Of a stretch of DNA of 64,000 bases, positions 1-64,000 are shown piece by piece. Where the stretch lies: positions 1 to 64,000 of the forward strand of contig JAITVV010000029.1 of NCBI GenBank assembly GCA_031285625.1, in the 5' to 3' direction. Position 1 is the stretch's first letter. Every line of letters starts with the position of its first letter. This stretch comes from Prevotella sp. (GTDB taxonomy: Bacteria > Bacteroidota > Bacteroidia > Bacteroidales > Dysgonomonadaceae). Under the pieces are notes generated by a model. The model did no database searches. It was not told the origin of the DNA and saw only the letters and a list, made by a program, of their open reading frames with translations. A program made the position numbers and the translations under genes.

Positions 1-179
1 AACTTGGAAAGGTCTACCTGAGGGTTCTCCAGTACAGTATATTCAGGTTTCATAGTCTCAGTTGTTGTTTTTGTTGAATCTGAATCAGTTCCTTTAGTAT
101 CGGCGCTTTTTCCACCACCACAAGCTATAAATGCTCCTGCGATCATACAGCAACTCAAGCTGTAAACAATTTTTTTCAT
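1..179 (-). CDS. Lipoprotein, 5' end only (runs off the window start)
   Basis: Partial gene: only the first 59 or so codons are present, reading leftward from the ATG at 179. The product starts with a lysine-poor signal peptide (MKKIVYSLSCCMIAGAF) and a lipobox ending at Cys20, followed by a Gly/Ser/Thr/Asp/Lys-rich linker typical of Bacteroidetes surface or periplasmic lipoproteins. It lies 34 bp downstream of a secreted Gfo/Idh/MocA oxidoreductase in the same orientation and is probably its operon partner. In Bacteroidetes such positions are often filled by DUF1080 (3-keto-glycoside hydrolase) lipoproteins, but no domain residues are visible here, so that identity is inference from context only. 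Confidence 0.75.
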   Translation of the reverse strand, partial: MKKIVYSLSCCMIAGAFIACGGGKSADTKGTDSDSTKTTTETMKPEYTVLENPQVDLSK

Positions 180-213
180 CTTTATTTGGTTTTAGTTTTA
201 ATTAAATAATTAA

Positions 214-1689
214 TTACGGCATATCCGGCAATTTCCAGCCTTGACGATAAGTATGCTTGATCAATTCATTCGCAAAGTTTTGAGCATTGATAGGGTCAGT
301 CCAAATCTTATTAAATTTAGGGTCACCATCAACAATTTTAAAGTCATCCTTAATCAATATCTTGATTTCTTCGTTAGGATCGATATTTGTGAACTTCATG
401 TTATCTCCATCCCAATACAATTCCTTATTCAAGGTCTGCAAACGAATAGCTAATACTCCCATCACTACCATTTCGTTGAATGGTCCTGCTTCGCTGAAAT
501 CGGATTTAGTCAATACACGGCTGGAAGCATCTTCCTTACAAGCTCGTACCCAATCCATTTCGTGAGATGTTTCTACACGGCGTTGTGTCTTAGGTGCATT
601 CGGTTTGCGTCCTGACATTAACCAAGGATTTACTCCGTAGCATCCACAAATCAGTGTGTCTTTTGTACCATGGAAGATAACCAATCCACCGCCTTCGCCC
701 ATTAATTGTTTTCCTTGAGGGAAACCTTTGGGACGATCCGGCATCATACCGCCATCATACCAATGTACTTCCACTTCAGGCATACCCACTTTCGGCATAT
801 TGTCGCGGGCAGGGAATGTTAATTTAACATGTTGTGCCTGTGGTGCGCAATCTTGCAACAGCAAGGTAGATGAACCTTGTACTTTAGTAGGATAGCCCAA
901 ATTCAAGCCTTTGAATACAGGGTGCATGATATGGCAAGCCATGTCGCCTAATGCACCTGTACCATAATCCCACCAGCCGCGCCAGTTCCAAGGGGTATAT
1001 AATGCATTATAAGGGCGCACTTTTGCAGGGCCTGAAAATAAGTCCCAATTCAGGGTGTTTGGTATTTTATCCACTTTTTCAGGAGCATTTAGTCCCTGTG
1101 GCCAAATAGGACGGTCTGTAGCACATTCAACTTTTGTCACTTCACCTATCTCGCCATTGGCAATCCATTCGCAAACAAGGTTAACACCTTCTCCTGAAGA
1201 ACCCTGGTTACCCATCTGTGTAGCTACTTTATATTTTGCAGCTAACTTGGTTAGCAAACGGGATTCGTAAACGGTGTGAGTAAGGGGTTTCTGACAGTAC
1301 ACATGTTTACCCATAGTCATTGCGTCAGCAGAAACAATAGCATGTGTATGGTCTGCAGTTGCTACTATCACCGCGTCAATGTCTTTACCCATTTCATCGT
1401 ACATCTTGCGGAAGTCCCAGTATTTTTTTGCTTTAGGGAACCTGTCGAATACGCCTTTAGCATATTTCCAGTCCACGTCACACAATCCGACGATGTTTTC
1501 TGTAGCTTCCACAGCTTTGATATTAGCATGTCCCATACCGCCGATGCCGACAGCTGCGATGTTTAATTTGTCGCTCGGAGCCATGTGTCCGAAGTTTTTT
1601 CCTAACACCGAACTCGGGATAATCGTCAGTCCGATGGCGGCTTTAGCTCCCGTTGAAAGAAATTTTCTTCTCGAAATGTCTGATGCCAT
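214..1689 (-). CDS. Secreted Gfo/Idh/MocA family oxidoreductase
   Basis: A 491-residue NAD(P)-dependent sugar-type oxidoreductase. A twin-arginine-like leader (SRRKFL, residues 6-11, then a hydrophobic stretch) suggests export in a folded, cofactor-loaded state. The Rossmann motif GIGGMG is at about 48-53. The usual EKP signature carrying the catalytic lysine reads QKP here (133-135), a variant I recall from exported members of the family. The C-terminal half is the Gfo/Idh/MocA alpha/beta domain, longer than the typical 340-residue cytoplasmic enzyme. It sits between a second such oxidoreductase (71 bp upstream) and a lipoprotein gene (34 bp downstream), consistent with one operon. The substrate is unknown; oxidation of a glycoside at C3 is a reasonable guess from recently described keto-glycoside pathways. 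Confidence 0.9.
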   Translation of the reverse strand: MASDISRRKFLSTGAKAAIGLTIIPSSVLGKNFGHMAPSDKLNIAAVGIGGMGHANIKAVEATENIVGLCDVDWKYAKGVFDRFPKAKKYWDFRKMYDEMGKDIDAVIVATADHTHAIVSADAMTMGKHVYCQKPLTHTVYESRLLTKLAAKYKVATQMGNQGSSGEGVNLVCEWIANGEIGEVTKVECATDRPIWPQGLNAPEKVDKIPNTLNWDLFSGPAKVRPYNALYTPWNWRGWWDYGTGALGDMACHIMHPVFKGLNLGYPTKVQGSSTLLLQDCAPQAQHVKLTFPARDNMPKVGMPEVEVHWYDGGMMPDRPKGFPQGKQLMGEGGGLVIFHGTKDTLICGCYGVNPWLMSGRKPNAPKTQRRVETSHEMDWVRACKEDASSRVLTKSDFSEAGPFNEMVVMGVLAIRLQTLNKELYWDGDNMKFTNIDPNEEIKILIKDDFKIVDGDPKFNKIWTDPINAQNFANELIKHTYRQGWKLPDMP

Positions 1690-1760
1690 AATTTCTGTTT
1701 TTTTAGGTTAATATTGTTTTTTAGATTTAATGGTATATTTTAGTTACACTTCAGTTGTTT

Positions 1761-3455
1761 TTAACTTTGTTCTCCTCTTACAATTTCTTCTTTATCTTTG
1801 TCCCAGTACATTGTACGTCCTTCAAGATATGCACGTGTACCCATATGGGCAGTGATTGCTTCTTCGAAAGCAGCATCTATACCACAAGATGGTTTTCGAT
1901 TTGTATCACGGATACATTCAAGCCACTCCCTTATATGTAAGAACGTAGTGTCGTAACGTTTACCACCAAGATAAGAGTACAATAATCCACGTTGTGCAAA
2001 ATAAAGCTCTGTAGCTGAAGTTACTGCATCTACATTACTTTTTCCTGGTACGTATGTATAGAATGGGATATCCGGTTTGATGATGCCTTTATCCAGTTTT
2101 TCCTTATATCGTGTCGAGGCACTGTCCACTTTAACTGTTAGTGTATCACCTACTTCCATTGATGCATCATGTCCCATGATTACTTTACCCCTGTTGCGGT
2201 TACTAGCAAGTGTAGCGCTGTATAGCATGGTCATGTTTTTATCCGGGAATTCGAATGTTGTTTGTAGCACATCCGGCACTGTTCTGCCATCTTTGAAGAA
2301 ATATACGCCTCCCGAGGAAGTTGCCGAATGAGGAATACCCACACCCATTAACTGGTTAATTGCGTCATATTCGTGTGTTAATAAGTCTCCACTCAGACCT
2401 GTGCTGTAATCCCACCAGCAACGCCAGCGGAAGAAACGTTCAAGACTGAATTTACTTCTTTCATCAGGACCAACGTATTTTTCCAGTTTGTATTTGGTCA
2501 TATAGTCCATATATTCTTTGACCCTTTCATCGTTTCCTTCAAACTGTTTCCAATCGATGGTCTGAGGAGTAGCTGTAGGATCAATATCATATACCCAGGC
2601 TCCGTTAGGATCATTTCTGTTGGTACATACTTCTATTAATGTTACCGGTCCTAATAGTCCTTTATCTAATATTTCTTTCGCTTTATGGTAGCTATCTACC
2701 TGACGACCTTGATGACCTAATTGGAAAACGATACCTGTTTGTTTAATAATATCCCTTACCATGTAAGTTTCAGGTACAGTCCATGAAAGTGGTTTTTCGC
2801 AATAAACATGTTTTCCAGCCTTTGCTGCATCCATTGCCATTGTACTGTGCCAATGGTCGGGAGATGCAATAATGATAGCATCTATATCGTCTGCAGCCAG
2901 CATTTCCTGATAATGGCGGTAACGTTTAGGAGCTGGTCCGGGTGTTCCTCCCAGGCCTTCTCTTTTTACATTAGCTCCGGCTGCGATTCCCTGCTCTGCA
3001 AAGGTGTCGAAGATATCACATACTCCTGTGATAACGATGTTCAAATCTTCTTGCTCTTTGAATAGCTGGTAACGTGTATCTTTTTTATCTTTTTTAGATT
3101 GATCGATAAGATCTTGTAAAGATTCCGGTGTTGCAAATCCTGCAGCTCTTAATAGTTGTTTTCCCCTGATACCACAACCTATAATACCCAGGCGGATTTG
3201 TTTTCCGTTTGGTTGTAATTCAGCTATGCTCGGGCTTTCTTTACTAAGGCTAAAAACATCACTCACATCCCGGAGTGTTTTGTCATGTTTTTGTTTTTTA
3301 TAAACGCCATAAGCCATGGCTCCCAGAATAGGAACAGTAGCAAGTGCTTTGAGTGCATCGCGTCTTCCCTGCGATTCAGGGAGCGCATTTTCATTGGAAT
3401 GTATTTTATCTTTATTTTTATCTGGTTCTGGAACTTTCTTATCTTCTGATGTCAT
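1761..3455 (-). CDS. Secreted Gfo/Idh/MocA family oxidoreductase (long form)
   Basis: A 564-residue paralogue of the next gene in the operon. A Lys/Asp/Glu-rich N-terminus leads into RRDALKALATVPILGAMAYG (from residue 31), a twin-arginine-like export or membrane-anchor segment. The NAD-binding motif GIIGCGIRG is at about 90-98 and a canonical EKP motif (YCEKPLSW) near 217, so the catalytic lysine is retained. It begins 14 bp after the stop of the DoxX gene, so the two are surely co-transcribed. Two different exported oxidoreductases side by side suggest sequential or complementary oxidation of a sugar, with reoxidation of bound nucleotide or electron transfer in the periplasm. Family assignment is firm; substrate is unknown. 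Confidence 0.9.
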   Translation of the reverse strand: MTSEDKKVPEPDKNKDKIHSNENALPESQGRRDALKALATVPILGAMAYGVYKKQKHDKTLRDVSDVFSLSKESPSIAELQPNGKQIRLGIIGCGIRGKQLLRAAGFATPESLQDLIDQSKKDKKDTRYQLFKEQEDLNIVITGVCDIFDTFAEQGIAAGANVKREGLGGTPGPAPKRYRHYQEMLAADDIDAIIIASPDHWHSTMAMDAAKAGKHVYCEKPLSWTVPETYMVRDIIKQTGIVFQLGHQGRQVDSYHKAKEILDKGLLGPVTLIEVCTNRNDPNGAWVYDIDPTATPQTIDWKQFEGNDERVKEYMDYMTKYKLEKYVGPDERSKFSLERFFRWRCWWDYSTGLSGDLLTHEYDAINQLMGVGIPHSATSSGGVYFFKDGRTVPDVLQTTFEFPDKNMTMLYSATLASNRNRGKVIMGHDASMEVGDTLTVKVDSASTRYKEKLDKGIIKPDIPFYTYVPGKSNVDAVTSATELYFAQRGLLYSYLGGKRYDTTFLHIREWLECIRDTNRKPSCGIDAAFEEAITAHMGTRAYLEGRTMYWDKDKEEIVRGEQS

Positions 3456-3469
3456 GATAGATATGCTAA

Positions 3470-3955
3470 TTAACGTTTGAATAATTTAGACAGATATCGG
3501 TCGAGTCCGATGATGTGCGAGGTAGGAAAATATATCAATACCATCAGTGCGCCTATTTCGATAATATTTTTGTCTATCCACAGATAGGAACCTTCAGTTG
3601 GCATAAGATAATCTGCACCTACAAAAGGAGGATGCGATAAATAGAACAAAGCCAGGAATATAATCCCGCCAATGGATGCAATACGCGAAAAACATCCCAG
3701 AATGAGACCTAGACCTATGAGGGTTAATCCATAGATGTTTACATAATTGGATACTGCAAGGAATCCTTCATTTCCTGCTATATTCTGGAAAAAACCAGAG
3801 AGGAATCCATCTGAATCCATAAGATAGGGATAGGCTGACCAGCCCGAATTGAAAAGTTTCACAAGACCTTCGTACAAGAAGTGCCAGCCAATGAGTAATC
3901 TCAATACGACCAGCCAAAGGGTCTGTGAACGCGAATAAGATGTTAGTTTATTCAT
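3470..3955 (-). CDS. DoxX family membrane protein
   Basis: A 161-residue integral membrane protein with about four hydrophobic segments: LWLVVLRLLIGWHFLYEGLV near the N-terminus, YVNIYGLTLIGLGLILG, IASIGGIIFLALFYLS, and NIIEIGALMVLIYFP. The N-terminal R-x-x-x-G-W-x-F-x-Y-E-G-x-x-K pattern is the DoxX hallmark. DoxX proteins are linked to quinone or thiosulfate redox chemistry. First gene of a likely four-gene minus-strand operon (DoxX, two Gfo/Idh/MocA oxidoreductases, lipoprotein), where it may pass electrons from the exported dehydrogenases to the quinone pool. That role is inference from gene order. Confidence 0.85.
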   Translation of the reverse strand: MNKLTSYSRSQTLWLVVLRLLIGWHFLYEGLVKLFNSGWSAYPYLMDSDGFLSGFFQNIAGNEGFLAVSNYVNIYGLTLIGLGLILGCFSRIASIGGIIFLALFYLSHPPFVGADYLMPTEGSYLWIDKNIIEIGALMVLIYFPTSHIIGLDRYLSKLFKR

Positions 3956-4335
3956 GGGTTAAGTTAGTAATATAAAATAAAATCTGTCTTTTGTTAGACT
4001 TATAAAAAAATTAAAGATTGTTTCCACACTAATAAACTGGAGTTCTGCTTTTTGGCTTTTCATGTATTTCTTCTAATACAGGTCGTCGGGCCTTTAAGTA
4101 TTTGTTTCTGAGCATTTTAGACTCCAGTCAACTAAAAATTAATTAACTCTAAATTATTCAATTGAAAATGCGGAATAAAGCTAGGAATATTTTAAGTAAT
4201 TAATTCCTTTATCATTGTTAAAAAAAGTTGGGAATTATAATAAATTGTATATCAAACATAAATTTATACCGACAAAATCATGTTTAATTCAAAATAATAT
4301 AATAAAATAATCGGACATTTGTAACAATTTAATAT
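3956..4335. other. Gene-free spacer between two minus-strand units
   Basis: 380 bp of very AT-rich sequence with no convincing ORF. It must hold the promoter of the DoxX operon and the 3' end of the 4336-5325 transcript. The only signal seen is a perfect minus-strand -7 box TATGTTTG (complement at 4253-4260), about 300 bp from the DoxX start and without a matched -33 element, so it is weak evidence. Confidence 0.5.
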
Positions 4336-5325
4336 TTATCTGCTATCAGAAGGGTATATTATACCTATTTGTTTTCTTATTTCATCGACTATTTCTATTG
4401 TAATTAGCGAGTTCTCATGACTATTAATGCTGGACTCCCTTCTTCCTTCCTTTATTAAATTGATAAATTCGGCAATCTCAAAGTAATACTCATGGGTAGG
4501 ATTAGGGGTGCTTATGGTGGATTCATTTCTTCCTCTTTGTTTTAATGTTACATTATTAATAATGTTTATGCGATCCGAAGTTATTGTTCCTTCTTCTCCT
4601 TGTATTTCGGTTGGTAAGTTTGAATCTGCAATTTTTGAATATAATACAGTTGCATTCATCCCATCATATTCAAAATTAACAGCTCCCTGTCCATCTGCTC
4701 CGGTAGATAGTTTTAGCCCTGTGGCACTAACTTTTTGAGGGCGGCCAAACAAAACTACCATCGGATATATTGTGTATACGCCTAGATCCATAACTGCACC
4801 ATTGGATAGTTTGGGATCGAAAGCATTCAATACGATACCTTCTTTTAGTTGATCGTAACGGGAAGAATATTGACAATAACAAGAAAAATACCGGCGTATC
4901 TGCCCTATTTCTTTAATATGATCTTTTATCACAGAGAAATTTGGGGTCAGTGTTGGTTTCATTGCCTCCATCAGAGTTACATTGTTTTTTTCTGATACGG
5001 CTATCATTTCTTTTACCTCATTTGCATTAGATGCAAAAGGTTTTTCACACAATACATGCTTGCCATGTTGCATAAATAAGATACTTTGAGGAGCATGCAG
5101 GGAGTTTGGTGAGGCTATATAAACGGCATCGATCAGATTACTTGCCGCCATTTCTTCAAGCGAAATAAATGTATGGGGGATGTTATGCTTCTTTGCAAAT
5201 AGGTCAGCTTGTTCTTGAGTACGTGAGTAAATAGCTGTCAATTCGAAGCGTGAGTCTAGTTTTGCAGCTTCTAAAACTTTATCTACTATAAAATTAGTAC
5301 CAATTACACCAAAGCGTACTTTCAT
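4336..5325 (-). CDS. Cytoplasmic Gfo/Idh/MocA family oxidoreductase
   Basis: About 329 residues, the usual length of soluble family members. It has no export signal: the start MKVRFGVIGTNFI goes straight into the Rossmann fold. The motif CEKPFASN (EKP at 94-96) carries the catalytic lysine; the rest is the C-terminal sheet domain. The reading frame is open further upstream to a TTG at 5373, but a promoter -7 box overlaps that position, so the ATG at 5325 (or the ATG at 5349) is preferred. Homologues include trans-1,2-dihydrobenzene-1,2-diol dehydrogenase and glucose-fructose oxidoreductase-like enzymes; substrate unknown. Apparently monocistronic. Confidence 0.88.
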   Translation of the reverse strand: MKVRFGVIGTNFIVDKVLEAAKLDSRFELTAIYSRTQEQADLFAKKHNIPHTFISLEEMAASNLIDAVYIASPNSLHAPQSILFMQHGKHVLCEKPFASNANEVKEMIAVSEKNNVTLMEAMKPTLTPNFSVIKDHIKEIGQIRRYFSCYCQYSSRYDQLKEGIVLNAFDPKLSNGAVMDLGVYTIYPMVVLFGRPQKVSATGLKLSTGADGQGAVNFEYDGMNATVLYSKIADSNLPTEIQGEEGTITSDRINIINNVTLKQRGRNESTISTPNPTHEYYFEIAEFINLIKEGRRESSINSHENSLITIEIVDEIRKQIGIIYPSDSR

Positions 5326-5370
5326 TGAGGCATTTCTTGACAATTCCATATATAATCTATTATATTTTAG

Positions 5371-5378
5371 CAAAGGTA
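5371..5378 (-). promoter_or_regulatory. Bacteroidetes -7 promoter box (TACCTTTG)
   Basis: On the minus strand this reads TACCTTTG, an exact match to TAnnTTTG. No clear -33 TTTG is present. Transcription would begin near 5364, which rules out the TTG at 5373 as the translation start of the oxidoreductase gene and leaves a short leader to 5325. Confidence 0.55.
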
Positions 5379-5451
5379 TGTATTTGGGTTTATATAATAG
5401 TGATTAATTAAAATTTATTGTTAATATCCGATGAATGCTTTAATTTTTTAT

Positions 5452-5489
5452 AAGGCTGCCTGAAAAGCATTTACTTCTTAGGCAGCCTT
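5452..5489 (-). terminator. Hairpin after the SusD gene
   Basis: Stem AAGGCTGCCT (5452-5461) pairs with AGGCAGCCTT (5480-5489) around an 18-nt loop, 13 bp beyond the SusD stop. The T-tract is poor on this strand. The same stem sequence follows the other SusD gene at 37151-37188. Confidence 0.6.
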
Positions 5490-5501
5490 TATGAAAATTA
5501 G

Positions 5502-7211
5502 TTAATAACCAGGGTTTTGTTCCAGCAGCGGATTTGCTGACATGTTTCTTTCATCTATAGGAAAACGGTTTTTATTTGGATCGTTTGAAGCTTTATGATC
5601 CCACCAGTTTTCAGTTACATAGGCATTCCAACGTATCAGGTCGGTACGGCGGCGGCCCTCCAGTAAGAATTCGATTTTCCATTCATTGAGCATCCGGTAT
5701 TTATCAAGGTTAGTTGCTGTTACCGGATTCGGATCATTTCCATTTTCGAAATAGCGTGCACGTACCTGATTTATCAACTCTGCGGCTTTAGCCTTGTTGC
5801 CCGCTCTCAATTCGCATTCCGCCAATGTGTAATAGAATTCTGTAAGCCTCATTATAGGAATATTCGGTTCCCATAATTTTTCGCGTTCTGCATATGTAGG
5901 GACAGGGCTTAGTTTCATCGAACGTATTCCTGAATTTTCTTCTGCAGTAGCAATTGTAGAAGGCAGGTCGTCTATTGTAGGATATTCTGCTGTTCCCAGT
6001 TTCTTCATATATGTTATCTGGTCTACCAGGGTGATCACTTCTCCCAGATATTCTCTGGCACCGGTACACACAGCTCCATCCAATGGATTTTCCTGTCTTC
6101 CCATCATAAACATTCCTCTGTACTTGCTTCCTCCGAGATATACATATTGCTGCTTACGTACATCAGTATCTTCAAACAAGCCGAATGGTCCTGCCAGTTT
6201 GTAATCATATTTTTGTCCGTTAGGCTTAAGGGAAGGGACCAAAGCATATCCGTTATGTCTGTCTAATCCGTCTATCCCACCAAGTATTACATATGAATTG
6301 TAATGATGCATGGTTGCGAAAAAGCCCGCATCTGTGGTACCTCCGGTTTTTGTACTCGGTACACCCCACATGATTTCTGTGCTTTTGTCGTTCTCGAAGC
6401 CGAAGGTCATTGTCCAGTCATCTTCTAATTTATAGGTTCCGTATTTGCCGTCAATAATGTCCCTGCATATTTGCGCGGCCTCTTCATACATCGGTTTCTT
6501 TATATAGGCTTCAGCATTAAAGTATAATTCGGCTTTTAGTCCCATTGCCACTGCCTGTGATATATTTCCGGTCTCTTCTTTTCCCAGCTCGGTTTTCTTT
6601 GGTAGCAGAGGAATAGAAATATCCAGCAATGAATCGATATGGTTGAAAGTTTCTACATCAGTATTTCTTCCTTTAATTGCTGTTTCTCCCCGGCGATAGA
6701 TAGGAACACCACCAAAAAGATCCAATCCTTCTTTATAAAAGAATGCTATGAGCGCGTGTTGTTGTGCCAACATAGACTCCTTTGTGCCTTCAGGAAAGTT
6801 GAGAGCCTGAAAATCTACATTTTTGTCAATATCATCAAGGGCATCATAGGCAAGAGCAATACCCATACCAAAACCATACCAACTGTTATATAATCCTAAT
6901 GACGTGATTGAATATTCGTGATGATGGAATAATTGGGTCTCTCCTCCATTATACCAGTCACTACCACGGGTTGGCAGACAGAGTTCATCTGTACCTAGCT
7001 CCTGTAACCTATAGCGGGAATCATCGGATGCCCTGTACCATCTCCAATGTGTAAAAGGCCGGTTAAAACGTTGCCATACGGCATCTTGCGAGGTGAAAAA
7101 TGTATTCGGGTCTGCCTCTGTGAAAAATTCTGCATCAGTATTACACGCCGTAAATGAAAATGTGAGTGCTGACAGAACGGCTCCTATTATTAATCGTTTT
7201 ATTTTTTTCAT
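5502..7211 (-). CDS. SusD/RagB family nutrient-binding lipoprotein
   Basis: A 569-residue outer-membrane lipoprotein. Signal peptide with lipobox FSFTAC, acylated Cys23. The family hallmark is the C-terminal helical segment RLTEFYYTLAECELRAGNKAKAAELINQVR, followed by EWKIEFLLEGRRRTDLIRW, which closes the tetratricopeptide-like core. SusD proteins cap the SusC transporter and capture oligosaccharide or glycopeptide. It lies 15 bp downstream of its susC partner and is co-transcribed with it. No glycoside hydrolase or regulator is attached to this pair, so the ligand cannot be guessed; the oxidoreductase genes further downstream are the nearest metabolic genes. Confidence 0.95.
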   Translation of the reverse strand: MKKIKRLIIGAVLSALTFSFTACNTDAEFFTEADPNTFFTSQDAVWQRFNRPFTHWRWYRASDDSRYRLQELGTDELCLPTRGSDWYNGGETQLFHHHEYSITSLGLYNSWYGFGMGIALAYDALDDIDKNVDFQALNFPEGTKESMLAQQHALIAFFYKEGLDLFGGVPIYRRGETAIKGRNTDVETFNHIDSLLDISIPLLPKKTELGKEETGNISQAVAMGLKAELYFNAEAYIKKPMYEEAAQICRDIIDGKYGTYKLEDDWTMTFGFENDKSTEIMWGVPSTKTGGTTDAGFFATMHHYNSYVILGGIDGLDRHNGYALVPSLKPNGQKYDYKLAGPFGLFEDTDVRKQQYVYLGGSKYRGMFMMGRQENPLDGAVCTGAREYLGEVITLVDQITYMKKLGTAEYPTIDDLPSTIATAEENSGIRSMKLSPVPTYAEREKLWEPNIPIMRLTEFYYTLAECELRAGNKAKAAELINQVRARYFENGNDPNPVTATNLDKYRMLNEWKIEFLLEGRRRTDLIRWNAYVTENWWDHKASNDPNKNRFPIDERNMSANPLLEQNPGY

Positions 7212-7226
7212 TATAGTATCAGTTTT

Positions 7227-10200
7227 TTAGAATGATAATTGAACTCCTAATATATAACTGCGTGTCTGTGGATAGAAACCTAAACCTTCTATACCATTAT
7301 CCTTAATACCATTGATATTCACTTCCGGATTTAATCCTCCATATCCGGTAAAGGTGGCTACGTTAGTTGCTGTAACATAGAAACGGGCATGGTTGAACAG
7401 ATTTTTTGTATACCTCTTAAGATCCAGATTATAACCAATATTGATTGCATCTATCTTCAGGAAGGTTCCGTCTTCCAGGAAGAAATCGCACAATTGCTTT
7501 TCTCCTTTGATATGTGAGTTCTTTTCATAAGCTTTTTTTAGGAGATTGGTTTTTTGTCCATCATTAGGCAGAGCATAATACATATCTATTGTGTTGTATA
7601 CATCAAAATCTATCCAGCTTCTCAGATTAACTGTCATATCCCAGTTCTTATAACTCACACTATGACTCCAACCCACAACTAACGACGGATTGAAATTACC
7701 CATATGCCTCTTGTCTTCTTGTTTCTTTTCTGATGCGGGAATTATATCCCCGGCTTTATTATATAGCAGGAATTCTCCCTTATCATCGAAACCGGCAAAT
7801 TTCCAAAGATAGAAACTTCCTATTTTCATATTTTCCTGAACACGGAGTGCATCTCCCGGATTTCCCGGAGAGGGCATACCACCGGAACTTATATAACTGT
7901 TGATACCCATATCAAGCATTTTAGTGGTATTGTGACTAAAATTTATGTTGGTTGAATAATTCCAGTTTTTGCTTCTTACTATATCTGCTCCAAGTTCTAT
8001 TTCCCATCCTTTATTTTCAAGGTTACCTATATTTTTATACATTTCCTGAGTAGGATATGGCGGAGATGGAACAACTACGGTAAAAAGTAAGTCATTTACT
8101 TTACGTCTGTAAGTGTCAAATTTTCCGTATAGCCTGTTATCGAAGAGAGAGAAATCCAATCCGATATTCCATTCTGCTTTTTCTTCCCATCTCAGATCCG
8201 GGTTGGGTGTTTTAGATTTTCCATATGTGTTTAACCAAGCACCACCACCAGGTAAAGGCCATCTTTGATCGGCACTATAAGTAATCTTTGAATAGTCGGC
8301 GCTAAACCCATTATTACCTGTAACCCCGTATGCGAAACGCAGTTTTAGATCATTTATAAAGCTTATGTCCTTCATAAAATCTTCTTTGGAAATACGCCAT
8401 CCGGCTGATAACGCCCAGAATGTTCCCCACTTGTTAGCATCAGAGAATTTTGAAGATCCCTCGCGGCGTAATGTAGCCGTAGCCATATATTTGTCATCAT
8501 AAGAATAGTTCGCCCTTGCAAAGAATGCTAATAGTTTTTCTTTGATATCTCTTCTTGATTTCATGTCAGCATCCCCCTCTTTAAGGTAGGACCCTTCATT
8601 CATATCCCAAAACTCAGTGCCATCTACGGAAAAATTGTAGTTAGTCATCTCAAAATATTCCCTATCATGCGTGAAATAGCTATAACCTGCTACTGCATTA
8701 ATGGAATGCTTATCAATTTGTTTTAAATAGGTCATATAACCTTCTACATTCACATTTTCACTTTTATCGAATTTTAGGTGGGCTTCCCCTCTTCTGTTTT
8801 TCTGTAATTCTTCTCTGTGCTGTTTTGACCTGAATTTGTGCTGTTCCCACTGACGGCGCTCAAAACCTATGGTTTGTTGATAGGATAGTCCTTCGATAGG
8901 TAATACATTCAATTTGAAAGTAAAATCGGGTTTAAACCACTGATCCAGTCCTTCGTCTTTGAATAAGTTGGCATCAGCCACTACATTATAATCTTCTGTA
9001 TCATTCAGCCAGATATTATAACCAGTTTCACTTGTAGCATCGTAAGGCGAACGTGTAGGGTTATTTCGCAATGCCTGCCTGAAATCAGGACGCCCCTGCT
9101 TTCTTTTAGCCTGCCTGTAGTCAGCACGCATCATAACATCTACCCATCCCTCCAGTAGTTTAAAGTTTGTATTTATTCTTCCCCCATAGTCATTTCTACT
9201 GTCATTGATAGGTAATCCCTTATTTTCTCCGTAGAAGAGCGATGTATATATCTGTGCATTTTTTACTCCTCCACTCAGAGTAACTACATGCCTTTGCGAA
9301 ATAGGATTATCATTCAGCAATTCTTCATACCAATCGGTACTAGATCCGAAATCTTGCCCTCTACCATGTGCTACGAATTCTTCAGCTGAAAGGACTTTGG
9401 GTTTTGCATAGTCTTGTCTCATGGTCAACTCTCCAGTATAGGTTGCATTTACCTTACCGTTAGTATCTCCCCCTTTTTTGGTAGTTATTAAAATAACTCC
9501 TCCGGCCGCACGTGTACCATAGATGGCTCCTGCAGAGGCATCTTTCAGCACATCGATAGATACAATATCTTCCTGCAATACAGAGCGGATATCTCCTCCA
9601 GGCATCCCATCGATAACCACAAGTGGTTCCTGTCCTGAATTTGCTGAAGCGACTCCCCTAAGCTGAAATGAATTACTTGAGTTAGGACCGGTATTAGGAG
9701 ATATCATCAGCCCTGCAATTTTTCCTTGTAGTGCATTTGCTACCGAAGTGGAACCTACACCTTGTACCAGGTCTTTATCGGAAATAGAAGTAATGGAACT
9801 GGTTACCTGTTTCTTTTCCAATGTACCATAACCGATTACAACTACTTCGTCCAGAAGCTTGGTATCTTCAACTAGGACAACATTAATAGAGGTCTTTCCA
9901 TTTACATCTATTTCTTGTTTATGGAATCCAATAAAAGAAAATACAAGTGTCGAATTCGAATTAGGTACATTTATAGTATATGTACCATCCAAATCTGTCA
10001 TTACTCCGGTTGTAGTTCCTTTAACTACAACGCTTACTCCGCTGAGTGGGTCGCCGTTCTCATCTGTTACAGCCCCTTTTACAGTAAGGTTATTTTGTTC
10101 AGTGTTTTGGATTTCATTCGTGTCTTTTACTTCTATTGCTGAGGCGAATGAATATTGAAAGAAAATAAGAGAGAGGAGCAGGAACAACACCTTTCTTCCA

Positions 10201-10229
10201 TAATTTTTACTTACAGTTTTTTTTCTCAT
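7227..10229 (-). CDS. SusC/RagA family TonB-dependent outer-membrane transporter
   Basis: A 1000-residue transporter. Order of parts: signal peptide (to about 31), carboxypeptidase-D-like regulatory domain (about 48-122, VKGAVTDENGDPLSGVSVVV), TonB-box region (LLDEVVVIGYG), plug domain (ALQGKIAGL, LRGVAS, PLVVIDGMPGGD, IDVLKDASAGAIYGTRAAGGVILITTKKG), then a 22-strand barrel ending in Phe (ILGVQLSF). It imports large ligands using TonB energy with the SusD lipoprotein encoded 15 bp downstream. Upstream lie a long hairpin and a dinucleotide microsatellite, an unusual leader that could affect expression. Confidence 0.95.
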   Translation of the reverse strand: MRKKTVSKNYGRKVLFLLLSLIFFQYSFASAIEVKDTNEIQNTEQNNLTVKGAVTDENGDPLSGVSVVVKGTTTGVMTDLDGTYTINVPNSNSTLVFSFIGFHKQEIDVNGKTSINVVLVEDTKLLDEVVVIGYGTLEKKQVTSSITSISDKDLVQGVGSTSVANALQGKIAGLMISPNTGPNSSNSFQLRGVASANSGQEPLVVIDGMPGGDIRSVLQEDIVSIDVLKDASAGAIYGTRAAGGVILITTKKGGDTNGKVNATYTGELTMRQDYAKPKVLSAEEFVAHGRGQDFGSSTDWYEELLNDNPISQRHVVTLSGGVKNAQIYTSLFYGENKGLPINDSRNDYGGRINTNFKLLEGWVDVMMRADYRQAKRKQGRPDFRQALRNNPTRSPYDATSETGYNIWLNDTEDYNVVADANLFKDEGLDQWFKPDFTFKLNVLPIEGLSYQQTIGFERRQWEQHKFRSKQHREELQKNRRGEAHLKFDKSENVNVEGYMTYLKQIDKHSINAVAGYSYFTHDREYFEMTNYNFSVDGTEFWDMNEGSYLKEGDADMKSRRDIKEKLLAFFARANYSYDDKYMATATLRREGSSKFSDANKWGTFWALSAGWRISKEDFMKDISFINDLKLRFAYGVTGNNGFSADYSKITYSADQRWPLPGGGAWLNTYGKSKTPNPDLRWEEKAEWNIGLDFSLFDNRLYGKFDTYRRKVNDLLFTVVVPSPPYPTQEMYKNIGNLENKGWEIELGADIVRSKNWNYSTNINFSHNTTKMLDMGINSYISSGGMPSPGNPGDALRVQENMKIGSFYLWKFAGFDDKGEFLLYNKAGDIIPASEKKQEDKRHMGNFNPSLVVGWSHSVSYKNWDMTVNLRSWIDFDVYNTIDMYYALPNDGQKTNLLKKAYEKNSHIKGEKQLCDFFLEDGTFLKIDAINIGYNLDLKRYTKNLFNHARFYVTATNVATFTGYGGLNPEVNINGIKDNGIEGLGFYPQTRSYILGVQLSF

Positions 10230-10366
10230 AATATGATCTTTGTTTAGTTAACTTGTAGTTAGTTGTTTAAGAGACAGGAAATGTCTTCTTTGAAATAAAT
10301 AGGTTTTTTCTGGGTTCTCACATAGGTTTTTGGTTTTAGAGGTTAATATTATGGGGGTATACGCAA

Positions 10367-10412
10367 AAAATCACCTTATCCGGTAGTTGGGCCTACCAGA
10401 TAAGGTGATTTT
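10367..10412. terminator. Long bipartite hairpin, bidirectional terminator-like
   Basis: Outer arms AAAATCACCTTATC (10367-10380) and GATAAGGTGATTTT (10399-10412) are perfect complements; an inner stem GGTAG/CTACC (10382-10386, 10393-10397) closes it. Runs of T follow on both strands (six T on the minus strand). It stands 138 bp upstream of the minus-strand susC start with no gene ending before it, so it may act as a leader attenuator rather than an ordinary terminator. Confidence 0.6.
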
Positions 10413-10461
10413 ATATATTATTATTTTCCTGTTTTCGGAAAAAAGGTTATATTGTGTGCTC

Positions 10462-10481
10462 TCTCTATCTATAGATAGAGA
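10462..10481. repeat. 20-bp perfect palindrome
   Basis: TCTCTATCTATAGATAGAGA reads identically on both strands. It directly precedes the TG/TC microsatellite and shares its CT-rich composition, so it may be part of the same slippage-prone tract or a protein-binding site. Confidence 0.5.
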
Positions 10482-10482
10482 A

Positions 10483-10564
<82 letters not shown>

Positions 10565-11031
10565 ATAAAATAGGGTTAACCACCAAATTTTCAGTTAAAA
10601 AAATGGCAGGTATTATTGCTTTATTTTGCTTTCTATTCATTATTAGATTTATAATCAGATGCTTTTTCTATATTTTAAGAATTGCGAAGTGCAATGTTAA
10701 TATCTATAAAAGTTTATCAAGGTGTTTTAAAAAGCAAAAAAAGTATCCTAATCGACACTTGGCAGTGTATAATACTCTTATGACGGGTATTAATACTTCG
10801 GGCGTATTTTTATACATGGATCAAAAAACTCGTATCTATACTAATTTATAGAAAGACTTCTTGAACACTGTTATTCTTATATACCATGTTTAAGGTATAT
10901 AAAATACCATATCAAGGGGATTTCATACCTAATAAGCTCATTATAATTTTGCAGTAAATATTATCTGTTTTTAACAAATTGATATTTATGGTATCTATAT
11001 AAAAATTGTTTGAGTTAATTAGGAAAAGGTT

Positions 11032-14000
11032 ATGTTGAAAATTAGGAAAATAAAACTACTATTGTTATTGAATGTATTTGTATTACTGGCATTTGCTCAG
11101 GCTGATAACGAGATCTTTGTTGTAAAGGGGCGGGTGACCGATGCTTCCGGTTCAGCTTTGCCGGGTGTGACTATACAGGTAAAAAGTAATGTCCAGAGCG
11201 GGACGCTTACGGATGTGGATGGATACTATTCTATCTCTGTAGAAAGAGGTGACTATCTGGTGTTTTCATATCTCGGATTTGAGACACATCAAGTTCAGAT
11301 ATTATCAAACAGGCAAGTTGATGTTGTGCTAAAAGAGAACAGTACAGAGCTAGATGAAGTTGTGGTTACTTCACTGAATATTCCCCGCGAAAAGAAAGCA
11401 TTGGGTTATGCTGTACAAGCTGTTTCAGGCAAAGCTTTGGAAACAAGACCAACAAATGCCCTGAGTGCCCTTTCGGGTAAAATATCCGGTTTACAGGTGA
11501 TATCCAGCGGAGGAAATATGGGTGGTTCGTCACGTGTAACATTGCGCGGTATAAATTCCATTACAGGGAATAACCAGCCACTATATATTATTGATGGTGT
11601 CCCATTGGATAATACGGATATGAATACATCGGCTACTATAAATGGTAGTGCCGGTAAAGATGTGGGCAGCACTATACAGGATATAAATCCGGATGATATA
11701 GCAGATATAAGCGTATTGAAAGGGCCTTCAGCAGCTGCTCTCTACGGTACACGTGCCGCAAACGGGGTAATATTAATTACCACAAAGAAGGGAGACAGGG
11801 GAGATGATCGTATTGATATACAAGTAAATACGGGTATTGAATTTGAAAATGTAGTGAGGTTACCTAAGCGCCAGAAATTATATGGTGGTGGATACAGTAC
11901 TACTTTTCAGAAAGTGACTATAGACGGAAAAGAGTATAATATAGCAGATTATGCTGCAGACGAAAGCTGGGGGCCAAAACTGGATGGTACACCAGTATTG
12001 CAATGGTATAACCTCGACCCTGAATATGCAAGCGATTACCTGAATCCGCAGCCTTGGGCATATCCTAAGAATGATGTGACTGATTTCTTCCGTACAGGTG
12101 TATCGAATACAAACAATATAGCTCTGTCGAAAAATTCGGCAAGAGGGGCTTTTCGGGTATCATTTACCAATAAAAATGTAAAAGGTACTGTTCCCAATTC
12201 TTCATTGAGTAGAAATTCCGTAAATATATCAGGTAATACGAAAGGAGATCTGGTTTCATTCTTTGGAAATGTAAATTATATAAATAACAGGTCTACAGGT
12301 CGTCCGTGGACTGGTGCTTCCAATCGTAATATTATGCTTGAAGCATACCAATGGGGACAGGTGCAGGTAGATTATAAGAGACTGAGTGAATATAAACGTG
12401 CTGATGGTACTCCCCGTTCGTGGAACCGCACAAGCTGGGAAAATACACCTGAAGCCGAGAAAACAAAATATATAGATAACCCGTATTGGTCAGCCTATGA
12501 GAGTTATCTGAAAGAAAGCAGAGACAGATTGTATGGTAATGTAGGTTTAGTGATCACCCCGACTAAGTGGTTAAGTCTGACAGGACGGGTAAATGGAGAC
12601 ATTTATCAGTATAATTCGCAAGATCGTATTGCATATTATTCCCGTTCACAGTCAATGTATCAGGAATATTCCCAAAAATTTGATGAATTTAACTATGAGT
12701 TTCTGGCGACTACAAACAACCGTTGGGGTGATCATTCTTTGGTTGCTAATATTGGAGCAAACTATATGAGGCGTAACAGGCGTGTAAGTGATATACAAAC
12801 CTCAGGAGGACTTACTATTCCTGAGTATTACAGCCTGAATAATGCTTCTTCGATCATTGTAAATCCGTCTACCGGGCTTTATAAGAAAGCTATATCATCA
12901 GTATATGGCAGTTTCTCTTATGGCTGGAAGAGCATGTTATATGTAGATGGTACTATACGGAACGACTGGTCGTCTACTTTGCCAAAGGATAATAACTCGT
13001 TTTTATATCCTTCTATTACATCTTCTTTTGTATTCACAGAACTTCCTGCACTGAAAAATCAGAACTGGCTATCGTTCGGAAAGGTACGCTTAGGATGGGC
13101 AGAAGTAGGTAATGATACCGATCCTTATCAACTATATAAAACATATGAGGCCCTCAATGCATTTGATGGGAATATATCGTATACATTATCAGACAAGCTG
13201 AACAACCCGGATTTGAAGCCGGAGATTACATCTTCATGGGAAGCAGGCTTACAATTGCAGTTCTTCAATAATCTGGTAGGATTGGATGTAACATATTATG
13301 ACAATAATACCCGCAATCAAATTATCTCATTACCAACCTCCGACGCTTTCGGATATAGTTATAAGCTGATTAATGCAGGGAAGATAAACAATAAAGGTAT
13401 TGAAGCCACATTGACTGTAAATCCTATCCGCCAGAAAGACTGGGACTGGACAGCTATTGCCAACTTCTCTAAGAACAGTAATAAAATTATCAAATTGTCG
13501 GATGCTGTGAATACGCTGCAATTGAGCAACACGCTGGTCTCGCTGGTAGCAGAAGAAGGGGAGAGCTATGGTCAGATAAAAGGGTATGACTTTGTATATG
13601 CTCCTGATGGACAAAAAGTGGTAAACAGTGATGGCGTATATATGCGTACCGACCAGTTTGCATCATTGGGAAGCGTGTTGCCTGATTTCCTCTGGAGTTT
13701 TCAAAACCAGATCAGGTATAAGGATTTTACATTCGGGTTCCTGATTGACTCAAGAATAGGAGGGAAATTTTTCTCTCAGACGTATAAGGTAGGTATGTAT
13801 TCGGGTATATTGGAATCAACTGCTGCAAATAATATCCGTGAGGATGGTATTGTTCTTAATGGTGTAACAGGAGATGTCGTCTTTAATGCTGATGGAACAT
13901 ATACTGTCTCCAATACGGCAACAAACGATAAACGTGTAACTGCACAGGCATGGGCGCAAAACCAATATAACGGGCCTACAGCATATACCGTTTTCGATGC

Positions 14001-14232
14001 TACATTTATAAAGCTGCGTGAGCTGACTCTGGGTTACACATTTAAATTGCCGAAATGGAAGATCGAGAGTGTAAGTGTAACCGCTTATGCCCGTAACCTG
14101 TGGAATATCTATACCAAGAGTAAGGATATAGATCCCGAGTTGACAAATAGTAGCGGCAATGTACAGGGTATAGAAGGAGGTAATATTCCTGTGCCGGTAA
14201 CATATGGGTTAAATCTTGGTTTTAAATTCTAA
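11032..14232 (+). CDS. SusC/RagA family TonB-dependent outer-membrane transporter
   Basis: A 1066-residue transporter with a signal peptide (MLKIRKIKLLLLLNVFVLLA), carboxypeptidase-D-like regulatory domain (about 29-105, VKGRVTDASGSALPGVTIQV), TonB-box region (TELDEVVVTSL), plug (ALSGKISGLQV, VTLRGINSI, PLYIIDGVPLDN, ISVLKGPSAAALYGTRAANGVILITTKKG) and a C-terminal barrel ending YGLNLGFKF. It heads a three-gene plus-strand group with a SusD-like_2 lipoprotein and a TlpA-like lipoprotein. That grouping is common in Bacteroidetes and usually lacks glycoside hydrolases, so the ligand may be peptide, glycopeptide or metal complex rather than polysaccharide (inference). Confidence 0.95.
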   Translation: MLKIRKIKLLLLLNVFVLLAFAQADNEIFVVKGRVTDASGSALPGVTIQVKSNVQSGTLTDVDGYYSISVERGDYLVFSYLGFETHQVQILSNRQVDVVLKENSTELDEVVVTSLNIPREKKALGYAVQAVSGKALETRPTNALSALSGKISGLQVISSGGNMGGSSRVTLRGINSITGNNQPLYIIDGVPLDNTDMNTSATINGSAGKDVGSTIQDINPDDIADISVLKGPSAAALYGTRAANGVILITTKKGDRGDDRIDIQVNTGIEFENVVRLPKRQKLYGGGYSTTFQKVTIDGKEYNIADYAADESWGPKLDGTPVLQWYNLDPEYASDYLNPQPWAYPKNDVTDFFRTGVSNTNNIALSKNSARGAFRVSFTNKNVKGTVPNSSLSRNSVNISGNTKGDLVSFFGNVNYINNRSTGRPWTGASNRNIMLEAYQWGQVQVDYKRLSEYKRADGTPRSWNRTSWENTPEAEKTKYIDNPYWSAYESYLKESRDRLYGNVGLVITPTKWLSLTGRVNGDIYQYNSQDRIAYYSRSQSMYQEYSQKFDEFNYEFLATTNNRWGDHSLVANIGANYMRRNRRVSDIQTSGGLTIPEYYSLNNASSIIVNPSTGLYKKAISSVYGSFSYGWKSMLYVDGTIRNDWSSTLPKDNNSFLYPSITSSFVFTELPALKNQNWLSFGKVRLGWAEVGNDTDPYQLYKTYEALNAFDGNISYTLSDKLNNPDLKPEITSSWEAGLQLQFFNNLVGLDVTYYDNNTRNQIISLPTSDAFGYSYKLINAGKINNKGIEATLTVNPIRQKDWDWTAIANFSKNSNKIIKLSDAVNTLQLSNTLVSLVAEEGESYGQIKGYDFVYAPDGQKVVNSDGVYMRTDQFASLGSVLPDFLWSFQNQIRYKDFTFGFLIDSRIGGKFFSQTYKVGMYSGILESTAANNIREDGIVLNGVTGDVVFNADGTYTVSNTATNDKRVTAQAWAQNQYNGPTAYTVFDATFIKLRELTLGYTFKLPKWKIESVSVTAYARNLWNIYTKSKDIDPELTNSSGNVQGIEGGNIPVPVTYGLNLGFKF

Positions 14233-14251
14233 AAAAATTATCTATTATATA

Positions 14252-14285
14252 GAGCTATTAGCTGATAGCTTTTAGCCATTAGCTC
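14252..14285 (+). promoter_or_regulatory. Imperfect hairpin in the susC-susD spacer
   Basis: GAGCTATTAGCT pairs imperfectly with AGCCATTAGCTC across about 10 nt, just after the susC stop. A hairpin here could lower readthrough or protect the susC mRNA 3' end, giving unequal SusC and SusD levels. A 51-bp palindromic element follows at once (14290-14340). Confidence 0.4.
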
Positions 14286-14289
14286 AAGG

Positions 14290-14340
14290 AAAAAGTAACA
14301 ATTAAAAATATACGAAAAGGTGTCACCTTTGTCACTTTTT
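14290..14340 (+). repeat. 51-bp palindromic element, copy 1
   Basis: Arms AAAAAGTAACA (14290-14300) and TGTCACTTTTT (14330-14340) are near-complements; the right half contains CACCTTTG, one base from a -7 box. The same layout occurs at 23642-23692 (inverted) and 50238-50285. It lies 23 bp upstream of the SusD-like start. Confidence 0.75.
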
Positions 14341-14362
14341 AACAAAATAGAAATTTCACATT

Positions 14363-15901
14363 ATGAAAATAAATAAATTATATATAACCGGTCTCTTTGT
14401 TTCTGTCCTTTTATCGTCCTGTGTAGATGATATCAATGAAGATCCAAACCGTCCTTCTTCAGTTCCTACTACATCACTGATCACTTCATCCGAAAAGTTG
14501 TTAGTAGATAATTTGCGTAATGAATCAGTATCTTTAAGGGGTTCTATGTTATTCGTTCAGTATTTTGCACAAAATACATATACTACTCAGTCGAGATACG
14601 ATATTCCGTTCAGTTATTCCGATGATTATTGGAAAGGGCTGTACAAGACATTGAACAATCTGGAAGAGATTGTCAAACTGAATACCGACCCGGCAACAAA
14701 AGATGTAGCAACAGCAAACGGTGCAGGGCGCAATGCTACGCAAATTGCTATAAGCCGCATATTAAAGTCATACGCATTTTATGCTCTGACCGATGTATTC
14801 GGGAATATTCCTTACGAATCGTATGGTAATAAGGATACGGATTTTCAGGCATTGCAACTGGATCCTGAAAATATTACGCCGGCATATGCTTCACAGGAAA
14901 AGATATATGTAGATATTTTGAATGAACTGAAAGCTGCCGGGGATACCCTGATTAAATATCAGGCGGAAACAACCTTCGGGAAGGCTGATATAATCTATGG
15001 GGGTAGCAATCAGAAATGGGCTAAATTTGCCAATTCATTACGCCTGCGTTTTTCTACCCGTCTGAAAGAGAAGGATCAGGCTCTATACAAAGAGCATTTT
15101 GAAGATGCACTGAGCAAAGGTGTATTTACAAGCAATGGAGATAATGCCGCATTTAAGTATTCAACTACATCACCTAATGAAGCACCGTTGTACAGGGCAA
15201 CCGTTACTGCTAATAGGAAAGACTTTGCGCTCTCTCATATATTTGTGGATTTGCTACAGGGTAAGAATACAATATTACCTGCGGTTGACCCGCACTTGCC
15301 GGTATATGCTTTACCTGCTGCTACAAGGGGTACTTACTTCGGATTGCCTTACGGACTGGCAAATGATCAGGCAGGTAAATTTGCTGCTACAGGTGTCAGC
15401 TTGCCGGGAGCGGTAATCAATGCTGCTAACTATGCGGAAGTACTGATGGAGTATGCAGAAGTAGAGTTTCTTATATCAGAATATAATGGATGGGCGCAAA
15501 GTAGCTATGCATCAGGGGTACGTGCCTCTCTCGAAAAATGGGGTGTATCTGATGATGATGTAAACACTTATCTGGCTTCATTACCTGCAGCAAATCAGAA
15601 GAATGTACTGACTCAGAAATATATTGCGCTCTATATGCAGGGACTGGAGTCGTGGAGCGAATACCGCCGTACAGGTTATCCCGATTTTCTCGTAAAAGAA
15701 GGAGATATAGTATTTCAGGGAACTATCGATGGTGAAGAAGTAACTTACCGTTTCGAACCTTTGTTCGGTGACGGAGGAATACCAAGCCGCTTGTATTACC
15801 CTACCAAAGAGCAGAATGTCAATCAGGCGAATTACCAGCAGGCTTTATCAGTACAGGGTAATGATAAAATAGAGACTAAGTTATGGGTATTTAAGAAGTA
15901 G
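14363..15901 (+). CDS. SusD-like_2 family outer-membrane lipoprotein
   Basis: 512 residues. Signal peptide with lipobox SVLLSSC (Cys20) followed by VDDINEDPNRPSSVPTTSLI, the opening typical of the SusD-like_2 family. Further hallmarks are YWKGLYKTLNNLEEIV, ISRILKSYAFYALTDVFGNIPYESY and the late segment YIALYMQGLESWSEYRRTGYPDF. It would be the substrate-capturing partner of the upstream SusC. The 130-bp gap after susC holds a hairpin and a palindromic repeat, so the gene may have its own promoter. Ligand unknown. Confidence 0.93.
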   Translation: MKINKLYITGLFVSVLLSSCVDDINEDPNRPSSVPTTSLITSSEKLLVDNLRNESVSLRGSMLFVQYFAQNTYTTQSRYDIPFSYSDDYWKGLYKTLNNLEEIVKLNTDPATKDVATANGAGRNATQIAISRILKSYAFYALTDVFGNIPYESYGNKDTDFQALQLDPENITPAYASQEKIYVDILNELKAAGDTLIKYQAETTFGKADIIYGGSNQKWAKFANSLRLRFSTRLKEKDQALYKEHFEDALSKGVFTSNGDNAAFKYSTTSPNEAPLYRATVTANRKDFALSHIFVDLLQGKNTILPAVDPHLPVYALPAATRGTYFGLPYGLANDQAGKFAATGVSLPGAVINAANYAEVLMEYAEVEFLISEYNGWAQSSYASGVRASLEKWGVSDDDVNTYLASLPAANQKNVLTQKYIALYMQGLESWSEYRRTGYPDFLVKEGDIVFQGTIDGEEVTYRFEPLFGDGGIPSRLYYPTKEQNVNQANYQQALSVQGNDKIETKLWVFKK

Positions 15902-15925
15902 TTTGTAGCTTTACAGGAAAAATAA

Positions 15926-16076
15926 GAGGCTGTACCAAAAGTAATTCTTACTTTCTCTTTATCATGTTGAACGGAGTGAAACATCTCGTATCTGGAGGGT
16001 TGAGATTCTTCGTTGCACTCAGAATGACAAAGAGAGTAACAATTTGATAGGATACTTTTACTTGTGAGACAGCCTC
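15926..16076. repeat. Palindromic repeat region containing dispersed repeat A, copy 1
   Basis: Outer arms GAGGCTGT (15926-15933) and ACAGCCTC (16069-16076) frame a foldable stretch. Within it lies dispersed repeat A (15948-16039), itself an imperfect palindrome opening with TTACTTTCTCTTT, with AAAGAGAGTAA at its end. Repeat A recurs at 23685-23774 and 25111-25195. No ORF inside. It fills the spacer between the SusD-like and TlpA-like genes, in the manner of REP or MITE-like intergenic elements. Confidence 0.8.
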
Positions 16077-16090
16077 AAAAACATACTAAA

Positions 16091-17317
16091 ATGAAAAAAT
16101 ATTTATTAATTTCTACCATAATCCTATTTTTTATGGCATGTAATAAGACTCAGAACCATAAGTTGGAAGATGGAAAATGGAGAGGTGAGTTCTCTGTTTC
16201 AGACCAGCAGTTTCCCTTCTTGTTTGAAGTACAGGGTGCAGCAACTGACTCGGCTACAGTCTATCTGATAAATGGAGCAGAGAGAGTTCCACTAAATGGA
16301 ATAACCTATTCTAATGATACGGTAAGTATTCCAATCGAAGCGTACGATGCTATATTAACAGGTGTGGTGACTGATGGAAAATTTGAAGGTAAGTTTAAGA
16401 AACTGTTTGTTGATAATGACGAAGGAGTGCCTTTTATCGCAGTCAAAAGCGATGCTCCCCGTTTCGAAGTAGCAAGCACTCCTGCAACTACTTCCCTTGC
16501 CGGTAAATGGGATATTGACTTTATCGGACAAAAAGGGGATACTACCCACAATGTAGGTATATTCAATCAGGATGCAACTATTCTTACAGGTTCTATACTG
16601 ACCAATGCAGGCGACCTTCGCTATCTGGAAGGGGCTTTGACAAATGATGGATTCCAATTCTCTGCATTTGCAGGTCTTAGTCCATATCTGATAAAAGGTA
16701 AGTTTGAGGGAAATGACAGTTTTACAGGGGAATTCTATACTACCAGAGGTGCAACAAAGCTTATTGGCAAACGTAATGCAGATGCTGCCCTTGCCGACCC
16801 CTACGGCCTGGCTTATATGAAGAAAGGATATGATCGCCTCGATTTCACTTTTCCGAATATAGAAGGTCAAAAAGTCTCTTTATCCGACCCTCGTTATAAA
16901 GATAAGGTTGTGATAGTGTCTATTCTGGGAAGCTGGTGTCCGAACTGTCTGGATGAAATGGAATACCTTTCGCCGTGGTATAAGGAGAATAATAAGCGGG
17001 GTGTCGAAATCATTGGGTTGGCCTTTGAACGTAAGGATGACCCTGAATATGTGAAGACAGTTCTTTCGCGTTTGGTTAAGCGTTACGATACCACTTACGA
17101 GATATTATTTGCAGGAAAACTGGGAGACGACGCCACAGCAAAAGCCCTTCCGCAAGTGAGTAAGATTATGGGATACCCTACTACTATCTTCATCGATAAG
17201 AAAGGTGCGGTGAGAAAGATTCATACCGGATTCAATGGCCCTGCCACAGGGTTATTCTATGAAGAGTTCAAGCAGGACTTTAATAAAGTAGTGGATGATT
17301 TATTAGCTGAGAAGTAG
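16091..17317 (+). CDS. TlpA-like thioredoxin-fold lipoprotein
   Basis: 408 residues from the ATG at 16091, chosen over 16064 because it gives a clean signal peptide with lipobox FFMAC (Cys17). The N-terminal 250 residues form a beta-rich region with no recognised family beyond its common pairing with TlpA domains. The C-terminal domain is a TlpA/ResA-like thioredoxin fold with active site SWCPNC (Cys283, Cys286) and a cis-proline motif GYPTTIFID. It probably reduces or isomerises disulfides at the periplasmic face. Genes of this type commonly follow SusC/SusD-like_2 pairs. A strong terminator follows at 17341. Confidence 0.9.
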   Translation: MKKYLLISTIILFFMACNKTQNHKLEDGKWRGEFSVSDQQFPFLFEVQGAATDSATVYLINGAERVPLNGITYSNDTVSIPIEAYDAILTGVVTDGKFEGKFKKLFVDNDEGVPFIAVKSDAPRFEVASTPATTSLAGKWDIDFIGQKGDTTHNVGIFNQDATILTGSILTNAGDLRYLEGALTNDGFQFSAFAGLSPYLIKGKFEGNDSFTGEFYTTRGATKLIGKRNADAALADPYGLAYMKKGYDRLDFTFPNIEGQKVSLSDPRYKDKVVIVSILGSWCPNCLDEMEYLSPWYKENNKRGVEIIGLAFERKDDPEYVKTVLSRLVKRYDTTYEILFAGKLGDDATAKALPQVSKIMGYPTTIFIDKKGAVRKIHTGFNGPATGLFYEEFKQDFNKVVDDLLAEK

Positions 17318-17340
17318 TTTGAAATAAAATAATTTATAAT

Positions 17341-17374
17341 AGGCCGGATATCAAGAGTATCCGGCCTGTTTTTT
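17341..17374 (+). terminator. Rho-independent terminator
   Basis: Stem AGGCCGGATA (17341-17350) and TATCCGGCCT (17358-17367), 7-nt loop, then G and six T. It ends the SusC, SusD-like, TlpA-like transcript. Confidence 0.92.
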
Positions 17375-17402
17375 ATAACTTTATAGCTACAAACGTAAGC
17401 AG

Positions 17403-17996
17403 ATGAAAACAGAACTTGAAAAATGTATGTCCGGCGAATGGTATGACTGTCACGATGAGGTCTTTGTCGAGTTTAAAACCAAAGCCCGAAAGCTGGTAGG
17501 TGAATATAATAGACTGCCTTATGATAACAAAGGACGTCGCCATGAGGTTCTTAAAGAGTTATTCGGTAGTATGGGAACCAATGTGTCGGTGGGTAATCCG
17601 TTTATATGTGATTACGGCTGTAATATACATATAGGGAATAATGTATCTATCAATATGAACTGTACCTTGGTCGATTGCAATAAGATAACAATCGGCGACA
17701 ATGTACTTATAGCCTCCAATGTACAAATCTATACGGCAGGGCATCCCATCGAGTTGAAAGACCGTCTCACTCCCGATTGGAATCCGGAGAGCGATGAATA
17801 CTTCTGTCGTACTTATGCACTTCCGGTCACTATCGAAGACGGATGCTGGATTGGCGGTGGAGTCATTATTGTACCGGGAGTCACTATTGGTAGAGGTTCG
17901 GTAATAGGTGCAGGAAGCGTCGTCACAAAAGACATTCCTGCCAATAGCCTTGCAGTGGGTAATCCATGCAGGGTAATCCGCAAGATTAATGTATAA
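17403..17996 (+). CDS. Sugar O-acetyltransferase, maltose/galactoside acetyltransferase type
   Basis: A 197-residue acetyl-CoA-dependent O-acetyltransferase of the left-handed beta-helix superfamily. The N-terminus (MKTELEKCMSGEWYDCHDEVF) matches the Maac domain of maltose acetyltransferases. Hexapeptide repeats follow (NIHIGNNVSINMNCTLVDCNKITIGDNVLI), then YTAGHPIELKDR with the catalytic His of the family, and the coenzyme-binding coils IGGGVIIVPGVTIGRGSVIGAGSVV. Probably cytoplasmic and single-gene, starting 29 bp after a strong terminator. Physiological acceptor is unknown; related enzymes acetylate non-metabolised sugars. Confidence 0.92.
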   Translation: MKTELEKCMSGEWYDCHDEVFVEFKTKARKLVGEYNRLPYDNKGRRHEVLKELFGSMGTNVSVGNPFICDYGCNIHIGNNVSINMNCTLVDCNKITIGDNVLIASNVQIYTAGHPIELKDRLTPDWNPESDEYFCRTYALPVTIEDGCWIGGGVIIVPGVTIGRGSVIGAGSVVTKDIPANSLAVGNPCRVIRKINV

Positions 17997-17998
17997 AA

Positions 17999-18028
17999 AT
18001 AGGGATTAGCTTCACAGCCAGTCCCTAT
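17999..18028. terminator. Weak hairpin between convergent genes
   Basis: Stem ATAGGGA (17999-18005) with TCCCTAT (18022-18028), 16-nt loop, in the 53-bp space between the acetyltransferase and the convergent barrel-protein gene. No strong T-tract. Confidence 0.45.
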
Positions 18029-18049
18029 GCTATTTGTCAGATTCTTGTT

Positions 18050-18667
18050 TTAGAAAAAGTACCCGACTGATAGAGTTATATTACCTGCTTTCATTTTGCC
18101 GGTTGCATCATTAATATTGCACAAACCAAACTGATTACCTACCCCAACAGTAAATTTATTTACCTCAACACCTACTCCCATTCCTACACCATAATCTAAG
18201 CGTTTCATATTCGAACCTTTTGAGAATAATGAGGCATCCTCTTTGCTTCCGTCTATTTTGCCTCTGGCTTTACCATATATATTATAGCCTACATATGGCC
18301 CTGCATATACATATAACTTATTCTTACCCAGAGGAAACGATGCCTTCACATTTACAGGGAGTTGTATGCTGTTCAATGTAACATGTCCGTCTGCCATTCC
18401 GAATGAATTATCACTTTTCAGGTTTGCCCCCTGGTTCATATACATCAGTTCGGGCTGTATAGCGAACATATCTGAAAGCGAATATTCCATGACCCCACCA
18501 AAGTGATAACTGAACCGGAATTTATACTGGTCGGCATTGAGTCCGGTAGAAGCCCCGCTTGTGTATAGTTGTGAGGCATTTGCACCTGCCTTTACTCCAA
18601 AACGGATCTGAGCATTAACTGTTGTTACAGAACCAAGAACGATTGCGATGATTACTAGCTTTTTCAT
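18050..18667 (-). CDS. Outer-membrane beta-barrel protein (OMP_b-brl_2-like)
   Basis: 205 residues. Signal peptide MKKLVIIAIVLGSVTTVNAQ, then a mature chain starting IRFGVKAGANASQL, the usual opening of small Bacteroidetes porin-family barrels. Alternating hydrophobic strands follow (FGGVMEYSLSDMFAIQPELMYMNQGA, KLYVYAGPYVGYNIYGKA, YGVGMGVGVEVNKFTVGVGNQFG), ending in aromatic YFF as needed for BAM insertion. Role unknown: structural or adhesion type barrels of about 8 strands. The upstream region has an inverted repeat GTATAC/GTATAC (18770-18796) and a near -7 box (TATCTTCG, minus strand, complement 18713-18720). Confidence 0.88.
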   Translation of the reverse strand: MKKLVIIAIVLGSVTTVNAQIRFGVKAGANASQLYTSGASTGLNADQYKFRFSYHFGGVMEYSLSDMFAIQPELMYMNQGANLKSDNSFGMADGHVTLNSIQLPVNVKASFPLGKNKLYVYAGPYVGYNIYGKARGKIDGSKEDASLFSKGSNMKRLDYGVGMGVGVEVNKFTVGVGNQFGLCNINDATGKMKAGNITLSVGYFF

Positions 18668-18769
18668 AACTGTTATTTTTAATTGTTTATATTATTTCGT
18701 TTGTTTATACTGCGAAGATATAGCCTCTTGGCAGGCAACATTTTCATTGTAGACGAAACGCCGATATTT

Positions 18770-18796
18770 GTATACTAATGCTAGTATTTTGTATAC
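18770..18796. promoter_or_regulatory. GTATAC inverted repeat, possible operator
   Basis: GTATAC at 18770-18775 and 18791-18796 flank a smaller TACTA-ATGC-TAGTA dyad. It lies about 110 bp upstream of the barrel-protein start and 75 bp beyond the end of the acyltransferase gene. Binding partner unknown. Confidence 0.35.
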
Positions 18797-18868
18797 ATAC
18801 AATTATTTGAGGTATGCAAAATGATTTGCAATCTGTAAGGTTAATTGGAAATATAGAGTATAAATAGT

Positions 18869-19993
18869 CTATCTATTATTGGCTTTGGGCTTCATCCCAA
18901 AGAGTGGTCTTATTATGGAATACCGCCTGATACCAAATTCATATATAAACCAACTAATACCAAATGTACCGGTCACCATTATTGAGAATTTAGGGCAGAA
19001 TCCCATATCCGCATCCTTGAGATAATACCCCAAAGCAATAATGATGGTTTGATGCAGGATGTAAAAAGGATAGACTGCTTCATTGGCATATGTTAGTGTC
19101 TTGCTAGGTTTGTTCAGATATACGGCAGCATAGCCGATAAGAGTCAATATCCATGACCATGAATTAAACATTTTTACAAAAGTTTGTATCTCGTCTTTAA
19201 GGGGAAAAGATTCTATAAGGTACCATAGACTCATAAGAAGAGGAAACCCAATGATGCCACAGATGAGGAATATGTGCCTGTTTTTAGTCACAGCATCCCA
19301 GAAAACATCTTTCAGGGAAATGAGTAAATAGCCGAAAAAGAATAATGTACAATAATTTACCAGGTTATACCAATCATTAATCAAACCGTTCGTTTGTGGA
19401 AAATGAGGTGCCAGAAGCATTCCCCATAAAAATAGAGGAATAATAAATATATAAAGCCCGAAAGCCTTTGAAATAATCATCTTCAATTTTCTTAGCATCC
19501 ACATATCAGGATTTTTCTTGATATATATAAATGCGGGAATCAGTATTAGTGAGAATATGAGCAAATAAAGGATAAACCATAAATGATGCCACGATATATT
19601 ACCTTCCGGATATATTCCTGCAAAAGCTTCTTTAGGCCAATAGTCAAAGTAACTTCCGCTAAATTGTCCTTTATCCAACCTCTCAAAATATACCTGAGGG
19701 GGAACAATAAAGATCATACCAAGTATAAACGGAATAAATAACCTCTTTAGACGCTCTATTGCAAACTGGGTGCTATTCCTTTTCATTAAGGCATAGTAGG
19801 TGCCCATACCTGATATAATAAAAAGTAGTGATAACCGCCATTGGTTCAGAAATAACATTGGAAAGGTTATCCCTTCATAGATAATAGAATTTTTTATGTG
19901 AAAATCCCATGGTACAAAAAACATTCCTACATGATAAAAGATTAACAGGGCAAAAGCGATTACCCGCAAGTTGTCGATATCGTATCTCCGCAT
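18869..19993 (-). CDS. Acyltransferase 3 family membrane protein
   Basis: 374 residues with about ten transmembrane segments. The start RRYDIDNLRVIAFALLIFYHVGMFF carries the conserved Arg10 and His21 of the acyltransferase_3 family. RWRLSLLF-like and GMGTYYALMKR segments and RLKRLFIPFILGMIF follow. Such proteins transfer acetyl or succinyl groups from the cytoplasm to surface or periplasmic glycans (OpgC, OafA types). Divergent from the DUF434 gene; no operon partner. Substrate unknown. Confidence 0.88.
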   Translation of the reverse strand: MRRYDIDNLRVIAFALLIFYHVGMFFVPWDFHIKNSIIYEGITFPMLFLNQWRLSLLFIISGMGTYYALMKRNSTQFAIERLKRLFIPFILGMIFIVPPQVYFERLDKGQFSGSYFDYWPKEAFAGIYPEGNISWHHLWFILYLLIFSLILIPAFIYIKKNPDMWMLRKLKMIISKAFGLYIFIIPLFLWGMLLAPHFPQTNGLINDWYNLVNYCTLFFFGYLLISLKDVFWDAVTKNRHIFLICGIIGFPLLMSLWYLIESFPLKDEIQTFVKMFNSWSWILTLIGYAAVYLNKPSKTLTYANEAVYPFYILHQTIIIALGYYLKDADMGFCPKFSIMVTGTFGISWFIYEFGIRRYSIIRPLFGMKPKANNR

Positions 19994-20062
19994 TTTCTGA
20001 TATAGCTAAGTTATATAGCTATAAGACAATATTATTTATAAAAAATCACATATTGGATTCTT

Positions 20063-20070
20063 TATTTTTG
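20063..20070 (+). promoter_or_regulatory. -7 promoter box TATTTTTG for the DUF434-type gene
   Basis: Exact TAnnTTTG match 15 bp before the ATG at 20085; no matching -33 TTTG found. A very short leader would result. Confidence 0.45.
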
Positions 20071-20084
20071 TAATTCTATGCTTG

Positions 20085-20841
20085 ATGCGTTATACCAACC
20101 TATCTTTGCAGATATTAATTAAATCAGGTCTAATGAAATTACCCAGAGGTACAGACAATTCGGATACATTGTTGTTTGTGGATGAAAGACATAAATTAAT
20201 TAACGTAATGGAAGATGTCCTCTTCCTGTTAAGACGGGGCTATCCTTCAGATAGTTCTTTACATTTCACAACTTCACACTATCAGTGTGTTTCGCGACAG
20301 ATACTTATGCTAAAGAGAGGAATCTGTACGGATGAAAGCCTTGATATTAAGAGAAAGAAGCAATTAACCTTTGCCGAATTAAAAGGAAAGCAATTGTATA
20401 TAGACGGTTTCAACCTGATCATAACATTGGAAGTCCTGCTATCAGGAGGAACCTTCTTTAAAGGCAGGGACGGATGTATCAGGGATTTAGCCGGACTAAG
20501 GGGAAATTACCATATTATCGAAGAAACCGGATTGGCGATAGAGCAAATTGCTGCTATTTGTAACAAACTGGAAGTGTCTGCAATAACTATATATCTGGAT
20601 AGTCCGGTGTCGAATTCAGGTAAGCTAAAAAGCCTGATATTGGAATACCAGAATCACTTCGACATGCCTGCCTATTGAGATTGCCTTGATCCATAACCCG
20701 GATATAACTTTGTATGGTAAATCCGTGGTTGTGAGCAGTGACGGTATTATTTTAGAACACTGTACCCATTGGTTTAATATGGCAGATTATCTGATGCAGA
20801 ATTCCAGATACAAGCCAATTATAGACTTTTCATTATTATAG
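20085..20841 (+). pseudogene. DUF434-type gene, frameshifted by a 4-bp duplication
   Basis: The intact N-terminal part (MRYTNLSLQILIKSG...) resembles DUF434 proteins, a family of unknown function in methanogens and Bacteroidetes. The segment LKGKQLYIDGFNLIITLEVLLSGG is a likely core motif with an Asp resembling PIN/NYN-like nuclease folds (inference). The frame stops at 20678, but the +1 frame continues IEIALIHNPDITLYGKSVVV and on to a stop at 20841, as expected for the family's C-terminus. The break coincides with a tandem GCCTGCCT at 20666-20673; removing four bases gives DMPIEIALIHN in one frame. A full protein would be about 250 residues. A sequencing error or a real, possibly reversible, mutation are both possible. 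Confidence 0.8.
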
Positions 20842-20885
20842 TTATCTCCCTTCCCTCCCTTTTAGAGAGGAAAGGAGAATATGTC

Positions 20886-22388
20886 TTAATCCATAAATTC
20901 CAGAGATATCCTGTTGAGGAAAGCTACGGTTTTATGTATCTCTTTATACATCACAATATCATCATTGACGAAGGCTACTTCTTTGCGGTATTCCTTTAGG
21001 AAGTTTTCCAAAACAGGAGAAGTCTTTGCCGGACGACGAAAATCGATACCCTGTGCCGCGTTCATTAACTCTATAGCCAGTATATGATTCAGATTATCCA
21101 TTATCTTAAACAGCTTTACTGCTGCATTTGCTCCCATACTTACATGATCTTCCTGTCCGTTGGACGAAACGATAGAATCACTTGATGCAGCATAACAATA
21201 CATTTTATTCTGACTAACCATCGATGCTGAAGTATATTGCGGAATCATAAAGCCGGAGTTTACACCCGGATTGGCTACCAGAAATTCGGGTAAGCCACGC
21301 AGCCCCATAATTAGCTGAGCTACCCGGCGTTCTGAAATATTACCCAGCTCAGCCAATGCAATTGCCAGAAAGTCATAGGAGATAGCTAGCGGTTGCCCGT
21401 GGAAATTACCTCCTGACACGATTTTGTCCTCATCAGGAAAAATAGTCGGATTATCCGTAACCGAATTGATTTCTGTTAGCAGAACAGAAGCTACATAGCT
21501 TATAGCGTCTTTGGTTGCACCATGTACCTGCGGTATGCACCGGAAAGAATATGGATCCTGTACATGCTCCTTTTCGCGGGAGATAAGTTCACTACCTTCG
21601 AGTAACTTGCGAATATTATCAGCCGTATCTATTTGCCCCTTGTGAGGGCGCATTCTTTGTATGCCTTCATAAAAAGGATCGATGCAGCCATCAAATGCCT
21701 CAAGCGAAAGGGAAGCTATCAAGTCTGCTTTTTTTGAGATTGCAAATGCTCTGAGCATGGCAAATACTCCATTAGCACTCATAAATTGCGTGCCATTTAA
21801 TAAAGCAAGCCCTTCTTTACTCATCAGGCGGATAGGTTTCCAGCCAAATTCGTCGAGTACACTCATTGCTTCGCGTTTCTTCCCCTGATAATATACATCC
21901 CCTGCACCGATAAGTGGCAGGAACAGATTTGCTAAAGGAGCTAAGTCTCCCGATGCACCGAGGGAACCTCTATCGCAGACGATTGGGATAATATCATTAT
22001 TGAAGAAGTCAATTATCCGTTGTACGGTGATTACCTGTACCCCACTGTAACCAAGCGAAAGGGCATGAGCTTTTAATAGCATCATCAGTTTGACTATTAC
22101 AGGAGAAATTTCTTCACCTACACTGCAAGCATGCGATTTTACAAGATTTTCCTGGAGACGTGTCAGTTCATCAGGAGAGATATTCTTATTGCAAAGTGAT
22201 CCGAATCCGGTAGTAATGCCATACATCGGTGTTTTCTGGGATTCTATCTTTTTATCTAAATAATCTCTGCATTTTTGTATGCGTTCTTTAGCCTCGGGAG
22301 CTAATTCAAGTTTTAGATTTTTATTGATAATCTTTTCTATGATTTCAAAGTCCAGTTCTCCGAAGCCGATGTAATAGACATTTTTCAT
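20886..22388 (-). CDS. hutH: Histidine ammonia-lyase
   Basis: 500 residues, the normal family length. It deaminates L-histidine to urocanate and ammonia, the first step of histidine breakdown. The Ala145-Ser146-Gly147 triad in GSLGASGDLAPL forms the MIO prosthetic group; the YGITTGFG motif near 56-63 and the C-terminal MGANAAVKLFKIMDNLNHILAIEL helix are typical. It is the last gene of the minus-strand hut cluster, starting 3 bp after the stop of the cyclodeaminase gene. Confidence 0.97.
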   Translation of the reverse strand: MKNVYYIGFGELDFEIIEKIINKNLKLELAPEAKERIQKCRDYLDKKIESQKTPMYGITTGFGSLCNKNISPDELTRLQENLVKSHACSVGEEISPVIVKLMMLLKAHALSLGYSGVQVITVQRIIDFFNNDIIPIVCDRGSLGASGDLAPLANLFLPLIGAGDVYYQGKKREAMSVLDEFGWKPIRLMSKEGLALLNGTQFMSANGVFAMLRAFAISKKADLIASLSLEAFDGCIDPFYEGIQRMRPHKGQIDTADNIRKLLEGSELISREKEHVQDPYSFRCIPQVHGATKDAISYVASVLLTEINSVTDNPTIFPDEDKIVSGGNFHGQPLAISYDFLAIALAELGNISERRVAQLIMGLRGLPEFLVANPGVNSGFMIPQYTSASMVSQNKMYCYAASSDSIVSSNGQEDHVSMGANAAVKLFKIMDNLNHILAIELMNAAQGIDFRRPAKTSPVLENFLKEYRKEVAFVNDDIVMYKEIHKTVAFLNRISLEFMD

Positions 22389-22391
22389 ACA

Positions 22392-23015
22392 CTATAATGT
22401 TTTACTTACTTTGTTTAGTAATTCTTGTTCTTTCAGCATAGCTTCATTTTCGAGGTAGTTTGCTTCCTGTGTCATGAGTGCTACATATTCTATATCCTTA
22501 ATTGATGAGAGGTTAATCTTTACATTCAATACTGCTGCCAGTGCTGCCGTACGTGCAGTCATCATGGCTACACATGCATCAGTAATTGCATTTTGATTTC
22601 CGTTTTCAGCTACCTGTACTATAATATCCATTATATCTACGGCCTTGCGCGCTACTTCCATGGGTATTTCAGCAGCCATCTTGGTCGTAGCTTGTATCTG
22701 GTTGCTACGCTCTGCTTTTTCTTCGTCTGTTTCTTTTGGTAGCTTGAAGGCATCAAAAACTTTGTTATATGCATCTGAGTCAGCATCTATATCTTTGATA
22801 AAGCTTGCCTGATAGTTCTCTGCTATACTGGCAATTTTCTTCATCAACTCTTCTTTATCCTCATACTTTTTCTTACCAATGGTAAGATTAGCTACCATTT
22901 CCGTCAATGCTGATGCTATTGCTGCATTTAGCGCTGCGATACTTCCACCGCCAGGAACAGGGTCACTACCTGCTGTCTTGGCTAAAAACTCTTTTACTGA
23001 TAGGTTTACTAGCAT
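22392..23015 (-). CDS. Formiminotetrahydrofolate cyclodeaminase
   Basis: 207 residues, a stand-alone version of the cyclodeaminase domain that is fused to formiminotransferase in animals. It converts 5-formimino-THF to 5,10-methenyl-THF and ammonia. The opening SVKEFLAKTAGSDPVPGGGSIAALNAAIASAL is the family signature with its folate-binding glycine loop. The rest is an all-helical bundle. It overlaps functionally with the formiminotransferase at 25241 and sits between hutH (3 bp) and a small membrane-protein gene (19 bp). Confidence 0.95.
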   Translation of the reverse strand: MLVNLSVKEFLAKTAGSDPVPGGGSIAALNAAIASALTEMVANLTIGKKKYEDKEELMKKIASIAENYQASFIKDIDADSDAYNKVFDAFKLPKETDEEKAERSNQIQATTKMAAEIPMEVARKAVDIMDIIVQVAENGNQNAITDACVAMMTARTAALAAVLNVKINLSSIKDIEYVALMTQEANYLENEAMLKEQELLNKVSKTL

Positions 23016-23034
23016 GGTATTACATTTTAAAGGT

Positions 23035-23628
23035 TTAAGAATTATTTAATTTATCTAGAATATAGTCTACTCTGGCCTGAGTTACTTCAGGACGCCGTTT
23101 CTTATTATAGAAATATGGGTTCTGCATCATTAGGATAAGTTCTATAAGTTCTGCATCATTTAAAGCTGTAATTTTCTTATCGAAATATTGTGCAGATGCA
23201 TTGTGTACACCAATTATCTTGTTGGGAAATTCTTTCTGGGCAGCATAGTAATTCAAACATTCCTTTTGTGATGCATAATTTTCTGTCAGATTTGTAAGTA
23301 ATGTCATATCAAAGCCTATATGTCGCAGATACCAGCCTTCATATGCTGCTTCCCGGCATGGGCACTGATTATATGCTTTTCCAAATTCACGATTAAATAG
23401 GTACATCCACGAATTGGTTTCTAATGCATCGGGAAAGATTATATTATAAATTTCATAAAACCTGTCGGGTAATTCGGTACTATTCTTAATCTCTGCAATG
23501 TATTCTTCCCTGTCTGCTTTATCAATAAGAAAATAACCTCCGAATTTAATAAAAGAAAATAATCCGATAATAAGTATTACCGAAACAATGCAGAGTGTTA
23601 CTGGTATTTTCTTTTTTCTTTTCATCAT
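23035..23628 (-). CDS. Small membrane protein with a degenerate GT51 transglycosylase-like region
   Basis: About 197 residues from the ATG at 23628 (23625 is also possible). The frame is open to 23787, but that extension translates dispersed repeat A (reads FVILNVMKNPDPL) and is not coding. A Lys/Arg-rich start and one transmembrane helix (VTLCIVSVILIIGLFSFIKFGGYFL) give a type II membrane topology. The C-terminal part, ASAQYFDKKITALNDAELIEL followed by ILMMQNPYFYNKKRRP and ARVDYILDKL, follows the conserved end of GT51 peptidoglycan glycosyltransferases. The GT51 catalytic EDxxFxxHxG motif is not visible, so activity is doubtful. Its place inside the hut cluster has no obvious metabolic reason. 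Confidence 0.75.
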   Translation of the reverse strand: MMKRKKKIPVTLCIVSVILIIGLFSFIKFGGYFLIDKADREEYIAEIKNSTELPDRFYEIYNIIFPDALETNSWMYLFNREFGKAYNQCPCREAAYEGWYLRHIGFDMTLLTNLTENYASQKECLNYYAAQKEFPNKIIGVHNASAQYFDKKITALNDAELIELILMMQNPYFYNKKRRPEVTQARVDYILDKLNNS

Positions 23629-23641
23629 AGATTTAATTGTT

Positions 23642-23692
23642 AAAAGGTGACAAAGGTAACGCCTTTTTGTATGTTTTTTATCTGTTACTTTT
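23642..23692 (-). repeat. 51-bp palindromic element, copy 2 (inverted), with a perfect -7 box
   Basis: On the minus strand it reads GAAAAGTAACA ... TGTCACCTTTT, matching copies at 14290 and 50238. Its minus-strand TACCTTTG (complement 23651-23658) exactly fits TAnnTTTG and would start transcription near 23645, just before the ATG at 23628. It abuts repeat A copy 2. Confidence 0.75.
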
Positions 23693-23774
23693 CTTGTCAT
23701 GTTGAACGGAGTGAAACATCTCGTGTCTAGAGGGTCGGGATTCTTCATTACATTCAGAATGACAAAAAGAGTAA
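23685..23774. repeat. Dispersed repeat A, copy 2
   Basis: About 90 bp, closely similar to the copy at 15948-16039 (shared block GTTGAACGGAGTGAAACATC and shared end CAGAATGACAAA). Imperfect dyad with TTACTTTTCTT and AAAAAGAGTAA at the ends. Lies in the spacer between hutI and the small membrane-protein gene. Confidence 0.85.
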
Positions 23775-23854
23775 AACCTTTTATCACTTTTGGGATAATC
23801 TCCTACACATCAAATATCTTTATATTATAAGATAAATTTTTAGAATTCTCTTAA

Positions 23855-25099
23855 TTAATAGATCACACCCTTCTTCACAACCTTTTCCACTATATTCATA
23901 CCTATATGATAAGGTAGAAATTTATAGGAAGGGTATTCCAGTATAATAACATCTCCTTGTTTTCCGATATCGATGCTTCCTGCCGTATCTGCTTTACCTA
24001 CTGCTGCCGCACTGTTTATCGTTAGTGCTGTAACAGCTTCTTCCGGCGATAACTGCATATAGATGCATGCCAAAGCAAACAATAGAGGAATTGAGTTTGT
24101 GAAACTGCTTCCCGGGTTGAGGTCAGTAGCCAATGCAACAGCACAACCCGAATCTATCATATATCGTCCCCGTGCATAGTGTTCTTTCAGAGAAAATGCA
24201 GTACAAGGCAATAAGGTAGCAACAGTATTACTATTTGCTAAATCTTCAATTCCCTTATCCGAAGCTTGTAACAAATGGTCGGCAGATAAGGCTCCCAGTT
24301 CAGCGGCAAGTTCCGCCCCGCCCAGTGTAACTATTTCGTCAGCATGGATCTTTAGTTTGAAGCCAAGTTTTTTAGCGGCTGTTAAGTATCTTCCGGATTG
24401 CTCTATATCAAATACATTTTTTTCACAGAATATGTCACAGCATTCGGCTAATTCCTGTCTTTTTACTTCAGGCATTATCTCGGAGATAAGGTAATCAAGA
24501 AAATCATTTTCCCTGCCCTTATATTCCATTGGGGTGGCATGTGCTCCCATAAAGGTGCTGACAATATCCACAGGATGCTCTTGGTTTAGTGCCTTCATTA
24601 CTTCCAACTGCTTCAATTCTGTGGCTTTATCCATGCCGTAGCCGCTCTTTCCTTCAACAGTAGTAACACCCATGGCCAGCATTTTGTCCAAGCGTCTTCG
24701 TCCTGCTTCTTTCAACTCCTCAAAAGATGCGTTGCGGGTGGCAGTCATGGTATTGTGAATGCCTCCACCACGTTCCATAATTGACATATAACTGTCGCCA
24801 CGCATACGCCACGAAAATTCTTCTTCACGATAGCCCCCAAAGATAAAATGGGTATGCGAGTCTATAAACCCCGGTAATACAGCTTTTCCGGTGGCATCGA
24901 TTACATCATGATCAGGAAAATCAGATAGGGGAGGGCAGTTAGCATCTTTACCCACATAGGTAATAACACCATCGGTTATAATGACTGTTCCGTTCTCTAT
25001 AATGGACAGGTCAGTCATATCTTTTCCCTTTTTAGCCGAAAAGCCGGAGCAAGTGACTAATTGTGTGGCGTTTTTTATAATGATATTTCCTTGTTTCAT
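23855..25099 (-). CDS. hutI: Imidazolonepropionase
   Basis: 414 residues from the ATG at 25099; the longer frame to 25117 runs into dispersed repeat A and is not preferred. It opens the imidazolone ring of 4-imidazolone-5-propionate to give N-formimino-glutamate, the third step of histidine degradation. It has an amidohydrolase fold with the metal-binding pair in GFIDSHTHFIFGG (His82, His84), later metal or substrate residues in KLKIHADEIVTLGGAELA and SADHLLQA, and the ATDLNPGSS motif near the end. It is flanked on both sides by copies of repeat A. Confidence 0.97.
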   Translation of the reverse strand: MKQGNIIIKNATQLVTCSGFSAKKGKDMTDLSIIENGTVIITDGVITYVGKDANCPPLSDFPDHDVIDATGKAVLPGFIDSHTHFIFGGYREEEFSWRMRGDSYMSIMERGGGIHNTMTATRNASFEELKEAGRRRLDKMLAMGVTTVEGKSGYGMDKATELKQLEVMKALNQEHPVDIVSTFMGAHATPMEYKGRENDFLDYLISEIMPEVKRQELAECCDIFCEKNVFDIEQSGRYLTAAKKLGFKLKIHADEIVTLGGAELAAELGALSADHLLQASDKGIEDLANSNTVATLLPCTAFSLKEHYARGRYMIDSGCAVALATDLNPGSSFTNSIPLLFALACIYMQLSPEEAVTALTINSAAAVGKADTAGSIDIGKQGDVIILEYPSYKFLPYHIGMNIVEKVVKKGVIY

Positions 25100-25110
25100 A
25101 TTATATTTTA

Positions 25111-25195
25111 TTGTCATGTTTAGTGTAACGAAACATCTCGTACCTCAATAGACAAGAGATTCTGAACGAAGTGAAGAATGACAAATAGAGTATAA
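25111..25195. repeat. Dispersed repeat A, copy 3 (rearranged core)
   Basis: Starts TTGTCATGTTTAGTG, continues GAAACATCTCGTACC and ends GAATGACAAATAGAG. Compared with the other two copies, the inner part of the right half is in reversed order (TTCTGAACGAAGTGAAGAA instead of TTCTTCGTTGCACTCAGAA), as expected if the palindromic core can invert. It lies between hutI and the formiminotransferase gene. Confidence 0.8.
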
Positions 25196-25240
25196 GATTT
25201 CATTTGCTAATATGCTAATTTTCAAATTTGCTAATTCTCC

Positions 25241-26143
25241 CTACTCCATCAAATGCGTTTCCAATACCTGCTTTGTAGAAAAATCTTCCAGTCCAAGATA
25301 ATACGCCGCCGTATCTATCAGGGCATCCATAGGGACAAGTCCGATAATTTCAGCACCGACAACAGATACACCATAACGGTTTGCTTCTATCCGTACCAGT
25401 TCGTGGGCACGGTAAATAGCTGTTTTGGTAAAATCCGTCAGATTCATGGATACCTGTACTATTCCCCTTTCGGTTAGCTCAACGCCCATTGCTTTACAAA
25501 AGCGTAGTCCGCCTCCCAGAAAGCGTACTTTCTTAGCGATAGCATCCGCTATTTCAAGTTTATTGGTATTTAGGTTTACATTGTAAGCTACAAGCGGCAT
25601 ACGGGCACCAATAACAGTACCTCCTGCTGTAGGGTGAGGCTGTTCAGGTCCAAAGTCTGCTTTCCATCCAGGCTTAGTCATTTTCTCTTTCAATCCTTCA
25701 AACTCTCCTTTACGGATTGCTGCAAGATTTTCGCGGTGAGGTGCAGATGCTGCCTTCTCATACAAAAATACAGGAAGCCCGTAACGTTCCGCCACTTCTT
25801 TACCTACCTCTTTTGACAAGGCTATTGATTCATCCATTGTTACATTGCGGATTGGTATAAACGGCACTACATCGACTGCACCCATACGGGGGTGTTGTCC
25901 TTTATGCTGGGTCAGGTCAATGATTTCCACAGCAATGCCAATAGCTTCTATCACAGCTTTTTTCAAGGCTTCGGGTTCGCCAACTACAGTGACTACCATA
26001 CGGTTATGGTCTTTGTCGGCGCTGTAGTCCAGTAATTTTACTCCTTCTTTTGCACGGAAAGCATTGACTATCTTTTCCACTTTCTCCAAATCGCGCCCTT
26101 CGCTAAAATTCGGTACGCATTCGATGATTTTGTTTGAACTCAT
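25241..26143 (-). CDS. ftcD: Glutamate formimidoyltransferase
   Basis: 300 residues, equivalent to the N-terminal domain of mammalian FTCD. It transfers the formimino group of N-formimino-L-glutamate to tetrahydrofolate, releasing glutamate. The opening KIIECVPNFSEGRD and the motif QHPRMGAVDVVPF (His84 corresponds to the catalytic histidine of the family) are diagnostic. It explains why no hutG is present: this organism uses the folate route rather than formiminoglutamase. Upstream in the transcript is the JAMM-like gene (75 bp); downstream is hutI, across repeat A. Confidence 0.95.
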   Translation of the reverse strand: MSSNKIIECVPNFSEGRDLEKVEKIVNAFRAKEGVKLLDYSADKDHNRMVVTVVGEPEALKKAVIEAIGIAVEIIDLTQHKGQHPRMGAVDVVPFIPIRNVTMDESIALSKEVGKEVAERYGLPVFLYEKAASAPHRENLAAIRKGEFEGLKEKMTKPGWKADFGPEQPHPTAGGTVIGARMPLVAYNVNLNTNKLEIADAIAKKVRFLGGGLRFCKAMGVELTERGIVQVSMNLTDFTKTAIYRAHELVRIEANRYGVSVVGAEIIGLVPMDALIDTAAYYLGLEDFSTKQVLETHLME

Positions 26144-26218
26144 GGTATTATAATTTTGTTTTATCTTAGACCCATCATAATATTACATCAATAGATTCAG
26201 TTCCTTTCTGATTTTTTT

Positions 26219-27049
26219 CTACCCATATTTCTCCTCCTCTACCATCCTATCATATTCCTCTCTTGTGATAATGACAAGAGTTTCTGCTTCACAGTTCCAT
26301 ATACTTACATAGTTTTTAGAGATAACAATATGGCGTTTCCATTCTGCAAACTTTGCATATAGCATCAGTGTACAAATATCGGTAGGAGTTATAAAGTCTC
26401 CTGTTTCAGGAGCATGCGAATGGACCGAAGCCACCGCATTTTGCCCTTTCTCAAATTCTATTGGAATAAGATTTTGATGTATCTCTTTTTTACTTAATAA
26501 ATTATCCTGATTATCAAATGTAAGAAGATAATCGTTGCCAAACAGTACAACCCCTGCCACCTTAGGGCCTGTTAGTGCATATACCCTTCTCTCTCCGTTC
26601 CTGATATATGGGATAAGATTAAGATTTGTATTGGTATAGGATTTGAATAAGATACTGTCCTGTTGTACTTCAGTTAAAGCTTTTCTTCGAATATTATATA
26701 AATGCCTTTCATTTTCTTTAAAATCTCTTTCCTTAAAGTCTATAGTCGCTGTTTCCACTATCTTTATATCACCAAATGAAACAACTCCGATTACTCGTGG
26801 ATTTTCCTCTTTTGAGAAAAAAAGACACTTGGGTGTTTCCTTATCCAGATATGAGAAATAGCCGCCTATACGTTCCCTTTCTTTAAAATTTTCCAGAAAA
26901 ATATCTGTTCCATACCACGATGCCATTTCCAGCCTGTATAGGTATTTTCCTTCTTCCGTGATTTCTTCGGCAGTCTTTTTCAGATCAATACTCTGAGAAA
27001 AGATGCTTAGTGGAAATAGGGCCAATGTAAGTGACAGTAAAAGTTTCAT
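26219..27049 (-). CDS. Secreted protein of unknown function with a JAMM-like HxH motif
   Basis: 276 residues with a clear signal peptide (MKLLLSLTLALFPLSIFSQS), so periplasmic or secreted. The middle section is mixed beta (VIGVVSFGDIKIVETATIDF, RVYALTGPKVAGVVLFGNDY). Near the C-terminus SVHSHAPETGDFITPTD resembles the metal-binding core of JAB/MPN (JAMM) metalloproteases or DUF4329 proteins: two His spaced by one residue, then an Asp 12 residues later after a TPT in place of the usual SxxD spacing. The fold is not proven. The gene lies 1 bp after hutU and before the formiminotransferase, so it is co-transcribed with histidine catabolism; it could supply histidine-containing peptides or be incidental. 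Confidence 0.8.
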   Translation of the reverse strand: MKLLLSLTLALFPLSIFSQSIDLKKTAEEITEEGKYLYRLEMASWYGTDIFLENFKERERIGGYFSYLDKETPKCLFFSKEENPRVIGVVSFGDIKIVETATIDFKERDFKENERHLYNIRRKALTEVQQDSILFKSYTNTNLNLIPYIRNGERRVYALTGPKVAGVVLFGNDYLLTFDNQDNLLSKKEIHQNLIPIEFEKGQNAVASVHSHAPETGDFITPTDICTLMLYAKFAEWKRHIVISKNYVSIWNCEAETLVIITREEYDRMVEEEKYG

Positions 27050-27050
27050 C

Positions 27051-29033
27051 TTATTTACATAGTTTCTTTATATATTCATCATCAGCTATATACGGCATAG
27101 TTATATGATACCCATCCTGATGCGTTTGATTGAATGAATCGCATGTTTCAACAGCATGTTCGTTACGCGCCCACGAACGGCGCGCCACTCCACCCATCAC
27201 ATCCCATATCATAGATGAACATATAATTTCGTCAATTCGTTCGCTGCCATCACATACTAATCCGAAGCCACCGTTTATGGATTTTCCAATGCCAACCCCG
27301 CCACCGTTGTGAAGGGCTATCAGGCTCATGCCCCGGGCGGCGTTTCCGGCAAAGCACTGTACAGCCATATCTGCCATAACATTGCTGCCGTCTTTTATAT
27401 TGGCCGTTTCGCGGAAAGGGGAGTCCGTACCACTTACATCATGGTGGTCGCGCCCCAGCATGATGGGGCCTACTTCGCCATCGCGTACCAGTTTATTGAA
27501 TCTCAGGGCAATATTCATTCGTCCTAAAGCGTCCTGATAAAGTATACGAGCCTGTGTACCCACTACCAATTGGTTTTTATCAGCATCGCGAATCCAGTTA
27601 TAATTATCTTTGTCTTGTCCTCTTCGCAATGGATCTATACATTCCATTGCCGCCTGATCAGTCTTGATAAGGTCTTCATGTTTTCCACTCAGGCAAACCC
27701 AGCGGAAAGGGCCATAACCATAGTCGAAAAGCTCAGGACCCATAATATCTTCTACATAGGAAGGCCATATAAAACCGTCTTTTTCATCAACGCCATTTTT
27801 GGATATTTCTTTTACTCCCGCATCATATATAGCTTTCATAAATGAATTTCCATAATCGAAGAAGTAAGTATCATTAGCTACAAGTTTGCGAATAACTTCA
27901 AAATGGCGTTTCAAAGATTGATCTACCAATTTATGAAAGGTTTTCCTGTCTTCTTTCAGCAGTTTTGTCCGTTCTTCAAATGTAATACCGGCAGGACAAT
28001 AACCACCTTCATATACCGCATGACACGAAGTCTGATCGGAGAGTAGATCAATGTGTATCTCATTATTTCCTGCATATTCCAGCAAATCTATAATATTGCC
28101 ATGATAGGCTATCGAACAGGGTTTTTGTGCCATCTGCGCTTCTTGTGCCAGGGAAAATGCTTCTTCCACATCCGATACTATATGATGGACCCATCCTTGA
28201 TTGAAACGTGTTTTGATACGGGAAATATCTACTTCTGCCATAATGGAAACAGCTCCGGCTATATCAGCAGCCTTAGGCTGTGCACCGCTCATTCCCCCTA
28301 GTCCGGACGAAACAAACAGGTATCCTTTCAGGTCTCCGTCCTCAGGAACACCTAATTTTAGCCGTCCGGCATTCAATAACGTATTGAATGTGCCATGTAC
28401 AATCCCTTGAGGGCCAATGTACATCCAGCCTCCGGCAGTCATTTGGCCATAGTTGGCAACGCCCATCTGTGCTGCGATTTCCCAATCAGCCTGATTGTCG
28501 AACATGCCCACCATCATAGAGTTGGTTATAATAACACGTGGAGCGTCAGGTTTTGACTTGAATAACCCGAGAGGATGTCCCGATTCAATGACCAATGTTT
28601 GATCATTTGTTAGTATTTCGAGGTACTTCTTTATCAATTGATATTGCATCCAGTTTTGACAAACCTGGCCAGTTTCACCATAGGTAACTAATTCGTAAGG
28701 ATATAAAGCAATGTCGAAACATAGATTATTATCTATCATTACCTGAAATGCTTTTCCTTCGATGCAATTTCCTTTGTATTCATCAATGGGTTTCGGATAA
28801 ATATCTCCCTGAGGACGATAACGGTAACCATATATACGCCCGCGGGTTTTCAGTTCTTCAAGAAATTCAGGCGCCAGGGTCTGATGTAACTCATTCGGAA
28901 TGTAGCGTAATGCATTTTTTAGTGCGGTCTCTGTTTGAGCAGAGGTTAGACTATATCCTCTATCTGGTGCACGGCGTATTCCTTCTACAAAAGAAGGGTA
29001 TTCCGGCAATGTATTATCAAGTCTGATTTCCAT
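27051..29033 (-). CDS. hutU: Urocanate hydratase
   Basis: 660 residues, about 100 longer than the classical enzyme, as in other Bacteroidetes. It hydrates urocanate to 4-imidazolone-5-propionate using tightly bound NAD+ as electrophile. Visible motifs: the nucleotide-binding SSGLGGMSGAQPKAADIAG, GHPLGLFKSKPDAPRVIITN, the region PFRWVCLSGKHEDL with the conserved catalytic-site Cys area, and LGRDHHDVSGTDSPFRET. It is the first gene of the minus-strand hut cluster. Upstream lies a strong inverted repeat (29136-29162) and a near -7 box (TATCTTAG, complement 29060-29067). Confidence 0.97.
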   Translation of the reverse strand: MEIRLDNTLPEYPSFVEGIRRAPDRGYSLTSAQTETALKNALRYIPNELHQTLAPEFLEELKTRGRIYGYRYRPQGDIYPKPIDEYKGNCIEGKAFQVMIDNNLCFDIALYPYELVTYGETGQVCQNWMQYQLIKKYLEILTNDQTLVIESGHPLGLFKSKPDAPRVIITNSMMVGMFDNQADWEIAAQMGVANYGQMTAGGWMYIGPQGIVHGTFNTLLNAGRLKLGVPEDGDLKGYLFVSSGLGGMSGAQPKAADIAGAVSIMAEVDISRIKTRFNQGWVHHIVSDVEEAFSLAQEAQMAQKPCSIAYHGNIIDLLEYAGNNEIHIDLLSDQTSCHAVYEGGYCPAGITFEERTKLLKEDRKTFHKLVDQSLKRHFEVIRKLVANDTYFFDYGNSFMKAIYDAGVKEISKNGVDEKDGFIWPSYVEDIMGPELFDYGYGPFRWVCLSGKHEDLIKTDQAAMECIDPLRRGQDKDNYNWIRDADKNQLVVGTQARILYQDALGRMNIALRFNKLVRDGEVGPIMLGRDHHDVSGTDSPFRETANIKDGSNVMADMAVQCFAGNAARGMSLIALHNGGGVGIGKSINGGFGLVCDGSERIDEIICSSMIWDVMGGVARRSWARNEHAVETCDSFNQTHQDGYHITMPYIADDEYIKKLCK

Positions 29034-29135
29034 GATGTTTGGTTCTTGGTTACATCTTCCTAAGATAGGATTTATATTTTTATCTTAAAAAATATTAGTA
29101 ATATTTATAAACATGTTCAACGACAAAATATTATA

Positions 29136-29162
29136 TTTTATCAGCTATTTAAGCTGATAAAA
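29136..29162 (-). terminator. Perfect hairpin between the PUL regulator and hutU (terminator or operator)
   Basis: TTTTATCAGCT (29136-29146) and AGCTGATAAAA (29152-29162) form an 11-bp perfect stem with loop ATTTA. A partial copy (AGCTTGATAA) follows at about 29171. It lies 62 bp after the regulator stop and 103 bp before hutU, so it can serve as terminator of the first or operator of the second. Confidence 0.6.
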
Positions 29163-29223
29163 GTAATAATAGCTTGATAATATAAAGTAATAGCTGCCGA
29201 TTGTATCAAAATGTAAGTAATTG

Positions 29224-32070
29224 TTATTTCAAATTATGTAAATATTCTGAGAGATTTACATCCCTGTCCAGGTTCATCTTTTTCCGCAGCCTGTATCTGT
29301 TTACTTCTACACCTCTTATCGATATATTGAGTAACGGTGCAATTTCTTTGGTTGACAGATTCATATTCAGATAGGCACATAATATTTTATCATTCCTGCT
29401 CAAGTCTGGAAATCTCTCGTCCAATAGTTTAAAGAAATCCTGATGTACAAGGTCGAAGTTAGATTGAAATATTTGAAAATCAGCGTCATGATCAATATTG
29501 CTGTCGATCTGGCTAATTAAGCGCATCACTTTTTGTTTAACGGTACCTAGCTGTTTCTCTTCATCAATGGCCCTGGAGATACTTAAGGCGTTCTTCTTAA
29601 CATCCTCAAGCATTTCATTCTTTCGTATTACATTCAGCATATATCCGTTAAGCTCCTGGGTCTTATATTTCAGTTCATTTTTCAGGTTCTCATTCTGCAA
29701 TTCATATATTTCCTGATCCTTTAGTTTTGTTTCTTCTTCATGCCGCTTTGTTTGTGCAATCAGCTCCTCACCTTTCTGGTAGATAATTTTTTTCTGTTTA
29801 CTTATTGTCTTTTTATATAGGATCAGAATAAGAATAGAGATTACCAAAAAATAGAGCAGATAGGCCAGAATAGACCTGTACCATGGAGGCGATACGGTAA
29901 ATATCAATGTTGTAATGTTTGAAGAATCGGGCTCTCCATCAATAAATGCTCTTACCTCAAATGTGTATTTCCCTTCACTAAGGTTTGTGTATTCTTTTGA
30001 TGTGCTAACAGATGGAATACTCCATTCTTCGTCCATACCTTTGAGCCTGTATGTATACAATACGTCAGATGGTTGAGCGTAATTTGTAGCCGCAAAGTAT
30101 ATTCGTATAGAATTTGTAGAATAAGGCAGTATAATAGGTTTACTAGTATTTCCATAGCTTATAATGCTGTCATTCTTACTATTCGATAGCTTCCTTATAT
30201 AAGTATTTATAGAGTGGTTATTATGACTCTTCCGGGATAAGTCAATTTTCTGAAAAGCATTATCAACAGAAACAATTGCTGAAGCAGAATCCGGTAAGAA
30301 AATATTTTCGTAGCTGTTTATCAGCTCATCCGATAGTCCCCAGTTGTATGTATTTCCTTTATATCTTCCTTCATTATAAGGCAGGTATTTAAGTTTTTTA
30401 TCAGACACAAACCAGATGTTTTTGAATCTGTCAACCGAAAGATGTTCATAATACTGAGGCCCCTCAAGCATACTTTCCAATTGAGTATAATGATCAAAAC
30501 TATCGGTTATCCGGCTATATTGGTATATTCCGTCGGTTGCGCATACAACCAGATTATTATCGATCCTTCTGAAAAAAATATTTGCATCAAAGGTTGAGCC
30601 TTTTAATGAGTATGTTTTCCGATCTGTAATATTTTTCAGTTGAGGGTCCAGAGTTATTTTTTGTATCAGACTGTTTGTGTTTACAAACCAAAAATTATAA
30701 TCTTCTTCATCTTCTATAAAGCCCCTGTTTGAATCGAATAGACCGGGAATCTTATGCGAAAACTCCCATCGCCCGTTTGCTCTATGTAAAATACTGAACC
30801 CGGCGTATGTCCCGGTTATTAGTTTATCTTTATCGGCAGACACAGGATGCGTTTCCCATGCTCCCGAAACATTTATTTTATATATCTCGGAAGGGGATAT
30901 AACTGTAATGCCATTATCTCCCGAGCAGAATAAAGTATTATCAATAATATTCATCGACCATATTTGTCCTTCAGTTCCTTTTATAAGTTGATAAGATCCG
31001 TCTTTGTTTAGTTTATAAAGTGCCTGATTTGTACCCAGGTAAAACTCATTATTATATATTGTTGAGCAATAACCTGTGCCTATAGGTGATACAGTCGCAA
31101 AAAGGGGACGAATTGGGGAGTTTAGATTGATATAACTTAATCCTTTATCAAGGCCAAGCCATAGATTTTCATCTTTGTCAAAGAAACAACTCAATACAGT
31201 GTTGTTTTTTAGCCCGTTGTTGAGATTAAACTCTTCCTTATAATTAATATCTTTCAGGTCAAATATAAATACTCCGTTTTGCACAGATCCCAAAGCTACT
31301 CTTGATCCGGAAATAGCTGTGCTAAATAATTGATTATCAGATGTGAATTTATCAGCGGCAGACTGTATTTTTTCAATATTATCATTATCAATAATGTACA
31401 AACCATACCTTGCAGTTGTAACCAGGATTTTTCCTTCATATGGTACCAAGCTCACCAGTTTTTTATCTTTTAATGTCTCAGAAGAACGTAAAGGGTTGAC
31501 AACATTGTTTTTATCTAAATAAAATATTCCATTCCACGTACCTATGTATAGAGTTTTTTTGTGTAGAATAGAACAATCTATTTTTTCATTTACATCCATT
31601 GTTATTACACCTCTGCTTCTTTTATTATATATGTGTATATGCCTCTCACTCAAAAAATAGATATCTTCATCATTATCTATTATATTCCACACTTCTCCTC
31701 CCCAGTTCTTCGTTCTCTCAGAAATGGAATGATATACTAAGAAGCCAATTTCATTATGTTCAAAATAACCAAACTCGGTGCTTCCTCCTATATATATTTT
31801 ATTATCAATTACTTTTAGTGATCTCATCACATTGTTTCTTATCGGGTACGATGTCCAGTTGACCCCATCATATTCGAGCAGCCCGTTTGAGTTCGCACAA
31901 TATATCCATCCTTTATTATCCTGGGCTATCATCCAGTTTTGAAAACCGGCTTTATATTGAGCCCTTTCATAATTAATAACTTTTCGTTGCCAGATAGGTG
32001 ATGCCGAAAATCCGAATATAGAAAAAGTTAACGTGAAGAGGAGAAATATGGTATTTTTCAGTTTTAGCAT
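29224..32070 (-). CDS. Membrane-anchored propeller/Y_Y_Y/LuxR-type HTH regulator
   Basis: 948 residues. Signal/TM start, then a two-propeller ligand sensor (about 25-690, repeats such as GWIYCANSNGLLEYDGVNW, NLWLGLDKGLSYI, NIWFVSDKKLKYL). A Y_Y_Y domain (about 690-755, YRLKGMDEEWSIP) precedes one transmembrane helix (ILAYLLYFLVISILILILY), a coiled coil rich in Lys/Glu, and a C-terminal LuxR-like helix-turn-helix (LNMNLSTKEIAPLLNISIRGVEVNRYRLRKKM). No histidine kinase or receiver domain is present, unlike classical hybrid two-component systems. It probably senses glycan in the periplasm and controls the divergent SusC/SusD/GH16/GH3/GH5 locus. Its own promoter box is at 32094. Confidence 0.92.
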   Translation of the reverse strand: MLKLKNTIFLLFTLTFSIFGFSASPIWQRKVINYERAQYKAGFQNWMIAQDNKGWIYCANSNGLLEYDGVNWTSYPIRNNVMRSLKVIDNKIYIGGSTEFGYFEHNEIGFLVYHSISERTKNWGGEVWNIIDNDEDIYFLSERHIHIYNKRSRGVITMDVNEKIDCSILHKKTLYIGTWNGIFYLDKNNVVNPLRSSETLKDKKLVSLVPYEGKILVTTARYGLYIIDNDNIEKIQSAADKFTSDNQLFSTAISGSRVALGSVQNGVFIFDLKDINYKEEFNLNNGLKNNTVLSCFFDKDENLWLGLDKGLSYINLNSPIRPLFATVSPIGTGYCSTIYNNEFYLGTNQALYKLNKDGSYQLIKGTEGQIWSMNIIDNTLFCSGDNGITVISPSEIYKINVSGAWETHPVSADKDKLITGTYAGFSILHRANGRWEFSHKIPGLFDSNRGFIEDEEDYNFWFVNTNSLIQKITLDPQLKNITDRKTYSLKGSTFDANIFFRRIDNNLVVCATDGIYQYSRITDSFDHYTQLESMLEGPQYYEHLSVDRFKNIWFVSDKKLKYLPYNEGRYKGNTYNWGLSDELINSYENIFLPDSASAIVSVDNAFQKIDLSRKSHNNHSINTYIRKLSNSKNDSIISYGNTSKPIILPYSTNSIRIYFAATNYAQPSDVLYTYRLKGMDEEWSIPSVSTSKEYTNLSEGKYTFEVRAFIDGEPDSSNITTLIFTVSPPWYRSILAYLLYFLVISILILILYKKTISKQKKIIYQKGEELIAQTKRHEEETKLKDQEIYELQNENLKNELKYKTQELNGYMLNVIRKNEMLEDVKKNALSISRAIDEEKQLGTVKQKVMRLISQIDSNIDHDADFQIFQSNFDLVHQDFFKLLDERFPDLSRNDKILCAYLNMNLSTKEIAPLLNISIRGVEVNRYRLRKKMNLDRDVNLSEYLHNLK

Positions 32071-32093
32071 ATTTTATATTATCATGTATTATT

Positions 32094-32101
32094 CAAATAT
32101 A
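32094..32101 (-). promoter_or_regulatory. -7 promoter box TATATTTG of the regulator gene
   Basis: Exact minus-strand TAnnTTTG match 24 bp upstream of the regulator ATG. A near -33 element (ATTG, complement CAAT at 32123-32126) lies 21 bp further upstream. This gives a leader of under 20 nt. Confidence 0.6.
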
Positions 32102-32168
32102 GTGTTTTCATTTATAAAAATGCAATATGAAATTATTTAAATTGTTAAATCCCTTATAATAAGATATA

Positions 32169-32213
32169 AACAATAATCGTGTAGTAGTGTTGTAGTAATT
32201 GAAAATTATTGTT
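32169..32213. promoter_or_regulatory. Candidate operator in the PUL divergent region
   Basis: Perfect 9-bp arms AACAATAAT (32169-32177) and ATTATTGTT (32205-32213) surround a core with GTAGTAGTG and TTGTAGTAA direct-repeat elements. It sits between the divergent promoters, about 60 bp upstream of the -7 box of the PUL, a natural place for the LuxR-type regulator to bind. Confidence 0.4.
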
Positions 32214-32272
32214 TTTGAGTTTTTGATGTATTAAAAAATTATAAAAGACAAATCTATAAAAGTATGTTTGCA

Positions 32273-32280
32273 TCAGAATC
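32273..32280 (+). promoter_or_regulatory. -7 promoter box TATGTTTG of the PUL susC
   Basis: Exact TAnnTTTG match 53 bp upstream of the susC ATG. No good -33 TTTG is seen, as expected for an activator-dependent promoter. Confidence 0.55.
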
Positions 32281-32332
32281 TCAACCAATAGATCTAAAAA
32301 ACTATTAATTAACCAACCTTAAATTAACAATC

Positions 32333-35300
32333 ATGAAGAGAAAATCCTTCTTTTGGAAGTTATTTATTATCCTTCCGTTTTTTCTTTTTTCTTCTTTAAC
32401 TGTTTTTGGACAGACTTCTGAGGTAAAAGGAGTTGTGACAGATGCAGACACAGGAGAGACTTTAATTGGTGTATCAGTAGCCCAAAAGGGAACCACTAAT
32501 GGAACAATGACTGACTTAGATGGTCAATATTCTATTAATGTACCTACTGGTGCAACACTGGTATTTACCTATGTGGGATATGATGCACAAGAACATTCAG
32601 CAAGTGGTAGTGCATTAGACGTAAAATTAAAATCATCTCAACAAATGTTAGATGAGATTATCGTTGTCGGTTATGGTGTGCAGAAAAAGAGTGTGGTTAC
32701 TGCTGCTATATCACAGGTTACTGCCGCCGATCTGAAAAATGCGTCTCCTGTACGTGTTGACAATGCATTGCAAGGTCTGGTTTCGGGAGTACAGGTAACG
32801 ACTTCTTCGGGTCAGCCGGGAGCTGCTTCTAAAATTCGCGTTCGTGGTACAGGTACAATTAATAATTCAGATCCGCTTTATATTATCGATGGTATGCCTG
32901 TCGATGGCGGTATTGATTACCTGAATCCTAGTGATATTGCATCTATCGAAATATTGAAAGATGCAGCATCAGGTGCTGTTTATGGTGCCCGTGCAGCTAA
33001 TGGGGTTGTATTGGTAACAACCAAGAGTGGTAAAATAGGTAAAACAAAAGTTTCTTATGATTTTTCTTATGGATGGCAACGCCCATGGAAAGAACGTAAA
33101 ATGCTGGATGGTACCCAATATGCTACTTTAATGAACGAAGCCAGCAACTATGCAGGCAAGGGAAATATGTATGACGATATAGCTAAACTGGGAAAAGGTA
33201 CCAATTGGCAGAAAGAGACTTTCAATTATGATGCACCTGTGGAAAATCATCAGATAAGTGTAAGTGGAGCTACAGAAAAAGTAAACTACTTTTTGTCATT
33301 GGGATATTACAATCAAGAGGGTATTGTCGGTGGTGATTACGGACGCTCTAACTATAAACGTATGTCGATCCGCTCTAATACTAATTATACCTTGTTTGAT
33401 GAAAGTAATGAACGCAACTGGTTAAAAAAGATGGTAATTGGTGTAAATGCTGGTTATTCACGCATCAAAAACACATCTATAGAAACGAACAGTTTGACAG
33501 GCTCAGCATTAGGTAATGCTATTTTCCTTTCCCCATTGATGAAAGTATATGCAAATAGTGAAGAAGATGCAATAAAAGAGCATGGAAATGCTATAGATAA
33601 AAATACCTATGGTGAATTGATAAGAGATGCTAAGACAGGCCAGTTATTAAATATTCCAAGTAAAGACTTTAACGAGATCTCAAATCCGCTTGCTTACTTG
33701 TCTTTACCGGGGGAGAAATACAATTCGGATAAATTTGTTGCCAGTTTTTTCGCTGAATTATCTGTTTGGGATAACCTGAAGTTCAAAACATCTTACGGTA
33801 CCGACCTTGCTTTCTGGGGCACTGACGGATGGAGCAAACCTTACTACATAAATGTGAATGCTCACAATGATAAATCGAATGTATGGTCAGAAATGAATCG
33901 TGGTTGTACATGGCAGATAGAAAATGTATTGACTTATGATAAGACCTTCAATTCACATTCATTTGCTGTTGTCTTGGGACAGTCGGCGAAGAAATATACA
34001 GGTCGTCGCCTGAAAGGTGAAGGAACCGATATGATAGATTATATGGGTGATAAAGCAAATATTGATTTTACTTCAGGATTACCTTCGGATGGAAAACAAA
34101 TGGCATGGGGAGGCTTGTTTGATCCTGCTACATTAGCTTCATATTTCGGACGTTTAAGCTACAACTATGACGAGCGTTATATGTTGCAGTTTACAATGCG
34201 TCGTGATGGCTCTTCCAACTTCGGACCAAATAATAAATGGGCTACATTCCCTTCTGTTTCCTTGGGATGGAATATCACCAATGAAAAGTTCATGGAGAAT
34301 CGTCCGGCTTGGTTAACAAGTACAAAGCTTCGTCTATCGTGGGGTAAAAACGGTAATGAAAATATAGGGGCTTTCAGATATATGGCTAATGTGCAGATGA
34401 ATGCCAACTATGTATTTGGAGGAGGTTCCAACCAAACAATAATTGGAGGTAGCAGACCTACAGGTACTCCGAATCCGGATCTAAAATGGGAGGAATCTGA
34501 ACAGTATGATGCCGGACTAGACTTCGCTTTCTTAAGAAATTCTTTAACATTTACTGTTGACTATTACAAAAAGAAAACAAATGGAATGTTGAAAGAAATG
34601 AGTATTCCTTCTTATTTAGGTGCTCCACTACCATGGGGTAATGTTGGAGATATGGAGAACTCGGGTGTTGAATTTGACCTGGGCTATAAATTTGAAGCAG
34701 GTGACTGGAGTTTCAGAGCTGGGGCAAATGTAAGTTACCTAAAGAACAAATTGATTAATTTGGGTAATGCAGATGGTTTCGAAATGTCTGACCATGTACA
34801 CATCATTGGAAATGTAAGCCGTGCAGAAAACGGACAGCCATACCCGTACTTCTATGGATATAAAACAGGTGGTATTTTCCAAAATCAGGCTCAGATCGAT
34901 GCTTATGTAAATGATAAAGGTGAAAAACTACAGCCGGGCGCACAACCGGGAGATGTAATCTTTGTCGATCGTGACAATAGCGGAGCAATTGATGAGCAGG
35001 ACAAAACTAAGATAGGAAAAGGAACTCCTGACTGGACATATGGACTTAACTTCCAGGCCGCATGGAAAGATATTGATTTCAGTATGCTGATTGCAGGAAC
35101 TATCGGGAATGATATCTTTGATGCAACACGTCGTGTGGACTTATATTATGTAAATCTTTCTGAAGAGATGATGGGACGCTGGCACGGAGAAGGTACTTCA
35201 AACTCGATACCTCGTTTCTCATGGACAAATACAAATGACAATAATCGCGTATCGGATCTTTATATCAAAGATGGTTCTTACATGCGCTTAAAGAATATTC

Positions 35301-35506
35301 AATTAGGTTATACATTACCAAGATCATTAACCAGCAAAGCGTTTATTTCCAGCCTGAGAGTATATGTGGCAGCCGAAAATTTATTGACACTTACCGGCTA
35401 TAAAGGCTTTGATCCGGAAATATCTTATGGTAACTCAAGTGGTATCGACAGAGGTATTTATCCACAGGCTCGTACATTTACTGTCGGTTTTAACCTTAAT
35501 TTTTAA
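32333..35506 (+). CDS. SusC/RagA family TonB-dependent transporter of the beta-glucan locus
   Basis: 1057 residues: signal peptide (MKRKSFFWKLFIILPFFLFSSLTVFG), carboxypeptidase-D-like domain (about 31-105, VKGVVTDADTGETLIGVSVA), TonB-box region (MLDEIIVVGYG), plug (ALQGLVSGVQV, IRVRGTGTI, PLYIIDGMPVDGG, IEILKDAASGAVYGARAANGVVLVTTKSG) and a barrel ending FTVGFNLNF. It pairs with the SusD protein 10 bp downstream. The genes that follow, GH16, GH3 and GH5, point to import of beta-glucan oligosaccharides such as laminarin or mixed-linkage glucan fragments. First gene of the locus, divergent from the membrane-bound regulator. Confidence 0.96.
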   Translation: MKRKSFFWKLFIILPFFLFSSLTVFGQTSEVKGVVTDADTGETLIGVSVAQKGTTNGTMTDLDGQYSINVPTGATLVFTYVGYDAQEHSASGSALDVKLKSSQQMLDEIIVVGYGVQKKSVVTAAISQVTAADLKNASPVRVDNALQGLVSGVQVTTSSGQPGAASKIRVRGTGTINNSDPLYIIDGMPVDGGIDYLNPSDIASIEILKDAASGAVYGARAANGVVLVTTKSGKIGKTKVSYDFSYGWQRPWKERKMLDGTQYATLMNEASNYAGKGNMYDDIAKLGKGTNWQKETFNYDAPVENHQISVSGATEKVNYFLSLGYYNQEGIVGGDYGRSNYKRMSIRSNTNYTLFDESNERNWLKKMVIGVNAGYSRIKNTSIETNSLTGSALGNAIFLSPLMKVYANSEEDAIKEHGNAIDKNTYGELIRDAKTGQLLNIPSKDFNEISNPLAYLSLPGEKYNSDKFVASFFAELSVWDNLKFKTSYGTDLAFWGTDGWSKPYYINVNAHNDKSNVWSEMNRGCTWQIENVLTYDKTFNSHSFAVVLGQSAKKYTGRRLKGEGTDMIDYMGDKANIDFTSGLPSDGKQMAWGGLFDPATLASYFGRLSYNYDERYMLQFTMRRDGSSNFGPNNKWATFPSVSLGWNITNEKFMENRPAWLTSTKLRLSWGKNGNENIGAFRYMANVQMNANYVFGGGSNQTIIGGSRPTGTPNPDLKWEESEQYDAGLDFAFLRNSLTFTVDYYKKKTNGMLKEMSIPSYLGAPLPWGNVGDMENSGVEFDLGYKFEAGDWSFRAGANVSYLKNKLINLGNADGFEMSDHVHIIGNVSRAENGQPYPYFYGYKTGGIFQNQAQIDAYVNDKGEKLQPGAQPGDVIFVDRDNSGAIDEQDKTKIGKGTPDWTYGLNFQAAWKDIDFSMLIAGTIGNDIFDATRRVDLYYVNLSEEMMGRWHGEGTSNSIPRFSWTNTNDNNRVSDLYIKDGSYMRLKNIQLGYTLPRSLTSKAFISSLRVYVAAENLLTLTGYKGFDPEISYGNSSGIDRGIYPQARTFTVGFNLNF

Positions 35507-35516
35507 TACATAGAAA

Positions 35517-37112
35517 ATGAAAAACGATATGAAAAAAATAATAATAACTTGTAGTGTTGCTCTGACTATGTTTGGAGCCACTTCATGCGGGGATGATTTC
35601 TTATCTGTCGAACCGTCCAGTAAGCTGCCTGTAGACGGATACTATAATTCGGAAAGCCGTATTATGCAATCGGTAACTGCAGCATATCAGCCTTTACAGT
35701 GGTATGATTATTACCGCGGATGGGCGCCATTATCTTTTGTATATGACTCTATGGGTGATGATGTATATGTAGGAGGTGGAAATACCAGTGACCAAAGCCA
35801 GATTCACCTGATTTCACAATATCTGTCCGATCCTATCAATTCTATCGGGGGTGCATGGAGTGCCAGCTATACAGGTATTAACCGGTCTAATCTTGTAATA
35901 GATTATGTGGAAAAGATGGAAATGCCTGAAGCTGATAAGAAAAAGTTTATAGCGGAAGCCCGTGTATTACGTGCATGGTATTATTCTGTATTGTGGAAAC
36001 TATGGGGAAATGTACCATACTATGATGTGAACCTTACTTTTCCTTATATAGCAGAACAAAAGACTGTTAAAGAAATCTATGACTTAATGGAAGCCGACTT
36101 GGCAGATGTGCTCGACAGCAATGTATTACCTATGAAAGAGACTGCCGCATGGACTGGACGTGCTACACAAGCAATGGGCGCCATGTTGTATGCAGAATAT
36201 GTAATGTATCAGCAAGACGAAACCAAATATGCCAAGGCTTTAGGATATATGAAGAGCATTATTTCATCAGGTCAATATTCTTTACAACCATACGAAAATC
36301 TTTGGGAAACAGAACATGAATGGAATAATGAAACAATCTTTGATATCAATTATATAGCTAAAGGTGGTAAAAGAAACTGGGGCACCGATTCTGCAGGAAA
36401 CGATGAGGCAACCTTTACAGGGGGTACGGTTGTTCCTGCTATGATTGGAATTGATGGCCTGGGTGGTAGCCCTGATTATGTAGGAGGTTGGGGATTTGAA
36501 CCTGTTGCTAAAGAAGCTTATGATGCTTTTGAAAGTACCGATAAACGCCGTGATATCAGTATTCTTAATATAGAGAAATACATATCAGACAATGCAGCAA
36601 AAGGTGTTACTGTTACTTATGGAGGACGTTACCAGAATACAGGTTTCTTCCTGAGAAAATATTTGGGACGTATAGGAGGAAATGCAGGCAGTGTAGGAAG
36701 TTCAGACCTTAATTGGGATAATAATCTACGTATTTACCGTTATGCTGAAACATTGCTAAATGCAGCAGAATTGGCTTTACGTACCGGAGACGGATCGGCA
36801 CAAGGTTATTTAGATCAGATCCGCAGTCGTGCGGGAGTGTCGTCTATTCCTGCAAATCTTGATAATATCTTGTTAGAACGTCGCCGTGAGTTTATTGGTG
36901 AAGGTAAGCGCTATTTTGATTTAGTTCGTTTTGGTAAAGCTTCAGAAGTGCTGAAACCAAAAGGTGGTAAAGTGCTGAATAAAGATACCGGAAAGTATGA
37001 TATAGATGCTATACCGGAACGTATCCAATGGACTGAAAGCAAGAAATATCTGCCTATTCCTCAGTCTGAAATCGAGGCTTCGAAAGGTACTTTGACTCAG
37101 AATCCGTATTAA
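35517..37112 (+). CDS. SusD/RagB family glycan-binding lipoprotein of the beta-glucan locus
   Basis: 531 residues with lipobox FGATSC (Cys24); a start at the internal Met5 (35529) would also work. Typical SusD features are EPSSKLPVDGYYNSESRIMQSVTAAY near the N-terminus, NRSNLVIDYVEKMEMPEADKKKFIAEARVLRAWYY in pieces of the TPR-like core, LRIYRYAETLLNAAEL and ERRREFIGEGKRYFDLVRFGK towards the end, and the closing LPIPQSEIEASKGTLTQNPY. It binds glycan at the cell surface as the lid of the SusC channel encoded 10 bp upstream. A hairpin follows at 37151. Confidence 0.96.
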   Translation: MKNDMKKIIITCSVALTMFGATSCGDDFLSVEPSSKLPVDGYYNSESRIMQSVTAAYQPLQWYDYYRGWAPLSFVYDSMGDDVYVGGGNTSDQSQIHLISQYLSDPINSIGGAWSASYTGINRSNLVIDYVEKMEMPEADKKKFIAEARVLRAWYYSVLWKLWGNVPYYDVNLTFPYIAEQKTVKEIYDLMEADLADVLDSNVLPMKETAAWTGRATQAMGAMLYAEYVMYQQDETKYAKALGYMKSIISSGQYSLQPYENLWETEHEWNNETIFDINYIAKGGKRNWGTDSAGNDEATFTGGTVVPAMIGIDGLGGSPDYVGGWGFEPVAKEAYDAFESTDKRRDISILNIEKYISDNAAKGVTVTYGGRYQNTGFFLRKYLGRIGGNAGSVGSSDLNWDNNLRIYRYAETLLNAAELALRTGDGSAQGYLDQIRSRAGVSSIPANLDNILLERRREFIGEGKRYFDLVRFGKASEVLKPKGGKVLNKDTGKYDIDAIPERIQWTESKKYLPIPQSEIEASKGTLTQNPY

Positions 37113-37150
37113 GCGGTTGTAAAGGTTCTATATTTCACTAAACTATATTT

Positions 37151-37190
37151 AGGCTGCCTGAATGAAGGGCTTACCCGTCAGGCAGCCTTT
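37151..37190 (+). terminator. Terminator hairpin after susD
   Basis: AGGCTGCCTGA (37151-37161) pairs with TCAGGCAGCCT (37178-37188), with an inner GGG/CCC stem, followed by TTATTATA. It may set a higher level of susCD over the downstream glycosidase genes. The same AGGCTGCCT stem follows the other SusD gene (5452-5489). Confidence 0.75.
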
Positions 37191-37209
37191 ATTATAACAA
37201 TTAGATTCC

Positions 37210-38067
37210 ATGAAAATAACACTGAATATTATATATAGTCTCCTTTGTATATGTATCACTGCTTATGGGCAGGATAATACTCAAAGGCCTGAAAAATTAG
37301 ATAGTGGTTTTGTACCTTCAGGTTATTTTCTTGTTTGGCATGACGAATTCAATGATTCGCCTAATCCGGATGGCTCTTTGCCTTTGCCCGGAAATGAGTG
37401 GTGGTTTGAAATCGGAAATCACGGATGGGGGAATAATGAACTTCAAAACTATGTAGATCGTGTGTCCGGAAGCGATACTGTATCTAAAATAAAGAATAAT
37501 TCACTTATTATAACAGCTCTCAAACTGGATGAGCCATACCAAGGGTCTGAAATAATTTCGGCCCGGATGAATACAACCAGATCATGGAAATACGGCTATT
37601 TTGAAATGCGGGCTAAGGTTCCCGGAGGAAAAGGTACATGGGCAGCCTTCTGGATGATGCCAAAAGATTTCCAACATTGGCCGCTAGACGGCGAAATAGA
37701 TATAATGGAGTATGTAGGCTATAAGCCAAACATTACTCATTCTACTGTACATACTGCCGATTATAATCATGTAATTAGTACAGAAAAAACAGCAACAAAA
37801 GAGATTTTAACAGCAGAAACCGAATTTCATATTTATGCTGTAGAATGGACTGAAGATGAAATCAAAGGATATGTTGACGGATCGGAATATTTTTCCTTCA
37901 AAAATGATAAAAAAGGAGATAAAAAGACATGGCCGTTCAATGTTCCTTTTTATCTGAAATTGAATCTCGCGATAGGAGGTGATTGGGGAGGCCTTGAAGG
38001 TGTTGATCCGGATATATTACCTGCTTGCTACGAGATTGATTACGTCAGAGTTTACCAAAAAGAATAA
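37210..38067 (+). CDS. GH16 endo-beta-glucanase (laminarinase type)
   Basis: 285 residues: signal peptide MKITLNIIYSLLCICITAYG, then a single GH16 jelly-roll domain. The active-site strand reads GEIDIMEYVG, with nucleophile Glu162, Asp164 and acid/base Glu167 in the ExDxxE arrangement typical of laminarinases rather than the ExDxE of lichenases. WHDEFN near the start and YFEMRAKVPGGKGTWAAFWMM and IDYVRVYQK are further GH16 hallmarks. It should cleave beta-1,3 or beta-1,3/1,4 glucan internally. There is no lipobox, so periplasmic or secreted. Confidence 0.95.
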   Translation: MKITLNIIYSLLCICITAYGQDNTQRPEKLDSGFVPSGYFLVWHDEFNDSPNPDGSLPLPGNEWWFEIGNHGWGNNELQNYVDRVSGSDTVSKIKNNSLIITALKLDEPYQGSEIISARMNTTRSWKYGYFEMRAKVPGGKGTWAAFWMMPKDFQHWPLDGEIDIMEYVGYKPNITHSTVHTADYNHVISTEKTATKEILTAETEFHIYAVEWTEDEIKGYVDGSEYFSFKNDKKGDKKTWPFNVPFYLKLNLAIGGDWGGLEGVDPDILPACYEIDYVRVYQKE

Positions 38068-38089
38068 GAAGATATTCAACTATAAAAAT

Positions 38090-40477
38090 ATGAGAATTAG
38101 AAAACTGGGATTATTAGGTGCATTGGTTTTGTCTGGTTTGTTTACAACAGGCTACACACAGAACAATGTAGAAAAGAGAGTTGAGGATTTATTATCCAAA
38201 ATGACTCTGGAAGAGAAAATAGGGCAAATGAATCAGGTTAGTTTTTTTGCCGTAGATGATAAAGCCATTGCTCAATACAGCGATGATGATATGAATACCT
38301 TCCTGGTAAGGATGGGCGTTGCCGGAGGCCAGGGCCAGAAAAAACCATCAGAGATGACCAAGCAGGAAAAGATAGCACTGATAAAAGCAGAAGCTGAAAA
38401 AATGCTTGATAATAATATAACAAATCCTGTTAGGGATGGTAAGATAGGCTCCTTGCTGAATGTTACCGATCCTGAAATGGTGAATAAAATGCAAAAAGCA
38501 GCAATGGAAGAAAGCCGGCTGGGAATTCCATTGATTATAGGGCGCGATGTGATCCATGGATTCAAAACTATTTTCCCTATACCATTGGGACAGGCTGCAT
38601 CCTTCAGTCCGCAACTTGTAGAAGACGGAGCACGTATTGCCGCAGTTGAAGCACGTTCGACCGGTGTTACGTGGACGTTTGCCCCTATGCTCGATATTTC
38701 TCGTGATGCACGCTGGGGACGTATAGCCGAAAGCCTGGGTGAAGACCCTTATCTGGGAGGACAACTCGGAGCAGCTATGGTCAGAGGTTTTCAAGGAAAT
38801 GGGAATCTGGAAGATCCGAATTCTATAGCAGCATGTGTGAAGCACTTCATTGGTTACGGAGCAGCTGAAGGCGGACGTGACTATAACAGTACAAACATAC
38901 CTCCACTACTGATGCGTAACGTTTATCTGCCTCCGTTTCATGAAGCAATAAAGGCCGGAGCTGCCACACTTATGACATCTTTTAATGATAATGATGGGAT
39001 TCCTGCCTCAGGAAATGACTATATACTGAAAAATATCCTTCGTGATGAATGGAAATTCGATGGATTTGTTGTATCAGACTGGGCTTCGATGGGTGAAATG
39101 ATTCCTCATGGATTTGCCAAAGATGATAAACAAGTGGCTGAAATATCAGCAAATGCAGGCCTTGATATGGAAATGGTAAGTGGAGCATATATCAAATATT
39201 TGCCCGAACTGATAAAAGAGGGTAAAGTGTCGATGGAAACAGTAGATAATGCTGTTCGTAATATATTACGTGTAAAATTCAGAATGGGATTATTTGAAAA
39301 TCCATATGTGGATACAAAGAGATCATCTGTATTATATGCAGAAGATCATATGAAAGCAGCCAGACAGGCAGCCATCGAATCTGCTATATTACTGAAAAAT
39401 GATAATATTCTACCTCTGGCCGAAACCAAGAAAATAGCAATTATCGGGCCTATGGCAGATGCTCCACATGATCAGATGGGGACATGGGTTTTTGACGGAG
39501 ATAAGAAATATACAGTAACTCCGGTCGGAGCTCTTAAAGGTGAATATAAACATATCAATTATGTATATGAACCTGCTTTGGGATACTCCCGTGATAAGAG
39601 TACAGCTAATTTTGAAAAGGCGAAGCGAGCAGCTGAGTCTGCAGATGTAGCAGTAGTATTTTTAGGAGAAGAAGCTATACTTTCAGGTGAAGCTCATTCT
39701 TTATCCAATATAAATCTGATTGGAGTACAATCTGACCTGCTAAAAGCAGTAAAAAGCGTAGGTAAACCGGTAGTTCTGGTCATTATGGCAGGTCGCCCAT
39801 TGACTATCGAACGCGATCTTCCATATGCAGATGCTGTCTTGTTTAATTTCCATCCGGGAACAATGGGTGGTCCGGCTATTTTGGATTTATTATTCGGAAA
39901 AGCTAATCCTAGTGGAAAACTTCCTGCAACATTTGTACGCGAAGTAGGACAGATACCGATGTATTATAACCATAATTCTACCGGTCGTCCGGCACCTGAG
40001 AAAGTGATGACTCTTGACCAAATTGAGCTGGAAGCAGGACAAACTTCCCTTGGTAATACATCATTCTACCTGGATTCGGGGAAAGATCCGTTATTTCCAT
40101 TCGGATATGGATTGTCATATACCACATTCGAATATTCAAATATAACACTCTCATCTGCTTCTGTACCAATGAACGGTACATTGACTGTGAAGGCTACGCT
40201 TAAAAATACAGGCAATGTAGACGGTACAGAAGTTGCACAGCTATATGTACAAGATATTGTTGGTTCTGTTGTGCGCCCTGTAAAGGAGCTGAAAGGATTT
40301 CAACGAGTGGAACTTAAAGCTGGGGAAACGAAAACAATTGAATTTAAGTTAACGACAGGCAACCTGGCATTTTATGGTCGGGATTTGATTAAAAAGGCTG
40401 AAAAAGGTGATTTTAATGTTTGGGTTGGCGGTAATAGTAACGCCACCCTGAAGAGTACTTTCTCTGTGACAGAATAA
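38090..40477 (+). CDS. GH3 beta-glucosidase
   Basis: 795 residues from the ATG at 38090 (the frame is open further upstream inside the GH16 gene, but only this start yields a signal peptide, MRIRKLGLLGALVLSGLFTTGYTQ). Domain order: GH3 TIM barrel with RIAESLGEDPYLGG, KHFIGYG and the nucleophile in FVVSDWASM (Asp330); GH3 C-terminal sandwich (SAILLKNDNILPL, GPMADAPHDQMGTW, VFLGEEAILSGEAHS); fibronectin-III-like end. It releases glucose from the oligosaccharides made by the GH16 and GH5 enzymes, probably in the periplasm. It begins 22 bp after the GH16 stop. Confidence 0.96.
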   Translation: MRIRKLGLLGALVLSGLFTTGYTQNNVEKRVEDLLSKMTLEEKIGQMNQVSFFAVDDKAIAQYSDDDMNTFLVRMGVAGGQGQKKPSEMTKQEKIALIKAEAEKMLDNNITNPVRDGKIGSLLNVTDPEMVNKMQKAAMEESRLGIPLIIGRDVIHGFKTIFPIPLGQAASFSPQLVEDGARIAAVEARSTGVTWTFAPMLDISRDARWGRIAESLGEDPYLGGQLGAAMVRGFQGNGNLEDPNSIAACVKHFIGYGAAEGGRDYNSTNIPPLLMRNVYLPPFHEAIKAGAATLMTSFNDNDGIPASGNDYILKNILRDEWKFDGFVVSDWASMGEMIPHGFAKDDKQVAEISANAGLDMEMVSGAYIKYLPELIKEGKVSMETVDNAVRNILRVKFRMGLFENPYVDTKRSSVLYAEDHMKAARQAAIESAILLKNDNILPLAETKKIAIIGPMADAPHDQMGTWVFDGDKKYTVTPVGALKGEYKHINYVYEPALGYSRDKSTANFEKAKRAAESADVAVVFLGEEAILSGEAHSLSNINLIGVQSDLLKAVKSVGKPVVLVIMAGRPLTIERDLPYADAVLFNFHPGTMGGPAILDLLFGKANPSGKLPATFVREVGQIPMYYNHNSTGRPAPEKVMTLDQIELEAGQTSLGNTSFYLDSGKDPLFPFGYGLSYTTFEYSNITLSSASVPMNGTLTVKATLKNTGNVDGTEVAQLYVQDIVGSVVRPVKELKGFQRVELKAGETKTIEFKLTTGNLAFYGRDLIKKAEKGDFNVWVGGNSNATLKSTFSVTE

Positions 40478-40486
40478 AGTACTACA

Positions 40487-40531
40487 AAGGCATAAGAGTC
40501 ATGTAATCAATGGTTCTTATGCCTTCTTTTT
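40487..40531 (+). terminator. Rho-independent terminator
   Basis: AAGGCATAAGA (40487-40497) and TCTTATGCCTT (40515-40525) form an 11-bp stem followed by CTTTTTAT. It separates GH3 from the GH5 gene, which may therefore be under partial readthrough or its own promoter. Confidence 0.88.
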
Positions 40532-40565
40532 ATCAGATTAATATGCAACTATAATATACAATACC

Positions 40566-41810
40566 ATGAAAAAATTACTTTATCTCTTGTTTATACCTTT
40601 TCTCCTTCTCAGTTGTGAGTCCAGAAAAGAGGAGAAAAAAACTGCCGATCGCTTTTTGCGTGTGGCAGGTCCTGATCTTATAAAACCTAATGGGGAGAGA
40701 TTCTTTATTCAGGGAATTAATCTTGGTAACTGGTTAAACCCTGAGGGCTATATGTTTTTCTTCCAGGATGTGAGTTCATACCGCCTGATCAATGATGCCT
40801 TTTGCGAAATGGCAGGGCCTGATTTTACCAAATGGTTCTGGAAAGAATTCAAGAAGAATTATATAACAGAAGATGATATAAAATATATTAAGCAGACAGG
40901 GATGAATTCGATAAGGATTCCATTTCATTACAAGCTTTTTACGAATGAAGATTATATGGGACTTGACGCTAACCACGACGGATTTGAGCTTATGGATCAG
41001 GTTATAGAGTGGTGTCGTCAGCAAGATATGTATGTCATTCTGGATATGCACGATGCTCCGGGAGGACAAACAGGAGACAATATTGATGACAGCTATGGCT
41101 ATCCATGGTTGATGGAAAGTGAGGAGAGCAAAGTACTGTTTTGTGATATCTGGAAAAATGTAGCAGAGCATTATGCAAATGATACAATTATTCTCGGTTA
41201 TGACCTACTGAACGAACCGATAGCGCATTATTTCCTTGAAGACTATGCCCATTTGAATGATTCTTTAGAGCCATTATACAAAAGATGTGTAGAAACGATA
41301 CGCACTGTGGATAAGAATCATATTGTATTACTTGGCGGTGCGCAATGGAATGGTAATTTCAAGGTATTTAAAGATTCCAAATTTGATGATAAACTGATGT
41401 ATACTTGCCACCGTTATTGGTGCGATACATTACAAGCCAATATTCAGGATTTCGTACAATTCAGGGATAGTGTAAACCTGCCTATGTATATGGGAGAGAC
41501 AGGTGAGAATAACGATCAATGGATTGCAGGCTGGACACGCCTGATGGAGCGAAACAATATAGGCTGGCACTACTGGCCATATAAGAAAATGGTGCCAAAC
41601 AGCTGTATGGTAACCATTCCTACTCCTGAAAACTGGGATATAATCGTTGAATATACCAAGATGGATAGGGGCAGCTTAGCTAAAGTACGTGAAGCTAGAC
41701 CGGATCAGGCAACAGTTAGAAAAGCAATGACTGACTTGCTTGAGAATATGAAATTCAATAACTGTGTAAAAAATGCAGGATATATATCGGCGCTGGGCAT
41801 GAAGCCTTAG
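40566..41810 (+). CDS. GH5 family beta-glucanase lipoprotein
   Basis: 414 residues with lipobox FLLLSC (Cys17), so probably at the outer membrane surface. A (beta/alpha)8 clan GH-A enzyme: GINLGNWLNPEGYM at the barrel start, GMNSIRIPFHYKLF, YVILDMHDAPGG, the acid/base Glu217 in YDLLNEP and the nucleophile Glu311 in MGETGE. The sequence style resembles exo-beta-1,3/1,6-glucanase or cellulase-like GH5 subfamilies; the exact linkage cannot be read by eye. Last gene of the polysaccharide locus; a bidirectional hairpin follows. Confidence 0.93.
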   Translation: MKKLLYLLFIPFLLLSCESRKEEKKTADRFLRVAGPDLIKPNGERFFIQGINLGNWLNPEGYMFFFQDVSSYRLINDAFCEMAGPDFTKWFWKEFKKNYITEDDIKYIKQTGMNSIRIPFHYKLFTNEDYMGLDANHDGFELMDQVIEWCRQQDMYVILDMHDAPGGQTGDNIDDSYGYPWLMESEESKVLFCDIWKNVAEHYANDTIILGYDLLNEPIAHYFLEDYAHLNDSLEPLYKRCVETIRTVDKNHIVLLGGAQWNGNFKVFKDSKFDDKLMYTCHRYWCDTLQANIQDFVQFRDSVNLPMYMGETGENNDQWIAGWTRLMERNNIGWHYWPYKKMVPNSCMVTIPTPENWDIIVEYTKMDRGSLAKVREARPDQATVRKAMTDLLENMKFNNCVKNAGYISALGMKP

Positions 41811-41865
41811 CTGAAAAACTAAATCTCTTCGCTTAGTGATTAAGCGTATTGTAAATGGAGGTTGA

Positions 41866-41898
41866 AAAAGGGGTTATCTTGCTGGGGTAATCCCTTTT
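41866..41898. terminator. Bidirectional terminator between convergent genes
   Basis: AAAAGGGGTTA (41866-41876) pairs with TAATCCCTTTT (41888-41898) with one G-T wobble; T-runs flank on both strands. A smaller hairpin CGCTTA/TAAGCG lies at 41830-41846. Confidence 0.7.
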
Positions 41899-42253
41899 AT
41901 TTATCCTCTTCCTGCTCTTTCTTATACGCCATGGGTAAGGCAACAGAGCAGTAGAGAGTAAGTACAGCGGCAATAAGCAATGTTACTACCCATCCGCTCA
42001 TATCTATAAACATCAGGTAAGTGGAAACACACATCAGCAATACGGAAAGTATCTGAATATTGAATAACCGTTTCCCGCGCAGGCTTTTTCCCGGATATGG
42101 AGTTGTGAACGTTATAGCAGCGTATCCGGAAACACCTGCTACCATTACAAATTTAGCAATGTCGGGACGGAAGAAGTAAGTTGCAGCTGCTATAAGAATA
42201 AGAATAGCGGATATTTGAAAAATTATATTTTTAAGCTTTGTATTTTGCTTCAT
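41897..42253 (-). CDS. Small four-helix membrane protein, unknown function
   Basis: 118 residues with four predicted membrane segments: IIFQISAILILIAAATYFF, IAKFVMVAGVSGYAAITF, IQILSVLLMCVSTYLMFI and WVVTLLIAAVLTLYCSVALPM, and a charged C-terminus (KKEQEEDK). I do not recognise the family. It starts 8 bp after the FtsB/DivIC-like gene, so the two form an operon, hinting at an envelope or division-related role, but the sequence itself does not show this. Confidence 0.8.
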   Translation of the reverse strand: MKQNTKLKNIIFQISAILILIAAATYFFRPDIAKFVMVAGVSGYAAITFTTPYPGKSLRGKRLFNIQILSVLLMCVSTYLMFIDMSGWVVTLLIAAVLTLYCSVALPMAYKKEQEEDK

Positions 42254-42261
42254 TACACAGA

Positions 42262-42564
42262 TTATTCTACAATGAAAACATCTTCATTTTCTTTTTTCAT
42301 CAGATAATTTTCACGGGCAAACTTTTCGATGCGGTCTTTGTCTGATTCCAGTAGTTTAAGTTTTTGCTTATCTTCCTCTGTCTGATTGCGATAGTGATCA
42401 ATTTGTCCGTTTAGTTCCATTATTTTCGCATCATAGCCAAACCGTGCAAAAATATTGCTATCGGTAATAAAGAATGCGAAAAGAATGATTACCAATATAA
42501 TAAGTAGCTGTACTTTTGTATATCTGGTAATAAGATAATTGAATATCGATCGAAAAAATTTCAT
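42262..42564 (-). CDS. FtsB/DivIC-like septum formation initiator
   Basis: 100 residues: short basic cytoplasmic start, one transmembrane helix (VQLLIILVIILFAFFIT), then a periplasmic coiled coil (IMELNGQIDHYRNQTEEDKQKLKLLESDKDRIEKFAREN in two stretches) ending in the ARENYLMKKENEDVFIVE motif typical of FtsB/DivIC proteins. These link FtsL and FtsQ in the divisome. Promoter box TATCTTTG on the minus strand (complement 42611-42618), directly abutting the promoter of the divergent gene. Confidence 0.85.
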   Translation of the reverse strand: MKFFRSIFNYLITRYTKVQLLIILVIILFAFFITDSNIFARFGYDAKIMELNGQIDHYRNQTEEDKQKLKLLESDKDRIEKFARENYLMKKENEDVFIVE

Positions 42565-42610
42565 AAACTGAAAAAAATTAAGTCAATGCTATTTCATTAA
42601 ACTCATGTTG

Positions 42611-42626
42611 CAAAGATATATATTTG
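42611..42626. promoter_or_regulatory. Back-to-back divergent -7 boxes
   Basis: Complement of TATCTTTG (42611-42618, minus strand, for the FtsB-like gene) is followed without a gap by TATATTTG (42619-42626, plus strand, for the LRR-like gene). Both match TAnnTTTG exactly. RNA polymerase could occupy only one direction at a time. Confidence 0.65.
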
Positions 42627-42660
42627 TAGTTGTAAATTAAAGAAATAAGGTTAAAAGATA

Positions 42661-43416
42661 ATGAGTGGAATAGAAAAAATAAAAGAATTCAGCAGGCTTT
42701 TATATGAAAAATCAAATGGTATTTTTTTAGATCCTGCTGACGAAGATATAGGAAAAACAATTTGTGAAATCAAACTTTCTTCCGATATAGTATTGATTCT
42801 ACCACGTACAAAAGACTTGTCGAATATCCGGTTTTATAAAAATGTGAAGATTATAGAAATCAACAACTATAAGTTAGATAAAGCTAAATATAAAATATTG
42901 GAGCAAAACGCAGATTTGCTGGAGCAGGTAACACACTTACGAATATGGAATAACAAGCAGGACGATTTGGGCTTGTTGAAACTATTTCCTAATCTGACTC
43001 ATTTGCAGATTTCTTATATCAGAAAAGATCATTCTTTCTTTAAAGAGCTTGAGTCACTTCGCCATTTGCAGGTGTTGTGGTTGTTCAGCCTTTCAAGATT
43101 AGAAAATTTACAATTTCTAGAATATGTAAAAAGTGATTTGGTAGCGTTGGGGATAGAATCTACCAAAACGCTGAAAAGCTTCTCCGGTTTGGAGAATATT
43201 CCTTCCTTACAGTTTCTTTCTATGTGGGGTTCTACTTACGAAAGCGCAAAGTTTATTACATTGGATAATCTGGATGGAATAGAAACATTGTCAAATTTAA
43301 CCGAACTGGAGATTAAGTTCTATAGATTTGATATAGATGATTTGAAACATAGGCTAAAAGGATTGAAATATCTAAAGAGTTATACAGTAGATAAAAATAT
43401 CTATCAGAATAGTTAA
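42661..43416 (+). CDS. Leucine-rich-repeat-like protein, unknown function
   Basis: 251 residues without a signal peptide, so cytoplasmic. The middle and C-terminal parts carry irregular leucine-rich repeats: LEQVTHLRIWNNKQDDLGLLKLFPNLTHLQISY in pieces, LESLRHLQVLWLFSLSRLENL, LENIPSLQFLSMWG and LSNLTELEIKF, the solenoid pattern xLxxLxxLxLxx. The N-terminal 85 residues are mixed alpha/beta with no recognised motif. It ends 1 bp before the XerD-type recombinase, so it is co-transcribed with it. A protein-binding role is likely; partner unknown. Confidence 0.8.
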   Translation: MSGIEKIKEFSRLLYEKSNGIFLDPADEDIGKTICEIKLSSDIVLILPRTKDLSNIRFYKNVKIIEINNYKLDKAKYKILEQNADLLEQVTHLRIWNNKQDDLGLLKLFPNLTHLQISYIRKDHSFFKELESLRHLQVLWLFSLSRLENLQFLEYVKSDLVALGIESTKTLKSFSGLENIPSLQFLSMWGSTYESAKFITLDNLDGIETLSNLTELEIKFYRFDIDDLKHRLKGLKYLKSYTVDKNIYQNS

Positions 43417-43417
43417 A

Positions 43418-44317
43418 ATGGCAAAGGAAGATAATATAGCAAAAAAATATAGGAACTATCTGCTTTTGGAAAAGTCGTTGTCGCCTAATTCTATCGATGC
43501 TTATCTGACCGATCTGGCTAAACTTTCGGACTTCCTCGAAAACGAGAATCTGAAAGTGGAAGATATTACCCTCGATAATCTTCAACAGTTTGTCGCACAG
43601 CTTTATGATATCGGAATCAATGCCCGGTCTGTAGCTCGTATCATTTCAGGGATAAAGTCTTTCTATAACTTTTTGGTGCTGGATGGTTATATGCAAACAG
43701 ACCCGACAGAATTGCTGGAAACGCCAAAGATCGGTTTGAAATTACCAACCGTCCTTTCTCTTGATGAAATTGAAAAACTAATGTCCGTAATTGATTTATC
43801 CACAAAAGAAGGGCAGCGCAATAGAGCCATTCTCGAAACACTGTATAGTTGCGGATTACGTATTTCGGAGTTGACCAAACTAAAATTTTCAGACTTATTT
43901 TTTGATGAGGGTTTTATCAAAGTGGAAGGTAAAGGGAGTAAGCAACGCCTTGTTCCTATTTCGCATACAGCGATAAAAGAGATAGAGAAGTTTTTATATT
44001 ATCGCAGGGAAATAAATGTGAAGAAAGGTTCGGAAGATGCTTTGTTTTTAAGTAACCGTGGTACCCCGATCTCACGCATTATGGTTTTCCATTTTATAAA
44101 AGAATATGCCATACAGGCAGGGATAAAGAAAACAATCAGTCCGCATACGTTTCGCCATTCATTTGCAACTCATTTGCTTGAAGGTGGAGCAAATATCCGT
44201 GCAATACAATTGATGCTGGGCCATGAAAAAATTACCACGACTGAGATATATACTCATATGGACAGGGAATATCTGCGGCAGGAGATCATAGAGCATCATC
44301 CTCGCAATAAGGTATAA
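43418..44317 (+). CDS. xerD: Tyrosine recombinase, XerD type
   Basis: 299 residues, the normal XerC/XerD length. N-terminal SAM-like core-binding domain (about 1-100), C-terminal catalytic domain with Arg148 (CGLRISEL), Lys172 (EGKGSKQR), His243-x-x-Arg246 (SPHTFRHSFATHLLEGGANI), His269 (MLGHEKITTTEIYTH) and nucleophile Tyr278. It resolves chromosome dimers at dif with a partner recombinase. It resembles the chromosomal housekeeping enzyme rather than a mobile-element integrase: no attachment repeats or cargo are nearby. XerC versus XerD cannot be decided firmly by eye. Confidence 0.92.
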   Translation: MAKEDNIAKKYRNYLLLEKSLSPNSIDAYLTDLAKLSDFLENENLKVEDITLDNLQQFVAQLYDIGINARSVARIISGIKSFYNFLVLDGYMQTDPTELLETPKIGLKLPTVLSLDEIEKLMSVIDLSTKEGQRNRAILETLYSCGLRISELTKLKFSDLFFDEGFIKVEGKGSKQRLVPISHTAIKEIEKFLYYRREINVKKGSEDALFLSNRGTPISRIMVFHFIKEYAIQAGIKKTISPHTFRHSFATHLLEGGANIRAIQLMLGHEKITTTEIYTHMDREYLRQEIIEHHPRNKV

Positions 44318-44325
44318 AAATTGAA

Positions 44326-44351
44326 CCGCCCATAGTGATATCCAAGGGCGG
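44326..44351. terminator. Hairpin between convergent genes
   Basis: CCGCCC (44326-44331) pairs with GGGCGG (44346-44351), 14-nt loop, between xerD and the convergent esterase gene. The T-tract is weak. Confidence 0.5.
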
Positions 44352-44389
44352 CTCTTGCTTCATTGCTGCTTGTTAAATGTCTGTCAATA

Positions 44390-46330
44390 TTAGTGTTGTG
44401 TAATTCCCTTCCAATTGTCTGTTCTGAATGGTGTTGCCGGTAATCCTTCTTTATTGAACAGGTTCACATCCGGATTATTCGACCATGAATAGCGTACAGC
44501 TACCGGATTGGCTACTTTATCTGAATATACAACAACCTTATTCCCATCAAGATATGCTTTTGCCCATTCAAAATTTTGGTCGGCTCCTGCTATTGCAAAA
44601 CCTTCTATGTATCCGTATTTATTATTTACAGATAGCCCTTGCCCTATATTATTATACTCAATAATAGCTTTTTTACCTTCAATATTCATTGCTTTGAAAG
44701 TAGGACCTGAATATACAATATCTGTTTTACCATAATCCTTGTTCAGAGCGATAAGTGCAAGGCGTAGGCCTACATCCTGCTTGTTGCGAGGGTGTATATC
44801 ATCGGCATCGCCAATGTCTGTGATTACAGCCTGCCCGGTCTGAGGTAATGAGAGCGTCATTGTTTGTGCTTCACGCAATTCGGCCCATTCACTATCTTTT
44901 GGTGTATTATCTTTTGCCATAAAGTTGGCCAGTTGTACCCAGTAGAAAGGAAATTCATAGCCCCATTTTTCACGCCAGTTGTTTATCATGGTAGGGAATA
45001 GTGTACGGTAATTATATGCCTGTGATGCATTATTCTCTCCTTGATACCAGATAGCGCCCTTGATAGATAGTTGCGTAATAGGGTTTATCATGGCATTGTA
45101 GAGTAGGGAATAATACATATTAGGAGACATGTCAATGTAGTTGAACATTTTATTTGTAACTGCTTCTTTGTATAACCATTCTCCTGCCAGTGGATATTCA
45201 CCATTTTGTGTTCTCAGATATATATCATCAGCTTTTCCATAAATGCCTCCGCCACCGCTATAATCTGTTACCTTTATGATTATGGTATTTTCTCCTGCCT
45301 TGAGTACGTTTGCAGGAATTTCATAAACTCTGTTTGTTGCATAGCCTGCTGTTTCGCCAACTTTTATACCATTTATCCATGTGATGTCATTATCATCGAT
45401 TGGCCCTAGTTGAATTGTTGCGGCTTTTCCTTCATCCTCTTTTGGCAGAGTAAGGTTATATCTGAACCATATTATTCCGTCTACATTACCTAGTACATTT
45501 TCCCATAACTGAGGTATCTGCATTTTTTGCCAGTCCGATATATTGGTTGATGGTTCATACCAATTGCCGCTCAGTCCCGGATCATTGTTCATTGCCTCTA
45601 CATATTTAGCCCTGCTTATTTCGTTATCTTTGGCCTGCAGGTCAAAATTTGTGATATCTATGCTTTTGTATCTTTCCCTGAATTGTTGAGGAAGTTTGCT
45701 AAAGGCATCAGCGCTTGTCCATGTCTCTATATCTGTTCCACCCCACGAAGAATTGATGATACCCACAGGCATATTTAGTTCTTTATTCAATTTACGAGCA
45801 AAGAAATAAGCTACAGCGGAGAAATTGGCAACAGTATGAGGTGAACATACCTGCCATGCGCCATTTAGCTCGTCTTTAGGTTTTGTACTTATATCTTTAT
45901 CTACATTGAATGTCCGTATCTGGGGGTGATTAGCCTCTCTTATTTCGGTAGTGGCATTCATTATGTTCTCTACTGTCCATTCCATGTTGGACTGACCCGA
46001 GCATAACCAGACTTCTCCTACAAGAATATTATCGAAAGAAATTTTATTGTTCTTTCCTTTCACTTCCATAGTATAAGGGCCGCCATATGCTACCGGATCG
46101 AGAAGTAAAATCCAGTTGCCGTTCTTATCTGCTTTTACTTTTTTTGTCTGATTGATAAAGCTGACCTCTACGGTTTCATTTTTGTCTGCCCATCCCCATA
46201 TTTTTATAGGTTTATCACGTTGCAGTACCATATTGTCAGAGAAGATACGAGGCAATTTAACTTCTGCATGTAAGTTTGCCAAAACTAAGCTGAAACAGCA
46301 AAGAAAAAAGAGTTTGATGTTTTTATTCAT
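44390..46330 (-). CDS. Sialate O-acetylesterase
   Basis: 646 residues: signal peptide (MNKNIKLFFLCCFSLVLANLHA), an N-terminal beta domain, then the SGNH-type esterase with nucleophile Ser114 in LCSGQSNMEW, GIINSSWGGTDIETW, the GAIWYQGENNA block and the DADDIHPRNK motif providing the catalytic Asp-His. A jelly-roll insert around 270-400 (WFRYNLTLPKEDEGKAATI) resembles a GH2-like binding domain, as in the long Bacteroidetes versions. It removes acetyl groups from sialic acids or from plant glycans such as xylan. It stands alone here; its promoter region at 46409-46435 has an unusual palindrome. Confidence 0.93.
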   Translation of the reverse strand: MNKNIKLFFLCCFSLVLANLHAEVKLPRIFSDNMVLQRDKPIKIWGWADKNETVEVSFINQTKKVKADKNGNWILLLDPVAYGGPYTMEVKGKNNKISFDNILVGEVWLCSGQSNMEWTVENIMNATTEIREANHPQIRTFNVDKDISTKPKDELNGAWQVCSPHTVANFSAVAYFFARKLNKELNMPVGIINSSWGGTDIETWTSADAFSKLPQQFRERYKSIDITNFDLQAKDNEISRAKYVEAMNNDPGLSGNWYEPSTNISDWQKMQIPQLWENVLGNVDGIIWFRYNLTLPKEDEGKAATIQLGPIDDNDITWINGIKVGETAGYATNRVYEIPANVLKAGENTIIIKVTDYSGGGGIYGKADDIYLRTQNGEYPLAGEWLYKEAVTNKMFNYIDMSPNMYYSLLYNAMINPITQLSIKGAIWYQGENNASQAYNYRTLFPTMINNWREKWGYEFPFYWVQLANFMAKDNTPKDSEWAELREAQTMTLSLPQTGQAVITDIGDADDIHPRNKQDVGLRLALIALNKDYGKTDIVYSGPTFKAMNIEGKKAIIEYNNIGQGLSVNNKYGYIEGFAIAGADQNFEWAKAYLDGNKVVVYSDKVANPVAVRYSWSNNPDVNLFNKEGLPATPFRTDNWKGITQH

Positions 46331-46408
46331 GGTGTGTGTATTAGACAGCGTAAGTAAAAGAGATTATTTAATGCAACATTATTTAACCGACTATTGCTGT
46401 TGCAGATA

Positions 46409-46435
46409 CAAAAGTAATAAATAGGTCTGAGACCT
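46409..46435 (-). promoter_or_regulatory. -7 box TACTTTTG with an upstream palindrome
   Basis: Minus-strand TACTTTTG (complement 46409-46416) fits TAnnTTTG, 79 bp before the esterase start. A 13-bp palindrome AGGTCTGAGACCT (46423-46435) fills the space between -7 and -33, where a repressor would block polymerase. A very similar palindrome AGGTCTGTGACCT is at 63013-63025. Confidence 0.5.
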
Positions 46436-46489
46436 TAAAATAAATATTAAAAATCTATTTAGATAATTTTGATAGGTATATAAATTTAA

Positions 46490-46519
46490 AAAACCGATAC
46501 ATTTTAGTATATCGGTTTT
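46490..46519 (-). terminator. Rho-independent terminator
   Basis: AAAACCGATA (46490-46499) and TATCGGTTTT (46510-46519), 10-nt loop; on the minus strand it is followed by TTTAAATTT. It ends the gene at 46547. Confidence 0.85.
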
Positions 46520-46546
46520 CATTTTTAATCTAACTGAATATCAAAT

Positions 46547-46852
46547 TTATTTCTTTGATTTGCTATTCCATTCTTTTTTAGCATCGCTCTTTAGTGTATT
46601 AGCATCTTTTTTAGCATTCTGAATATCACTTTTAGCATCCTTCTTCGCAGTTTTTACTTCTGCACCAGCTCCCTTTTCAACTTTCTTCATATCAGATTTT
46701 GCATCTTTTTTAGCTTCGCCCAATTCAGTTTTAGCTTTTTGGCTTTCTGTTTTTATTTCTTGTTTAGCTTTAGGAAGTACACCTTGAGCCATCATATTTG
46801 CAGAAGCAAACAGAGCAACTGCTATAATACCTGAGAGAATAATCTTTTTCAT
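46547..46852 (-). CDS. Small exported Lys/Ala-rich repeat protein
   Basis: 101 residues from the ATG at 46852, chosen over 46900 because it starts a clean signal peptide (MKKIILSGIIAVALFASANMMAQ). The mature part is almost wholly Lys, Ala, Asp, Glu and Ser, with KKDAKSDM/KKDAKSDI/KSDAKKEW repeats every 11-15 residues. That gives a long amphipathic, highly charged helix of the LEA-like or apolipoprotein-like type. No enzyme motif. It may protect or space the envelope under stress (inference). Single gene with its own terminator. Confidence 0.8.
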   Translation of the reverse strand: MKKIILSGIIAVALFASANMMAQGVLPKAKQEIKTESQKAKTELGEAKKDAKSDMKKVEKGAGAEVKTAKKDAKSDIQNAKKDANTLKSDAKKEWNSKSKK

Positions 46853-47033
46853 AATTTTAATTTCTAATATTGTTTTAGAATTGAAACTTAATTCTGTCAT
46901 AAAACACAGAGATATTTCGCTTTGTTTTTGAAGAAGCCTGAATTATTTATCCTCTCTTGTGTAAATATTGCTAAAGAATATTTACGATATTTAAAATGGC
47001 TGATTAGGATATTCTTAATTACATATTTTACTC

Positions 47034-47067
47034 TTTTCATTACCGAAACAAAAAAAGTCTATCTTTG
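47034..47067 (+). promoter_or_regulatory. ispG promoter
   Basis: -7 box TATCTTTG (47060-47067) with a near -33 element TTTTC (47034-47038) at about the right spacing. Start of transcription near 47073, 40 bp before the ATG. Confidence 0.6.
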
Positions 47068-47111
47068 TTATAATATTCGGATTCCAACTAAAAAAAATAT
47101 TTTAAGTTCAT

Positions 47112-48959
47112 ATGAATTACTTCAACTATAAAAGACGTTTGTCATCCGAAACCAGAATAGGAAATACTCCTCTTGGCGGAAATAATCCTATCCGGGTGCA
47201 ATCGATGACTAATACCAATACAAACGATACTGAGGCTAGTGCCGAGCAGGTTATTAAAATAGTACAGGCCGGTGCCGATTATGTCCGCCTGACAGCTCAG
47301 GGTGTGCGTGAAGCTGAAAATCTGAAGAATATAAAAGATGTGGTAAGAGGGCAGGGATACAATACTCCTCTTATTGCAGATATACACTTCAATCCGCGTG
47401 CGGCGGAATCTGCAGCCCGGATAGTGGAGAAAGTCCGGGTAAATCCGGGTAACTTTGTGGACAGGGTGAAAACTTTTGCTACATTCGAATATACTGACGA
47501 AGAATATGCTCAGGAAATAGACAAAATTAGAGCTAAGCTTGTTCCGTTAATCGATATATGTAAAGAGCATAAGACCGCGATTCGTATAGGTGTGAATCAC
47601 GGCTCCTTATCAGACCGTATTATGAGCCGTTATGGCGATACCCCTGAGGGTATGGTGGAATCGTGTATGGAATTCCTGCATATATGTATTAATGAAGGTT
47701 TTAAGGATATTGTGATTTCTATGAAGACTTCCAATACTGTGGTTATGTCAAAAGCGGTACGGTTACTTATCGACAGAATGGAGAAAGAGGGACTTAGTTT
47801 CCCTTTACACCTGGGTGTAACCGAGGCCGGGGATGGAGAAGATGGACGAATAAAGTCGGCAGTAGGTATTGGCTCTCTTCTTTCGGATGGGATAGGCGAT
47901 ACTATACGTGTCTCACTTAGCGAAGATCCGGAACTGGAGGTTCCGGTTGCCCGTAAGCTGGTGGCTTATATGAAACAAAAGGAAAACCATCCTGAAATAA
48001 TAGCCAAGGCAAGTGATAAATTCTCTCCTTTCTCTACTGATCGTAGAGAAACCTATGTAGTGGGTAATATTGGCGGTGATAGTGTACCTGTGGTAATATC
48101 CGACCGTTCGCATGGAAATTTTGAGCTGAATAGCCACTTCCTGCCTGATTATATATATGTAGGAAAAGAGCTGCCTGTTGGGGCTCCACGTGCGATACCT
48201 TCTATTATAGATATTGAAGGTTGGACTGAGGAAAAGAATACATATCCATTGTTTAATAGATCAAATTGGGAGAGGATCAAAGGTACAACTGTAGCTATTA
48301 AATTTCTTCAATTGTCTTATCCTGATCTGGATGATGGTATTATATCTCTATTGAAGGTAGATAAAACGATTGTTCTGATTATAGCCACTGATCATATTAA
48401 TGGAGTCGGTGAGCAACGGGCACTTGTACACACACTGATGAATAATGATTGTGATACCCCGGTTGTTTTTTGCCGCCATTATACTGAGAATGAATCGGAA
48501 GATCTGCAGATAAAAGCCGGTGCGGACTTTGGAACCCTCTATCTTGATGGTTTTGGCAATGGTATTATGTTACAGAATGAAGGAGATATCTCGCAGAAGA
48601 ATATAGATGCTTATATGTTTGGCATTTTGCAGGCATCACGTGTACGTACCAGCAAAACAGAATATATTTCGTGTCCTAGCTGTGGACGTACCTTATTTGA
48701 TTTGCAGACCACCGTTGCTTTAGTAAAGGGAGCTACTTCACATCTGAAGCACCTTAAGATAGGTGTGATGGGTTGTATTGTAAATGGTCCAGGCGAAATG
48801 GCTGATGCCGATTATGGCTATGTAGGTGCTGAAAGAGGCAAAATCTCTTTATACAAGAAGAAGAATCTTATAGATAAGAATATCCCGTCGGAAGAAGCGG
48901 TAGAGAGGCTTGTTCAACTGATAAAAGATAATGGAGACTGGGTGGAACCGGAAAACTGA
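47112..48959 (+). CDS. ispG: 4-hydroxy-3-methylbut-2-enyl diphosphate synthase, long form
   Basis: 615 residues. It reduces methylerythritol cyclodiphosphate to HMBPP in the MEP isoprenoid pathway using a [4Fe-4S] cluster. The N-terminal TIM barrel (IRVQSMTNTNTNDTEAS, LIADIHFNPRAA, VRVNPGNF, RIGVNHGSLSDR) and the C-terminal cluster domain (SCPSCGRTLFDLQ with Cys521 and Cys524; GCIVNGPGEMADADYGYVG with Cys555 and Glu562) are clear. Between them lies an extra domain of about 200 residues absent from the E. coli enzyme and typical of the Bacteroidetes/plant-type IspG. A terminator follows at 48969. Confidence 0.97.
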   Translation: MNYFNYKRRLSSETRIGNTPLGGNNPIRVQSMTNTNTNDTEASAEQVIKIVQAGADYVRLTAQGVREAENLKNIKDVVRGQGYNTPLIADIHFNPRAAESAARIVEKVRVNPGNFVDRVKTFATFEYTDEEYAQEIDKIRAKLVPLIDICKEHKTAIRIGVNHGSLSDRIMSRYGDTPEGMVESCMEFLHICINEGFKDIVISMKTSNTVVMSKAVRLLIDRMEKEGLSFPLHLGVTEAGDGEDGRIKSAVGIGSLLSDGIGDTIRVSLSEDPELEVPVARKLVAYMKQKENHPEIIAKASDKFSPFSTDRRETYVVGNIGGDSVPVVISDRSHGNFELNSHFLPDYIYVGKELPVGAPRAIPSIIDIEGWTEEKNTYPLFNRSNWERIKGTTVAIKFLQLSYPDLDDGIISLLKVDKTIVLIIATDHINGVGEQRALVHTLMNNDCDTPVVFCRHYTENESEDLQIKAGADFGTLYLDGFGNGIMLQNEGDISQKNIDAYMFGILQASRVRTSKTEYISCPSCGRTLFDLQTTVALVKGATSHLKHLKIGVMGCIVNGPGEMADADYGYVGAERGKISLYKKKNLIDKNIPSEEAVERLVQLIKDNGDWVEPEN

Positions 48960-48968
48960 TAATTAAAG

Positions 48969-48990
48969 AGGAGCAAATAGCTCCTTTTTA
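48969..48990 (+). terminator. Rho-independent terminator of ispG
   Basis: AGGAGC (48969-48974), loop AAATA, GCTCCT (48980-48985), then TTTTA. Confidence 0.85.
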
Positions 48991-49004
48991 ATTTATATAG
49001 TATC

Positions 49005-50081
49005 TCACTTCAGCTGTAATCCCTTTATCACTTTTTGTATTTCGGCTTCTTTGTTGATTTTGTAATCATTATCCAGATACGCTATCTTGTCGTTTTTGTC
49101 AATAATTACAGTAATTCTGTTACAGTATCCTACGGGATTATATGCCCCAAAAGCTGAAGCAATCGAATAATCCGCATCATTTATATATTGTATATGATGT
49201 GTACCAAGGACAGCTTTCCAGTTATTCAATATTTCGGGAGTAGATTCGGATATGGCATAATATCTTACACCCGGATTATTTAGTTGTATCTTGTCTAAAG
49301 ATGATATTTGTATAGCACACGACATCATAGACAGGCGTTCCATTGAAATCCTTCTTGCCATATTGTTCACGTCGAATACTCCGCTATATGCTGCCGGATA
49401 GAATGTAAGAACGCGTATACCATCATTGATCCCTTTTTTAAGAATAATATCCGGAGCCTGATCTCCTACTTTAAGATTGTTGTTATCGACCGGTCTTGGA
49501 TAAGTCATGCCTAACAGCTCTTTAATTTTATATTCTAATGGTTTCAGATGTTCACCCTGACCTCGGTAATCATTATCCCGCCAGACAATGTTATTATCTT
49601 TATCAAGTAGAAAGAGAACCGAGCTGTCATTATAATCATCGAAGGGAGTAATATTTAGTTTCGACAACAATTCCTCACTTGTATCTTTAATATGCATCCC
49701 TGTAGTATCGAAAAGGTTTATCAGTAAAGATTTTGTATTTCCAACACCTGATAATAAAGCCAGTTGTATACTTGCCTCACCTTCTGCAGTTGAATGATAT
49801 TTCAGTTCATTATTACTTCCCGTCAGGATAATATCTATATCAGCTAAAGATCTGTCTTCAGGGTTAAAAGCAAGTTTTTGTACAAAGTAGTTTTTAAAGG
49901 CTTGGACAATCATCGAGGCATATTCTGTAGAGTCGGATACAGACGGCATAAAAACAATGATTTTGGGTTTTCCCGAATTTTCCAATCCGTCTTCAATTTC
50001 AGCGACCGGAAACTTTTCATATCCTTTGCAGGAAACTGTTAATAGGAATAAGGTTGATAGAATAATTACTAATCTGCCCAT
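49005..50081 (-). CDS. Lipoprotein with two thioredoxin-fold halves, peroxiredoxin-like
   Basis: 358 residues with lipobox FLLTVSC (Cys18). The C-terminal half opens VGDQAPDIILKKG and RVLTFYPAAYSGVF, the layout of AhpC/TSA peroxiredoxins, but the position of the peroxidatic Cys (usually TxxC) is occupied by SGVF, so peroxidase activity by the normal mechanism is unlikely. Both halves end with matching strands, VLFLLDKDNNIVWRDNDYR and TVIIDKNDKIAYLDNDYK, pointing to an internal duplication of a thioredoxin-like domain. Two cysteines remain (near MMSC and GYC). A periplasmic redox, or binding, role is possible. Stands alone, convergent with ispG. Confidence 0.8.
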   Translation of the reverse strand: MGRLVIILSTLFLLTVSCKGYEKFPVAEIEDGLENSGKPKIIVFMPSVSDSTEYASMIVQAFKNYFVQKLAFNPEDRSLADIDIILTGSNNELKYHSTAEGEASIQLALLSGVGNTKSLLINLFDTTGMHIKDTSEELLSKLNITPFDDYNDSSVLFLLDKDNNIVWRDNDYRGQGEHLKPLEYKIKELLGMTYPRPVDNNNLKVGDQAPDIILKKGINDGIRVLTFYPAAYSGVFDVNNMARRISMERLSMMSCAIQISSLDKIQLNNPGVRYYAISESTPEILNNWKAVLGTHHIQYINDADYSIASAFGAYNPVGYCNRITVIIDKNDKIAYLDNDYKINKEAEIQKVIKGLQLK

Positions 50082-50237
50082 AATTATATTTTTTAATTAT
50101 AGCGTAAATCTACATATAAGAAATATTTTTATCTGAGCAGAATGGGTGAGTCGCATATATGAAATGGTGAACTAAGTATTAAAAGTTATAAAGGATAATT
50201 CCTTAGATTTATCTATTATAGGTTAACGTTATCGAAT

Positions 50238-50285
50238 AAAAAGTAACACTGAAAACTATATAAAAGTGTCACTTTTGTCACTTTT
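50238..50285 (+). repeat. 51-bp palindromic element, copy 3
   Basis: AAAAAGTAACA (50238-50248 or so) and TGTCACTTTTT (50276-50286) repeat the arms of copy 1 at 14290, with the same order of inner parts (AAAAGTGTCAC after an AT-rich spacer). Contains CACTTTTG, one base from a -7 box. Confidence 0.75.
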
Positions 50286-50370
50286 TATGATGATCATTTA
50301 ATAGATATATTACAGGCCATCGTAACAATAATTTAACCGGAATATATTCTGTTTTTATGTTAAATGAGTG

Positions 50371-50378
50371 TAACTTTG
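50371..50378 (+). promoter_or_regulatory. -7 promoter box TAACTTTG of the ATPase gene
   Basis: Exact TAnnTTTG match, embedded in AGTGTAACTTTGTC and a following CTCTTTTTA, which is a degenerate copy of the right arm of the 51-bp element. Transcription would start near 50384, about 59 bp before the ATG. Confidence 0.55.
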
Positions 50379-50442
50379 TCTCTTTTTATATAACTATTAT
50401 AGGTATTAAATCGTTAAACTGAGATATAAACAATATATAAGA

Positions 50443-53364
50443 ATGGAATCTAGGAAAAATTATACAGGCCTGACGAACGCGCAGGTAAAAGCAAGTAGGC
50501 AAAAACATGGAATGAATATTCTGACTCCGCCAAAGAAAGAGCCTCTTTGGAAGCTTTTTTTGAAGAAGTTTGAAGATCCGATAATCCGTATCTTGCTTAT
50601 TGCTGCGTTTTTGTCGCTGGGTATTTCCATTATACATAATGAATACATCGAGACTATCGGTATATTTTGTGCCATTCTTTTGGCGACAGGTGTATCGTTC
50701 TGGTTTGAGATGGATGCCAATAAAAAGTTTGATGTCCTTAATCAGGTGAATGATGAGGATATGGTAATGGTGATCCGTAACGGTAACGTAGGACAGGTTG
50801 CCAAGAAAGATATTGTTGTAGGGGATATCGTATTGTTAGAAATAGGTAATGAGGTGCCTGCTGATGGTGAATTAGTTGAGGCTGTATCTATGCAGATCGA
50901 TGAATCTTGCCTGACGGGGGAGCTTAGTATTGACAAAACAATTGATCCCGAGCATTTTGAAGAAGGGGTGACATATCCGTCCAACTGGGTTTTGCGTGGA
51001 ACAAAAGTAATCAATGGACACGGAGTTTTTGAAGTTCACAGGGTAGGAGATGCTACAGAGTTTGGCAAAGTTGCGGTAAAAGCTACAGAGAAGGTAGAAG
51101 GAGAAACTCCTTTAAATCGTCAGTTGGATTCGCTTGCTAAGTTTATTGGTGTAATCGGTTTGATACTTGCTATTCTGACTTTCTCAGTATTGGTTATTAA
51201 AGATGTAGTTCTTGACCCATATGTGCCTATCCAAAAAAGACAACTGGCGCTACTGGGTGCTGCCATGCTTGGGGTAGCGGTTGCTATGATCAAAGTCTGG
51301 TTACCTATTATATATGATGGACTGGAGTTATTAGGTAAAAATGCCAGGTTGCCGAAGTCTGTCAAAGAAGGCGGATGGTTAAGGTGGCTGATAACAGGTG
51401 CGTTGACAACTGTGATTATTGCTTCTGTTGGTTATCTTTTTGGTGTAGATCCTCTGGATAGTAGTTCATGGATAAATTTGGATACCGCTACAGAGATATT
51501 GCAGGCTTTTATGGTAGCTGTAACATTGGTAGTTGTTGCTGTTCCTGAAGGATTGCCAATGAGCGTGACATTGAGCTTAGCCTTAAGTATGCGCCGTATG
51601 CTGAAGATGAATAATCTGGTGCGTAAAATGCATGCTGTGGAGACAATGGGTGCTACTACTGTTATTTGTACGGACAAAACAGGGACGCTGACTCAGAACC
51701 AAATGCAGGTTGCCAGTACAAACTTTTATGGACTGGATAATCAACGCCTGACCGATAGCGAGATCAGCAGGCTGGTAATAGGAAATATATCGGTCAATTC
51801 AACTGCATTTCTTGATTTCTCAAATCCCGGAAAAACGGCAGCATTGGGAAATCCAACAGAAGGGGCATTATTACTTTGGCTGAACAAGACAAAAATACTA
51901 TATAGCAATATACGGAATAAAGAAAGAGTGATCGATCAGTTGCCGTTTTCTACCGAACGTAAGTTTATGGCAACCTTTGTAGAATCTCCTAAGCTGAAAC
52001 GGAAAGTGTTGTATGTAAAAGGTGCTCCTGAAGTTGTTCTTGGTAAATGTAAGACTGTGGCTACAGCTGAAGGAGAAGTGCCTGTTGCTGAGTACAAACA
52101 AATGATTGATGAGCAGCTTTTGCAATATCAGAATCAAGCGATGCGTACCCTCGGGTTTGCATATTTGTATATTGATGGAAACTCGGAAAAAGCTCTGGAA
52201 GAATTAATAAATGGCGATCTTATATTTCTTGGAATTGCAGGTATTTCCGATCCTGTTCGTCCGGATGTTCCGGGCGCAGTAGAACAATGTCTGAATGCCG
52301 GAATTGGTGTGAAGATAGTAACCGGTGATACCTATGGTACAGCTAAAGAGATAGGGCGGCAAATAGGAATTTGGAATGATGAAGAGGATACTGACCGGAA
52401 TATTATTGCAGGAATCGATTTTGAAGCACTATCAGATGGCGAAGCTTTTGACAGGGTAAGAGATTTGAAGATAATGTGCCGTGCGCGTCCGACTGATAAA
52501 CAACGCCTTGTCCATTTGTTAAAAAAGAATGGAGAAATTGTTGCTGTTACAGGCGATGGTACTAACGACGCTCCGGCTCTTAACTATGCCGATGTAGGTT
52601 TGTCGATGGGTTCAGGTACCTCGGTTGCAAAAGAGGCCAGTGATATCACTTTGCTAGACGATTCATTTAGCAGTATTGCTACAGCTGTGATGTGGGGCAG
52701 GTCGCTGTATGAGAATATCCAGCGTTTCATGCTTTTCCAGTTAACCATCAATGTGGCAGCATTATTGATTGTATTCCTTGGCTCTGTGTTTGGACAAGAA
52801 TTACCATTGACAGTTACACAAATGTTATGGGTAAACCTTATAATGGATACATTTGCCGCAGGGGCTTTAGCTTCTTTGCCGCCTGATCCGAATGTGATGA
52901 ACAATAAGCCAAGAAAGAACAGTGACTTTATTGTAACATCATCGATTGCAAGACATATTCTTATTACCGGGGTTATATTTGTCATTTTCCTTCTGGGTAT
53001 GATGTATTACTTTGCAAATCCGGATCATTTGAATTCTTTCTTTAGTTATATAGCCGAAGGTGAAAGAGAGCGTTATTTCTTATCATATTTCTTCACAGTA
53101 TTTGTATTACTCCAGTTCTGGAATATGTTTAATGCTAAGGCTTATGGTACAGGTAAATCTGCTTTTGCCGGATTGAGTAAGAGTGCCGGTTTTGAGATTG
53201 TTGCATTGATTATTCTTATAGGGCAAGTGTTAATCGTTACTTTTGGTGGTGATGTATTCCGTACTGCACCACTCACAATACAAGACTGGGGTATTATTAT
53301 AGGAGGTACATCCTTTGTATTGTGGATAGGAGAGATAGTGAGACTGATAAAAAGAAGAAGGTGA
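50443..53364 (+). CDS. P-type Ca2+-transporting ATPase (PMCA/P2 type)
   Basis: 973 residues. Cation-transporting N-terminal domain, actuator domain with ESCLTGE (TGE dephosphorylation loop), VPEGLPMSVTLSLALSMRRM with the ion-binding PEGLP helix, phosphorylation site ICTDKTGTLT (Asp411), nucleotide domain with the KGAPE motif, hinge VTGDGTNDAPALNYADVG, and six C-terminal membrane helices. An extra hydrophilic loop and two hydrophobic stretches between about 250 and 350 are seen in Bacteroidetes homologues. It probably exports Ca2+ from the cytoplasm; other divalent ions cannot be excluded. Single gene with a strong terminator. Confidence 0.93.
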   Translation: MESRKNYTGLTNAQVKASRQKHGMNILTPPKKEPLWKLFLKKFEDPIIRILLIAAFLSLGISIIHNEYIETIGIFCAILLATGVSFWFEMDANKKFDVLNQVNDEDMVMVIRNGNVGQVAKKDIVVGDIVLLEIGNEVPADGELVEAVSMQIDESCLTGELSIDKTIDPEHFEEGVTYPSNWVLRGTKVINGHGVFEVHRVGDATEFGKVAVKATEKVEGETPLNRQLDSLAKFIGVIGLILAILTFSVLVIKDVVLDPYVPIQKRQLALLGAAMLGVAVAMIKVWLPIIYDGLELLGKNARLPKSVKEGGWLRWLITGALTTVIIASVGYLFGVDPLDSSSWINLDTATEILQAFMVAVTLVVVAVPEGLPMSVTLSLALSMRRMLKMNNLVRKMHAVETMGATTVICTDKTGTLTQNQMQVASTNFYGLDNQRLTDSEISRLVIGNISVNSTAFLDFSNPGKTAALGNPTEGALLLWLNKTKILYSNIRNKERVIDQLPFSTERKFMATFVESPKLKRKVLYVKGAPEVVLGKCKTVATAEGEVPVAEYKQMIDEQLLQYQNQAMRTLGFAYLYIDGNSEKALEELINGDLIFLGIAGISDPVRPDVPGAVEQCLNAGIGVKIVTGDTYGTAKEIGRQIGIWNDEEDTDRNIIAGIDFEALSDGEAFDRVRDLKIMCRARPTDKQRLVHLLKKNGEIVAVTGDGTNDAPALNYADVGLSMGSGTSVAKEASDITLLDDSFSSIATAVMWGRSLYENIQRFMLFQLTINVAALLIVFLGSVFGQELPLTVTQMLWVNLIMDTFAAGALASLPPDPNVMNNKPRKNSDFIVTSSIARHILITGVIFVIFLLGMMYYFANPDHLNSFFSYIAEGERERYFLSYFFTVFVLLQFWNMFNAKAYGTGKSAFAGLSKSAGFEIVALIILIGQVLIVTFGGDVFRTAPLTIQDWGIIIGGTSFVLWIGEIVRLIKRRR

Positions 53365-53372
53365 TGATTAAT

Positions 53373-53400
53373 AAAGGGGCTACAAAGGTAGCCCTTTTGA
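53373..53400 (+). terminator. Rho-independent terminator
   Basis: AAAGGGGCTAC (53373-53383), loop AAAG, GTAGCCCTTTT (53388-53398). It ends the ATPase transcript. Confidence 0.9.
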
Positions 53401-53452
53401 AACCTATGTTAAAAAAATATTACTTTCTATACCTTTTTCTTTATTTATACCT

Positions 53453-53480
53453 TTTGGTTCGCTAAAAATTCGTATATTTG
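53453..53480 (+). promoter_or_regulatory. guaB promoter
   Basis: -33 TTTG (53453-53456) and -7 TATATTTG (53473-53480), spacer 16 bp, slightly shorter than usual. It is the only promoter in this window with exact matches to both elements. Confidence 0.7.
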
Positions 53481-53490
53481 CGCGCAATAA

Positions 53491-54987
<1,497 letters not shown>

Positions 54988-55006
54988 GATTTAATATAAC
55001 ATTATA

Positions 55007-55040
55007 ATAAGTGCGGCTACCTGTAGGTAGCCGCACTTAT
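55007..55040. terminator. Strong bidirectional terminator
   Basis: ATAAGTGCGGCTACC (55007-55021) and GGTAGCCGCACTTAT (55026-55040) form a perfect 15-bp stem with a TGTA loop, between guaB and the convergent phosphoesterase gene. Confidence 0.9.
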
Positions 55041-55057
55041 TTATTGGAATTGTAAGA

Positions 55058-58000
55058 TTACTCTATCAGTATTTTACGGGTTACTTTTTCGCCTTTATAT
55101 GTCAGTTCAACTATATATATGCCTTTATTCAAATTACGCATAGATATGGTTCCTGTCTTATTTTTCTCCATAGCTATCAGCCTTCCGCTTATATCCCATA
55201 GACAAACAGTATCGAGCATAATATCGGTGGTAATTTCAATAGAATTGTTATCTGAAATAATGGTGTACTGTGAGGCATCGTTCTCTTTCCCATCTTTCAG
55301 GCTAGGATAGGTATAATTAACAACAAAAGTATGATTGTTCAGATCTAATGTTACAGTGTAATCATTCTTTTCTGCTATAATGAACCTGTAATCACCCTTA
55401 TAGTCATTTGTAATCTGGTGTGTAGTCCCGATTTTTATTGCTTCATTTTTAGCAGGTACTGGAACTAAAGAATTCCATGTATTTAAGCGTGTGATAAACT
55501 TAATGTGCCCGGCTTTAAGGGTTCCCTTCCATTGATATATACGGTCTTGCAATTTACTTAATGGCATAGCTGCATTGTTGTGCCAGCCTGTTGGCGTGGC
55601 ATCACCGATAATATAAATATCGGCATCACTATCATCTTTGTCTACAAACATTATATTCTCATTCAGATCTACGCGAATGGTATAGTTACCTGCATCAAGC
55701 AAAACGAAACGATAATCTCCTTGATAATTATCTGAGACATAATGCTTGTACTCAGGTATTATAGTCTCATGTGCTTTTTTGGCTGGTACAATTGAATTCC
55801 ATGTGCCTAACTGAGTTATAAATTTGAAATGTCCTGCTTTTAGATATCCGCTCCATGTAAATACTCCTGTTGATTCTTTTACCATTGGCGTGGCTTTAGT
55901 ATTATACCAGCCGTTTGGAGTTGCATCTCCAACCAGATATAGTGGGATGTTTTCTTTATTCTCGATGACTTTTACTGTCCAGTTTTTGGTATCAACAAAT
56001 ACGGAGCAGTTCATGTCTTTTACTATATTGAATTTATAATCTCCACTAATTGCATTTGTGATATTTACATCATAAATGCTTCCGGATTCTATGTTTTTTG
56101 TTGCAATCGGGTTAACAGATGGATCCCATGTATTTTTTCGAAGTAAAAATTTCATCTCTCCCTTTTTTAAGAAACCTGTCCAAACGAATATTCCATTTTC
56201 TTGTTTGGTCATTACTTCCGGATTTATATTGGTCCATCCGCATGGGGCTGCACTTCCTACCATATACAGATCTGAGCAATCCATATCTTTTGCCGATCCT
56301 GTCAGTGGCTCGGATTTATTGGTTTTATGATCAAGATTGTTTGGATAGAATGAATCAATCGCTGAAACTTTTATCAAGTAGTCAGAATAAACTCCTTTTA
56401 GGTTTTTAATAGTTAAGGATAATGTCTTTGGGGTTGCACTGCCAAAGAAGAACTGCGAAAAAACATTCACTTTCTGCTCTCTTGCCCCATTTTTGTTCAT
56501 CAGTTCTACTAAATAGTGATGTACCAAGTCGTCGTCTTTTGCCTGAGGAAAGGTGACCTTGAAAGAATTATTTTGTATTTCATCTATTATAAGTTTGTCT
56601 GTAGATGCAAAATAAGGAACTTCTCCACCATTTCTATTACTTGTGTAAGTAAATGTAGATCCGTCATGAGGAGCTTTTATTGTCCAGGGTTTCTTTATTG
56701 GTTCATTCCTTGTAAAGTTGATTCTGTTTACAATTACGTCTTTCTTATCATTTACCGAAACGATACATCCCTCCGCAATATTTAATGATTCGCTGAAGTG
56801 ACGGTCACTATTAGTTGGTAATAAACCATCTTCGATATTAGTAGCGGCTAGATTGCCATCATGTACGGATGTGAAGTATTTCTGATATATGCATCTTTCG
56901 TCTCCCAATGGATAATGAGAGTGTCCTGAGAATAAAACTATTTGGGGATATTTTTTACAAATTTCCTTCATCGCTTCCGTATTATTTGCCCGGCTCTCTG
57001 TTCCCGGTTCAATCCTATAAGATCCATAAACTGTATGCGTGAGAGGGACATGCATAAATACGAAGATCGGCTTACCCGGATATTCTTTGCTGGCTTTTTC
57101 TAATGCCGCTTTTAGAAAGTTTTTGGATGTTGATTGATAAATATATATTTGATTATTTGCTTCGGAGCCATCAAGACTGACCGTAATAAACGGATAACCT
57201 TTTATATCAATAAATTGATTGAGTCTTTGTCCCATTACTCCTTTAAATACGCTGCCGTTACCTTCCCACCAGTCGTGATTTCCCATCATGAAATAAACAT
57301 TGGTTTCAGGGCTAAGGGGAGAAAAAGCACTCAATGCATTTTGTAACTGATCTTTTCGCCCGTTATCAGCTACATCCCCTACAACAAAAACTGCATCCAA
57401 CTGTTTTTCTTTAAGCACTTCCACTGCATTTGGCAGTCTGTTTGTCCAACCGGTTCTTCCTACATGGATATCGGACATAACAGCAAAACGCGGATATTCA
57501 TTCACTTCAGGCAGTGTAATACCAAGTTCGTGCTGTACTTTCTGTTGGAATTCATTAATGGCTTCCTCTGTCGTGTTTAATGAGTTCATCAAATCCCAGC
57601 CTTCCACCTTATAAGGCATCGCTAACTCCTTGTTAGGATATTCATTTAGTGTTTTAGTTAGTATGGTATTTAATCTGTCAACATTTGAGAGGGCTTTTCG
57701 TCTAGAGATTTGTATATACAAATTCTCTATATCTGAGGCAGAAAGGGCAGTGCTGTACATTCTTACCACTGCGATTTCACCTGTAAACTCTCGCTGTATA
57801 GCATTACTGCCACTAACATCACCACCTATTGCAAGCCATTGACTGGAGACTGTTGGCGATAATCTCAACTTCCCGACGTTAGAAAGGTTATCGATATTTA
57901 CTCCGTCATAATATGCTTTCAGGTTATTTCCATCATAAGTATAAATAATATGATGATAGTCTGATTTTATATCTCCATATATATTTTTGCTTCCAATGCT

Positions 58001-58435
58001 ATAATAATCACCGGAGCTTTTTCCAAATAGAAATTGGGTCGCTCCTTTTTCTAATTGTTGAATTCCGAATCCTCCGGATTCCATGGAAGATACAGGACTC
58101 ATTTTTCTGTTGTTGTCAGCTTTGATGTAAACTTCGATAGTGAATGCATTCTGAATTTTATTCTTAAAATCAGCATCATTCATATAATCCACCCTGAAAT
58201 AGTTATTTGTAGTTGTATTTTGCGGAAACTTGCTAACATATTGTTTTATTTCGACATTATATACAACTGAGGGAATTGTACTTCCGTTCCTGATCGGATT
58301 TTGCTTTGGTGAATTATCTTTTACATCTCCTGTTGCAGAAGAGAATTTGATGTCTAAGAGATCTGCTTGAGGATAGTTCTGGGCTCTTGAAAATAGGGTA
58401 AATGTTAACAATAATAGAAAGATTACTTTCTTCAT
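55058..58435 (-). CDS. Secreted calcineurin-like phosphoesterase with LamG-like and SusE/F-like modules, T9SS sorted
   Basis: 1125 residues from the ATG at 58435 (signal peptide MKKVIFLLLLTFTLFSRA; the longer frame to 58543 lacks one). Order: LamG/concanavalin-like domain (about 20-250); metallophosphoesterase (about 315-510) with SDIHVG, VVGDVADNG, MGNHDWWEG, MHVPLTH and GHSHYPLG, all metal ligands present; a fibronectin-like part; three SusE/F-type modules (about 725-1040, each starting like YLVGDATPNGW and containing GxxKFI and TWN); a C-terminal type IX sorting domain (SIEITTD, LWDISGRLI, LNKGIYIVELTYKGEKVTRKILIE). Probably a surface phosphatase or nuclease that clings to glycan. The combination is unusual. 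Confidence 0.9.
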   Translation of the reverse strand: MKKVIFLLLLTFTLFSRAQNYPQADLLDIKFSSATGDVKDNSPKQNPIRNGSTIPSVVYNVEIKQYVSKFPQNTTTNNYFRVDYMNDADFKNKIQNAFTIEVYIKADNNRKMSPVSSMESGGFGIQQLEKGATQFLFGKSSGDYYSIGSKNIYGDIKSDYHHIIYTYDGNNLKAYYDGVNIDNLSNVGKLRLSPTVSSQWLAIGGDVSGSNAIQREFTGEIAVVRMYSTALSASDIENLYIQISRRKALSNVDRLNTILTKTLNEYPNKELAMPYKVEGWDLMNSLNTTEEAINEFQQKVQHELGITLPEVNEYPRFAVMSDIHVGRTGWTNRLPNAVEVLKEKQLDAVFVVGDVADNGRKDQLQNALSAFSPLSPETNVYFMMGNHDWWEGNGSVFKGVMGQRLNQFIDIKGYPFITVSLDGSEANNQIYIYQSTSKNFLKAALEKASKEYPGKPIFVFMHVPLTHTVYGSYRIEPGTESRANNTEAMKEICKKYPQIVLFSGHSHYPLGDERCIYQKYFTSVHDGNLAATNIEDGLLPTNSDRHFSESLNIAEGCIVSVNDKKDVIVNRINFTRNEPIKKPWTIKAPHDGSTFTYTSNRNGGEVPYFASTDKLIIDEIQNNSFKVTFPQAKDDDLVHHYLVELMNKNGAREQKVNVFSQFFFGSATPKTLSLTIKNLKGVYSDYLIKVSAIDSFYPNNLDHKTNKSEPLTGSAKDMDCSDLYMVGSAAPCGWTNINPEVMTKQENGIFVWTGFLKKGEMKFLLRKNTWDPSVNPIATKNIESGSIYDVNITNAISGDYKFNIVKDMNCSVFVDTKNWTVKVIENKENIPLYLVGDATPNGWYNTKATPMVKESTGVFTWSGYLKAGHFKFITQLGTWNSIVPAKKAHETIIPEYKHYVSDNYQGDYRFVLLDAGNYTIRVDLNENIMFVDKDDSDADIYIIGDATPTGWHNNAAMPLSKLQDRIYQWKGTLKAGHIKFITRLNTWNSLVPVPAKNEAIKIGTTHQITNDYKGDYRFIIAEKNDYTVTLDLNNHTFVVNYTYPSLKDGKENDASQYTIISDNNSIEITTDIMLDTVCLWDISGRLIAMEKNKTGTISMRNLNKGIYIVELTYKGEKVTRKILIE

Positions 58436-58592
58436 AAGATTGTAGTTTAGGTTAGTAAAGCTGGTTGTTTGTATAGAGTGGTGTAAAGATATTAAAATTA
58501 AGATTGTTAATGATTGTTTCGTTAAAGAAATAAAAATACCCATAGCCTTTTATTTTAGAATATTTTAAAACATTATAAGCTTATATTTCTTG

Positions 58593-58600
58593 TATCTTTG
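58593..58600 (+). promoter_or_regulatory. -7 promoter box TATCTTTG of the chaperone operon
   Basis: Exact TAnnTTTG match 29 bp before the first PPIase ATG; no clear -33 TTTG. On the opposite strand a near box (TATCTTTA, complement 58484-58491) would serve the phosphoesterase gene. Confidence 0.55.
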
Positions 58601-58628
58601 CCTTTTGTACAGTTTATCAACTTGATAT

Positions 58629-60656
58629 ATGAATAAAAAACTATTTACACTACTTATCACATTACTTACTACATTTTGTATGTATGCACAACAGGCGGCA
58701 GATCCTGTTGCAATAAAAATTAATGGAAAACCTGTTTTACGATCAGAGTTGGAAAAAGCTTATATTAAAAGCAATCAGCTAAGAGCAGACCATAATAAAG
58801 AATCCTTATCTGACTTTGTACAGTCATACATTGATTTCAAAATGAATGTTGAGGAAGCTAAGGCGCAGAACTTGGATACTACAGGTAATTATGTAAGAGA
58901 TTTATCTACAGCCAGAGTTGAGATGGCTCGTAAATATATGCAGGATACTTTATATGAAAATACATATATACAAAAGATATATAATCGTTTGCTTGAGAAT
59001 GTGGAAATAAATCACATTCTCCTCCCTTTGGAAGGAGATCTCGTATATCCTGCCGACACGGTAGCATTATATAATAAAGCGATGGAATTGCGTGCTAAGC
59101 TTTTGAAAAATGGCTTTGAGGGTGAGGGCTATGATAAAACATTGCAGACGTCCATTATGATGGATAATAATAAACGAAATGGTTATATTGGTTGGACTGT
59201 TCCTTTTATGTTTGCATCGAAAGTAGAAGATGTAATATATACTCTCCCGATAAATGAGATTAGCCAGCCAATAAGAACCGTTCATGGGTACCATATTGTA
59301 CAGGTTCTGGGAAAACGCCCTGCAGTTGGTTCTGTGGAAATTGAACAGGTTCTGTTTAATTTCTCGAAGATACCTGCCAGTCAGCATCAAATAGACAGTG
59401 TAGGTAAAGTAGCCTGGCGGGAATATAAAAATATCCATTCTTCCTCTGATTTTAATTCCTTATGTGAAGAGTTTTCTCGGGTGATGGAAACAAAGGAGAA
59501 AGGTTGTTATCTGGGATTTATAGGCCTCGATTCTCCCTTATCCCCCTCTTTTGTGAATACAGCTTTTGATCTGAAGAAGGACGGAGATGTAAGTGAACCT
59601 GTCCGGTCCGATTATGGATATCATATAATGCGCTTGTTACAGAAGGCACCTGTTCCGGCTTATGGCGATATTAAAAATGCTCTGCGAAAAAGAATAGAAA
59701 AGAGTGATAAATTAGAAAGTATGATATCTGAAAAGCATCGGAATATGGCTGCGGATCTTAAATTGTATATAAATAAAGATGCATATTCCAAATTAAATGA
59801 CATTACTAACAAAGTCTCGCCTAAAGATTCAGCATTTTTTAATATGGTAAGCAATAAAAATGATATATTGTTCACATTCAATAATATCGAGACTTACACT
59901 GTAAATAATTTTATTGAATATATCCGTTATACTCAAAGGTTGATAAATGCAAGCAGATCGGGCGATGCTCCAGATATGTTTATCTATACTGATCTAATCA
60001 AGCATACTCTGTCTACCGATATTCTGAGAGAGTATTTTAATGACTATCTATCACGTAATATGACAAACTATTATTATGCCACCTTATCAGACAGGTTTGT
60101 TGAGTATAAGGAGCAATTGAATAGTATTTCGGATGAGCTGTTATTATTTATAGTCAAGAATAAAAATATATGGGATCGTTCTGTTACTGATGAAAAAGGA
60201 TTATCTGATTACTTCAACAAGAACAAATCAAAATATAGCCTCGATGGTACAAAATACAAAGGGCTGATCATACATACAAAAAAGGAAGGTATCCTAAAAG
60301 AGATCGAGTCACTTGCTGCAAAAGAAAAGAAAAGAGATTCCCTTATTGAAAAAATTAGAAATAGTTTTAATAAAGATTCGGTGCAGGTTCTTATGGAACC
60401 CGGATTATGGATCAAAGGTCAGAATCAGTATGTGGATAATAAAATATTTGGAGTAGCAAAAGAAGTAACATCTCCCAAAGGCTATCAGTTTTTCTCTGTT
60501 GTAGGAGATTTTATTTCATCTCCTCAGGATTATACAGATGTGCGTTCCTCTGTAGAATTAGATTATCAGGATGCTTTGGAGAAAGAATGGCGAATATATC
60601 TGAGGAATAAATATAGAGTAGAAACAGATGAATCTGTATTGAAGACAATAAAATGA
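58629..60656 (+). CDS. PpiC/SurA-type peptidylprolyl isomerase, large
   Basis: 675 residues: signal peptide (MNKKLFTLLITLLTTFCMYA), SurA-like N-terminal helical part (VAIKINGKPVLRSELEKAY), then two PpiC rotamase domains: about 125-230 (INHILLPLEG, NGYIGWTVPFMF, IRTVHGYHIVQVLG) and about 235-345 (VEIEQVLFNF, KGCYLGFIGLDSPLSPSFVNTAF, VRSDYGYHIMRLL). The C-terminal 330 residues contain further helical chaperone sequence of no recognised family. A periplasmic foldase for outer-membrane proteins. It overlaps the next gene by 4 bp (ATGA). Confidence 0.92.
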   Translation: MNKKLFTLLITLLTTFCMYAQQAADPVAIKINGKPVLRSELEKAYIKSNQLRADHNKESLSDFVQSYIDFKMNVEEAKAQNLDTTGNYVRDLSTARVEMARKYMQDTLYENTYIQKIYNRLLENVEINHILLPLEGDLVYPADTVALYNKAMELRAKLLKNGFEGEGYDKTLQTSIMMDNNKRNGYIGWTVPFMFASKVEDVIYTLPINEISQPIRTVHGYHIVQVLGKRPAVGSVEIEQVLFNFSKIPASQHQIDSVGKVAWREYKNIHSSSDFNSLCEEFSRVMETKEKGCYLGFIGLDSPLSPSFVNTAFDLKKDGDVSEPVRSDYGYHIMRLLQKAPVPAYGDIKNALRKRIEKSDKLESMISEKHRNMAADLKLYINKDAYSKLNDITNKVSPKDSAFFNMVSNKNDILFTFNNIETYTVNNFIEYIRYTQRLINASRSGDAPDMFIYTDLIKHTLSTDILREYFNDYLSRNMTNYYYATLSDRFVEYKEQLNSISDELLLFIVKNKNIWDRSVTDEKGLSDYFNKNKSKYSLDGTKYKGLIIHTKKEGILKEIESLAAKEKKRDSLIEKIRNSFNKDSVQVLMEPGLWIKGQNQYVDNKIFGVAKEVTSPKGYQFFSVVGDFISSPQDYTDVRSSVELDYQDALEKEWRIYLRNKYRVETDESVLKTIK

Positions 60657-61516
60657 AAAATAGGATTTACATTATATTTCTGCTGGCCTTTGCTTTTTTG
60701 CTATCGTGCAGTAAAGGGGGGACTGGTGATGTGCAACAAGAACAGGTACCTATAGTAACAGTGAGGGATAAGACATTATATAAAAGTGAACTTAATAATG
60801 TTATACCTCAAACCCTTTCTTCGGAAGATAGTATTGCTGCTGTGCAAACATATGTCAAGATGTGGATTAATGATCAGCTGATGTATGACAAAGCGCAGAA
60901 GAATATTGTAAATAAGGAAGATATTGAGCGGCTGGTTGCGGACTATAGAAAGTCGTTGATAACCAATTTATATCAGGAGCAATTATTGAAAGTACAATTG
61001 TCAAAATCGTTCTCTGATAAAGAATTAGAGTCTTTCTATGAGTCTAATAAAGATAAGTTCAAACTAAAGGAAAATATAATTAAAGGTCTTTATCTGAAAG
61101 TCCCTGTAGATTCGAAGGAGTTGAATAATTTCCTAAAATGGTATAAGCAATCTACCGATGCTGCAGTAGAGAATATTGAAAAAAACACATTGCAGAATGC
61201 TGTTGGATATGAATATTTTTATAACAAGTGGGTAGCCCTGAATGATATAGCTGACAACATGCCTTTGTCTATTAACAATGGGGATGAATTTCTTCGTACA
61301 AATAAGAATGTAGAAGTTCGCGACTCTTCCTTTGTTTATCTATTAAATATAAAAGAATATAAAACAATAGGGAGTGAAGCCCCATTTGAATATATAAAGA
61401 ATCAACTTATTGAGGTATATACTGAACAGCGAAAATCTGATTATTTGAAAAAAGTTCAGCAGGACCTCTATGATAAGGCTGTTTCGGATGAAGAAATTAA
61501 GTTTTATGACAAATAG
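60653..61516 (+). CDS. SurA-like chaperone lipoprotein without a clear PPIase domain
   Basis: 287 residues. Signal peptide with lipobox FAFLLSC (Cys19). The start VPIVTVRDKTLYKSELNNVIP and the helical stretch after it follow the SurA/PrsA N-terminal chaperone fold, but the rotamase signature seen in its two neighbours (GGELGF and YGFHI-type motifs) is missing, so it is likely a chaperone only. Its start codon overlaps the previous stop (ATGA), indicating translational coupling. Part of the three-gene foldase operon. Confidence 0.85.
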   Translation: MKNRIYIIFLLAFAFLLSCSKGGTGDVQQEQVPIVTVRDKTLYKSELNNVIPQTLSSEDSIAAVQTYVKMWINDQLMYDKAQKNIVNKEDIERLVADYRKSLITNLYQEQLLKVQLSKSFSDKELESFYESNKDKFKLKENIIKGLYLKVPVDSKELNNFLKWYKQSTDAAVENIEKNTLQNAVGYEYFYNKWVALNDIADNMPLSINNGDEFLRTNKNVEVRDSSFVYLLNIKEYKTIGSEAPFEYIKNQLIEVYTEQRKSDYLKKVQQDLYDKAVSDEEIKFYDK

Positions 61517-61541
61517 ACTATAACTTCTTTTTTTACGTTAA

Positions 61542-61584
61542 GAAAAAGTGATACATTATCACTATATTTACGCCACTTTTTAAT
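61542..61584 (+). repeat. Degenerate copy of the 51-bp palindromic element
   Basis: AAAAAGTGATAC near 61552 and GCCACTTTTTAATAA at the right end echo the arms of the element, with TATATTTA at the place of the -7 box (61563-61570). It lies 13 bp before the third chaperone gene and may give it a separate promoter. Confidence 0.5.
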
Positions 61585-61596
61585 AAACAGACAAAA

Positions 61597-62988
61597 ATGA
61601 TGCAAAAAGCCAGAAAACTGATTTTATTACTAATACTATTAGGTTCGGGTATTATGAGCTACGCTCAAAATAATGTAATAGATGAAATAATATGGGTAGT
61701 GGGCGATGAGGCTATCCTGAAATCGGATGTGGAAAAAGTACGTTTGGGTATGCTATCCAGAGGAGAGCGTATCGAGGGGGATCCATATTGCCTGATACCG
61801 GAGCAGCTTGCCGTACAGAAATTATTTCTTGATCAGGCCAAAATCGATAGTATAGATGTACCTGCTTCTGTTGTTAACAGTGGTTTGTCCAGATATGAAA
61901 ATAATGTAATAGCCAATCTGGGTTCGAAGGAAAAAGCAGAGGAATATCTTGGTGCTACAATGAATCAGTTGAGGGAAGAATGGCGTGAACAGATTCGCAG
62001 CGATTATTTAGTTACTGAAGTAAAGAAAACTCTGGTAGGTAAAAAGTCCAATTTAACGCCTTCAGAGGTTAGACGCTATTATGCTCAGTTACCAAAAGAT
62101 AGTTTGCCATATATTCCAACAACAGTAGAAGTACAGATTATTACAAATGAGCCTGTAGTTCCATTAAAGGAAATAGATCAGGTGAAAGATCGTTTAAGGG
62201 ATTATACCAACAGGGTAAATTCCGGTTCTGCCGATTTCTCAACTCTGGCCATTATGTATTCTGAAGATCCCGGTTCTGCTGCCAATGGGGGAGAGCTAGG
62301 TTTCACAGGGCGCGCTTTGCTTGCACCTGAGTTTGCCAGTGTTGCATTCTCTTTATCAGATCCGAAAAAAGTATCTAATATAGTGGAAACTGAATATGGG
62401 TTCCATATCATCCAGTTGATAGAACGTAGAGGAGACCGCGCTAATTTCCGCCATATATTGATCCGTCCTAAGGTATCACCTGAAGAAATGTCAAAAGCAA
62501 CTCATCGTCTCGATTCAATTGCAAGTGATATAAGGGCTAATAAATTTACATTTGAGGATGCTACTGTATTATCTTTTGATAAAGATACACGTAAGAATAA
62601 CGGATTGATGGTAAACCGTAAAGAAAGTGTAAACTATGGTACTCCCCGTTTTACGATGGAAGAACTACCTACAGAAGTGGGTAAAGTTGTAAATACAATG
62701 AAAGTCGGGGATATCTCTCCATCCTTTACAATGAAACTGGCTAATGGTAAAGATGTGGTTGCCATTGTAAAATTGAAAACAAGGACAGAAGGACACGTAG
62801 CCAATGTTTCGGACGATTATCAGGCACTTAAAGAAATCGTTGAAAATAAAAAGCATGAAGAAGTGCTGAAAAAATGGCTTCAGACTAAAATAAAAGATAC
62901 TTATGTAAGAATCGACAAGGATTGGGAAAACTGTGACTTTCAATATCCGGATTGGGTGAAGAAAAGCCAGGCTGTAAGCAATAAATAA
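61597..62988 (+). CDS. surA: SurA-type peptidylprolyl isomerase
   Basis: 463 residues. Signal peptide (MMQKARKLILLLILLGSGIMSYAQ) followed by NNVIDEIIWVVGDEAILKSDVEKVR, the SurA N-terminal signature. First parvulin domain at about 170-275 (VEVQIITNEPVV, ANGGELGFTGRALLAPEFASVAF, VETEYGFHIIQLIERRGD), second, less complete, at about 280-390 (FRHILIRPKVSPEEM). A periplasmic chaperone that escorts barrel proteins to BAM. It is the third of three consecutive foldase genes, directly before the OstA/LptD-like gene, an important barrel client. Confidence 0.93.
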   Translation: MMQKARKLILLLILLGSGIMSYAQNNVIDEIIWVVGDEAILKSDVEKVRLGMLSRGERIEGDPYCLIPEQLAVQKLFLDQAKIDSIDVPASVVNSGLSRYENNVIANLGSKEKAEEYLGATMNQLREEWREQIRSDYLVTEVKKTLVGKKSNLTPSEVRRYYAQLPKDSLPYIPTTVEVQIITNEPVVPLKEIDQVKDRLRDYTNRVNSGSADFSTLAIMYSEDPGSAANGGELGFTGRALLAPEFASVAFSLSDPKKVSNIVETEYGFHIIQLIERRGDRANFRHILIRPKVSPEEMSKATHRLDSIASDIRANKFTFEDATVLSFDKDTRKNNGLMVNRKESVNYGTPRFTMEELPTEVGKVVNTMKVGDISPSFTMKLANGKDVVAIVKLKTRTEGHVANVSDDYQALKEIVENKKHEEVLKKWLQTKIKDTYVRIDKDWENCDFQYPDWVKKSQAVSNK

Positions 62989-63012
62989 TCGAAAGTACTT
63001 ACAAAATAAAAT

Positions 63013-63025
63013 AGGTCTGTGACCT
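63013..63025. promoter_or_regulatory. AGGTCTGTGACCT palindrome
   Basis: 13-bp dyad, 10 bp before the GTG start of the OstA/LptD-like gene. It differs in one central base from the palindrome in the esterase promoter (46423-46435), so the two may bind the same factor. Confidence 0.4.
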
Positions 63026-63034
63026 GCCAATTGC

Positions 63035-64000
63035 GTGTTTAAGAAATTTATAACATATCTCTATCAAAGGCATAAGATACTTACTAGTATTTTATGCCTG
63101 ATTGCTATTTATGCTTCGGCACAGGCAATGATGTCGCCCCGTATAAATATAGATGTTCTTCAGGTACCGCAAAAGCCGCAGGCACCTCAGAATCTTCAGC
63201 AATCAGGAAAGCCAAAAGTCATAGTATTGGTTCACTCAAAGGATGTGATTAAACGTTTGAATTTTGATTATCAGATAATGAAGGACAGCGTTATTTTCTT
63301 TCATGATGGAGCCTACCTCTTCTGTGATAGTGCCTATTATGATGAGAAAAAAAACTCATTCGAAGCCTTCAGTAATGTACGCATGGAACAGGGTGATACC
63401 CTTTTCCTGTATGGAAATTATATGCATTATGATGGTAATACAAAACTCGTTATGTTCCGGGAGAATGTCCGTCTTGAACATGGTAGTGGAACGCTCTTTA
63501 CTGATAGTTTGAATTATGACCGTATGATGAATATCGGTTATTACTTTGATGGTGGAATGCTGGTAGACTCTCTGAATGAACTGACTTCTTACTGGGGACA
63601 ATATGAGCCGAACTTAAAGCTCGCTACATTTAAAGATAGTGTGATATTACTGAATCCTAAATTTACTCTTTATTCCGATCGCTTAAAATATAATACGGAT
63701 ACGAAGATCGCAGATATATATACTCCAACTAAAATTGTTTCTGACAGCGGCATAATATATACAAGTAAAGGATGGTATAATACCGTAACGGAAGAATCGC
63801 TGTTGCTCGATCAGTCTACAGTGGTCAATAAGGAAGGTAACCGGATTTTGCGGGGAGATTCCATTTCTTACCATAAGGCAAAAGGATATGGGGAAGTATA
63901 TGGAAATATGTTTTTGCAGGACACAACCAAACGGGTTATTCTGAGAGGGCACTATGGCTATTATAATGAGCTGACAGATTATGCTTTTGCTACCGATTCC
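63035..64000 (+). CDS. OstA/LptD-like outer-membrane assembly protein, 5' part
   Basis: Partial: 322 codons, open at the window end. The start is a GTG at 63035, chosen because it gives a signal peptide (FKKFITYLYQRHKILTSILC, then IAIYASAQA); the first ATG (63128) would cut it off. The mature chain has the OstA-like N-terminal beta-jellyroll repeats: VHSKDVIKRLNFDYQIMKDSV, KNSFEAFSNVRMEQGDTLFLYG, KLVMFRENVRLEHGSGTLFTD, repeating about every 30 residues. In this phylum such proteins act in lipopolysaccharide transport to the outer leaflet. It follows three foldase genes, fitting an outer-membrane biogenesis cluster. Confidence 0.88.
   Translation, partial: MFKKFITYLYQRHKILTSILCLIAIYASAQAMMSPRINIDVLQVPQKPQAPQNLQQSGKPKVIVLVHSKDVIKRLNFDYQIMKDSVIFFHDGAYLFCDSAYYDEKKNSFEAFSNVRMEQGDTLFLYGNYMHYDGNTKLVMFRENVRLEHGSGTLFTDSLNYDRMMNIGYYFDGGMLVDSLNELTSYWGQYEPNLKLATFKDSVILLNPKFTLYSDRLKYNTDTKIADIYTPTKIVSDSGIIYTSKGWYNTVTEESLLLDQSTVVNKEGNRILRGDSISYHKAKGYGEVYGNMFLQDTTKRVILRGHYGYYNELTDYAFATDS

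Follow-up and report, generated by a model that had tools for sequence, protein, structure and literature searches.

What kind of element is the 51-bp palindrome at positions 14290-14340 of a Dysgonomonas genome, and is it a promoter? The window analysed here is the whole 64,000-nucleotide stretch of DNA that holds it, and its genome is referred to as G000. The initial annotation described a palindrome with a -7 promoter box in five places, and proposed a dispersed, possibly mobile promoter or a shared regulon site. We find that it is a short repeat with about 170 occurrences in its Dysgonomonas host genome, that the 51-bp palindrome is one of its forms, and that the repeat belongs to Dysgonomonas and to one or more related genera. 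The assignment of the window to Dysgonomonas follows from its cation ATPase. More than a simple promoter, the repeat resembles a group of putative protein-binding sites that became dispersed within a single bacterial family. No paper titled on this repeat was found in the open-access literature on Dysgonomonas intergenic repeats or promoters and regulons, and we read it as a new intergenic repeat whose related kinds are the BOX, REP and Correia repeats.

Three of the five places proposed in the window hold real copies (profile scores of 39-46), and two do not (Table 1). When three mismatches or fewer are allowed, the right half GTCACYTTTGTCACTTTTT occurs three times in the window and on average 0.01 times in shuffled sequences. 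All three real copies lie upstream of a gene and point towards it, as had been proposed; a perfect or near TAnnTTTG box had been described for every copy, and among these three it is perfect at 23642 (TACCTTTG); the other two read CACCTTTG and CACTTTTG. At 14252-14286 the self-pairing word AGAGCTATTAGCTGATAGCTTTTAGCCATTAGCTC acts as a filler that separates the upstream motif from the left box, and words resembling it occur in gaps of four relatives (G003, G005, G007 and G019). A stretch GTCATGTTGAACGGAGTGAAACATCTCG ... CATTCAGAATGACA at 23690-23770 adjoins the element there and resembles a second repeat family found in many gaps.

The site at 50366-50390, proposed as a degenerate copy, was rejected: it scores -3.5 and its promoter box aligns with five relatives. 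Judged from this alignment, it is the predicted conserved promoter of the cation ATPase gene itself. The sequence GTAACTTTG, slightly altered in some of the relatives, can be aligned between the window and all five of them, and so can a GTAACAAT-A-TTAAC block that lies upstream of it. No element lies within 400 nt upstream of the ATPase gene in L071, L075, L115 and L128; in the fifth relative, D. mossii (L072), there is one about 300-350 nt upstream and it points away. The GTAACAAT-A-TTAAC block and the TAACTTTG box, together at 50321-50378 of the window, look like a conserved operator plus promoter.

Table 1. Repeat copies and neighbouring features in the window. Scores are those of the best placement under a profile built on 834 kb of the host genome.
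Feature	Position	Strand	Remark
Copy 1	14290-14340	+	Score 45.8
ORF before copy 1			1066 aa, SusC-like judged by position and size
Upstream motif TTATCTATTATA of the long repeat, copy 1	14238-14249	+	5 nt past the stop codon of the preceding ORF
Left box AAAAAGTAACA, copy 1	14290-14300	+	
Inner box TGTCACCTT and outer box TGTCACTTTTT, copy 1	14321-14340	+	9 bp apart; includes CACCTTTG, one base off TAnnTTTG
Gap before SusD-like gene, filled by the repeat	14233-14362	+	130 bp; same junction in relative L128 is 20 nt
Copy 2	23642-23693	-	Score 41.3
Left box, copy 2	23683-23693	-	
Inner and outer boxes GTTACCTTTGTCACCTTTT, copy 2	23642-23661	-	ATG 13 bp on
Gene after copy 2	ATG at 23628	-	Start read by eye; transglycosylase domain
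Copy 3	50238-50286	+	Score 43.2
Upstream motif TTTATCTATTAT, copy 3	50208-50219	+	
Left box AAAAAGTAACA, copy 3	50238-50248	+	
Inner and outer boxes TGTCACTTT-TGTCACTTTTT, copy 3	50267-50286	+	
Native box TAACTTTG of cation ATPase gene	50371-50378	+	Outside the repeat family; aligned in five relatives
No repeat copy	61542-61584	+	Element profile score -16.6

On the scale of the genome, the pattern GTYACYTTTGTYACYTTTT has 165 matches in the host and its reversed form has 1, and in 24 congeners it has from 0 to 476 matches per genome. Outside the genus, a single one of the family's 12 other genera has matches (4), and 24 genomes of other families have none. The pattern GTNACNNNTGTNACYTTTT is present in 21 of the 25 genus genomes (172 in G000, with a maximum of 511), and GTNACYTTTGTNACYTTTT matches 8 of 295 genomes across the order: two Dysgonomonas (172 and 53), a related genus of the same family (G029, 27) and five with a single match each. 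Exact matches to one 19-mer were absent from viral contigs. On a tree of AroB and FolP from 24 genomes, in which 5 of 21 inner branches are well supported, the 12 genomes with at least 40 copies all fall in an 18-genome group of modest support; the zero-copy G009 and G020, whose genomes are incomplete, adjoin this group, and G013 has 1 copy, yet is grouped with G019 (351) and G003 (313).

A profile scan of 834 kb gave 181 hits, compared with 1 when the sequence was reversed, and iterative profiling, with palindromes counted on both strands merged, gave 93 distinct elements in the same 834 kb. The 116 hits of an nhmmer profile were rejected as a copy number because that profile drifted into the second repeat family. 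Forty stretches of G000 were selected for strict sites; since stretches were chosen for copies, per-gap fractions are inflated, and orientation, spacing and covariation should not be. Genes were called by script as ATG open reading frames of at least 60 or at least 80 aa.

The core of the element in G000 consists of a left box, 20 bp, and then two right boxes 9 bp apart, and it is set in a repeat of about 110 bp that runs from an upstream TTRTCTWATA motif through a variable stretch, the left box AAAAGTNACA and a 20-bp A-rich spacer to the right boxes. Its consensus is AAAARGTRACA, the spacer, TGTTACTTT and TGTCACYTTTT; some copies carry three right units, and co-directional rows of copies can occur. 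Spacing is narrow, with 73 of 89 pairs of left and inner box within 80 nt being 18-21 bp apart and 41 exactly 20. Among 86 strict sites, counted after removal of duplicates, 65 have the upstream motif AAATTATCTAATA in their upstream flank, and in 52 of these 65 flanks the motif, as AAATTRTCTWATA, lies 62-77 bp before the inner box. In its strict form it is found on the element strand at 52 of the 93 elements and on the opposite strand at 1, and it starts 6-8 nt past the end of the upstream gene in 8 of 49 cases. On the 3' side, some flanks carry another GTNAC box, located by motif search at a distance of about 60-100 nt; once these flanks were excluded, the 3' motif was weak and without clear consensus (log-likelihood 57 versus 36 for one shuffle). 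In 5 of 93 elements the 110 nt on the downstream side include a reverse copy of the upstream motif. Dispersed copies align across 90-140 bp at about 70-83% identity (1,179 rows, which are not independent), and are therefore descended from a longer unit. As a terminal-repeat test for a MITE, the arms do form an inverted repeat, but homology extends upstream of them and the ends of the repeat unit are not fixed; junctions with relatives are too diverged to read a target site duplication.

Comparison among species separates the common part of the repeat from its local form. All nine genomes compared share the right-box pair TGTNACYTT-TGTNACYTTTT, 9 bp apart, with three boxes in some copies. A left box at 18-22 bp is frequent in G000 (74/95 sites), G017 (12/14) and G024 (23/32), and rare in G005 (1/18), G012 (0/12), G003 (1/16), G008 (0/24), G019 (3/40) and G029 (2/25). 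Because it is common in only three of the nine genomes, the palindromic form belongs to certain species, and what all of them share is the pair of right boxes. At the same sites the TTRTCT-type upstream motif was found as follows: G000 65/95, G017 12/14, G024 14/32, G005 4/18, G012 2/12, G003 7/16, G008 1/24, G019 11/40 and G029 20/25. Thirteen G029 copies were inspected by eye, of which 12 have three right boxes and 9 have an upstream TTTATCTAT. Two loci show unusual layouts: in L173 (G008:C4) six right-hand units stand 117-165 bp apart with similar spacers, a picture of tandem growth, and in L266 (G018, upstream of folP) one copy appears to have its inner and outer boxes separated by about 50 bp of filler, which looks like an insertion into the element.

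The two arms could also form a hairpin, and the repeat would then be an RNA element within the transcript, such as a processing site, attenuator or leader. Orientation following transcription fits this reading, and the arms do pair in several of ten folds; nine of the ten z-scores, however, range from -0.3 to -1.7, and the one at -3.55 belongs to a copy with self-pairing filler. The R/Y position of the arms varies independently, with left R versus outer Y giving A-T 27, A-C 24, G-C 13 and G-T 9 (p=0.49) and left R versus inner Y giving p=1. For the N position, the left arm is associated with the outer box (p=0.03, nominal, one of four left-arm comparisons) and not with the inner box (p=0.38), but the commonest left-outer pair is the mismatch A-C (32/73). 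Moreover, the left arm is missing from most copies in six relatives, many of the distant copies have a canonical promoter box downstream of them, and Rfam gave no match in the window or in 12 loci. The hairpin reading was rejected on the oriented covariation test, the folds and Rfam, and an RNA element of any of these kinds is highly improbable. We read the arms, which show no pairing-directed covariation, as sites that would be read by a putative protein.

In gaps of at least 100 bp lie 88 of the 93 elements, and in tandem gaps of G000 59 elements run with the genes and 2 against them (p=2e-15); the corresponding counts in seven other genomes are 68 and 5. The claim that copies stand upstream of a gene and point to it thus holds for 59 of 61 tandem-gap elements in the 834 kb, as it does for the three in the window. 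By gap type, copies occupy 51 of 188 tandem gaps, 18 of 78 divergent ones and 4 of 20 convergent ones (rates inflated by the choice of stretches). The convergent gaps are defined by script-called ORFs; one of the four with copies (L068) is doubtful and probably reflects a false ORF call, because a 1107-aa ORF lies on the strand of the element. Two elements share a gap in 15 of 286 gaps of at least 100 bp, and 14 of the 15 neighbouring pairs point the same way.

Gaps that hold a copy are wider than those of relatives that do not. The gap before the SusD-like gene is one case (Table 1), and another gene pair is 184 bp apart in G000 versus 6 nt in G005. Upstream of aroB the gap is 93 bp with a copy in G000, and without a copy it is 6, 8, 15 and 27 bp in G016, G009, G021 and G023, respectively (lengths taken from an automatic stop search). 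At this junction the element is present in 13 of 24 genomes by pattern and in three more by eye (G002, G011 and G015), and G004, G006, G013 and G020 carry other sequence. In the zero-copy G020 (L248) a different repeat-like stretch, GTCATTGCGAAC...GCAATGACG, stands where others hold the element. At the folP junction the pattern is found in 2 of 20 genomes, and the upstream sequence differs in most. The description of the sequence as dispersed, gene-oriented and possibly mobile is supported by the pattern counts against the reversed form, the orientation in tandem gaps, the aroB gaps and the homology of dispersed copies.

The promoter question can be examined against the genome's own canonical boxes. 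Primary-sigma promoters of Bacteroidota are described as -7 TAnnTTTG and -33 TTTG (PMC7366714). In G000 canonical TAnnTTTG boxes are visible, for the most part 20-50 nt ahead of gene starts, and TTG is over-represented at spacer 19-20 from them. If the inner box were the -7 element of the primary sigma, as initially proposed, each copy would start a transcript into the next gene. It matches TAnnTTTG perfectly in 61 of the 93 G000 copies and, across seven relatives, in 71 of 109 copies (G008 13/13, G005 5/5, G003 12/15, G019 23/31, G017 7/12, G024 11/23 and G012 0/10), copies point towards a gene, in 36 genes the distance from copy to start is 13-85 nt, a range in which canonical boxes are found too, and in G024 the box is present in 4 of 4 close copies versus 4 of 10 further ones. 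In G000, however, box quality is independent of distance, being perfect in 26 of 39 copies within 90 nt of the start codon versus 30 of 44 further away (p=1.0). Nor is there enrichment of a -33 motif: TTG at spacer 19/20 is found in 3 of 93 elements versus 24 of 162 canonical boxes. This is a weak argument, because a -33 motif is not shared by the whole phylum and was likewise not found in Flavobacterium johnsoniae (PMC7366714). The copies of G012 also lack the box altogether, the aroB copies of G011 and G015 read TTACTTTCG, and copies occur in convergent gaps. Distant copies (at least 90 nt) have a canonical box between them and the start in 18 of 30 genes (comparison: 79 of 177 genes without an element and 15 of 216 operon-like genes), whereas 31 of 36 genes with a copy less than 90 nt from the start have no other canonical box in between. 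A promoter role may thus apply to some copies, such as those close to their gene; as a general statement, the claim that the element is a promoter carrying a -7 box has at most weak support, and a housekeeping promoter in every copy is unlikely.

A second kind of promoter would be one for an ECF-type alternative sigma factor, in which the left and inner boxes are the two recognition boxes at a fixed 20-bp spacing and serve many genes as a secondary promoter. Such a promoter would account for the fixed spacing and orientation, the dialects described below and the co-occurrence at orthologous genes, but a left box at the right spacing is rare in six of nine genomes and the downstream genes are mixed. 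We regard it as very unlikely.

Whether the element stays with particular genes was examined in 91 orthologous pairs, of which 12 have the element on both sides, 6 in G000 alone, 7 in the relative alone and 66 in neither (p=2e-6), so that 12 both-positive pairs compare with 3.8 expected (18x19/91). Counted by gene the figures are 11/6/6/45 (p=5e-5), and with the 15 ATPase rows that were left out they become 14/19/7/66. The G000 stretches and most of those of the relatives were picked for holding copies, and hence the test is not one on random genes; within such enriched stretches the site is kept at orthologous genes, as in a regulon of a transcription factor. Box sequence differs by species at these genes, for example GTTAC...GTCAC in G000 versus GTAAC...GTAAC in G012. 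Functional relatedness of the targets was not seen among the 30 of 73 downstream proteins scanned, of which 23 have a Pfam match and 7 have none, with mixed functions (DNA ligase, ribose-5-P isomerase, DHQ synthase, DsbA, MFS and others). The notion of a shared site is thus partly supported: orthologues and dialects speak for it, the mixed functions downstream do not.

Several known families of intergenic repeat share features with this one. REP/BIME and REPIN sequences with their RAYT partners (PMC2817692, PMC3116915, PMC3733652) resemble it in their more than 100 extragenic palindromic copies and their arrays. REPs in BIMEs are reported to alternate, whereas Dysgonomonas copies that share a gap point the same way, and the arms do not covary as pairs in the R/Y and N comparisons given above. 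A RAYT/REP origin was rejected since several repeat-rich genomes lack Y1_Tnp (PF01797): no match at E<=0.001 was found in G000 (172 copies), G019 (351), G007 (207), G005 (119) or G017 (87). Matches were obtained in 10 of 25 genus genomes, both copy-rich (G008 511, G003 313, G018 185, G024 181 and, weakly, G014 97) and copy-poor (G012 47, G015 20, G001 9, G013 1 and G020 0). BOX of Streptococcus pneumoniae (PMC3049150) is also intergenic, variable in module number and found in few related species, and the Dysgonomonas repeat is likewise dispersed, intergenic and modular with a variable number of modules. The likeness is one of layout. BOX elements are described there as 60.8% on the leading strand, over-represented between convergent genes and rich in extensive secondary structures, in contrast to the co-directional copies seen here, which are not concentrated in convergent gaps and whose arms lack pairing covariation. 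Correia repeat enclosed elements of Neisseria, also intergenic and dispersed, are reported to generate promoters and to bind a protein (PMC2649163); unlike in that description, the promoter box is not kept in the copies of G012.

A purely selfish miniature repeat without function, in which orientation reflects purging of harmful orientations, would agree with the homology among dispersed copies, with the single copy in G013, which is grouped with copy-rich G003 and G019, and with the other repeat words held by the gaps. It accords less well with the preserved box spacing, the dialects at orthologous positions and the co-occurrence at orthologous genes, and G000 is without a Y1 transposase; we consider it improbable.

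What is established for the repeat is its copy number, its orientation and spacing, its species dialects and its joint presence at orthologous genes, as are gaps wider than in element-free relatives, homology of dispersed copies past the boxes, and arms without pairing-directed covariation. The reading that we favour, with confidence just short of even, is a non-autonomous dispersed intergenic repeat with oriented putative protein-binding boxes, acting on DNA as a one-way upstream or boundary element; that no autonomous partner was found counts against it, as do the rarity of the left box in six of nine genomes, the nominal association of left and outer N, and the close copies with no other canonical box before the start. 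A unit of about 110 bp would have been copied from gap to gap in the past, and copies facing against transcription would have been removed or never made. The boxes would be the DNA sites of a putative protein, and the array, in many cases lying ahead of the promoter that belongs to the gene, would act at the DNA level in this one-way role on the transcription unit that follows.

Co-direction with genes, a location between genes that are close neighbours in relatives, box spacing without arm pairing and species dialects point to a trans-acting protein that tracks hundreds of sites. A bolder and rather doubtful extension of the favoured reading is a family-wide system of one-way boundary arrays, in which a putative DNA-binding protein would be matched by hundreds of oriented GTNAC-box arrays inserted between genes, with box sequence changing in step genome-wide, so that many a transcription unit would possess a boundary or upstream element of its own to which the protein binds. 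Such arrays would also have been placed between genes that are only a few bases apart in relatives. Promoter annotation in Dysgonomonas is affected, as boxes of the repeat can pass for -7 elements, and the repeat would offer a testable case of a repeat becoming part of gene control.
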